From contig JAHBAT020000022.1 of NCBI GenBank assembly GCA_018499985.2, positions 1-32,287 of the forward strand: DNA of 32,287 nt, written 5' to 3'. Position numbers and translations under genes: made by a program. The notes below the pieces were generated by a model. That model did not search any database, had not been told where the DNA came from, and saw only the letters and a list, made by a program, of their open reading frames with translations. Shown here one piece after another: positions 1 to 32,287 of the stretch. This stretch comes from Candidatus Moraniibacteriota bacterium (GTDB lineage Bacteria > Patescibacteriota > Minisyncoccia > Moranbacterales > UBA1568). The number at the start of each line of letters is the position of its first letter. The first letter of the stretch is position 1.

Positions 1-25
1 GGCGTCAGATGTGTATAAGAGACAG
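1..25 (+). other. Residual Nextera sequencing adapter at contig end
   Basis: Bases 7-25 read AGATGTGTATAAGAGACAG, the 19-bp Tn5 mosaic end used in Nextera libraries. The preceding GCGTC also matches the read-1 adapter. This is a library artefact, not genome sequence, and it marks the left contig edge. Confidence 0.96.
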
Positions 26-148
26 AAATTACTACTTGCCCCGTACAATACTGAAGATTATACCGTCTAAAATAAGTTACAACGTAAGACGAAGTCGACA
101 GAAAATAAAATCTTGTGAGAAGAAAAAATGTTTTTGTGTTGTTTGGGG

Positions 149-176
149 TTGACACTTTTATTTTTTTCACTATGCA
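149..176 (+). promoter_or_regulatory. Putative sigma70-type promoter of the lysine-rich peptide gene
   Basis: TTGACA (149-154), a 16-bp spacer and TATGCA (171-176). A second -10-like TATAAT lies at 193-198 without a good -35. The leader to the ATG at 331 would be about 150 nt, AT-rich, with no other gene visible between base 26 and 330. Confidence 0.55.
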
Positions 177-330
177 TTTACAAAAAACAATGTATAATAA
201 ATGTACAGAGAAAATTTTCTCCGTCACATACAAATAAAAATAAATTTGTAGTGTAAAACTAAAATTCACTTGAATTTTTTTTCATAAACTTATGAAATCA
301 AAAACGAGTTACTGGAAGGAGGTGAGCACT

Positions 331-516
331 ATGGCAGTAGCAAAAAAGAAGACCGCCAAGAAAGCAACCAAGAAGGTAGCTAAGAAGGCAGTAAAGAAGG
401 CTGTAAAAAAAGCAGTAAAGAAGACTGTAAAAAAGGCAACCAAAAAGGTAGCTAAAAAAGCAGTAAAGAAGACTGTAAAAAAGGCCGCTAAGAAGGTAGC
501 AAAGAAGCGCAAATAG
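331..516 (+). CDS. Histone H1-like Lys/Ala-rich DNA-binding peptide
   Basis: The 61-residue product is almost wholly made of AKK/VKK repeats (units such as KKAVKKAVKK and KKVAKK), ending in KKRK. This resembles bacterial histone H1-like (Hc1/AlgP-type) tails that bind nucleic acid through charge. The start at 331 is preferred over the ATG at 292 because a near-perfect Shine-Dalgarno AAGGAGGTG (316-324) sits 6 nt upstream; this is one of the strongest SD sites in the window. A symmetric terminator follows. The composition could serve nucleoid compaction or RNA binding, which the sequence alone cannot separate. The N-terminus of uS9 at 21134 has the same style of repeat. The antisense frames here are low-complexity shadows. 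Confidence 0.8.
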   Translation: MAVAKKKTAKKATKKVAKKAVKKAVKKAVKKTVKKATKKVAKKAVKKTVKKAAKKVAKKRK

Positions 517-546
517 TTTCGAGCTAACCACTTATGGTTAATCAAC

Positions 547-574
547 AAAAAATCCCTACATGTAGGGATTTTTT
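547..574. terminator. Bidirectional intrinsic terminator between convergent genes
   Basis: A perfect palindrome, AATCCCTACATGTAGGGATT, flanked by A-run and T-run. It can end both the rightward lysine-rich gene and the leftward prfA-prmC transcript, which stops at 593. Confidence 0.85.
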
Positions 575-592
575 GTTTGTCTAAGAGTCTTT

Positions 593-1450
593 TTAGGATG
601 AAGAAAACTTGATAAAACGCTCTCTTCCAGCGAGGTCTTGGATGACGGTAGTGACCATAGGGGAAAAGACAGAAAGAAGCTCGCTTAGTGTATTGGTTTG
701 GCTTGGATCTATCTCAAGAAAGAGAGAAAAGTTGGTAAGTTTTTTTTCTTGTATTTCAGTGATAAGTCTCCGGTAGTGATCGAGTCCATCATGGCCACTT
801 TCGAGCGCTATCCGTGGTTCAAAGTTTTGGACATCTGGCTCGGTTTCCTCATACATCTTTGTCGGTACATAGGGAAGATTGGCGATGATGCAAATATTTT
901 TTTCTTGAGGCAGAATAATATTTTTAAGTAAATCACTTTCTTGAAAGACAACAGAAGTATTATTGAGAAGCTTTTGATTTTCTTTGGCTACCATCAATGC
1001 ATTAGGGGAGATATCGGTACCAATATACAAAAAATCTTTTTGCAGAGACATTTCTTCTGCGAGCGTAAGAATAATAGCACCACTACCGGTACCAATATCA
1101 AATACGGCAGCAGGGGATGAAAAAGTTTTTAGATGTCCAAGTACTTCTTCTATCAACACCTCTGTCTCGGGTCGAGGAATAAGTGTAGCGGGCGTGACCC
1201 GGAAGTCTCGACCATAAAATTCTTTGTGGCCAATGAGATAGGCTACTGGTTCATGATTCTTTCTTCGTTCGATGAGATCTTTTAGAGCCACTTCTTCTTC
1301 AGAAGTGAGGTCGTGTTCAGGATGAGCCAGAAGAAAGACTTTGGGTTTGCTGGTTACATGCGAAAGGAGTACAAAAAAATCCTCAAGTGCGATAGCAGAA
1401 GTAGCTACTTGAGGATGAGTATATATTTTTTGGATTGCGCCTATGGTCAT
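593..1450 (-). CDS. prmC: PrmC/HemK release-factor glutamine N5-methyltransferase
   Basis: Methylates the Gln of the GGQ motif in peptide chain release factors using S-adenosylmethionine, raising termination efficiency. The product is 285 aa when started at the ATG at 1450. It shows the SAM-binding motif I FDIGTGSGA, a following acidic GTDIS, and the catalytic-loop motif as NLPY in ANLPYVP; the family standard is NPPY, so the first proline is replaced by leucine. The N-terminal helical domain that binds the release factor is present. The start at 1450 falls next to the prfA stop (1452-1454), so the two genes are translationally tight and form a termination operon. The longer frame to 1540 would overlap prfA and is not needed. 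Confidence 0.92.
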   Translation of the reverse strand: MTIGAIQKIYTHPQVATSAIALEDFFVLLSHVTSKPKVFLLAHPEHDLTSEEEVALKDLIERRKNHEPVAYLIGHKEFYGRDFRVTPATLIPRPETEVLIEEVLGHLKTFSSPAAVFDIGTGSGAIILTLAEEMSLQKDFLYIGTDISPNALMVAKENQKLLNNTSVVFQESDLLKNIILPQEKNICIIANLPYVPTKMYEETEPDVQNFEPRIALESGHDGLDHYRRLITEIQEKKLTNFSLFLEIDPSQTNTLSELLSVFSPMVTTVIQDLAGRERFIKFSSS

Positions 1451-1451
1451 G

Positions 1452-2546
1452 TTATTCGCGACCGTTAGCTTGCTGGTCGAGTTTACGACGGATATCTTCA
1501 TCTTCGAGAGCTGCCAAGATGTGCCCAAATTTACCACCAAGAATTTCTTCGAGATTGCTCCAGGACTCCTTGATGCGGTGATCAGTGACGCGATCTTGAG
1601 GGTAGTTGTAGGTGCGGATTTTTTCGCTACGGTCTCCAGTGCCTATCTGGCTACGACGAGCATCGCCCACTTCTTTGTTTTGACGGTCAATTTCTTGCTG
1701 AAAAAGACGAGAACGGAGCACTTTCATGGCGCGTTCACGGTTTTTGATTTGAGATTTTTCATCCTGACAACTGACTACTAACCCAGAAGGAAGGTGAGTG
1801 ATACGGACAGCACTGTACGTCGTGTTGACGGACTGCCCACCAGGACCAGACGAACAAAAGGTATCGATACGAAGATCGCTTGGATTGATAGTTACTTCCA
1901 CTTCTTCGATTTGCGGAAGGACAGCCACAGTAGCAGTAGAGGTGTGGATACGGCCAGCTTTTTCGGTCTCAGGTACACGTTGTACACGGTGGACGCCAGA
2001 TTCATACTTCATTTGTTGGTAGACAGAGACCATAGCATTGCCACGATTGATTTCAAAAGTAGCTTCTTTGAAGCCGCCCACGGCAGTCAGGCTTGAGTTT
2101 AGGAGCTCTACGCGCCAACCCATAGTTTCGGCGTAGTGGGTGTACATACGGTAGAGCTCGGCAGCAAACAAGCTTGATTCATCACCACCAGCACCTGCTC
2201 GAATTTCCACGATAATATCCTTACTGTCGTAGGGATCTTTCGGGAGAAGGAGCTTTTTGAGCTCTGCCTCGAGGTTTTCTTTTTCGGCAGCATGGGAGAG
2301 GTTTTCTTCGATAGCAAGGCCTTTGAGTTCTTCGTCAGCTTCAGAATCATTCAAGATTTCGGCATTTTGAGCCATGCTTTTTTCGAGATAGCGAAAGCGA
2401 TTGACCGGCACCATAATAGTGTCGAGCTCAGTTTTTTTGCGTCCCAAATCAGCCAGTTTCTTGGGATCAGATCCAAGACTCGGGTCGTTTAGGGCTTCGG
2501 TAACAGAAGCAAACTCTTTTTCGATGTCTACAAGGAAGTCGTACAT
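1452..2546 (-). CDS. prfA: Peptide chain release factor 1
   Basis: Recognises UAA and UAG in the ribosomal A site and triggers peptidyl-tRNA hydrolysis. The 364-aa length is usual for RF1. The GGQ motif is at residues 236-238 ([12 protein letters not shown]). The codon-reading tripeptide is P-E-T at 192-194, the PxT form of RF1 rather than SPF of RF2, so this is RF1. It is cotranscribed with prmC, the enzyme expected to methylate Gln238. There is no SD; a TATAAT box ends 6 nt before the ATG, so the mRNA is probably leaderless. Confidence 0.97.
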
Positions 2547-2552
2547 ACAGTT

Positions 2553-2558
2553 ATTATA
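2553..2558 (-). promoter_or_regulatory. -10 box giving a leaderless prfA transcript
   Basis: On the minus strand TATAAT lies exactly 6 nt before the prfA ATG, so transcription should begin at or next to the start codon. A convincing -35 is not visible. Confidence 0.6.
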
Positions 2559-2580
2559 CTAGAAAAATAGGTAAGTATTT

Positions 2581-2608
2581 AAGAAAAAGCCGACCAGGGG
2601 AGGTCGGC
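2581..2608 (-). terminator. Intrinsic terminator of rpmE
   Basis: Read leftward, GCCGACC, a short loop and GGTCGGC are followed by a T-rich run (A-rich 2581-2588 on the plus strand). It separates rpmE from prfA. Confidence 0.8.
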
Positions 2609-2672
2609 GGGTATTTCTTGGTAATGGAAAGAGTCTAGCAAAAAAGGAATACCAAAAATACCAGAGAGTAAG

Positions 2673-2981
2673 CTAGGCTTCTTTGGTGGTTTTCTTGGCA
2701 GGAGCAGCCGTGCCAGAGGCAGGTAAACTTTTTTCAGCCTTTTTCTTCTTGCTATCAGCTAATTGCTTCTGAGTATCACTTACCTTAGCAGTGAGGCGCT
2801 TGAAGCGATCTACACGGCCACCAGCATCAATAAACTTCTTCTTACCAGTGTAAAAAGGGTGACAGCTAGAGCAGATTTCTGTGTTCATCTTTTCGATGGT
2901 AGAGCCAGTAGTAAGTACTGCTCCACAAACACAGGTAACGGTAGCTTCTTTGTGATATGTTGGGTGAATTCCTTGTTTCAT
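2673..2981 (-). CDS. rpmE: 50S ribosomal protein bL31, zinc-binding form, with basic tail
   Basis: Large-subunit protein at the subunit bridge. The N-terminus [17 protein letters not shown] is typical of bL31. The C+ zinc ligands are visible as CVCG and [11 protein letters not shown]. The ATG at 2981 is chosen because family members begin MK.GIHP; the frame extends 11 codons upstream without homology. The 102-aa product has a Lys/Ala-rich C-terminal extension after the conserved core (KKKKAEK..., ending KKTTKEA), a feature shared with several ribosomal proteins here. It is a monocistronic leftward unit with its own promoter, divergent from rpsB. Confidence 0.95.
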
Positions 2982-3004
2982 AGGGTTTGAGAAATGTAAG
3001 TAGG

Positions 3005-3033
3005 AGTGTAACACGGACTTTCTAAATTGACAA
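3005..3033 (-). promoter_or_regulatory. rpmE promoter, overlapping the rpsB promoter
   Basis: Leftward TTGTCA (complement of 3028-3033), a 17-bp spacer and TACACT (complement of 3005-3010). The predicted leader is about 22 nt. Its -35 shares five base pairs with the divergent rpsB -35. Confidence 0.75.
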
Positions 3034-3054
3034 GAGCACGGAATCTGCTATACT
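3027..3054 (+). promoter_or_regulatory. rpsB-tsf promoter
   Basis: TTGACA (3027-3032), a 16-bp spacer and TATACT (3049-3054). The predicted start of transcription is near 3061, giving a leader of about 160 nt before rpsB. Confidence 0.85.
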
Positions 3055-3060
3055 TGGTCC

Positions 3061-3221
3061 TGTATTTCGCTTTTACTGTAAATGCCTTAACGGCCAGATA
3101 AAAGCTTTGAAATCAGACATATTTTTTGTGGCCGACTCCTTCCTGATACCAGGCTTCTGGTATTTGGAGTCATCAATCCAAAAAATAGGTGGTGGTCTAA
3201 CTCACATTAAGGAAATTCATT
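3061..3221 (+). promoter_or_regulatory. Structured 5' leader of rpsB
   Basis: CGGCC (3091-3095) can pair with GGCCG (3130-3134). Next to it is a nested hairpin with GACTCC (3134-3139)/GGAGTC (3166-3171) outside and ATACCAG/CTGGTAT inside. Autoregulatory leaders in front of rpsB are known in other bacteria, but I cannot match this one to a described class. Confidence 0.5.
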
Positions 3222-4022
3222 ATGAATGAAGAACCGAAAGGAGCTGTAGCTTCTCCTTTAACCACAGCTACAGAAAAGGGTCATTATTTTGGCTCATTTG
3301 ATTTTGCTGGGCACGAGTTGACTCTTGAGGGTCTTCTCAAAGCAGGTGTACACTTTGGTCACCTAAAGTCACGTCGTCATCCGCAGATGGATCAGTATAT
3401 TTTTACTACCCGTAAGAATATCAACATCCTTGATCTTGCTCAGACTGAAAGCAAGCTTACAGAAGCTTGTGATATCTTGAGCGGAGTAGTAAAGGCTGGT
3501 AAGCCAGTACTTTTTGTTGGTATGAAGAAACAGACCCACGATACGATTACTTCTATTGCCAAGACTCTAGAAGAATCATTTGTGATTGACCGTTGGTTGG
3601 GAGGTACCCTTACTAACTGGGGGCAAATTCGTGGTCGCGCAAAGTATCTAAAGGAAATGCTTGAGATGCAGGCTGCTGGTGAATTCAAGAAGTACACCAA
3701 GTTTGAACAAGCTAAGAAGAATGAAGAAATTGAGCGCTTGATCAAAAAGGTAGGCGGTATTCAGGATATGACTGAAATGCCAGGTGTTATTGTGATTGCT
3801 GACGTAAAGGAAGCTGAGCTCGTGATTCATGAGGCTCGTCGTATGAATATTCCGCTTATCGGAATTGTGGATACCAATACCAATCCAAGTCAGATTGACT
3901 ATCCAATTCCTGCTAATGATGATGCTGTATCATCACTTCGTTATATTTTCGGAACTCTTGGTAAAGCAGCTTTGGCTGCTAAGAAGGCTCGTCAGGATGC
4001 CAAAGAAGGCAAGGCAGCGTAA
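3222..4022 (+). CDS. rpsB: 30S ribosomal protein uS2
   Basis: Small-subunit protein bound late near the platform. The 266-aa product has the diagnostic segments GVHFGHLKSRRHPQM, YIFTTRKNINILDL, WLGGTLTNW and the C-terminal IPLIGIVDTNTNPSQIDYPI. Relative to typical uS2 (about 235-250 aa) it carries an N-terminal extension of about 30 residues before the core, starting MNEEPKGAV, and a short Lys/Ala C-terminus. The ATG at 3222 has only a weak AAGGA upstream. It is the first gene of the classic rpsB-tsf pair, with tsf 24 nt downstream. The N-terminal extension could be an over-long call, but no clear alternative ATG precedes the core. Confidence 0.97.
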   Translation: MNEEPKGAVASPLTTATEKGHYFGSFDFAGHELTLEGLLKAGVHFGHLKSRRHPQMDQYIFTTRKNINILDLAQTESKLTEACDILSGVVKAGKPVLFVGMKKQTHDTITSIAKTLEESFVIDRWLGGTLTNWGQIRGRAKYLKEMLEMQAAGEFKKYTKFEQAKKNEEIERLIKKVGGIQDMTEMPGVIVIADVKEAELVIHEARRMNIPLIGIVDTNTNPSQIDYPIPANDDAVSSLRYIFGTLGKAALAAKKARQDAKEGKAA

Positions 4023-4046
4023 ATTAAATCGTCAAAATCAAAACAT

Positions 4047-4628
4047 ATGAGTCAAATGGAATTGATTAAGTCTCTTCGTGAGCAAACAGGTGCTGGTATC
4101 GTGGATGTCAAAAAGGCTATCGATGAAGCTAATGGCGACAAAGATAAGGCCCTTGAAATTCTTCACAAACGTGGCCAAGATAAGGCGGCTAAGAAAAGTG
4201 ATCGTGATACACATGAAGGTATCGTGGTTTCTTATGTGCACTCAAACAAGATTGGCGCCATGATTAAGCTCTACTGTGAGACTGATTTCGTAGGTCGCAA
4301 CGAAGAGTTTCTAGAGCTTGGACGTGATATTGCTATGCATGTCAGTGCCCTTGCTCCTCGCTATATTCGTGCAGAAGATATGCCACAAGAAGAAGTAGAA
4401 AAAGAAAAGGCTATTTGGAAAGAAGAGCTTCTCAAAGAAGGTAAATCTGAGGATATGCTTGAGCAGATTCTGATCGGAAAAGAAGAAAAGTTTCGCAAGG
4501 AGCATGCTCTTATGGAGCAGGCTTTTGTGAAGGATCCAAGTAAGACGGTAGGAGATGTAATTACTGAAAAGATTCATAAGATTGGAGAAAACATCCAGGT
4601 TGGAGCTTTTGTCCGCTATGAAATGTAA
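4047..4628 (+). CDS. tsf: Elongation factor Ts
   Basis: Nucleotide exchange factor that recycles EF-Tu-GDP. The product has the N-terminal UBA-like domain (LIKSLREQTGAGIVDVKKA), the TDFVGRNEEF motif that contacts EF-Tu, and a C-terminal KIGENIQVGAFVRYE. At 193 aa it is the short form, like Thermus EF-Ts, lacking the duplicated core subdomain and coiled coil of the longer E. coli protein. It follows rpsB in the same operon and has no SD before its ATG. Confidence 0.96.
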   Translation: MSQMELIKSLREQTGAGIVDVKKAIDEANGDKDKALEILHKRGQDKAAKKSDRDTHEGIVVSYVHSNKIGAMIKLYCETDFVGRNEEFLELGRDIAMHVSALAPRYIRAEDMPQEEVEKEKAIWKEELLKEGKSEDMLEQILIGKEEKFRKEHALMEQAFVKDPSKTVGDVITEKIHKIGENIQVGAFVRYEM

Positions 4629-4692
4629 GCGTTTATCCAAAAACGCACTCTAGTGTAGAATAGAAGTATTAAACATCGTCGATTAAACTCCC

Positions 4693-5496
4693 ATGCTCTA
4701 TCTGATTGTCCCACCTATTATTATTGTTCTCGCTATCATCGGACTCTTGTGGTATTTGTCACGTAAAGCCAATGATCCTTTGGTACAAGAGCGTGTCCAT
4801 GAACAGGAGGCTCGCGCCAATAAGCACTTTCTCGGTCTTCGAGAATGGAGCCTCCGCTTTTTGGAAAAATTTGCACAACGCTCAAAGAACCGTTCTTTGA
4901 GAATGCATAATGCTCTCCATAATTGGCTTCAGTCTATTCGTGAGAGTCGCAAGAAGGTGGCTGAGGAAAAGCAGTTAGTAGGGGAGGAGCAGTATGAAGA
5001 GAGTGAGGAGGATAAGATAGAATTTTTTGAGACGGTCACACCGAATCAAAGAGAAGAAATGATAGTCGACCCAATCCTAGAAGAAGTGCAACAAAAAAAT
5101 TCTTTCGCTATTCCATTTATGCGTCGTCATAAGCGTGATGGCCAAGATGATGCTCCGGCGCCAGTAGAGAAAGTGCGCATAGTGGCAGCCAAGGTGGCTA
5201 CGGATATCACAGAAAGAGAAGAGCGTCCAATGGTAAGTGCCAAGGTAGTAGTGCCTGATACACGTAAGAAGAGCAGTAAGGGAGGTTCGTCAGAAGAGGA
5301 TATGATTGGGAGAATTGCTACCAATCCAAAGGATTTTGAAGCCTACGAGGCACTTGGAGACTTCTATATGGAGTCTGGTAATATCAAGGACGCCAAGGAA
5401 TGTTATCGTCAGGTACTCAAACTCAGTCCGGTACAGAGAATGGTCAAAATCAAGATTCGTCGCTTAGAAAAGCTCTTAAGTCAGAAGGGGAACTAG
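4693..5496 (+). CDS. Membrane-anchored TPR-repeat protein
   Basis: The 267-aa product begins with a single hydrophobic helix (residues 1-20, LIVPPIIIVLAIIGLLWYL) and then a long charged, probably coiled region facing the cytoplasm. One clear tetratricopeptide-like repeat lies near the C-terminus (FEAYEALGDFYMESGNIKDA, then a second helix with YRQVLKLSP). TPRs mediate protein-protein contacts; no enzymatic motif is visible. It lies 64 nt after tsf, with a possible -10 TAGAAT near 4656, so it may have its own promoter. I cannot assign a specific role. Confidence 0.7.
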   Translation: MLYLIVPPIIIVLAIIGLLWYLSRKANDPLVQERVHEQEARANKHFLGLREWSLRFLEKFAQRSKNRSLRMHNALHNWLQSIRESRKKVAEEKQLVGEEQYEESEEDKIEFFETVTPNQREEMIVDPILEEVQQKNSFAIPFMRRHKRDGQDDAPAPVEKVRIVAAKVATDITEREERPMVSAKVVVPDTRKKSSKGGSSEEDMIGRIATNPKDFEAYEALGDFYMESGNIKDAKECYRQVLKLSPVQRMVKIKIRRLEKLLSQKGN

Positions 5497-5501
5497 TGTT
5501 C

Positions 5502-5530
5502 TTGAGGGAAAAGCAAAAGTACGATACTAT
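5502..5530 (+). promoter_or_regulatory. Promoter of tRNA-Thr(TGT)
   Basis: TTGAGG (5502-5507), a 17-bp spacer and TACTAT (5525-5530), placed 24 nt before the tRNA. Confidence 0.5.
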
Positions 5531-5554
5531 ATGAGGGTGCTTTTTTCTCAATAA

Positions 5555-5627
5555 GCCATCTTAGCTCAGTTGGTAGAGCAACGGTTTTGTAAACCGTGGG
5601 TCGTCGGTTCGAGTCCGACAGATGGCT
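5555..5627 (+). tRNA. tRNA-Thr, anticodon TGT
   Basis: A 73-nt cloverleaf. Acceptor GCCATCT pairs with AGATGGC, the D-arm contains AGCTCAGTTGGTAGAGC, the anticodon stem ACGGT/ACCGT encloses TTTGTAA (anticodon TGT), and the T-arm is GTCGG/CCGAC around TTCGAGT. CCA is not encoded. Confidence 0.95.
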
Positions 5628-5632
5628 CAATT

Positions 5633-5659
5633 AAAAACAGGTCGAGAGATCTGTTTTTT
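5633..5659 (+). terminator. Intrinsic terminator after tRNA-Thr(TGT)
   Basis: AAAACAGGTC, a GAGA loop and GATCTGTTTTTT form a hairpin with a T-tract 6 nt after the tRNA. Confidence 0.8.
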
Positions 5660-5705
5660 GTTATTCATTGTAGTATACTGTAAGTGACTAATAACCATTC
5701 ACATT

Positions 5706-6329
5706 ATGCCAAGTAAAATAATTTTAACAAGAGATACTATTCGTCAGATATGTCGATCGTATAAGAATGGTCAATCAGCACAAAATATTGCCACAGCAAA
5801 CAACCTTACTCTCAAGGTGGTATATTCTACTCTCAAAAGAGAAGGAATAGAAAGAAGGAAGCCAGTAGTATATAATAGGCAGCGTTTTGATCAGACACCA
5901 AAGAGCTATTATATTAAAGAAAAATTCTCTCCACAAGAAAAAGAGTTATTTATTGCTGGACTCATGCTGTATTACGGAGAAGGAGCAAAAACAGGCAATA
6001 CGATAGATTTTGCTAATTCTGATCCGAAACTTCTCAAAGCTTTCCTTTCTTTTTTGAGGGTTATTTGTACTATTGATGAGAGTAAACTCCGATTTTACTT
6101 GTACTGCTTTTCAGACCAAGATGCATCACAACTTATTAGCTTTTGGGGTAAATATCTTTGCGTGAGCAAAACGCAATTTACTAAGCCGTATGTTCGACCA
6201 GCTATCAGGTCTGGAAAGAGAAAGATGGTTTACGGACTCCTGCATATTCGGTATAGTGACAAGAGGCTTTTGCAAGAGGTCTTGAAAAAAGGTGAGAACC
6301 TGCTATACTCCTTGTACAACTTAAAATAA
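5706..6329 (+). CDS. HTH protein with LAGLIDADG-like motif, adjacent to intron-bearing tRNA
   Basis: A 207-aa product. The N-terminus (residues 10-50) reads as a helix-turn-helix of the resolvase/Homeodomain-like sort (TIRQICRSYKNGQSAQNIAT...). From residue 82 comes FIAGLMLYYGEG followed by DFANSDPKLLKAFLSFL, which resembles a single LAGLIDADG block (GL..YxGEG, then an F.NSDP.LL helix). One-motif LAGLIDADG proteins act as homodimers, as homing endonucleases or maturases; degenerate members can be regulators. The stop codon (6327-6329) ends 2 nt before the tRNA-Tyr gene that carries a group I intron, suggesting a functional or evolutionary link, although the ORF lies outside the intron. There is no SD; TATACT at 5674-5679 is a likely -10. 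The family call is by motif only. Confidence 0.55.
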   Translation: MPSKIILTRDTIRQICRSYKNGQSAQNIATANNLTLKVVYSTLKREGIERRKPVVYNRQRFDQTPKSYYIKEKFSPQEKELFIAGLMLYYGEGAKTGNTIDFANSDPKLLKAFLSFLRVICTIDESKLRFYLYCFSDQDASQLISFWGKYLCVSKTQFTKPYVRPAIRSGKRKMVYGLLHIRYSDKRLLQEVLKKGENLLYSLYNLK

Positions 6330-6331
6330 AT

Positions 6332-6609
6332 GGGTCGGTGGTAGAGCGGTCAATTACAACAGACTGTGAACATTGCAGCTCTAAGAAGGAATTCTTAGAT
6401 GAACTCTTGGGGATAACGGTGAAGGCTAAGTCCATAAAAAGATATGCTAATACCGTGGGAACTCGAGCATTAGGCTTGAGAGCGCCGTAGAGACTAGATA
6501 CCTGAGCACCGAGAACCGGTGAAGATATAGTCCATGCCGTATGGAAACATATGGAATTAATGAAATCTGTCGCCTTATGGCTTCGAAGGTTCGAATCCTT
6601 CCCGGCCCA
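6332..6609 (+). tRNA. tRNA-Tyr, anticodon GTA, interrupted by a group I intron
   Basis: Exons are 6332-6367 and 6563-6609 with CCA encoded at 6610-6612. Joined, they give acceptor GGGTCGG/CCGGCCC, D-arm GTAG...TTAC, anticodon stem ACAGA/TCTGT with loop CTGTAAA, a long class II variable arm (CGCC TTAT GGC), and T-arm GAAGG/CCTTC. The long variable arm and the strong similarity to bacterial tRNA-Tyr (CAGACTGTAAATCTG core) fix the identity as Tyr with anticodon GTA. Without splicing the loop would misread as GTG (His), so the intron boundary decides the isotype. The insertion is between the second and third anticodon bases (after U35). Confidence 0.9.
6368..6562 (+). ncRNA. Group I self-splicing intron in tRNA-Tyr (195 nt, no ORF)
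   Basis: The 5' exon end CTGT (6364-6367) pairs with the internal guide GCAG (6375-6378), giving P1 with the required U-G wobble at the splice site. P2 is CTAAGAA/TTCTTAG (6381-6397). P4 can form from ACGGT (6416-6420) and a downstream ACCGT. P7 pairs GACTA (6492-6496) with TAGTC (6528-6532) inside the conserved AAGATATAGTCC S-element. P8 is CACCG/CGGTG (6507-6521). The intron ends in G at 6562, the expected terminal guanosine. It is near the minimal size for a group I intron and encodes no protein. Confidence 0.88.
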
Positions 6610-6615
6610 CCAATA

Positions 6616-6653
6616 AAGTATCCTGTGCCCGTATGGGTACAGGATACTTTTAT
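6616..6653 (+). terminator. Intrinsic terminator after tRNA-Tyr
   Basis: AAGTATCCTGTGCCC and GGGTACAGGATACTT pair closely and are followed by TTATTT. Confidence 0.88.
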
Positions 6654-6655
6654 TT

Positions 6656-6940
6656 ATGGGAGGATAGGGAGAAAGCCAACTGCTTGGCTTTCGTAAGGAT
6701 GAGAACGCCGGAGTGATGCCGAGCGAGCACGTGAGGCCACGAGGCGGTGCCCAGCCCGAGGAAGTGTGACGACACGACGAGAGGCGAGGGCGAATCCTTC
6801 CCGGCCCAGTCTGCGGAAGCACTATTGAACGTAGGCCGTAGGCCTAGTATTCGAACCTTCCTGGCTTATTGATAGCTTTTATAGGGATGAGAAGTTTATG
6901 CTCGGAAGCAAAGCTTCCGGGTAAATCCTTCCCGGCCCAT
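6656..6940 (+). repeat. Hairpin-rich element with three extra copies of the tRNA-Tyr 3' end
   Basis: This gene-free stretch repeats the last part of tRNA-Tyr (ATCCTTCCCGGCCCA): intact copies at 6791-6808 and 6923-6939 and a diverged copy at 6849-6868. Each is preceded by GC-rich hairpins, for example AGCCAA/TTGGCT near 6675, TAGGCC/GGCCTA at 6832-6846 and CGGAAGC/GCTTCCG at 6903-6919. Bases 6813-6833 match 19 of 21 positions of a segment in the element behind tRNA-Glu (9268-9288). None of the copies is a complete tRNA. No protein frame here looks real. I know no named class for it. Confidence 0.75.
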
Positions 6941-6943
6941 TTC

Positions 6944-6952
6944 TGATATACT
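6944..6952 (+). promoter_or_regulatory. Extended -10 promoter of the CDPS-like gene
   Basis: TGATATACT is an extended -10 (TGnTATACT) placed immediately after the last tRNA-tail copy. The leader to the ATG at 6993 would be about 33 nt. Confidence 0.5.
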
Positions 6953-6992
6953 GAAAGTGTTCTTGCTATAAAATGATTATAAAATACTGACT

Positions 6993-7745
6993 ATGAGTAA
7001 TTTAGAGGCAAACACATTTTTTGATATCAATAAGCTTCCGCCAGAAAAAGGCTTACTCCTTTTTGGTTTATCTATGAATAAGTTGCTCAACAGACAAGAT
7101 GCTGAGCATTGTATGGAAGATATACGGCACCTAGGTACAGATAAGATTAGCAGACCAAACGTAGGCCTCAATTTTATCTATAGCGATTTCTTGTACCTCT
7201 ATAGTGATAGGCCAGCGCCTGAACTGAAACATTCATTTATGAATCAGGTTATCCATCATAGGAATAGTATGCAAAAGCTGATTGAGAAAAGTCATATGGA
7301 GTTTCAGATTCAGCATGCTTTCAATTACATGGTTTGGAATCAGCTGTATGTCGGCACTAAAGATTTTAACAATCTCTTCAATAAATTAAAGAAAATATAT
7401 GCGAGTGACGAGAAATTTCAAGACTACCTAAAAGAAGACTGCGCTGCCTTTGGAAGAGAGATAGGGGATAATCAGGTCAATTTCTTTTTGGAGGAAATTC
7501 TCATGATGTATCTTCTGAGCAAGAATCAGGTAAAGTTGCCAAACGAATATATAGAGAATAACCAGAAATGGATACTCTGGTGCTACCCTGGCCGCCCACT
7601 TAAGAGTGAGGTGTATATCCATCAATTAAATCCATTTAATCTTGATTGGCCAGAGAATCCATATCAGAGCTGTCAGTATGATTTGGAATCAAGGCAATTG
7701 ATTGATTTTAGACGAGTAGATCTAGAGACGTATAGTGTTAGATAA
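6993..7745 (+). CDS. Divergent cyclodipeptide synthase-like protein (XYP-type)
   Basis: Cyclodipeptide synthases (CDPS) take two aminoacyl-tRNAs and make a cyclic dipeptide through a covalent Ser-bound intermediate. The 250-aa length fits. Landmarks compared with Streptomyces AlbC: FGLSMNK at residues 24-30 aligns with the nucleophile segment GIS..N (Ser37 of AlbC = Ser27 here); VNFFLEE at 162-168 aligns with LNYVLAE (Tyr178 and Glu182); CYPGRP at 197-202 aligns with Tyr202. The Tyr-Pro pair and a non-Asn residue at position 40 (Lys30) suggest the XYP subfamily. The Tyr178 position is Phe164, unusual for an active enzyme. It sits among tRNA genes and 14 nt before an IMPase-family gene. I recognise it from remembered motifs, so a decayed or repurposed CDPS fold is possible. 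Confidence 0.6.
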   Translation: MSNLEANTFFDINKLPPEKGLLLFGLSMNKLLNRQDAEHCMEDIRHLGTDKISRPNVGLNFIYSDFLYLYSDRPAPELKHSFMNQVIHHRNSMQKLIEKSHMEFQIQHAFNYMVWNQLYVGTKDFNNLFNKLKKIYASDEKFQDYLKEDCAAFGREIGDNQVNFFLEEILMMYLLSKNQVKLPNEYIENNQKWILWCYPGRPLKSEVYIHQLNPFNLDWPENPYQSCQYDLESRQLIDFRRVDLETYSVR

Positions 7746-7759
7746 ATCCATTATTCGAT

Positions 7760-8551
7760 ATGCAACAAGTAAACAGTTGGCACAAAGAACTTGAAACAGC
7801 AAAAAGCATTGCTTATGAAGCTGGCACAATTATGCGTCAGTATTTTCATGATGGACAAGAAAAAGAATGGAAGGATGATGGCACGCCAGTCACTATCGCT
7901 GATGTAGCTATCAATAGATTGGTGATTGAGCGCATAAGCGAGGCATTTCCTGATGATGGCGTGATAGGTGAAGAAGAGAGTAACGCAGGGTACGGCATGG
8001 GCCGTAAGTGGTTTTGTGATCCTATTGATGGCACCAAGGCTTACACTTGGGGTGTGGCCACGGCTATGTTTTCTCTGGGCCTTGTGGTAGATGGGGTGCC
8101 GGTAGTAGGTGTCGCGTACAATCCTTTTATTGATACACTTTATGCAGCCGCCAAGGGCCAAGGAGCTCACTGTAACGGTAAGCCAATCCAGGTCTCTCAG
8201 AAAGAGCTTCATGTCGGTACAATAGCCCTTACCAGTAACCTCGAGAAGTTACGGGGACAAAACACACTTTTTGAACATCTGGTACAAAAAAATATTCGTA
8301 CAGCTTCATTTAGCGGAGGAGTGTGTAAGTGTGTTTTGGTAGCTAGCGGGCGTTTTGAGGGGTATGTGGAGGAAATGCTTGGTGCATATGATATCGCTGC
8401 TTCACAGGTGATTATAGAAGAAGCTGGGGGCATGGTGACTGATTTGGAAGGCGGAGCTCTTCAGTACCTCAAGCCTTTTCGAGGAGCGGTTGCTTCAAAT
8501 GGTATAGGGCACAGTGAGCTTATCGAAATGCTTGGCGGTAAAGCGGTGTAG
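7760..8551 (+). CDS. Inositol monophosphatase family phosphatase
   Basis: Mg2+-dependent phosphomonoesterase of the FIG superfamily; substrates in the family include inositol phosphate, histidinol phosphate and 3'-phosphoadenosine phosphate. The 263-aa product shows the metal ligands GEEES near residue 72, CDPIDGTKAY near 91 and AYDIAASQVIIEEAGG near 211; the last is WD.AA in most members, so Trp is Tyr here. A histidinol-phosphatase-like role is possible, but no his genes are nearby. It begins 14 nt after the CDPS-like gene and is probably cotranscribed. No SD is seen. Confidence 0.88.
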   Translation: MQQVNSWHKELETAKSIAYEAGTIMRQYFHDGQEKEWKDDGTPVTIADVAINRLVIERISEAFPDDGVIGEEESNAGYGMGRKWFCDPIDGTKAYTWGVATAMFSLGLVVDGVPVVGVAYNPFIDTLYAAAKGQGAHCNGKPIQVSQKELHVGTIALTSNLEKLRGQNTLFEHLVQKNIRTASFSGGVCKCVLVASGRFEGYVEEMLGAYDIAASQVIIEEAGGMVTDLEGGALQYLKPFRGAVASNGIGHSELIEMLGGKAV

Positions 8552-8555
8552 AGGG

Positions 8556-8584
8556 TTGCTTATAAGCCAAAAAAATGATAGCCT
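8556..8584 (+). promoter_or_regulatory. Possible promoter of tRNA-Thr(GGT)
   Basis: TTGCTT (8556-8561), a 17-bp spacer and TAGCCT (8579-8584), 16 nt before the tRNA. The match is moderate. Confidence 0.35.
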
Positions 8585-8600
8585 AGTTCTGTTACAAAAA

Positions 8601-8672
8601 GCCTTGGTAGTTCAGTGGCAGAACGCTTCCATGGTAAGGAAGAGGTCGCGAGTCCGATTCTCGCCCAAGGCT
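8601..8672 (+). tRNA. tRNA-Thr, anticodon GGT
   Basis: A 72-nt cloverleaf. Acceptor GCCTTGG/CCAAGGC, D-arm AGTTCAGTGGCAGAAC, anticodon stem CTTCC/GGAAG with loop ATGGTAA (anticodon GGT), and a T-arm with TCCGATT. The discriminator is T and CCA is not encoded. Confidence 0.9.
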
Positions 8673-8687
8673 CAAAAAAGACCATAC

Positions 8688-8716
8688 TTGACGGAAACCG
8701 ATTTTTTCGGTACACT
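8688..8716 (+). promoter_or_regulatory. rpmG promoter
   Basis: TTGACG (8688-8693), a 17-bp spacer and TACACT (8711-8716), directly after tRNA-Thr(GGT). The predicted leader is about 30 nt. Confidence 0.75.
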
Positions 8717-8752
8717 AGGATAGTTTTAAATAGACCGAAGAAAGCCTTTATT

Positions 8753-8914
8753 ATGGGATACATCAAAGATACGATGGCAAAACTGAAGTGTAGCGAATGT
8801 GGACGTATTACTCACTATACTCACCGCAACAAAAAGAAGGTGAAAGAAAAACTTTCTCTTTCTAAATATTGCAGCTTCTGCCGTAAGAACAATATTCACA
8901 ACGAGAGTAAATAA
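8753..8914 (+). CDS. rpmG: 50S ribosomal protein bL33
   Basis: A small zinc-ribbon protein of the large subunit near the E site. The 53-aa product has both cysteine pairs, LKCSECG and KYCSFCRK, and the closing IHNESK typical of bL33. The start at 8753 gives a usual length; an alternative ATG at 8774 would leave only four residues before the first zinc ligand. The upstream frame reads back through the tRNA and promoter and is not coding. There is no SD. Confidence 0.93.
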   Translation: MGYIKDTMAKLKCSECGRITHYTHRNKKKVKEKLSLSKYCSFCRKNNIHNESK

Positions 8915-8915
8915 G

Positions 8916-8938
8916 CCTTCCGCCTTCGGGCGGATTTT
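8916..8938 (+). terminator. Intrinsic terminator after rpmG
   Basis: CCGCC (8920-8924) pairs with GGCGG (8929-8933) around a short loop, followed by ATTTTG. Confidence 0.7.
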
Positions 8939-8964
8939 GCTATCATAGTGGAGCGTTCAAAAAT

Positions 8965-9035
8965 GCGGGCGTCGTATAGTGGTAATACAGCGGTCTCCAA
9001 AACCGTCAACGTGAGTTCGATTCTTACCGCCCGTG
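8965..9035 (+). tRNA. tRNA-Trp, anticodon CCA
   Basis: A 71-nt cloverleaf. Acceptor GCGGGCG pairs with CGCCCGT (G-T at the end), anticodon stem CGGT/ACCG with loop CTCCAAA (anticodon CCA), and discriminator G. It reads only UGG, consistent with UGA as a stop here. A -10-like TATCAT lies at 8941-8946. Confidence 0.93.
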
Positions 9036-9049
9036 CTAAAAAATAATAT

Positions 9050-9121
9050 GTCGCCATCGTCTATCGGCTAGGACATCAGGTTCTCATCCTGGAAAGCGGG
9101 GTTCGATTCCCCGTGGCGATA
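9050..9121 (+). tRNA. tRNA-Glu, anticodon CTC
   Basis: A 72-nt cloverleaf. Acceptor GTCGCCA/TGGCGAT, D-arm with TCGTCTATCGGCTAGGACA, anticodon stem CAGG/CCTG with loop TTCTCAT (anticodon CTC), and T-arm CGGGG/CCCCG. It lies 14 nt after tRNA-Trp and is probably cotranscribed with it. Its 3' end is duplicated downstream. Confidence 0.93.
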
Positions 9122-9129
9122 CAAGTAAT

Positions 9130-9166
9130 AAAAAGTCCCTTACTGAAAAGTTAGGGACTTTTTATT
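9130..9166 (+). terminator. Intrinsic terminator after tRNA-Glu
   Basis: AAAAAGTCCCT (9130-9140) pairs with AGGGACTTTTT (9153-9163). Confidence 0.88.
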
Positions 9167-9167
9167 G

Positions 9168-9335
9168 TGTGCCCCACGAGGAATCGAACATGAAGGGGGT
9201 CGGGGAAACATTTGTTTCCCCGTTTGGGGTGACCCAGTCCGCCAGCTGGCGGATCTGGGACTAGAGGGCGGAAGCCCTATAGAACGTATTTGCCGCTAGG
9301 CAAAACGTAGGTTGTTCGATCCCCGTGGCGATACA
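9168..9335 (+). repeat. Structured element bounded by inverted tRNA-Glu 3'-end sequences
   Basis: The left edge (9168-9190) is close to the reverse complement of a tRNA 3' end (GAGGAATCGAACA), and the right edge (9313-9335) is a direct tRNA-Glu tail (TTCGATCCCCGTGGCGATA). The two edges form imperfect terminal inverted repeats of about 22 nt. Between them stand four hairpins: GGGGAAAC/GTTTCCCC, CCGCC/GGCGG, GGGC/GCCC and TTGCC/GGCAA. The segment 9268-9288 recurs in the element behind tRNA-Tyr (6813-6833, 19 of 21 identical). No protein frame is supported. It could be a MITE-like unit, an integration scar or a structured RNA. Confidence 0.72.
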
Positions 9336-9339
9336 AGTA

Positions 9340-9378
9340 ATGAAAAGTCCCTTACTGAAAAGTGAGGAACTTTTTATT
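9340..9378 (+). terminator. Diverged duplicate of the tRNA-Glu terminator
   Basis: GAAAAGTCCCT and AGGAACTTTTTA copy the terminator at 9130-9166 with stem mismatches. It belongs to a roughly 70-nt direct repeat (9098-9167 and 9310-9380) that also covers the tRNA T-arm and acceptor. Confidence 0.7.
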
Positions 9379-9446
9379 ATATGCTACGGAGAATCAAGTA
9401 GACGGAGGTAGGTGTATACTAAAAATAGACTCTTATTATATTCTCT

Positions 9447-10025
9447 ATGCACCTAAGTCCGTATTGGTATGAAAAAATTATTCGGCCACGTTTCTTTGTG
9501 GTCAAATATATACAGAATGTTTTAGAGACAACTTTTGACTTTCGAGGTAAAAAAGTTCTTGATTTTGGTTGTGGCACTGGGTCAAATAGCTTTATTTTTG
9601 ACCAAGAGGGTTATCTGGGTATGGATGTAGATGCAGAACGCGTCGATTTGGCACGTCAATTACATCCAAAGTATACATTTCAATATCTGAAAGATGGGAG
9701 GATAGCAGCGCCAGACATGTCTTTTGATTATGTTGTTATTTTAGCTACCATTCATCATGTATCAGATGAGGACTTTTCTGTATACGTGAGTGAATTCAAA
9801 AGAGTCCTAAAGCCAGAGGGAGTAATTGTTTGTATTGAGCCAGTGCTGGATACAAAAACACCACTCAATAATTGGTTTATGAATTTCTTTGATGATGGAC
9901 GCTATATACGTTTTGAAAGCCAGTACAGAGACTTATTCCATGGATTTGAGGTAGTTGTGCATAGACGATTCAAGAAAAACGGCTGGTACAATGAGGTATT
10001 TTTTTCGGCGAAACCAAAAATGTGA
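9447..10025 (+). CDS. Class I SAM-dependent methyltransferase
   Basis: A 192-aa protein with motif I VLDFGCGTGSNSF (residues 38-50), an acidic strand-2 end in GMDVDAERVDLA, motif IV-like FDYVVILATIHHV and the post-motif LKPEGVIVCIEP. These define a Methyltransf_11-type fold. The substrate is not evident; similar small enzymes methylate lipids, glycans or metabolites. It has no SD and lies alone after the tRNA-Glu element. A -10-like TATACT sits at 9415-9420. It stops at TGA (10023-10025), showing UGA is a stop codon. Confidence 0.85.
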   Translation: MHLSPYWYEKIIRPRFFVVKYIQNVLETTFDFRGKKVLDFGCGTGSNSFIFDQEGYLGMDVDAERVDLARQLHPKYTFQYLKDGRIAAPDMSFDYVVILATIHHVSDEDFSVYVSEFKRVLKPEGVIVCIEPVLDTKTPLNNWFMNFFDDGRYIRFESQYRDLFHGFEVVVHRRFKKNGWYNEVFFSAKPKM

Positions 10026-10071
10026 GGATAGTTTTCTTTTTTAAACTAAAAAAGGTACCATAGAAAGGAAA

Positions 10072-10077
10072 TATAAT
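10072..10077 (+). promoter_or_regulatory. -10 box giving a near-leaderless aldolase transcript
   Basis: TATAAT ends 7 nt before the ATG at 10085, so transcription should start at or beside the start codon. The -35 region is A-rich and not convincing. Confidence 0.5.
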
Positions 10078-10084
10078 AAAAAAT

Positions 10085-10951
10085 ATGCAGAACAAAAACT
10101 TACGATCGTACATAGAAGAAGCTCGGGCAAAGAGTATCGCTATTGGGCACTTCAATTTTTCTACCTTTGATGTAGCCAAGGCTATTATCAAAGCTGCCAA
10201 AGAGCTGGATATGCCAGTGATTCTTGGTCTTTCTGAAGGGGAGCGTGACTTCGTAGGAGTACATGAGGCCGCAGCGTATGTGCGAGCTATCCGAGAGCAC
10301 TTCTATGCACCGGTGTTTCTCAATGCCGACCACACCTATAGCTATGAGCGAGTGGTAGAGGCAGTAGAGGCAGGGTTTGATATGGTGATTTTTGATGATG
10401 CCGGAGGGGACCTCGAGAAAAACATAGAAGAAGCTAGTCGCTGTCGAGAGTTTGTCACTGAGTACAATAAAGCCCATGGTACGGATGTGCTTTTTGAAGC
10501 AGAGCTTGGCTATATCGGCCAGTCATCAAAGATTCTCGAGAGTCTTCCAGAAGGACTGCAGATGACCACTCCAGAAGACGCGAAGAATTTTATTGGGAGA
10601 GTACGGCCCGATCTCATAGCTCCAGCAGTGGGCAATGTCCACGGTATGCTCAAAGATATGCCAGATCCAGAACTTGATAGTGCACGAGTCGGAGAAATTT
10701 TTGCCGCTACTGATATTTCTATGGTGCTTCATGGCGCTTCAGGTAATACCAAAGAAGATATCCAAGCCTGTATCAAAAACGGGGTAGTGATAGTGCATGT
10801 CAATACGGAGATTCGCGTAGCCTACAAAAACGCCTTGGTCAAAAATACAGTCAGTGAAGAATTGTCACCATATAAATACCTAGCTAAGGTAGAGGAAGAA
10901 GTAAAAGAAGTAGTCAAAGAAAAAATAAAGGAGTTTACTTTTTTGGTGTAA
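10085..10951 (+). CDS. fba: Class II fructose-bisphosphate aldolase family protein
   Basis: Zinc-dependent aldolase that joins or splits dihydroxyacetone phosphate and an aldehyde, usually in glycolysis. The 288-aa product has GHFNFSTFD near the N-terminus, the metal motif LNADHTYSYE (residues 78-87), AELGYIGQ, the second zinc His in AVGNVHGM (about 188) and the phosphate loop VLHGASGN (about 218). The sequence could equally be a tagatose-bisphosphate aldolase (GatY/KbaY), which motifs alone do not separate. The photolyase gene starts 6 nt after its stop, so the two form an operon. Confidence 0.88.
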   Translation: MQNKNLRSYIEEARAKSIAIGHFNFSTFDVAKAIIKAAKELDMPVILGLSEGERDFVGVHEAAAYVRAIREHFYAPVFLNADHTYSYERVVEAVEAGFDMVIFDDAGGDLEKNIEEASRCREFVTEYNKAHGTDVLFEAELGYIGQSSKILESLPEGLQMTTPEDAKNFIGRVRPDLIAPAVGNVHGMLKDMPDPELDSARVGEIFAATDISMVLHGASGNTKEDIQACIKNGVVIVHVNTEIRVAYKNALVKNTVSEELSPYKYLAKVEEEVKEVVKEKIKEFTFLV

Positions 10952-10957
10952 AAATGA

Positions 10958-12382
10958 ATGAGTATCAAAAAAACCAGAATCAGAAGAGTGAATGAAAATC
11001 CTGTCGGCGATGGCCCGGTAGTGTATTGGATGAATCGAGAAATACGAACCGAGGACAACTGGGCGCTTCTCTACGCACAAGAGCTTGCTCTCGAGCACGA
11101 GCGGCCATTGGTGGTGGTATACAATCTGGTCTTGGGGTACCTGGGTGGTGGAGTACCGCAGCAATTTTTCAAGCTTCAAGGACTAGAAGAGGTAGAGAAA
11201 GGCTTACAAGAAAAAAATATTGCTTTTGCCCTTATCAATTCTCAAGATGTAGAGACGTCAGGTAAGGATTTGGTGAAATTTTTGGAGGATCTAGAGCCAG
11301 GAGTAGTGGTGACTGATTTTTCTCCCATACGAGCTCAGTTAGATTGGGTGAAGATGCTTGGTAAAGCACTTGAGTGCAGTGTTCAGATGGTAGATGCTCA
11401 CAATATCGTGCCAGTCTGGATAGCTTCGCCCAAGCAAGAATATGGAGCCTATACGCTTCGGCCCAAGCTCCATAAGTTACTCTCGGAATATCTAGAGGAT
11501 TTTCCAGAACTACAAATACACCCATATCCTCTGACTCAGCAAATGCCAGACATCGATTGGGAGAAGTTGTATCCAAAGCATGATGAGGGTGTGCTGGGGG
11601 TATTTGTTGGCGGTAGTGTGTCTGCTCGCGATAGGCTAAATGTTTTTTTACGTGAACGTCTGCCGGTCTATGCAACCGACCGCAATAATCCTCTAGCAGA
11701 TGCGCAGTCTGATCTGAGTCCGTATCTTCACTATGGAATGCTTGCACCCGAGAGAGTAGTACTTGAAGTTATGAAGCTTCTCGATGCTCCTGTAGAGGTA
11801 GTGATGCATGCCAAGAAAAATAAAGCCAAGGTCGACGAAAATGGACCTCTTGAACTTATCGATCATGCCAGTGCTTTCCTCGAAGAGCTTGTCGTAAGAA
11901 GAGAGCTTTCTGATAATTTTTGTTTTTATAATAAATCATACGACCAGGTAGAAGGATTTCCAGAGTGGGCTAGAAAGGCTCTTGATAGAGAGCGCTCTAC
12001 TAAGAGAGAATACCTTTATACAGAGAAAGAGTTTGAACAAGCACGGACTCATGATGAACTTTGGAATGCTGCAGAGAGAGAAATGATGACAACTGGTAAG
12101 ATGCATGGCTATATGCGTATGTATTGGGCCAAGAAAATTCTTGAGTGGACCAAAAGTCCAGAAGAAGCTCTAGAAATAGCTATCTCTCTCAATGACCGCT
12201 ATAGTCTCGATGGCCGTGATCCCAATGGCTACGCCGGTATTGCTTGGAGTATCGGGGGTGTCCACGATAGAAGTTGGTTTGCTCGTCCAGTCTATGGCAC
12301 GGTCCGTTATATGGCCCGAAGTGGTTGCGACAAGCGTTTTGATACCAAGGCGTACATTGCCAAATGGCAAGAAAGAGGGTAG
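10958..12382 (+). CDS. phr: Class II CPD photolyase
   Basis: A flavoprotein that repairs UV-induced cyclobutane pyrimidine dimers using blue light. The 474-aa product matches class II landmarks: YWMNREIRTEDNWALLYAQ near residue 23, SYDQVEGFPEWA near 328, KMHGYMRMYWAKKILEW near 382, SLNDRYSLDGRDPNGY near 407 and GVHDRSWFARPVYGTVRYM near 430. The C-terminal FAD-binding half is complete and the length is usual. It follows the aldolase by 6 nt without an SD. A photolyase suggests exposure to light in surface water or shallow sediment. Confidence 0.95.
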   Translation: MSIKKTRIRRVNENPVGDGPVVYWMNREIRTEDNWALLYAQELALEHERPLVVVYNLVLGYLGGGVPQQFFKLQGLEEVEKGLQEKNIAFALINSQDVETSGKDLVKFLEDLEPGVVVTDFSPIRAQLDWVKMLGKALECSVQMVDAHNIVPVWIASPKQEYGAYTLRPKLHKLLSEYLEDFPELQIHPYPLTQQMPDIDWEKLYPKHDEGVLGVFVGGSVSARDRLNVFLRERLPVYATDRNNPLADAQSDLSPYLHYGMLAPERVVLEVMKLLDAPVEVVMHAKKNKAKVDENGPLELIDHASAFLEELVVRRELSDNFCFYNKSYDQVEGFPEWARKALDRERSTKREYLYTEKEFEQARTHDELWNAAEREMMTTGKMHGYMRMYWAKKILEWTKSPEEALEIAISLNDRYSLDGRDPNGYAGIAWSIGGVHDRSWFARPVYGTVRYMARSGCDKRFDTKAYIAKWQERG

Positions 12383-12444
12383 TCTAGGCTGACGCGGAAT
12401 CCATAAGATGGAATCTGGCGAGGCTTTGAGAAGAGGGACAGTAC

Positions 12445-13029
12445 ATGCAAAAATATACGAAGCAGTTTTTGGATCTTGCCCTGCAAACGGGTATTATCCA
12501 TCAGCAAGGTGAAGGCAACTGCCTTCATATCGATCCATTTTTTCAGGGTAATGCTCATGCGGTCGGTCTGGCTGCTCGGGCTTGCCGAGAACTCATGAAG
12601 GATGCTCGGTACCTCGACATCTGCAATGCGGGCATGCTCATGGCCTTTGATAATCCGACATATCCGCTTCTGCCGGTGACGGCTCAGGCTTTCCATGGAG
12701 GTGATGCCAAGGGCTTTGTGCACTATGCAACCTATAATCGATACAAGCTTGGCGAGCGTCCCAACGGTGATCAGTTTGTCATCTTGAGCACCATGGAAAA
12801 TGAAGTGGAGCTTCGAGGGGCAATCGAGTTCATCGGCAAGTACTTGGGGACTTGCGTGGGGGCAGTGATGCTCTATTCGTCGGCATCTAGCCAGGAGCAA
12901 AACCGGGACATCGGTATCCCTGTGCTTCGAGTGATTACTGAACAATATGCCGAAGCCTATCTGGCAGATCATACCAATAGCGAAGGTGTTTTTGTCCCAC
13001 CCAAGGGACGTGAAAGCATTCTCGACTAG
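12445..13029 (+). CDS. Hypothetical protein, possibly phosphoribosyltransferase-like
   Basis: A 194-aa product with an AGAGGG SD-like site 7-8 nt before the ATG. The C-terminal half, PNGDQFVILSTMENEVELRG followed by a helix and GTCVGAVMLYSS, has the strand-loop-helix-strand layout of the PRPP-binding region in type I phosphoribosyltransferases, but the acidic DD/TTG loop is missing. The N-terminus (GEGNCLHIDPF) recalls the start of orotate phosphoribosyltransferases, where substrate contacts lie. It is the first gene of a GC-richer island with its own terminator and a partner at 13775 that is more clearly PRTase-like. The functional inference is weak; it may be a pseudoenzyme. Confidence 0.5.
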   Translation: MQKYTKQFLDLALQTGIIHQQGEGNCLHIDPFFQGNAHAVGLAARACRELMKDARYLDICNAGMLMAFDNPTYPLLPVTAQAFHGGDAKGFVHYATYNRYKLGERPNGDQFVILSTMENEVELRGAIEFIGKYLGTCVGAVMLYSSASSQEQNRDIGIPVLRVITEQYAEAYLADHTNSEGVFVPPKGRESILD

Positions 13030-13048
13030 GGCTGTCTCAGGGCAAAAA

Positions 13049-13085
13049 GGGCGGGGACACAGAGCACTGTGGACCCGTCTTTTTC
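13049..13085 (+). terminator. Intrinsic terminator after the 12445 gene
   Basis: A GC-rich hairpin (CACAG/CTGTG core, CCCGTC on the 3' arm) followed by TTTTTCTTTT. The 3' part is nearly the same as in the terminator at 14656-14694. Confidence 0.75.
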
Positions 13086-13187
13086 TTTTGACTTTTCTAC
13101 CGCGAGAGAGTAGACTCTCACGATGTGCAAAACGCACATCTTGGAGGGCAGAGGGCTCTTTGAAAATTTCTCATGAGTGGAGGATTT

Positions 13188-13760
13188 ATGGATATCTATA
13201 TTTCGCCATACAAAATCCTCACTCAGTTTGAGTGCGGATCACAGGTTCGGGATTTCCCATTATATGCAGGGCAGTATACAGAAAGAAAGCCGCTGGACTC
13301 GATTGAATACAAAGGATTAAGCAGTCCAGTTACCTTTCATCGCAAAGGGTGGCTTGGGTGGCAGTCTCTTAATCTGCCGGAAATGTTTGAGTACGCAGCG
13401 CGGCGGTTTCTGAGTGAGTTTCATACTCCACAGGACATGTCGTTTGATTGTTACTCATTCGCTTGTTTGGCGGCAGGACTGCCATTGCACCATAAGGAAG
13501 ATATGCTTGCTTTTTGGGAGGTAGAGAAAGTAAAGACGCCCTTTATGGTTGGTCGCAAGATTATTTTTTTGGTTGATGAAAATCGCCAGAGATTTGGTCA
13601 TGCCGCTCTTCATATCGGGAATAACTACTACCTTTCTGTTCAGGGCGCTGGAGGAAGTTTATCTGTATCGAAGCTGCGTCATCTGAGAAGGCAGTATAGA
13701 CAAAATCATCCAGATATATTGATTGCAAAGCCAAAACAAGAAATGCTAGCGTCCCGCTAG
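13188..13760 (+). CDS. NlpC/P60-like (papain-fold) protein, hypothetical
   Basis: A 190-aa product with start set at 13188 because GGAGG (13179-13183) precedes it; the ATG at 13173 would overlap this site. It contains FDCYSFACLAAGLP (Cys88) and FGHAALHIGNNYYLSV (His138/His142), the Cys and His blocks expected of NlpC/P60 or related amidase/peptidase folds that cut peptidoglycan cross-links or similar amides. No signal peptide or membrane helix is visible, so a cytosolic role is possible. It lies between two PRTase-like genes, with a terminator upstream. The family assignment rests on the two motifs only. Confidence 0.55.
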   Translation: MDIYISPYKILTQFECGSQVRDFPLYAGQYTERKPLDSIEYKGLSSPVTFHRKGWLGWQSLNLPEMFEYAARRFLSEFHTPQDMSFDCYSFACLAAGLPLHHKEDMLAFWEVEKVKTPFMVGRKIIFLVDENRQRFGHAALHIGNNYYLSVQGAGGSLSVSKLRHLRRQYRQNHPDILIAKPKQEMLASR

Positions 13761-13774
13761 TATCAAAATAAGAA

Positions 13775-14632
13775 GTGGATAGGAAAACGGAACAAAAGAA
13801 CTGGCTTCCTGGAGGAGCTCACTTGATTGCTGAGGGAGATCCTCGGCAAACCCTCATCAACTGTCAGGGGCTCTATGAATGTCCCGTGGATGGTGATGGG
13901 AGTCCGCTTGGACCACTGGTCGGCTATGCCGGCAAGTATGGTACCGGCGATGGTCAGGAGAAGAATTATGTGGGCCTGGCCTACTACAACTACTCCATGG
14001 CCGACCAGTGGCCAGCAGTCAATCGCTGGTTTGCTCGATGCCTGGTCAATGGTCCGGTGAAGGCTGACGAACCTCAGGGTACCGAACCTTATCGTTGGCA
14101 GTCGAAAATGGTCATTCTCGGCGCGCCGATGGCTGGCATCAAGTTTTCGGCTGCTCTGGCGGAAGAGCTCGGGTGTCGGCATATCTTTGCCGAAAAGAAG
14201 ACGCTCAAGGCTGGATTGCCTGGTGAGCGTGACGAAGAAGAGCTTCGCATGCTCCGCTACGATATCCATCCGGGCGATCTGGTGTTCATCGGTGAAGAGC
14301 TGGTCAATAACCTTTCGACCACGAAGGATCTTGTCGCGATCATCGAAGAAGCTGGTGCCACCTACATGGGCATCATGTGTGTCATCAATCGCTCTTGGCC
14401 AGAGGTACGCCAGTTTATGGGCAAACCCATCTACAGCGTGCTTCATGTGCCGACGCCGCAGTATCGGCAGGACGATTCGATGATCTTGGCGGCGCTCGGT
14501 CGCGGCTTTCCGATTATCGGCAAGCCCAAACATGACTGGACTACGCTCAGGGCAGCAATGGATGAATCGGCTCCTACTGAGGATGATCGGTCCATCGACG
14601 AGGGCCGAGACTTCGGTCCTTTGCCGGGGTAA
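13775..14632 (+). CDS. Orotate phosphoribosyltransferase-like protein with altered PRPP loop
   Basis: A 285-aa product starting at GTG 13775; a TTG at 13823 preceded by GGAGGAG is an alternative start. Residues 111-140 (KMVILGAPMAGIKFSAALAE, then FAEKK) match the orotate PRTase region that holds the nucleotide and catalytic Lys. Residues 168-205 take the place of the PRPP motif, but the usual DD..TTG is replaced by GEELVNNLSTT, so PRPP binding may be changed. It has an extra N-terminal domain of about 100 residues (NYVGLAYYNYSMAD). The family normally makes orotidine monophosphate in pyrimidine synthesis. It is the last gene of the island and is followed by a strong terminator. Confidence 0.6.
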   Translation: MDRKTEQKNWLPGGAHLIAEGDPRQTLINCQGLYECPVDGDGSPLGPLVGYAGKYGTGDGQEKNYVGLAYYNYSMADQWPAVNRWFARCLVNGPVKADEPQGTEPYRWQSKMVILGAPMAGIKFSAALAEELGCRHIFAEKKTLKAGLPGERDEEELRMLRYDIHPGDLVFIGEELVNNLSTTKDLVAIIEEAGATYMGIMCVINRSWPEVRQFMGKPIYSVLHVPTPQYRQDDSMILAALGRGFPIIGKPKHDWTTLRAAMDESAPTEDDRSIDEGRDFGPLPG

Positions 14633-14655
14633 CTCTCGGCGAAAACTGAAAAAGA

Positions 14656-14694
14656 GACGGGAACACGCAGCGCGTGGGCCCGTCTTTTTCTTTT
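14656..14694 (+). terminator. Intrinsic terminator closing the PRTase-like island
   Basis: GACGGGAACACGC pairs with GCGTGGGCCCGTC and is followed by TTTTTCTTTTG. Its 3' arm resembles that of the terminator at 13049-13085. Confidence 0.85.
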
Positions 14695-14723
14695 GTTTAG
14701 AGGATAGAAAGGTTTGAAATATG

Positions 14724-14732
14724 TGCTAAAAT
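14724..14732 (+). promoter_or_regulatory. Extended -10 promoter of the exonuclease gene
   Basis: TGCTAAAAT is a TGn-extended -10. The leader to the ATG at 14755 is about 16 nt. No good -35 is seen. Confidence 0.45.
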
Positions 14733-14754
14733 AGGGATAACTGATGAAAATGAT

Positions 14755-15471
14755 ATGGCTACACTGGTATTTGATATAGAAACGGTAGGAGCAGATTTTG
14801 ATGGTTTGGAGGATACCACCAAGGAAGTGCTGACACGCTGGATTAAGCGTGAGAGTGAAAGTGGAGAGAGTTACAACGCGGCTTTGACTGACCTCAAGGA
14901 AGGTTTGGGCTTTTCTCCGCTTACGGGGGCTATTGTAGCGATTGGAATTTATGATGCCGAGCGCGAGCGCGGAGCGGTGTACTTTCAGAATTCGCCAGGC
15001 AAGGATATCAAAGATTTTGAAGAGAACCGTTGCAAGTTTGAGGTGATGAGTGAGAAAGAGATGCTTATTCGCTTTTGGGCGATTGTAGAGAAGTATGATA
15101 CGTTTGTCACCTTCAATGGACGCAGTTTTGATGTGCCATTTCTTATGATTCGTTCAGCTATCCATGGTATTCGTCCTTCCAAAAACTTGCTTGCCAATCG
15201 GTACCTCAATTATCAGCCAGGCAATTCACGTCATATTGATTTGCTGGATCAATTGTCTTTTTATGGAGCGCTTCGTCGCAAGGGGAGTTTGCATCTTTGG
15301 TGTGAGGCCTTTGGTATAGAAAGTCCTAAAACTCAGGGTGTAGATGGCGATGATGTGAAGGGCTTGTACGAGAGTGGCAAGAGCGATGTGATTGCCCGCT
15401 ACAATGCTCGCGATATCATCGCTACTACCAAGCTTTACGAGCATTACAAGAACTTTTTGCAGTTCAATTAA
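14755..15471 (+). CDS. DnaQ-fold 3'-5' exonuclease (PolB-exonuclease-like)
   Basis: A 238-aa protein with the three DEDD exonuclease motifs: Exo I LVFDIETVG (residues 4-12), Exo II FNGRSFDVPFL (about 120-130) and Exo III with YNARDIIATTKLY (about 217-229). The Exo III form with Y..RD suggests the DEDDy type related to the exonuclease domain of family B DNA polymerases (COG3298-like). It is expected to remove nucleotides from DNA 3' ends in repair. No polymerase domain is attached. It is a single gene upstream of the isoprenoid pair. Confidence 0.85.
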   Translation: MATLVFDIETVGADFDGLEDTTKEVLTRWIKRESESGESYNAALTDLKEGLGFSPLTGAIVAIGIYDAERERGAVYFQNSPGKDIKDFEENRCKFEVMSEKEMLIRFWAIVEKYDTFVTFNGRSFDVPFLMIRSAIHGIRPSKNLLANRYLNYQPGNSRHIDLLDQLSFYGALRRKGSLHLWCEAFGIESPKTQGVDGDDVKGLYESGKSDVIARYNARDIIATTKLYEHYKNFLQFN

Positions 15472-15478
15472 AGGGCTT

Positions 15479-15505
15479 TTGGACAGTGCTTCTCTATGCT
15501 ATACT
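15479..15505 (+). promoter_or_regulatory. Promoter giving a leaderless polyprenyl synthetase mRNA
   Basis: TTGGAC (15479-15484), a 15-bp spacer and TATACT (15500-15505). The box ends 7 nt before the ATG at 15513, so the transcript probably begins at the start codon. Confidence 0.55.
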
Positions 15506-15512
15506 TTTCCGC

Positions 15513-16595
15513 ATGAGCCCAGATGCCAAAACTTTAATCACGGATTTCAAAAAACGCCTAGAACCACAGATTGAGGCGTTTTTTGTGAATGCTCGCCAAG
15601 AAGCTGATCTCAAAGATCCCTTTATCAGTGAGGCCATAGATCACATGGAAGATATAGTTCTTTCGGGAGGTAAGCGTCTTCGAGCAGCTCTTATGTACTA
15701 TAGCTACCTTGGGGCCGGCGGAGAAAACCGAGAAGAGATTTTGAAATCTTCTGTCAGCGTGGAGCTGATTCATGCGTTTCTCTTGGTGCATGACGATATC
15801 ATCGATAGAGATGATCTTCGTCATGGCGTAGCCACACTACATGCACGCTACAGCAAAAAGGCCAAAAAGTTTTTTCCAGGCAAGAATGCAGAACATTTTG
15901 GAAACTCCATTGCCCTTATCTTGGGGGATATGCTCTATGCCTTTGGTAATGATGTGATCTTCCGGGCTGATTTTCCGAGAGAAAATGTTTTCCGAGCCCT
16001 TTCTTGTCTCCAGCGGATAGTGACACATACTGTGACAGGACAGGCACGTGATATCTATATTGAGTATCAGGGTGGGGCTACAGAAGAGGAAATTCTTTCC
16101 ATGTATGAAAATAAAACCGCCCGCTATTCTATTGAGGGACCGCTACACTTAGGGTGGCTTTTGGCAGGAGGTGATGAGCAGGTGCTGGAGCTCTACTCAA
16201 AGTACGCTATCCCAGTAGGTATTGCCTATCAGATACAAGATGATATCCTAGGAGTCTTTGGTGATGAGCAGTCTATTGGTAAGCCAGTCGGATCTGATAT
16301 TGCTGAAGGCAAGTATACTCTACTTGTAGCAAAGGCTATGGAACTTGGAACAAATTCACAAAAGAGTGAGCTTGCGCGTATTTTGGCTATTGGAGCAGGT
16401 ATTACAAATACGGATATAGAGACCTTTAGAGTGCTCTTGCGCGAGACAGGCGCCTTAGATGTTTGCCATGAGAAGGCTCGGGCAGCTACCGAGGAAGGAC
16501 TTGCTGTTTTGCCTGAGCTCAAAAAACACCTTACAGAAGAGGCTTTTCAGTTTCTGACACTGCTTACAGCTTATTTACTTGAAAGAAAATCATAG
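15513..16595 (+). CDS. Polyprenyl diphosphate synthase (trans-isoprenyl)
   Basis: Condenses isopentenyl diphosphate units onto an allylic primer to make GGPP or a longer chain. The product is 360 aa from 15513; the ATG at 15486 is rejected because it lies upstream of the -10 box. It shows GGKRLRAAL (about residue 52), the first aspartate-rich motif HDDIIDRDD (about 92), the second QIQDDILGVFGD (about 245), where the fifth position is Gly rather than Asp, and SDIAEGKYTLL. The uppS gene follows after 5 nt, so together they should make and extend the lipid carrier for cell wall glycans. Exact chain length cannot be judged. Confidence 0.92.
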   Translation: MSPDAKTLITDFKKRLEPQIEAFFVNARQEADLKDPFISEAIDHMEDIVLSGGKRLRAALMYYSYLGAGGENREEILKSSVSVELIHAFLLVHDDIIDRDDLRHGVATLHARYSKKAKKFFPGKNAEHFGNSIALILGDMLYAFGNDVIFRADFPRENVFRALSCLQRIVTHTVTGQARDIYIEYQGGATEEEILSMYENKTARYSIEGPLHLGWLLAGGDEQVLELYSKYAIPVGIAYQIQDDILGVFGDEQSIGKPVGSDIAEGKYTLLVAKAMELGTNSQKSELARILAIGAGITNTDIETFRVLLRETGALDVCHEKARAATEEGLAVLPELKKHLTEEAFQFLTLLTAYLLERKS

Positions 16596-16600
16596 GCTTT

Positions 16601-17293
16601 ATGGATATCGTCCCACATCATGTTGTTATTATTCCTGACGGTAATCGTCGCTTTGCCAAAGAACTTGGGAGAGAGCCTTGGTATGGTCATGAACTAGGAG
16701 CCAAAAATACCGAACAGCTAATCAAAAAGGCTCATACTTTAGGTATTCGAGAGCTTTCTTTTTGGGGCTCATCACTTGAGAATCTCAAGAAGCGTCCATT
16801 GGAGGAAACAAGAGCGCTCCTTCGTATCTACGAAACATACTTCAAAGAGCTTCTTGGTAATGCTGATATCCATGAAAACAGGGTAAAGGTACGCTTGATT
16901 GGGCGTTGGCGTGAGCAGTTTCCAGAGAGTCTTAAGGAAACTCTCTTTAAAATTGAAGAGGCTACTAAGAGCTACGACCAGTACGGCCTCAATTTTTTTC
17001 TGGCATATAGTGGTGATGATGATATGTTGAACGCAGTGAAAACCTTGAGCTTGTCGAAAGGTGAAGTAACAAGAGAGTCTCTCAAAGCAGCACTGATGAC
17101 CGCTGAGCTACCGCCCGTAGACTATATGATTCGTACCGGAGGTGATGCACATCTGTCAGCTGGCTTTATGATGTGGGATACTGCTAATAGCGAATTATTT
17201 TTTTCTGACCTGATGTACCCAGCTTTTGAAGAAAAAGCCTTTGAAGAAGCCATTTTTGATTTTGGAAACAGGGCCAGACGGCACGGAAAGTAA
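16601..17293 (+). CDS. uppS: Undecaprenyl diphosphate synthase-like cis-prenyltransferase
   Basis: Makes the C55 carrier lipid for peptidoglycan and other surface glycans. The 230-aa product has the catalytic-Asp motif IIPDGNRRFAKELG (residues 10-23), the WGSSLENLKKRP region, and the C-terminal substrate motif IRTGGDAHLSAGFMMWDTAN with ELFFSD. Standard enzymes read RTSGE.RLSNFLLWQ, so this form is divergent but keeps the key Arg and Glu positions. It is cotranscribed with the trans-prenyl synthase, without an SD. Confidence 0.88.
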   Translation: MDIVPHHVVIIPDGNRRFAKELGREPWYGHELGAKNTEQLIKKAHTLGIRELSFWGSSLENLKKRPLEETRALLRIYETYFKELLGNADIHENRVKVRLIGRWREQFPESLKETLFKIEEATKSYDQYGLNFFLAYSGDDDMLNAVKTLSLSKGEVTRESLKAALMTAELPPVDYMIRTGGDAHLSAGFMMWDTANSELFFSDLMYPAFEEKAFEEAIFDFGNRARRHGK

Positions 17294-17411
17294 AAGGTTT
17301 ACCCGATCCCAATTTAGGGAGGGGATGCATCTTTTAGCCTAAGATAAGCCGAAGGCGACAACAGAATGATTCAGCTGATTAGGTGGGAATGAGAGAGGAA
17401 TTGGTGGCGGG
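17294..17411 (+). other. Intergenic region upstream of the ribosomal protein operon
   Basis: About 120 bases with no supported gene. Weak inverted segments (GATCCC/GGGGATG around 17315-17327) could end the uppS transcript, but no clear T-tract hairpin is present. Confidence 0.4.
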
Positions 17412-17440
17412 TTGACAATTTTTCAATACCCCTCTACAAT
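17412..17440 (+). promoter_or_regulatory. Promoter of the infA-rpsI operon
   Basis: TTGACA (17412-17417), a 17-bp spacer and TACAAT (17435-17440). It is a near-consensus sigma70 site and fits the high demand for these genes. Confidence 0.88.
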
Positions 17441-17446
17441 AGTCAT

Positions 17447-17592
17447 ACATTTGAAAATTGCATAGATAAGGGTAAAGAGGGTCACTATACCGCGTACAGG
17501 ATTGAGGTCTGACAGAGAAAACCATACCGCCTCTTTTTTTGCGTTTGTAAACGCGCTTTCTTACACTATTACGTGCAACCAAAGAACAAGAT
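17447..17592 (+). promoter_or_regulatory. Long leader of the infA operon
   Basis: A leader of about 146 nt, long for this genome. It contains a weak pairing GAGG/CCTC ending in TTTTTTT at 17534-17541 that could act as an attenuator, then a compact hairpin GCGTTT/AAACGC at 17541-17554. A second -10-like TACACT lies at 17563-17568. The regulatory function is inferred. Confidence 0.4.
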
Positions 17593-17811
17593 ATGGCAAA
17601 AAAAGACATGATCCGCTTCGAGGGTGAGGTACTAGAATCTCTCCCAAGCACCACATTTCGCGTAAAGCTTGATAATGGTCACGAAGTTCTTGCTCATATC
17701 TCTGGTAAAATGCGCGTTCATTATATCCGCCTTCTCCCAGGAGATCGCGTTATCCTAGAAATGAGTCCATATGACCTTTCTAAGGGACGAATAGTTCAAC
17801 GATTGAAATAA
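17593..17811 (+). CDS. infA: Translation initiation factor IF-1
   Basis: Binds the 30S A site during initiation. The 72-aa OB-fold protein has the family sequence [38 protein letters not shown] and [19 protein letters not shown]. The length is canonical. It is the first gene of the operon, with rpmJ 14 nt downstream, the same order as in the alpha operon of many bacteria. There is no SD. Confidence 0.97.
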
Positions 17812-17825
17812 AGTATATATAAAGT

Positions 17826-17942
17826 ATGAAGGTTCGAGCTTCTGTAAAAAAAATTTGTGCTAACTGTAAAGTTATCCGCCGACACGGTAAAGTGCTGGTA
17901 ATTTGTCCTACTACTCCTAAACATAAACAGCGTCAAGGCTAA
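17826..17942 (+). CDS. rpmJ: 50S ribosomal protein bL36
   Basis: A 38-aa zinc-binding protein of the large subunit. It begins [19 protein letters not shown], continues [19 protein letters not shown] and shows the C..C.....C....H ligand pattern. It sits in its standard place between infA and rpsM, and the short length is normal. Confidence 0.96.
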
Positions 17943-17948
17943 ATCCAT

Positions 17949-18338
17949 ATGGTAAGAATCGCAGGTGTCAACATCCCAGATAACAAACGCGTAGAGATTG
18001 CTCTTACGTATATTTACGGTATTGGTCTTACAACCAGCCAAAAAATTCTCAAGGATCTTTCTATCAGTCCTGATACACGTACCAAAGACCTGACTTCAGA
18101 AGAGGCAAATAATCTTCGAGAAGTTATTGAGAAGAAGCATCGTGTAGAAGGTGAGCTCCGTCACTTAATCAAGCAGAATATCAAGCGTCTCAAAGAAATT
18201 GGTTCATTCCGCGGTAGCCGTCACCAAAAAGGACTCCCTTCTCGTGGACAGCGCACCAAGACCAATACCCGTACAGTACGAGGTAACACACGTAAGACTA
18301 TGGGTAGCGGACGTAAGAAGGCAGATAGCAAGACATAA
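17949..18338 (+). CDS. rpsM: 30S ribosomal protein uS13
   Basis: Head protein of the small subunit contacting P-site tRNA and the subunit bridge. The 129-aa product starts [20 protein letters not shown] and has [12 protein letters not shown], the basic [22 protein letters not shown] segment in two parts, and a basic tail. It lies 6 nt after rpmJ. No SD is present. Confidence 0.97.
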
Positions 18339-18344
18339 TATTCT

Positions 18345-18791
18345 ATGACTGAAGAACTAAAAACAACTGAAGAAGAAGTAGTTGCTACTGAAGTAGCCGC
18401 TGAAGGTGATGCTCCAAAGAAGCGCGTCAAGAAATTGAAGCGTCAAATTGCCAAGGGTCGCGCTACTATTCAGTGTACCTACAACAACACCATTATCTCT
18501 ATTAGCGATATGAATGGTGCAGTGCTCGGATGGTCTAGTTCAGGTCATATGGGATTTAAGGGAGCCAAGAAGTCTACTCCATACGCAGCTACTCAGGTAG
18601 TACAGGACGTAACTGAAAAGGTAAAGAAGTACGGTGTAGTAGAACTCGAAGTGTTTGTGAAGGGTGTAGGAAGCGGTCGTGAAGCTTCTATCCGATCTTT
18701 GGCCAATAACGGTTTCACCATCGTTGGTATCAAAGACACAACTCCAGTTCCTCACAACGGTTGTCGTCCACGTCGTCCACGTCGTATCTAA
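18345..18791 (+). CDS. rpsK: 30S ribosomal protein uS11 with charged N-terminal extension
   Basis: A platform protein near the E site and the anti-SD end of 16S. The core is clear: TIQCTYNNTIISISD, GWSSSGHMGFKGAKKSTPYA, VKGVGSGREASIRSL and the C-terminal PVPHNGCRPRRPRRI. Before it is an extension of about 35 residues, acidic first (MTEELKTTEEEVVATEVAAE) then basic (PKKRVKKLKRQ). The 148 aa exceed the usual 128. The extension may touch the 16S 3' end, which is relevant because most genes here lack an SD. Confidence 0.96.
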   Translation: MTEELKTTEEEVVATEVAAEGDAPKKRVKKLKRQIAKGRATIQCTYNNTIISISDMNGAVLGWSSSGHMGFKGAKKSTPYAATQVVQDVTEKVKKYGVVELEVFVKGVGSGREASIRSLANNGFTIVGIKDTTPVPHNGCRPRRPRRI

Positions 18792-18806
18792 AGTTCTAAG
18801 AATACT

Positions 18807-19439
18807 ATGGCAAAAAATCTTGATTCAAAATGTAAACTCTGTCGCCGTGCTGGTGAAAAGCTTTTCCTTAAGGGAGATCGCTGTAACACCGCTAAGTGTG
18901 CGATGTCACGTCGTCCGTATGCTCCTGGAGTACATGGCCAGAACGCCCGTCGTAGCTCAAGCGAATTCGGTCGTCAGTTGGCTATGAAGCAGAAGATTAA
19001 GCGTATCTACGGAGTATTGGAGCGTCAGTTCCGTCATCACTTCGAAGAAGCTTCTAAGCTTTCTGGTATCACTGGTGATCAGCTCCTTTCTCGTCTCGAG
19101 CGTCGCTTAGACAACGTAGTGTACCGTCTTGGATTCGCTACTTCTCGTGCTCAGGCTCGTCAGCTCGTAGGTCACAAGATGTTTGAGGTCAATGGTAAGC
19201 GTCAAAACGTAGCTTCAGCTGAACTCAAAGTAGGGGATGTGATCAAAATCAAGGTGACTAAGGCACAGAAGAATTACTGGAAAAACCTCTCTGAATCACT
19301 CGCCGCTAAGCAGGATGTACCACACTGGCTTTTCCTTGATGCAGCAAAGGGTGAAGGAAAAATCATTGCTCTTCCAACTCGTGAAGATGTCGGAGTAAGT
19401 GTAGATCCTCAGATGGTTGTAGAATACTACTCTAAGTAA
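18807..19439 (+). CDS. rpsD: 30S ribosomal protein uS4
   Basis: A primary 16S binder that nucleates the small subunit body. The 210-aa product has an N-terminal zinc knuckle (CKLCRRAGEKLFLKGDRC, then KC), the RRPYAPG turn and the S4 RNA-binding domain with LERRLDNVVYRLGFATSRAQ. In several bacteria uS4 represses its operon; here rpoA is preceded by an 85-nt structured gap that could serve such control. Confidence 0.97.
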   Translation: MAKNLDSKCKLCRRAGEKLFLKGDRCNTAKCAMSRRPYAPGVHGQNARRSSSEFGRQLAMKQKIKRIYGVLERQFRHHFEEASKLSGITGDQLLSRLERRLDNVVYRLGFATSRAQARQLVGHKMFEVNGKRQNVASAELKVGDVIKIKVTKAQKNYWKNLSESLAAKQDVPHWLFLDAAKGEGKIIALPTREDVGVSVDPQMVVEYYSK

Positions 19440-19524
19440 ATTTAAATAAGTTATTTCATTAAATTGTTTCCGGTGCGCAACCAATGAAGAATAGGTCCGG
19501 CGGTGCATCCGAAACCACAAATGT
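19440..19524 (+). promoter_or_regulatory. Structured intergenic region between rpsD and rpoA
   Basis: The longest gap inside the operon. It contains TTTCCGGTGCGCAACC and a related GTCCGGCGGTGCATCCG segment, which can form alternative pairings around CCGG. No promoter is convincing. It may be an internal regulatory or processing site. Confidence 0.3.
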
Positions 19525-20316
19525 ATGTTGGCGATTACATCACCACAAGAGACAAAGTACACAGAGCTAGCCGCTAATCACGGTAAGTTCGAGATTCCTG
19601 GATGCTATCCTGGATACGGTACTACCCTTGGAAACGCTCTTCGTCGCGTTTTGCTTTCTTCTCTCGAAGGAGCCGCTGCTCATTCTATCAAAATCCAAGG
19701 TGTGTCTCATGAGTTTTCTACTATTCCTGGTGTCATGGAAGATGTAGTACAGATTATCCTCAACCTTAAGCAGGTACGTTTTCGTCTTCATGGCGAAGAA
19801 GCTATCAAAATTACTCTTAAGTCAAAGGGTGAAGGCGTGGTGACTGCTGGTGATTTCAAGACTACTTCAGAAGTAGAGGTAGTAAATCCAGAGCAAGTTA
19901 TTGCTACTATTAGTGATAAAAAGACTGAATTTGAAATGGAAGTAGAGGTGGGTAAGGGTCTTGGTTATGTACCAGCAGAAGCTCGTGAGCGTGAAGAGAT
20001 TGAGATTGGTGTTATCGCTATCGATGCTATCTACACTCCAGTCAAGCGCGTAAACTACGAAGTAGAAAACATGCGTGTTGGTAAGCGTACTGACTTTGAC
20101 AAAATTACTCTTGAAATTCTTACTGACGGCAGTATCACACCTACAGATGCTTTCCAGAAGAGTGTGGCTATCTTGGTAGATCAGTTCCAGTCACTTCAGA
20201 TTGGTTCAGCTAAGAAAGAAGAAGTAGTTTCAGAAGAAGTAGCCACTGAAGAAGAAGCTCCAAAGAAAGAAAAAGCTACCCGTAAGAAGAAGGCCACTGA
20301 AGAAGTGGAAGCATAA
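19525..20316 (+). CDS. rpoA: RNA polymerase alpha subunit lacking the C-terminal domain
   Basis: The assembly platform of RNA polymerase. The N-terminal domain is complete (PGYGTTLGNALRRVLLSSLE at about residues 29-48, HEFSTIPGVMEDV, and a closing domain ending FQSLQIG near 230). After that comes only a charged Lys/Glu/Ala tail to residue 263, so the alpha C-terminal domain, which binds UP elements and activators, is missing. Typical alpha is about 315-330 aa. The gene ends with a normal stop 22 nt before rplQ, so this is not a sequencing break. The start at 19525 is preferred; another ATG lies at 19521 out of frame. Confidence 0.96.
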   Translation: MLAITSPQETKYTELAANHGKFEIPGCYPGYGTTLGNALRRVLLSSLEGAAAHSIKIQGVSHEFSTIPGVMEDVVQIILNLKQVRFRLHGEEAIKITLKSKGEGVVTAGDFKTTSEVEVVNPEQVIATISDKKTEFEMEVEVGKGLGYVPAEAREREEIEIGVIAIDAIYTPVKRVNYEVENMRVGKRTDFDKITLEILTDGSITPTDAFQKSVAILVDQFQSLQIGSAKKEEVVSEEVATEEEAPKKEKATRKKKATEEVEA

Positions 20317-20338
20317 TTGTCTCTAGAAGATTTCTCGT

Positions 20339-20704
20339 ATGAAACACCAAAAGAAGGGCCGTATATTTGGCCGCGAACGCAATCAAAGAAACGCCTTGAT
20401 GAAAACTCTTCTTGGGAGCCTTATTATGCATGAGCACATGGCTACTACTGAAGCTAAGGCTAAGGAAGTGAAGAACTTTATTGATCAGTTGGTCAATAAG
20501 GCTAAAGTAGCTCGCAAAGATGAAGCTCGTAAAGTAGCTCTTATCCGTGATCTTCGTAAGCATATTCCTCTTATGGCAGTAAAGAAGCTTATGGGAGACT
20601 TCACAAATCGTTTTGAGACTCGACAGAGCGGGTATGTACGTGTAATTAAGACTGAGGCCCGCAAGAGCGATTCTGCTCGTATGGCTATCATTGAATTTGT
20701 ATAA
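20339..20704 (+). CDS. rplQ: 50S ribosomal protein bL17
   Basis: A large-subunit protein near the exit tunnel. The 121-aa product shows the family start MKHQKKGRIFGRERNQRNAL, the MHEHMATTEAKAKEVKNFID helix region and FETRQSGYVRVIKTEARKSD. It lies after rpoA as in most bacteria, and the next gene begins 4 nt downstream. Confidence 0.96.
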   Translation: MKHQKKGRIFGRERNQRNALMKTLLGSLIMHEHMATTEAKAKEVKNFIDQLVNKAKVARKDEARKVALIRDLRKHIPLMAVKKLMGDFTNRFETRQSGYVRVIKTEARKSDSARMAIIEFV

Positions 20705-20708
20705 AGTT

Positions 20709-21128
20709 ATGGCATCAAAGATTAGCTCAAAAAATACAGATCGCAAGTATCATCTGATTGATGCTCAAGGTAAAGTGCTTGGTCGCTTGGCTACTGAAGT
20801 AGCTACCATTCTTTCAGGTAAGCGCAAGGTAGACTACGCTCCGCATATCGATGGAGGTGACTTTGTAGTTCTTATCAATACTGACGGTATCATAGTGACT
20901 GGTAACAAGACTAACGACAAAGTATACCATCGTTTCAGTGGTTACCCAGGAGGAATCAATAGCATCAACTTTAAGGATCAGATGAAAAAAGATTCTCGCA
21001 AAGTTATTCACCAAGCAGTGTATAACATGCTTCCAAAAAACAAGCTACGTGACCGTATGCTTACTCGTTTACTGAAATACAAGGGGGCAGAACACGATAA
21101 CAAGACTATTCATATCACCCACGAATAA
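20709..21128 (+). CDS. rplM: 50S ribosomal protein uL13
   Basis: An early assembly protein of the large subunit. The 139-aa product has RKYHLIDAQGKVLGRLATEV, GDFVVLINTDGIIVTGNK, YHRFSGYPGG and the C-terminal LKYKGAEHDN. The ATG at 20709 is preferred over 20691, which would overlap rplQ and add six residues outside the family core. It pairs with rpsI downstream, the conserved rplM-rpsI unit. Confidence 0.96.
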   Translation: MASKISSKNTDRKYHLIDAQGKVLGRLATEVATILSGKRKVDYAPHIDGGDFVVLINTDGIIVTGNKTNDKVYHRFSGYPGGINSINFKDQMKKDSRKVIHQAVYNMLPKNKLRDRMLTRLLKYKGAEHDNKTIHITHE

Positions 21129-21133
21129 ATTCT

Positions 21134-21703
21134 ATGGCTACAGCACCGAAGAAAACTATTGCTAAAAAGACTACCGCAGTGAAAAAAACTGCTGTAAAGA
21201 AAGTAGCTGCCAAAAAAGTTGCAGTTGCCAAAGAAGCTCCTGTAGAAACAGTAGCCGCCAAGAAAGTGGCTGCTCCAGCAGTTAAAAAGGCTGTAAAAGT
21301 AAGCAGCGATGAGCGCTACGTATACGGTGTTGGTCGTCGCAAGACAGCCGTTGCTCAGGTGCGCCTCTACAAGGCTAAGGGTGAGCCAATTCACATTGCC
21401 AATGGCAAGACAGTACGTGAATACTTTGGTACTCAGTCTCTTGAAGACAATGCTCTTTCTCCACTCAAGCTCGTAGGTCTTGAAGGAGAAATGATGGTAT
21501 CACTTCTCGTGCGCGGTGGTGGTAAGCATGGTCAGTCAGATGCAGCCAAGCTCGGTGTCGCTCGTGCACTTCTCGTGCATGACCCACTCCTTCGCTCAGT
21601 TCTCAAGGCTCAGGGAATGCTTACTCGTGATGCTCGTTCAGTAGAACGTAAGAAACCAGGATTGAAGAAAGCTCGTAAGAGTCCACAGTGGTCTAAGCGT
21701 TAG
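21134..21703 (+). CDS. rpsI: 30S ribosomal protein uS9 with H1-like N-terminal extension
   Basis: A head protein whose C-terminal SKR reaches the P-site tRNA; that ending (PQWSKR) is present. The core runs from about residue 61 (YVYGVGRRKTAVAQVRLY) through VRGGGKHGQSDAAKLGVARA. The first 60 residues are an added AKK/VKK-rich extension (KKTAVKKVAAKKVAVAKEAP) like the stand-alone peptide at 331. Length is 189 aa against the usual 130. This is the last gene of the operon, with a strong terminator after it. Confidence 0.95.
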   Translation: MATAPKKTIAKKTTAVKKTAVKKVAAKKVAVAKEAPVETVAAKKVAAPAVKKAVKVSSDERYVYGVGRRKTAVAQVRLYKAKGEPIHIANGKTVREYFGTQSLEDNALSPLKLVGLEGEMMVSLLVRGGGKHGQSDAAKLGVARALLVHDPLLRSVLKAQGMLTRDARSVERKKPGLKKARKSPQWSKR

Positions 21704-21717
21704 TTTCGATATTTTAC

Positions 21718-21743
21718 AGCCCCGCCATTTGGCGGGGTTTTTG
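21718..21743 (+). terminator. Intrinsic terminator of the ribosomal protein operon
   Basis: CCCCGCC, a short loop and GGCGGGG followed by TTTTTG. Confidence 0.93.
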
Positions 21744-21759
21744 CTTTTAGGAGGTAAAA

Positions 21760-21777
21760 ATGGTAGGTTATCAATAA
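21760..21777 (+). CDS. Five-codon ORF with a strong SD, possible leader peptide
   Basis: ATG GTA GGT TAT CAA TAA is preceded by AGGAGGT with 5 nt spacing, just after the operon terminator and ahead of the SD-led small gene cluster. The SD match is strong, but a five-residue peptide cannot be confirmed by sequence. It might be a leader ORF or a remnant start region. Confidence 0.25.
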   Translation: MVGYQ

Positions 21778-21810
21778 TTAGTTCCTACACAAACAAGGGG
21801 AAAAAGTATC

Positions 21811-21996
21811 ATGCATAGACATGCAACAAGAGGTGAAATTGAAGCCTTTCAGGCTGATAAGACAAGACTCTTCGATGAGCTAACAGAAAGAGCTCGGCAA
21901 GGTGACTTTGGTGCCTTTGGAGAGCGTCAGAAGATGCTTTCTCGGGATCCGGTAGACCTTGGGATAGAATGGCAGCGATTTCAAGGAGGGACCTAG
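21811..21996 (+). CDS. Small hypothetical protein (61 aa)
   Basis: A charged, soluble, probably helical protein (RGEIEAFQADKTRLFDELTE and RARQGDFGAFGERQKM). I do not recognise a family. An AAGGGGAAAAAG stretch lies upstream of the ATG. Its stop overlaps the leader of the next gene, whose SD falls inside this frame, giving translational coupling. It opens a run of five small ORFs in the same direction closed by one terminator. Confidence 0.55.
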   Translation: MHRHATRGEIEAFQADKTRLFDELTERARQGDFGAFGERQKMLSRDPVDLGIEWQRFQGGT

Positions 21997-21998
21997 CT

Positions 21999-22199
21999 AT
22001 GGGAAGGCCAACTAAGAATGCTTTTCATGGAGGAGGTCGTCCAGTTGATATGGCCACTTCTCCACAGGCTGATATGCGACCAAAGGGAGCTATGACACCA
22101 GAGGCCTATCAGGCGATGAAAGCAGAGAAGCGCAAAGGTACAGCTGAAAGGCGTGCCAAAAAAAGCGCTCGCAAAACAGGTACACGCAAGAAGAAGTAG
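21999..22199 (+). CDS. Small basic hypothetical protein (66 aa)
   Basis: The ATG at 21999 has AAGGAGGG (21983-21990) 8 nt upstream, one of the best SD sites in the window, so it is preferred to the ATG at 21969. The product begins MGRPTKNAFHGGGRPVDMA and ends in a strongly basic tail (KSARKTGTRKKK). It probably binds nucleic acid by charge. No known domain was recognised. It starts 2 nt after the stop of the previous ORF. Confidence 0.6.
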   Translation: MGRPTKNAFHGGGRPVDMATSPQADMRPKGAMTPEAYQAMKAEKRKGTAERRAKKSARKTGTRKKK

Positions 22200-22219
22200 T
22201 TATAGAAGAGGAGAAGAAA

Positions 22220-22351
22220 ATGCGGCAGTTTAAGCTTGGTCCGAGGGGTCGTACTGCAAAAATAACCCCTCTCAAGAAAATGAGGCTACGAAAGAAGCGG
22301 GGACTACCTGCTGAAATTTTTCTCAGCAAGAAACCCAAAAAGAAGCGCTAG
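22220..22351 (+). CDS. Very small basic protein (43 aa)
   Basis: The frame starts at ATG 22220 after AGAGGAGAAG and ends at TAG 22349-22351. The product is rich in Lys and Arg (KKMRLRKKRGLPAEIFLSKK, then a PKKKR end). No family is recognised. It is supported by its SD, its place in the small-ORF run and composition shared with its neighbours. Confidence 0.5.
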   Translation: MRQFKLGPRGRTAKITPLKKMRLRKKRGLPAEIFLSKKPKKKR

Positions 22352-22374
22352 AGAAAACCGAAAGAGAGGTGGCT

Positions 22375-22455
22375 ATGAAATCAGAGCATCTGAAATCCGT
22401 CATTTGGGCACTGCAAAGCAGCGTTTCGCATATGACCTGGCGCTCTACTATGTAA
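22375..22455 (+). CDS. Tiny ORF (26 aa), possibly frame-disrupted
   Basis: The ATG at 22375 follows GAGAGG. The frame stops at 22453-22455 after 26 residues. A different frame across the same bases (from 22377) stays open to TGA at about 22484 and reads more like protein (RHLGTAKQRFAYDLALYYVK), but it has no ATG. A frameshift or programmed frame change could join the start to that frame. Uncertain. Confidence 0.3.
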   Translation: MKSEHLKSVIWALQSSVSHMTWRSTM

Positions 22456-22489
22456 AGAAAAAAAGACTCCACTGAGAAGGGAATTACGC

Positions 22490-22666
22490 ATGTCTGGAAG
22501 CAATGCTAAGAAGAGTATTCGGCGCAAGCGTTCGGAGCTTAGAGCGAAGCGGAGTAAGAAACGTAACGCAGAACAGACTCCTTTGGTCATCCCGGCGATG
22601 AATTATCGCGGTAGCGATGGCAAGCACATGAAGGTGGTCTTGACTGGAAACCCCAGATCCAGGTAG
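22490..22666 (+). CDS. Small basic hypothetical protein (58 aa)
   Basis: The ATG at 22490 follows AGAAGGGA with 6 nt spacing. The first half is very basic (KKSIRRKRSELRAKRSKKR); the second half (TPLVIPAMNYRGSDGKHMKV) looks ordered and may form strands. No family is recognised. It is the last member of the small-ORF run and is followed by a strong terminator. Confidence 0.55.
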   Translation: MSGSNAKKSIRRKRSELRAKRSKKRNAEQTPLVIPAMNYRGSDGKHMKVVLTGNPRSR

Positions 22667-22690
22667 GGATTCATGTGAAATGGGCAAAGA

Positions 22691-22735
22691 AAAAACGGCA
22701 GGGAGCTAATATGTTCCCTTGCCGTTTTCTTTTTC
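22691..22735 (+). terminator. Intrinsic terminator of the small-ORF cluster
   Basis: AAAACGGCAGGGA pairs with TCCCTTGCCGTTTT, followed by CTTTTTCT. It faces the leftward gene that ends at 22745. Confidence 0.88.
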
Positions 22736-22744
22736 TCTCAGTTT

Positions 22745-24214
22745 TTAGTTGGTATTGAAGCCAAAGAGGGTGACTGCCTCAGGGAAGTCGATACCGACAA
22801 GACGGTTCTCACCATCTATATTTTTGATAACATAGACACGATCTTCATCGAGCCGGGTAAAGACTTGAAGAGGTGCAGTAGGAAGAGTGATTAGCGTGCC
22901 GATATTGCGGTAGTCTCGATTATCGAGTTCTGCAAACATGATATGGTTGCCGTTGGCATAGATGACATGCTCGTAGTCTTTGGCCCATTGGACACCAGTA
23001 ATAGGGTTGGAGAGTCTGACGATTTGCTGGACACTGCCAATTTCACGAATCGGTTGCACCTCCCATTTCTCAAGAAAAGCGACAGAAATATCAGTATCGC
23101 TATAGTAGAGAAGCTTCTTGCCATCGTCTGAAAATTGAGTACCACGGATGCCAGTGCCCATAGAGACCATATCAGGGGCCACTTCCTTATTGAAAAGCCA
23201 GAAAGTACCAGATTTTGGCTCTAGGAGACTGATACGCTTCTCATCGTAGATAACGACAAAGTATTCCTGATTGGTATTAATATCGATAGGGGAAGTAGTA
23301 ATTTGGATACTTTCTTCTTCTTGGTAGTTGTTGCTGTCGAGCGGATAGCGCATGACGATACCATGAGTAGAGAGGGTATAAGCACGCTCTGAAGAGATAT
23401 CGTAGGCTACGATATCAGAGTACATAGAGATAGGCTCTAGGGGAGTGACTCGAGTATCGACACGAGAGAGGGTTTGCTTGTCGAGGTAGATGAGGGTAGC
23501 GCGCTCCTTGGGATGCCAGCGCACATATTTGCGACGGTTGTCTTCTGTAAAGAGATTAAGCTTAAATGAATCAGTAGTAGCAGCATCCACGACGTAGTAT
23601 TCACGCTTGCCAGCATGCATGACTGGGATGAGAAGCTTCTCAGCTTCTGGTGACCATTCGACACCATCTGACTGGACATCAAGAAGATCAGCGTCAGGGA
23701 GAGAAAAAACCTGTGCGTATGTTTCTGTTTCGGTGTTGTAGGCTGTAACAGTGAGTTCGTTTTCTTTCTTGGCAGCCAATGCGATGACGTTTTTCTTTGG
23801 TGAAGGAAAAGCGCGAGTGACTGAAGCGGTATCAGGAAGAGTGATTGGATTGGCAGGATCTTTGCTCAAAAGGACGTTCCAGTACTCGGTAGATTTACCG
23901 CTCTCGATGATGACTTTCTTTTGCCAGGTAGTGTAACCAGGGGCAGAAACTTCTATTTGGTAGGCTCCGGGAGCAAGGCCACCGATATGAGAGGCTTTGT
24001 TGAGGATGCCTAATTGGCTATCTGGTACGGTCTCGCCGTTTATTTTGATATCTATGAGGTCAGGGTTGGAATCGATAGTGAGTGACCCAGTATAGACAAA
24101 AATCCCTCTAGTAAAGCTAAAACGATAGCCAAAGGTATAGAAAAGCACAGAGCTTACGGTCACCAAAAAAGCGATGACAAAGAGCCAAAAAACGGTGGGA
24201 CGATGAATTTTCAT
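22745..24214 (-). CDS. Membrane-anchored PEGA-domain, beta-propeller-like protein
   Basis: A 489-aa product. Residues 8-30 form one membrane helix (FWLFVIAFLVTVSSVLFYTF), so the rest probably faces outside. Next comes a PEGA domain (about 40-115) with GLAPGAYQIEVSAPGYTTW, a surface fold common in extracellular bacterial proteins. The remaining 350 residues contain repeated short strands with SPKKN, WSPEAEKLLIP, FSDDGKKLLYYS and WAKDYEHVIYA, the pattern of TolB/WD40-like propeller blades. It may bind surface polymers or proteins. It is a single gene, divergent from the membrane protein at 24330. Confidence 0.75.
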   Translation of the reverse strand: MKIHRPTVFWLFVIAFLVTVSSVLFYTFGYRFSFTRGIFVYTGSLTIDSNPDLIDIKINGETVPDSQLGILNKASHIGGLAPGAYQIEVSAPGYTTWQKKVIIESGKSTEYWNVLLSKDPANPITLPDTASVTRAFPSPKKNVIALAAKKENELTVTAYNTETETYAQVFSLPDADLLDVQSDGVEWSPEAEKLLIPVMHAGKREYYVVDAATTDSFKLNLFTEDNRRKYVRWHPKERATLIYLDKQTLSRVDTRVTPLEPISMYSDIVAYDISSERAYTLSTHGIVMRYPLDSNNYQEEESIQITTSPIDINTNQEYFVVIYDEKRISLLEPKSGTFWLFNKEVAPDMVSMGTGIRGTQFSDDGKKLLYYSDTDISVAFLEKWEVQPIREIGSVQQIVRLSNPITGVQWAKDYEHVIYANGNHIMFAELDNRDYRNIGTLITLPTAPLQVFTRLDEDRVYVIKNIDGENRLVGIDFPEAVTLFGFNTN

Positions 24215-24241
24215 AAGTGATAGATTCGCTAAAGTAACCCT

Positions 24242-24270
24242 ATTGTAGCCGAGAAAAAAGGAAAAGTCAC
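24242..24270 (-). promoter_or_regulatory. Promoter of the PEGA/propeller gene
   Basis: Leftward GTGACT (complement of 24265-24270), a 17-bp spacer and TACAAT (complement of 24242-24247). The predicted leader is about 20 nt. Confidence 0.55.
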
Positions 24271-24293
24271 GTCTTTTGGGAGGGGTTTTGATT

Positions 24294-24323
24294 TTGACAA
24301 TCAGCCTCTGGAAAAGCTAGACT
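24294..24323 (+). promoter_or_regulatory. Promoter giving a leaderless membrane-protein mRNA
   Basis: TTGACA (24294-24299), an 18-bp spacer and TAGACT (24318-24323). The box ends 6 nt before the ATG at 24330, so the transcript should begin at the start codon. This is the clearest leaderless case in the window. Confidence 0.75.
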
Positions 24324-24329
24324 GACACC

Positions 24330-24824
24330 ATGGATACACTTATCAAAACCCTAGGTATTACCCCGAGCTTAGCAGGAGATTTATCTGTCTTACTTTTGTT
24401 TGTGGGAGCGAGTATCGGACTCGGATTTTTTCTGGGGCGTTCACGGCTTATCCTTATCTTGATGGATATCTATATTGCACGAGCCCTTATGACCGTGCTC
24501 CCAGCCTCTGTCTTTGCTTTTAGTCCATATGGGGGAGTAATTGTGTTCTTCGTTCTCTTTATCGGACTCTTTTTGATAGATAGAAGGCTTTTTGATTTAC
24601 ACCTTTCGAATATCGGGACGGATTTCTTTTGGCGTATTTTGGTGACCGGTATTCTTGTGACGGGACTTCTCATGAGTAGTACCTTGTATTTCTTGCCAAA
24701 GAAACTAGCGCTCGATTTTCTTTCACTTTCTGTTTACGGATATTTTGCAAGTGCTACGGCCCTCACGGTTTGGATGATTTTACCACTTGTAGGACTTTTG
24801 TTTATCAATCATCGCTTGAAGTAA
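24330..24824 (+). CDS. Four- to five-helix integral membrane protein, unknown function
   Basis: A 164-aa hydrophobic protein. Helices are likely at about residues 17-36 (LSVLLLFVGASIGLGFFLG), 41-62, 66-85 (GVIVFFVLFIGLFLI), 100-122 and 133-160. A CvpA-like or other small transporter/channel fold is possible, but I see no diagnostic motif. There is no SD; the gene is probably read from a leaderless mRNA. A terminator follows 20 nt after the stop. Confidence 0.65.
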   Translation: MDTLIKTLGITPSLAGDLSVLLLFVGASIGLGFFLGRSRLILILMDIYIARALMTVLPASVFAFSPYGGVIVFFVLFIGLFLIDRRLFDLHLSNIGTDFFWRILVTGILVTGLLMSSTLYFLPKKLALDFLSLSVYGYFASATALTVWMILPLVGLLFINHRLK

Positions 24825-24843
24825 AAAGTTTTATAAAAAGTTG

Positions 24844-24882
24844 AAAGGGCCGGAAGTCGTGTTTGACTCCCGGCCCTTTTTG
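24844..24882. terminator. Bidirectional hairpin terminator, copy 1 of a 30-nt repeat
   Basis: AAAGGGCCGG and CCGGCCCTTT arms, with AGTC/GACT inside, followed by TTTTT. The reverse strand also ends in a T-rich run. Bases 24847-24876 are repeated exactly at 25064-25093. It serves the rightward membrane gene and the leftward 44-aa gene. Confidence 0.85.
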
Positions 24883-24902
24883 TTCGTATGTAGGTGAGGT
24901 GC

Positions 24903-25037
24903 TTAGCGAAGTCGGCGTTTGCGCGCACGGTATCTGCCACGGATTGCCTCCTTACCGAGTGATCGCCAGAGCGCACGCCAGACAAAGCAGAAAATAAGTA
25001 TTCCTACACCGAGAATCAGAAGGCGAATGGCATCCAT
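24903..25037 (-). CDS. Small single-helix membrane protein (44 aa)
   Basis: The frame starts at ATG 25037 after AGGAGAG (SD) and ends at TAA 24903. The product MDAIRLLILGVGILIFCFVW begins with one membrane helix and ends with a very basic tail (RGRYRARKRRLR). The positive-inside rule puts the tail in the cytoplasm, where it could bind nucleic acid or lipids. It is the second gene of an SD-led leftward pair. No family is recognised. Confidence 0.6.
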   Translation of the reverse strand: MDAIRLLILGVGILIFCFVWRALWRSLGKEAIRGRYRARKRRLR

Positions 25038-25063
25038 GATGTATCTCTCCTGTATAGTTTTTG

Positions 25064-25093
25064 GGGCCGGAAGTCGTGTTTGACTCCCGGCCC
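25064..25093 (-). repeat. Intercistronic hairpin, copy 2 of the 30-nt repeat
   Basis: Identical over 30 nt to 24847-24876. The stem is GGGCCGG/CCGGCCC with an AGTC/GACT upper stem. Leftward it is not followed by a T-run, so it may be an mRNA stabiliser or processing hairpin rather than a terminator. Confidence 0.8.
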
Positions 25094-25103
25094 CAAGGTG
25101 CCC

Positions 25104-25565
25104 TCAGTAGATGCCTGGATATTTCCGGCGCAATTCTTCTTCGTCCATGAGCCCAAGGCGATGCCAGAAGGCTTTGAAGAAGGCGCGACTGAACCAGCCG
25201 AAAAGGCAGGGTGCCAGCAAGGCGGCGATGAGCTTGCCAACGCTGACTGGCCAGTAGATAGCCCACAGGGTGGGTATCACGGCAGCCAGCATGCCGACAA
25301 CCAATCGGCCCCATGGCAGGCGAGGATATTTTCCCGGACGCTCGAGCCAATCGGCGAACCGATTGAACAGAGTATCGAAATCTTCGTCGGTCATGCCCCA
25401 CCAGTCCACCAGGATGTACCCCGAAAGGAAGGTGATGAAGGCAACGGCGAAGTAGTAGGTGATATCCGCACGGGTGTTGTCGATGCTCTGTGAGAGCATG
25501 AAGTGGACAAACCCGATGATCATCAGCACGGAGCCAATGATGCTTGCGTAATGACGCTTGTTCAT
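25104..25565 (-). CDS. Membrane protein with four predicted helices, unknown function
   Basis: A 153-aa product with ATG at 25565 and SD AGGGGGAA about 8 nt upstream. Hydrophobic stretches lie near residues 8-26 (ASIIGSVLMIIGFVHFML), 36-55 (YYFAVAFITFLSGYILVDWW), about 86-106 (VVGMLAAVIPTLWAIYWP) and 108-125 (LIAALLAPCLFGWF). The loop and tail are acidic and basic by turn (MTDEDFDTLFNRF; DEEELRRKY). No known family was recognised. It has a perfect consensus promoter and is followed by the hairpin repeat and a 44-aa gene. Confidence 0.65.
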   Translation of the reverse strand: MNKRHYASIIGSVLMIIGFVHFMLSQSIDNTRADITYYFAVAFITFLSGYILVDWWGMTDEDFDTLFNRFADWLERPGKYPRLPWGRLVVGMLAAVIPTLWAIYWPVSVGKLIAALLAPCLFGWFSRAFFKAFWHRLGLMDEEELRRKYPGIY

Positions 25566-25604
25566 GCTAATTCCCCCTAAGTTTGGAAAAGGTACTGTGA
25601 CTTA

Positions 25605-25633
25605 ATTATACGCTTATTTAAGCATTTTGTCAA
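25605..25633 (-). promoter_or_regulatory. Perfect consensus promoter of the small membrane operon
   Basis: Leftward TTGACA (complement of 25628-25633), a 17-bp spacer and TATAAT (complement of 25605-25610): every consensus base matches. The predicted leader is about 33 nt with an SD. Confidence 0.9.
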
Positions 25634-25835
25634 CCCGTGTGACAATTCTAAGCTTTAACTGAGCTAATGTAGAATCTTAAGACGTAGTCGCCTGCGGCTT
25701 TTATTTTTTTAAATGAGGGAGAATTTTTTGTCGGAATTTGTTACAGGGTCAATGCCTAAAAGAGGGTTTTGATTGACTCAAAAAGAGGGGATTTTTGGTC
25801 ATTTTGGCAAATGGCTGAAAATCGGGATATTTTCC

Positions 25836-25864
25836 TTGACAGGTATTTAAAAAGCCTCTATATT
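25836..25864 (+). promoter_or_regulatory. rRNA promoter
   Basis: TTGACA (25836-25841), a 17-bp spacer and TATATT (25859-25864). The upstream region is AT-rich, but the polymerase alpha subunit here lacks the domain that would read an UP element. Confidence 0.88.
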
Positions 25865-25870
25865 AGATAA

Positions 25871-26213
25871 GCAATCTATTGCGTATGAGGTTGCTTTTTA
25901 TTTACTCTTCAGAGTAAAGCTCATTTACTCTTTATGGAGTAAGTTAAATAGAAAAACGCAAACGAACTTTAACAATATGTAGATGAGCCGTTATCCCATA
26001 CTTTTTTCGAATGAGTAGTGGGATAACAAACAATAAACAAATCACAATTTTTTGTGGTTAGTCCTGTTGTTCTTGTTTTGTAAGAAACAAGAAGTACAAG
26101 TACGGAGATCCTCTTCTAAATCGGTAACCACAGGTTACCAAAAAACGAGACATCCTTTCGGGGATGCCCTGACCACCGATAAGTTAGTGGCAGGGTAACC
26201 ATCTTAATACTTA
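25871..26213 (+). ncRNA. 16S rRNA leader with boxA and hairpins
   Basis: About 340 nt without a gene. Two tandem hairpins share TTTACTC/GAGTAA (25901-25918 and 25924-25942). A boxA-like GAACTTTAACAA lies at 25964-25975, the NusB/S10 antitermination site of rRNA operons. Later hairpins are GTTATCCCA/TGGGATAAC (about 25991-26028), TCTTGTTT/AAACAAGA and GGTAACC/GGTTACC. CAAGAAG and GTAC (26088-26103) can also pair with the trailer at 27726-27738 as a processing stem. Confidence 0.6.
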
Positions 26214-27710
<1,497 letters not shown>

Positions 27711-28080
27711 CTAGGGAGTATCGGTGTACAACTTCTTGATCCTAGATCAGAAGCACAACCAGAAGGTCGCATGTCACATATTTGATATTTATGAGCGCTT
27801 CGGCAAACATAGACGTAGTGACAAGCATCAGAATGATCTCTGTACGTGTACTAAACAACAAGGACTAACCACAAAAGTTTGCGATATTGTATATTGTTAT
27901 CAAGCTCTTTTGCAATTCTCATCAAAGGACTTTTACCCGTCCTCTGGCGGGAACCCAAAAGATTTTGATTTATTGTCATAAGCTCGCCCTGCTTGCAGGT
28001 AAACGAGCCTTGGCCTTAAGCCATAGTCTCACACAACTCGACCTTAAATTAAAGGAATTTTTTTTGGTCTTGATGTAGGT
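27711..28080 (+). other. 16S trailer without tRNA or 23S
   Basis: About 370 nt with no gene. It holds GTACAACTTCTTG (27726-27738), which can pair with the leader, and a hairpin CTCG..CTGC/GCAG..CGAG at about 27983-28006. No tRNA-Ile/Ala and no start of 23S rRNA is present. Confidence 0.6.
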
Positions 28081-28116
28081 CACAAAATCCGCTGTAAAAA
28101 GCGGATTTTGTGTTTT
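28081..28116 (+). terminator. Terminator of the 16S rRNA unit
   Basis: CACAAAATCCGCT pairs with AGCGGATTTTGTG and is followed by TTTT. It shows that the rRNA transcript ends here without 23S or 5S. Confidence 0.88.
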
Positions 28117-28140
28117 GGGTAAAAAAATATAATTTTAAAA

Positions 28141-28231
28141 ATGTAAGAGTAATTTTTTTTATTTTACAAGTATGATATAATTTGTTTACTTACATAGTAT
28201 TGACAAAAATAAAAAAAAGCATTACTATAAT
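28141..28231 (+). promoter_or_regulatory. Promoter/operator region of the HicBA-like pair
   Basis: AT-rich. An inverted repeat ATGTAAG (28141-28147)/CTTACAT (28189-28195) flanks TATAAT at 28176-28181. TTGACA at 28200-28205 with TACTAT (28223-28228, 17-bp spacer) or TATAAT (28226-28231) can start transcription within a few bases of the hicB ATG. The repeat is a candidate autorepression site. Confidence 0.45.
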
Positions 28232-28236
28232 ATCTT

Positions 28237-28545
28237 ATGGAAAAAGCATTGAACAAAATTTATCGCTTCTTTTATCCTGCTTTAATGCCTCATCAAATTA
28301 GAGCAAAGTATAGAATTCCTCTTTCTATTACTGTAGATGTTGAAATAGTGGATGGCTACTTTGTTGCAACATGTAGTGAATTGCCAGGTCTAATTACTGA
28401 AGGTAAAGATAAGCTGGAGTTATTAGAAAATTTTAATAACGCTGTTTTGTCATACTACAATGTGCCTAAAAGAGATGCTGATTTCATTTTTAATCGAATT
28501 GATAACGAAAGAATAGTTGATGGAAAATCATTAGTCCTTGCTTAG
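28237..28545 (+). CDS. HicB-like antitoxin
   Basis: A 102-aa product with the HicB partial RNase H-like core: VDVEIVDGYFVATCSELPGL followed by ITEGKDKLELLENFNNAVL and YYNVP. This DGYFVA...LPGL...EG pattern is the family signature. In the type II system the antitoxin masks HicA and often represses the operon. No extra C-terminal DNA-binding domain is visible beyond about residue 80. The order is antitoxin first, with the toxin gene 3 nt downstream. The codon use is AT-rich compared with nearby genes, suggesting horizontal transfer. Confidence 0.75.
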   Translation: MEKALNKIYRFFYPALMPHQIRAKYRIPLSITVDVEIVDGYFVATCSELPGLITEGKDKLELLENFNNAVLSYYNVPKRDADFIFNRIDNERIVDGKSLVLA

Positions 28546-28548
28546 CTT

Positions 28549-28791
28549 ATGGGAGCGAATGATTTTAATTACACAAAATGTACTCGGGCTTTTAAAAAGC
28601 TCGGTTTTTTTATAGAGCATTGTAGAAAACATGATAAATTTATAGCTCCAAACTCATTAAAAATATTAGCTGGGCCTGGGTTTATAATGGTGCCGCGGCA
28701 CAGTAAGCTGCATTGCCAAAATGCAATTAAGAAAGAATTAAAGGTAATGGGAGGAGAAAGGTTATTAGAAAATTTTCTAAAATACATTTAA
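28549..28791 (+). CDS. HicA-like mRNA interferase toxin
   Basis: An 80-aa product with the short dsRBD-like HicA layout: RAFKKLGFFIEHCRKHDKFI (His in the place of the catalytic GSH), IMVPRHSKLHCQNAIKKELK and a final helix. HicA cuts mRNA independently of ribosomes. The usual GSH/GTH is RKH here, which may affect activity. It lies 3 nt after the HicB-like gene and ends before a strong terminator. Identification depends on the pair and the motif order. Confidence 0.65.
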   Translation: MGANDFNYTKCTRAFKKLGFFIEHCRKHDKFIAPNSLKILAGPGFIMVPRHSKLHCQNAIKKELKVMGGERLLENFLKYI

Positions 28792-28816
28792 TTTTTTTGT
28801 TTTATAGTTGTTGACA

Positions 28817-28841
28817 AATAGCCCATTTCGGGCTATTTTTT
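28817..28841 (+). terminator. Terminator of the HicBA-like operon
   Basis: AAATAGCCC and GGGCTATTT flank a short loop, followed by T-rich sequence. A TTGACA at 28811-28816 and TATTTT about 17 bp later may also form the promoter of the next gene. Confidence 0.85.
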
Positions 28842-28875
28842 ACAGTTCATTAACATCAGAAAAAGGGGAAAGAAC

Positions 28876-30036
28876 GTGACGAAAAGCCAACTTTTGAAAA
28901 TTGAACGCCTCGACCAGGCGCTCTGTGTCTGGGAAGAGGCTATGTGGCTCTGTGCCATCAAGCAGCGCGCTTCTCGGGCCAAAAATAAGCGCGAGATAGG
29001 CAAGGAGAAAGACAGTTCTCTGTGGCCGCCTCTCGAAGGGCCACTCATGCACCATAAGGGGTTTCGGCGGCACTTGCTTGAGATGGGATCAATCGATGAT
29101 TTCGACTTCGAGCGCTTTCAGCTGGAGCCCAAGGCCGGCTGGGTGGACGGCATCCAAAACAGTGCGTTTTTTGCAAGCCAGCTAGCTGCTTGGACGCATG
29201 CATCGAGGCGGGTCTACCATATCGACAATGACCTCAAGGCTCTTTTGGGGGCGACGTCGCTCGAAGGTCTTCATCTTAGTGATATCCATTTTCCTTTCGA
29301 GGCATTTGGCGTCAGTCTGGATGATCCTATCGAGGGTGAAAACGGGCTCAAGTACGACTTCGTTCTCTTTGCTCCTGTGAGGACGGTAATTCAGGGTGTG
29401 GTGCGCAAGTTCGTAGCTATCCGCATCTACAGTACCAATCTCGAGCAGGAGCGCCTGATTCCGCGTGAGGCTATCGACAAGATGGTGGCTCGCGGGAGAG
29501 CAGAAGAGGCAGAAGCGCTTTTGCGGAGAAAGGCGAGCCGTATCAAGCAGCCAGACCTCGATACCATGAGCATCTTGGCCGACACTAGTGACATGGCGCT
29601 GACCGAGCTCATTGGCCTCGCGGTCAAACCTCAGACAGCGCAGGCCTATCGCATTGTATTCGGCCTCATGCTGTATCTCAAGATGCTTGCAGATGCTAGG
29701 ACGCATGTGAGTGATTGGCAGGGTGCGGAAGGTCGGTCTCGACCGCTTTTGTCGCCAGACAAGCGAGCGATTACCGATGAAGCCCAGGTGTGCTACGTCT
29801 CGTCCGTGAGAAAGCTTGGCGCAGAAGAACGCCAGGCACTCAATTATTTTGCCAGTGGCAAGGTGAGTGGACACGAGATGCCGTACCATTTCCGTGAAGG
29901 GCACTGGCGGCGGCCACCAGGTAAGGGTGATGACCCTACTTGGCCGAAGACAGTACTTGTACAGCCCACAGTGGTGCGCAAGGACCGCAAGCCAGATGAT
30001 GCTATCGCTGGCGGCAGTCTCGTCTGTGTGAAGTGA
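28876..30036 (+). CDS. Hypothetical protein, possible AcrVA2-like family
   Basis: A 386-aa product starting at GTG 28876 with AAAGGGGAAAG upstream as SD. The middle contains RVYHIDNDLKALLGATSLEG (about residues 112-131) followed by a short hydrophobic strand region. The C-terminus has YHFREGHWRRPPGKGDDP and a closing VLVQP strand. As I remember it, AcrVA2-like proteins share a V(Y)..D.DL..L..T region and a C-terminal R..HW(R/H) motif followed by a ..W..P strand. AcrVA2 of Moraxella blocks Cas12a by triggering loss of its mRNA; most relatives are of unknown function. The protein is SD-led with GC-richer codons than neighbours and has its own terminator, all consistent with acquisition. Family membership is tentative. 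Confidence 0.4.
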   Translation: MTKSQLLKIERLDQALCVWEEAMWLCAIKQRASRAKNKREIGKEKDSSLWPPLEGPLMHHKGFRRHLLEMGSIDDFDFERFQLEPKAGWVDGIQNSAFFASQLAAWTHASRRVYHIDNDLKALLGATSLEGLHLSDIHFPFEAFGVSLDDPIEGENGLKYDFVLFAPVRTVIQGVVRKFVAIRIYSTNLEQERLIPREAIDKMVARGRAEEAEALLRRKASRIKQPDLDTMSILADTSDMALTELIGLAVKPQTAQAYRIVFGLMLYLKMLADARTHVSDWQGAEGRSRPLLSPDKRAITDEAQVCYVSSVRKLGAEERQALNYFASGKVSGHEMPYHFREGHWRRPPGKGDDPTWPKTVLVQPTVVRKDRKPDDAIAGGSLVCVK

Positions 30037-30044
30037 ATAAAAGG

Positions 30045-30078
30045 TTTTCCAGGTGTACCTCAAACACCTGGTTTTTGT
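30045..30078 (+). terminator. Terminator after the AcrVA2-like gene
   Basis: CCAGGTGT pairs with ACACCTGG (30049-30071), followed by TTTTTGTTTTT. Confidence 0.88.
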
Positions 30079-30121
30079 TTTTCTGGAGTATAATAAGAAA
30101 GTAATATATTGCACTAAACAT

Positions 30122-30496
30122 ATGGCTAAAAAAGCACCAGAGTATGTAGATGGATATGTGATAGCCGTGCCAAAGAATAAAGTAGAGGCATATCAAGAAA
30201 TGGCAACCAAAGCCTCCAAAATATTTATAGAACACGGAGCGCTCGAGGTACGTGAGTGTGTGGCAGAGGATGTCAAAAAAGGGAAACTGACTTCTTTTCC
30301 GCAGAGCGTTTTGCTGAAGCGTAATGAAGTGGTGATATTTTCGTGGGTGGTGTACAAGTCTCGTGCTGAGCGTGATAAAACAGTGAAGAAAATCATGACA
30401 GACCCACGGCTAGAAAAGATTATGGATATGACCACCTTTGATGGTGCCCGTGTCATCTATGGTGGATTTACTACTCTTGTGAGTGCTTCCAAATAA
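30122..30496 (+). CDS. DUF1428 family protein
   Basis: A 124-aa product with the family pattern YVDGYVIAVPKNKVEAYQEM, then GALEVRECVAEDV, SFPQSVLLKRNEVVIFSWVV and a C-terminal MTTFDGARVIYGGF. DUF1428 is a ferredoxin-like dimeric alpha/beta-barrel fold of unknown biochemical role, found widely in bacteria. The start at 30122 is preferred because the family begins near YVDGY and a TATAAT at about 30089 would put a short leader before it; the frame extends upstream without homology. There is no SD. Confidence 0.85.
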   Translation: MAKKAPEYVDGYVIAVPKNKVEAYQEMATKASKIFIEHGALEVRECVAEDVKKGKLTSFPQSVLLKRNEVVIFSWVVYKSRAERDKTVKKIMTDPRLEKIMDMTTFDGARVIYGGFTTLVSASK

Positions 30497-30511
30497 AAAA
30501 GAACATCTCTG

Positions 30512-30542
30512 AAAATCCGTCTTTCAAGACGGATTTTTCTTT
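30512..30542 (+). terminator. Terminator after the DUF1428 gene
   Basis: AAAATCCGTCTT and AAGACGGATTTTT around a two-base loop. Confidence 0.9.
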
Positions 30543-30577
30543 TGCTACAAAGAGGGAATTTACCAGGCAAGAGTCTC

Positions 30578-30606
30578 TTGACAATAATGGTCATTCAGAG
30601 TACAGT
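30578..30606 (+). promoter_or_regulatory. Promoter of the glycosyltransferase gene
   Basis: TTGACA (30578-30583), a 17-bp spacer and TACAGT (30601-30606). The leader to the ATG is about 87 nt and includes CTTTAGAG/CTCTAGAG-type pairing. Confidence 0.75.
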
Positions 30607-30699
30607 TTAATGTCTCCTATTTAACACCAAGGAGGGGCTGTGCTTTAGAGTTTTTCTCTAGAGTAAGGCTTTGTACTGGGCTCAAACAAGTTATAACGT

Positions 30700-32287
30700 A
30701 TGACTAAAAAGACAAGGCACAAGAAAATTTCTAAACATCGGATTACCCAAAAAAGACAGTGGGGGACAGAGCGAGAGACAACTCCGCTTTCTCATATACA
30801 CGAAGAGCCATCGAGCCTAGTGATTGGCTTTAGTCGTCTAGCAGTGGTGATGACGGTTGTTTTTTGGTTGATGTATGTGACGTCAGTGATTATTCGTCAG
30901 CTTATCGATGGTCCACAGAATTATCAATTCATGGCCGAAGCTTTTGGATACCTGGTGGTAGTTACTTTTCTTACTTTTTCTGCTCTCATGTATCTAGTAG
31001 CTCGTCAGGGAGCTCTTCAGCGTTTTGCAAAACATGTACGCACCCCTCGTGCTATCCTCGATAGCCACTTTGCTAAGCATCAGTCTTCTATCACAGTGCT
31101 TGTCCCTTCATATAGCGAAGAAACACAAGTCATTCGCAAGACCATGCTCTCTGCAGCTTTGCAGGAGTATCCGCATATTCGAGTCATGCTTTTGCTCGAT
31201 GATAATCCCAATCCAACAAACAGGGAGGATGTGTCTCGCTTGCATGCCACACGAGCATTGGGTGATGAAATTATGAATCTTCTTGCTGCACCGTATGCAC
31301 GCTTTAGTGATTCTCTTGCGCATTTTGAACAAACCTATAGCGATAAAAAATCTCTCAAAGGTACGGCTGTGACGACAGTGGCTTCTGAGTATCTTTGGGC
31401 AGCTAACTGGCTAAATGAACTGGCAGACAAAGAAGTGGTGGAGGATCATGTAGATGTCTTTTTTGCTGAGCAGGTGCTCGGCGAGCTGGCAAAGGACTTG
31501 CAATTGGTAGGAGAGGCACTTATGGCTTCACACGAAGAAGGCGTGCATCTATCTACAGAGCGTCTTTTGCAGCTTCATCGTAGATTGACATGGATTTTTG
31601 GAGCAGAGCTTAGCTACTTTGAGAGAAAGCGTTATGCTTCACTTTCAAATGAGCCAAATAAGGCTATGAACCTGAACTCATACATTGGTCTGATGGGTGG
31701 CAATTACCGAGAGGAGCACACAGCCAATGGAACCGTTCTCGTGCCTGTTTCTGATGCCAAAAAAGCAGACATAGTCATACCAGACAGCGACTTTTTACTG
31801 ACACTCGATGCAGACTCTGTATTGCTTCGTGAGTACTGTTTACGCCTCGTCTATTTCCTACAGCAACCAGACAATCAAGATGTAGCTGTCACGCAGACCC
31901 CGTATTCGTCATTTCGTGGAGCCTCTACTCGTCTAGAGCGTCTCTCTGGAGCTACTACTGATATCCAGCATATTTTGCACCAAGGCATGAGCTATTATGG
32001 AGCTACTTTTTGGGTAGGCGCCAATGCGGTTATTCGTAAATGTGCCCTTGAAGATATCGTGGAAAAAGAATGGGTAGGAGGATTTGAAATCAAAAGATAC
32101 GTACAGGATCGTACAGTGATTGAAGATACAGAATCAAGCGTGGATCTTGCTCTCAAGGGCTGGAGATTGGTGAATTACCCAGAGCGTCTCAGCTACAGTG
32201 CTACGCCGCCAGACTTTGGCTCTTTGGTCATTCAGCGCCGTCGCTGGGCCAACGGAGGACTTTTGATTCTTCCGAAGCTCTGGACCC
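30700..32287 (+). CDS. Family 2 glycosyltransferase, membrane bound (3' end outside window)
   Basis: The open frame runs from ATG 30700 to the window end (529 codons, no stop), so it is partial. After a basic N-terminus come two membrane helices (about residues 40-66 and 81-101). The GT-A catalytic region starts with ITVLVPSYSEE (131-141) and holds LLLDDNP (about 165), the metal DxD as LTLDADS (about 368-374), the ED of VIEDTESSVDLALKG (475-476) and QRRRW (about 512). This D,D,D,QxxRW set is typical of processive cellulose-synthase-like enzymes that build and export polysaccharide. More membrane helices are expected past the window. There is a long insert between the first two motifs (about 170-360). 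The gene has no SD. Confidence 0.88.
   Translation, partial: MTKKTRHKKISKHRITQKRQWGTERETTPLSHIHEEPSSLVIGFSRLAVVMTVVFWLMYVTSVIIRQLIDGPQNYQFMAEAFGYLVVVTFLTFSALMYLVARQGALQRFAKHVRTPRAILDSHFAKHQSSITVLVPSYSEETQVIRKTMLSAALQEYPHIRVMLLLDDNPNPTNREDVSRLHATRALGDEIMNLLAAPYARFSDSLAHFEQTYSDKKSLKGTAVTTVASEYLWAANWLNELADKEVVEDHVDVFFAEQVLGELAKDLQLVGEALMASHEEGVHLSTERLLQLHRRLTWIFGAELSYFERKRYASLSNEPNKAMNLNSYIGLMGGNYREEHTANGTVLVPVSDAKKADIVIPDSDFLLTLDADSVLLREYCLRLVYFLQQPDNQDVAVTQTPYSSFRGASTRLERLSGATTDIQHILHQGMSYYGATFWVGANAVIRKCALEDIVEKEWVGGFEIKRYVQDRTVIEDTESSVDLALKGWRLVNYPERLSYSATPPDFGSLVIQRRRWANGGLLILPKLWT

What the first reader, a model, noticed from the sequence alone, without database searches (positions are those of the whole stretch)
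9168..9335. Hairpin element bounded by inverted copies of a tRNA 3' end, behind tRNA-Glu
The sequence shows an imperfect terminal inverted repeat made of tRNA-tail-like sequence (left edge reverse, right edge forward) enclosing four successive hairpins in 168 nt, with no protein. The right edge matches the host tRNA-Glu tail. This looks like a minimal mobile or structured-RNA element that uses or mimics a tRNA end. It resembles no class I can name.
Basis: partly seen in the sequence, partly recalled or inferred. Interest (0 to 1): 0.82.

Follow-up and report, generated by a model that had tools for sequence, protein, structure and literature searches.

The report
Guest elements that copy tRNA ends
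Small bacteria of the candidate phyla radiation carry, behind many of their tRNA genes, a short protein-free guest sequence whose two edges are tailored to that very tRNA and which ends in a second, selectively preserved copy of the tRNA's 3' end, an arrangement that matches no kind of mobile element or RNA I could find described.

Summary
In the window (a Moranbacteria-related genome) a 168-nt unit behind tRNA-Glu has an inverted copy of the tRNA T-arm on its left, four hairpins, and a second tRNA tail on its right. A covariance model of the 5' half finds it in 59 of 131 genomes of the order and 42 of 380 sampled from the phylum. Of 156 copies read, 123 lie just behind a same-strand tRNA (19 isotypes); one lies behind tmRNA. 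The left arm is complementary to the local T-loop, and the right arm repeats the local tRNA to its mature 3' end, where identity drops from about 0.95 to 0.42. Sister genomes with the identical tRNA show the empty site. Core similarity follows the genome, not the tRNA. Rare copies in protein genes duplicate the gene end; in same-strand cases both copies mostly keep the protein with synonymous changes only. I favour an intron-like guest whose guide arm lets the gene body join either end copy (about 0.4); a DNA-level integrative cassette is a close rival. No Rfam family matches, and none of four mobility-enzyme families tested was found in this genome.

The parts
9050..9122 (+). host tRNA-Glu(ctc); gene body U ends in the T-loop at about 9105, first tail D1 runs from about 9106 to 9122
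   Evidence: ARAGORN, Rfam
9130..9166 (+). first terminator-like hairpin behind the tRNA (duplicated at 9344-9378)
   Evidence: sequence; palindrome
9171..9189 (+). left (guide) arm, reverse complement of the T-loop and tail of the local tRNA
   Evidence: family-wide statistics
9190..9313 (+). conserved core
9201..9222 (+). core hairpin H1
   Evidence: fold; covariation
9233..9259 (+). second core hairpin (variable, type A)
   Evidence: fold
9261..9282 (+). third core hairpin CTAGAGGGCGGAAGCCCTATAG, conserved in type A; pattern found in 7 Moranbacteria contigs
9284..9308 (+). fourth core hairpin
   Evidence: fold
9314..9334 (+). right arm, second tRNA tail D2, ends at the base that matches the mature tRNA 3' end
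   Evidence: family-wide statistics
9344..9378 (+). second copy of the terminator-like hairpin
6332..6612 (+). tRNA-Tyr(gta) interrupted by a group I intron (6357-6554 by Rfam), host of an array of related units
6660..6939 (+). tandem array of three short units behind that tRNA, each ending in a copy of its tail (6793-6808, degenerate about 6854-6868, 6924-6939)
   Evidence: sequence

Best explanation
It is a protein-free guest element of about 120-250 bp that sits inside a host gene's end. Shown: the host gene body (U, a tRNA up to about T-loop position 57) is followed by a complete gene end (D1), a spacer or terminator, a guide arm complementary to the U|D1 junction, a conserved hairpin core, and a second gene end (D2) that continues into the native downstream DNA. 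Shown: D2 has stayed matched to the local gene exactly to its functional end although the bases beyond have diverged. Inferred from that: U joined to D2 is used. Inferred mechanism: the guide arm pairs with U|D1 and then with D2, like the internal guide sequence of a group I intron, and the RNA is cut and rejoined U to D2. Reading through D1 or joining to D2 gives the same tRNA, so the guest is harmless. Spread to other tRNAs is possible because the T-loop is nearly the same in all of them. The catalyst (RNA or protein) and the route back into DNA are unknown.
For: Left arm matches its own tRNA at 827 of 1220 positions against 593 +/- 12 with tRNAs dealt out anew, right arm 1536 of 1708 against 764 +/- 20. 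D1/D2 identity is 0.93-1.0 to the last tRNA base, then 0.65 and 0.42. The left arm agrees with D1, not D2, where they differ (10 to 0 at positions 61-66), as expected of a guide pairing across U|D1. U+D2 is called a tRNA in 101 of 101 loci, 34 of 101 with D2 of another isotype. All 123 tRNA copies and the tmRNA copy lie on the gene's strand. Same-strand protein sites: rpsI in two genomes and one G063 gene keep both ends with nine of nine codon differences synonymous. Core helices covary. G000 has no PF00589, PF01797, PF00078 or PF01548 match. Precise empty sites exist.
Against: No G.U bias in the guide pairing and no strand preference of folding once composition is controlled. Cores are small; the type-4 core is about 40 nt, too short for a known self-splicing ribozyme. 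Three protein-gene copies (lepA, dnaX, fusA) lie antisense to the gene, which RNA joining cannot serve. D2 changes at tRNA-paired positions keep pairing in only 12 of 36 cases (7.7 expected). A glycyl-tRNA synthetase D2 on the same strand is partly decayed. No transcript data.
Confidence: 0.4

Rival explanations
1. A non-autonomous DNA integrative cassette. A recombinase supplied in trans (from a plasmid, virus or lost element) inserts a folded single-stranded or circular cassette at the T-loop, as an integron integrase does with attC hairpins or a tRNA-targeting integrase does with att sites. The insert brings or duplicates the gene end so that the gene survives; D2 is the former native end.
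For: Insertion is strand-agnostic: lepA, dnaX and fusA copies are antisense. D2 continues into the empty-site flank. Tandem arrays of units occur behind one tRNA. Units with different interiors share the same arm layout, as attC sites do. Left and right arms pair with each other as the closing stem. The - strand has the lower fold z-score.
Against: G000 has no tyrosine recombinase at 98.6% completeness, and G003, G007 and G010 have only one. Core lineages are not target-specific (nearest copy has the same tRNA in 9 of 122), so an element-borne recoded gene end is hard to explain. The left arm also matches the gene body (T-loop positions 53-58), which a cassette site would not need. No copies in viral, phage or plasmid collections.
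Confidence: 0.33
2. A host-kept regulatory RNA element behind tRNAs. The left arm can pair with the tRNA T-arm and disturb it, and the second tail is a decoy that releases the tRNA, acting as an attenuator or processing control.
For: Left arm is complementary to both tails; conserved core with covariation.
Against: The second tail is conserved over the acceptor strand and 3' end, well beyond the left-arm match. Presence is patchy between sister species with the identical tRNA. Copies occur at protein gene ends and starts.
Confidence: 0.15
3. Remnants of ordinary tRNA-targeting genomic islands or decayed tandem tRNA genes: direct repeats of a tRNA tail left after an island was lost.
For: Tail duplication behind tRNAs is the classic scar of integrases (general knowledge); some copies and arrays are degenerate.
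Against: A conserved core with covariation across the phylum, left arms adapted to each tRNA, 19 isotypes plus tmRNA, and no 5' tRNA half in the units. Debris would not be conserved.
Confidence: 0.05

Closest known systems
Group I self-splicing introns (in tRNAs; Rfam RF00028)
   Same: A guide sequence at the 5' side complementary to the joined exons across the insertion point; a 3' exon that continues the gene; insertion in tRNA genes with a precise empty site.
   Different: No Rfam match, a core of about 40-130 nt, insertion in the T-loop, and a complete extra copy of the gene end between the gene body and the guide, so the gene works without splicing. A genuine group I intron does occur nearby in tRNA-Tyr.
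Integron gene cassettes with attC sites
   Same: Imperfect hairpin with paired arms, variable interior, tandem arrays, no own enzyme.
   Different: Arms match a tRNA rather than integron core sites; no tyrosine recombinase in the home genome; no cassette gene.
tRNA-targeting integrative elements (tyrosine integrase att sites in the T-loop)
   Same: Crossover in the T-loop and a duplicated tRNA tail that ends at the tRNA 3' end.
   Different: No genes, about 200 bp, a target-specific inverted arm, and cores shared among many tRNAs.
IS110/IS1111 elements with bridge or seek RNA
   Same: A structured RNA-like core with an adjacent stretch matching the target.
   Different: No protein in the element, no IS110 match in G000, and a long gene-end duplication.

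Membership tests
Group I introns | covariance-model match to RF00028 | tested here: not met
   No hit at gathering or permissive thresholds for the element, while the nearby true group I intron scores 56 bits
Group I introns | guide sequence complementary to both exons at the junction | tested here: met
Group I introns | self-splicing with guanosine | not testable with these tools
   needs in vitro transcription
Group I introns | gene interrupted, restored only by splicing | tested here: not met
   The upstream gene is complete without splicing in 101 of 101 loci
Integron cassettes | integron-type tyrosine recombinase in the genome | tested here: not met
   No PF00589 match in G000
Integron cassettes | attC core sites GTTRRRY and RYYYAAC | tested here: inconclusive
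   The T-loop GTTCGAT and its inverse resemble them with one mismatch, by reading only; the right arm mostly has GTGAGAT
tRNA-targeting integrative elements | encodes or sits beside an integrase | tested here: not met
   No ORF inside; no PF00589 in G000
tRNA-targeting integrative elements | duplicated tRNA tail with empty sites in relatives | tested here: met
IS200/IS605 or REP-type elements | Y1 transposase in the genome | tested here: not met
   No PF01797 in G000 and in several other carriers
Known Rfam RNA families | score above a family's gathering threshold | tested here: not met

The most novel reading that the evidence does not exclude
A new class of guide-bearing, self-tolerated mobile RNA: a compact ribozyme-like core that inserts at the nearly universal T-loop of tRNAs, tmRNA and occasional protein genes, equips the host gene with two interchangeable ends, and is removed from transcripts by guide-directed joining unlike group I, group II or protein-dependent tRNA splicing.
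Probability: 0.3. Interest if true: 0.97.

Novelty: categorically new. Interest (0 to 1): 0.86.

Why it matters
If right, many patescibacterial genomes carry a previously undescribed kind of guest DNA or RNA that has solved two problems at once: it inserts in essential tRNA genes without breaking them, and it meets nearly the same target sequence in every tRNA. It bears on how very reduced genomes tolerate insertions in essential genes, could point to a small guide-directed RNA-joining or DNA-inserting activity, and gives an immediate test: look for the junction of the gene body with the second end in RNA and in DNA.

Tried and rejected
Rfam scans with gathering and with permissive thresholds gave no family for the element. 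RNA-level folding was tested by strand: the + strand folds better in 59 of 66, but that is explained by its G-richness, since after shuffling the - strand has the lower z. RNA-level pairing of the guide was tested by wobble bias: none. H1/H2 show 12 G.T against 3 A.C mismatches, a hint too weak to use. Compensatory change in D2 against the tRNA 5' strand: 12 of 36 kept, 7.7 expected, not significant. Resident enzymes: PF00589, PF01797, PF00078 and PF01548 absent from G000. RtcB ligase is present in G000 but not found in G063 and G081, which have 6 and 8 copies, so it does not discriminate. Viral, phage and plasmid collections: no match. Literature: no paper describing it among those held; most subscription papers are not held. 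First alignment scripts with wrong T-loop anchors were discarded and redone. A tRNA-specific-lineage model was rejected because cores group by genome, not by tRNA.

Full report
Observation. The window lies in a genome related to Ca. Moranbacteria (Patescibacteria): the element's third-hairpin motif occurs in seven Moranbacteria records. Behind tRNA-Glu(ctc) 9050-9122 come a terminator-like hairpin, a reverse complement of the tRNA tail (9171-9189), a core with four hairpins, a second tail (9314-9334) and a second, nearly identical terminator. The fold is far better than shuffles on either strand (z -6.4 and -8.4). No Rfam family fits.

Relatives. A DNA search of related genomes found the core behind other tRNAs, with edges matching those tRNAs. 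A 50-position covariance model of the 5' half finds it in 59 of 131 genomes of the order (31 of 66 genera) and in 42 of 380 genomes sampled over the phylum (41 of 314 genera), with up to 10 copies per genome. I read 156 copies. In 123 of them a same-strand tRNA ends less than 200 nt upstream (median 58 nt to the end of the left arm), covering 19 isotypes. One lies behind tmRNA. Copies with strong scores were fetched first, so the sample is not random.

Arms fit the local gene. Over 122 usable tRNA loci the left arm matches the reverse complement of its own tRNA at 827 of 1220 positions (from T-loop position 57 on), against 593 +/- 12 (maximum 634) when tRNAs are dealt out anew. The right arm matches its own tRNA at 1536 of 1708 positions against 764 +/- 20 (maximum 844). 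In the 100 loci with a clear second tail its identity to the first is 0.93-1.0 up to the last tRNA base and falls to 0.65, then 0.42, in the next two bases. Where the two tails differ at positions 61-66, the left arm agrees with the first tail 10 times and with the second never. Joining the gene body to the second tail gives something ARAGORN calls a tRNA in 101 of 101 loci, but in only 34 of 101 with the second tail of another isotype.

Insertion. G063 and G103 carry a unit behind tRNA-Arg(cct). The same tRNA, identical to that of G063 in all 73 bases, has no unit in G089 and G106, where the next gene follows at once. The DNA after the second tail corresponds to the empty-site flank (77-81% identity over about 735-754 nt in same-genus genomes). 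In the window and in L051 the terminator is duplicated along with the tail, so the duplication was local and once reached beyond the tRNA. Cores are more alike among copies in one genome behind different tRNAs (median identity 0.64) than between genera behind the same tRNA (0.50, against 0.48 behind different tRNAs), and the nearest copy sits behind the same tRNA in only 9 of 122 cases. Cores therefore move, or are homogenised, among tRNAs, while the arms fit the target.

Structure. H1 and H2 keep Watson-Crick pairing through compensatory changes: H2 171 pairs against 122.6 +/- 4.8 when 3' arms are dealt out anew, H1 178 against 145 +/- 4 (helices were picked for complementarity, a caveat). 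Several unpaired core bases around AAGGGGTCGGG are nearly invariant.

Protein genes. Some copies sit at ends of protein genes and duplicate that end (I named the genes by reading the sequences, no family search was run). Same strand: rpsI in G016, first end CAG TGG TCG AAG CGT TAA, second CAG TGG AGC AAG CGC TAG, both QWSKR-stop; rpsI in G004, CGT TAG against CGG TAA; a G063 gene, GCG AAA TTC TAA against GCT AAG TTT TAG, both AKF-stop. All nine codon differences are synonymous. A glycyl-tRNA synthetase copy in G379 is partly decayed. Antisense, at gene starts: dnaX (2 synonymous differences in 10 codons), lepA (3 synonymous, 1 not, in 15), fusA (decayed, no start). Same-strand second ends can thus be strongly diverged yet conserved in meaning, whereas the antisense ones are either little diverged or decayed. 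Numbers are small.

Mechanism. The second end appears to be kept functional, so something should join the gene body to it: splicing of the RNA, or excision of the DNA. For RNA: all 123 tRNA copies are on the tRNA strand; the arm geometry equals a group I guide sequence (pairing with the 5' exon, the first intron bases and the 3' exon); the orientation pattern in protein genes; and no resident recombinase in G000 (no PF00589, PF01797, PF00078 or PF01548; completeness 98.6%). Against RNA: no G.U bias in the guide pairing, no strand preference of folding after control, small cores, and antisense sites. I rate RNA joining at 0.4, a DNA cassette at 0.33 and regulation at 0.15. The description of the family (anatomy, target fit, insertion) I hold at about 0.9.

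Related units. The same layout occurs with other cores: family 2 (GGGCGYGAGTAGAA...TTCTGTGTGTAGCGCCC; L013, L021), family 3 (L020, L036, and window about 6660-6808), and family 4, only about 40 nt (GAAGTTTATGCTCG...CGGGTA; behind tRNA-Ala, tRNA-Gln(ctg) and tRNA-Tyr in this genome). In the home genome 6 of 34 tRNAs have a tail copy (15 nt, at most 2 mismatches) within 900 nt downstream and none upstream; the tails of other tRNAs give 27 of 1076. The intron-bearing tRNA-Tyr of the window (6332-6612) is followed by an array of three units. Families with very small cores are a problem for any ribozyme reading unless a common factor acts on all of them.

Known systems. It works in outline like a mobile intron or a tRNA-targeted integrative element but fails a defining test of each (membership table). 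I found nothing like it in the papers held, nor copies in viral, phage or plasmid collections. Most subscription papers are not held, so novelty is judged from incomplete literature.

Noticed in passing
window 6332-6612: tRNA-Tyr(gta) gene interrupted by a group I intron (Rfam 56 bits, 6357-6554), missed by default tRNA finding.
   Followed up: partly
window 6660-6939: Tandem array of three short units behind that tRNA-Tyr, each ending in a copy of its tail (one degenerate).
   Followed up: partly
L013 and L054 (G006), L021, L039 downstream: A second core family with the same arm layout (GGGCGYGAGTAGAA...TTCTGTGTGTAGCGCCC) at tRNA-Glu in sister species, once in tandem behind a type A element.
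   Followed up: partly
L020, L036 (tRNA-Glu), L009: A third core family starting right behind the tRNA (ACGAAGTTGAAGACACAAAGTACGCC...GTGACC) and ending in the tail copy.
   Followed up: no
L125 (tRNA-Ala, two in tandem), L144 (tRNA-Gln): A fourth, about 40-nt unit GATGAGAAGTTTATGCTCG...CGGGTA with the same arms and tail copy.
   Followed up: partly
L188, L208, L213: Copies whose right edge abuts the 5' end of a tRNA instead of a tail copy; their origin is unexplained.
   Followed up: no
L106 (1645-1694, - strand), L112, L114, L119, L124, L198, L229: Copies without a recognisable upstream tRNA but preceded by a terminator and a stretch resembling a degraded tRNA tail.
   Followed up: no
L104 (G173:C9): Direct tandem duplication of tRNA tail plus element behind tRNA-Glu.
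   Followed up: no
whole genome G000: No tyrosine recombinase match at all (so no Xer) at 98.6% completeness, unlike 122 of 131 genomes of the order; may be an assembly gap.
   Followed up: no
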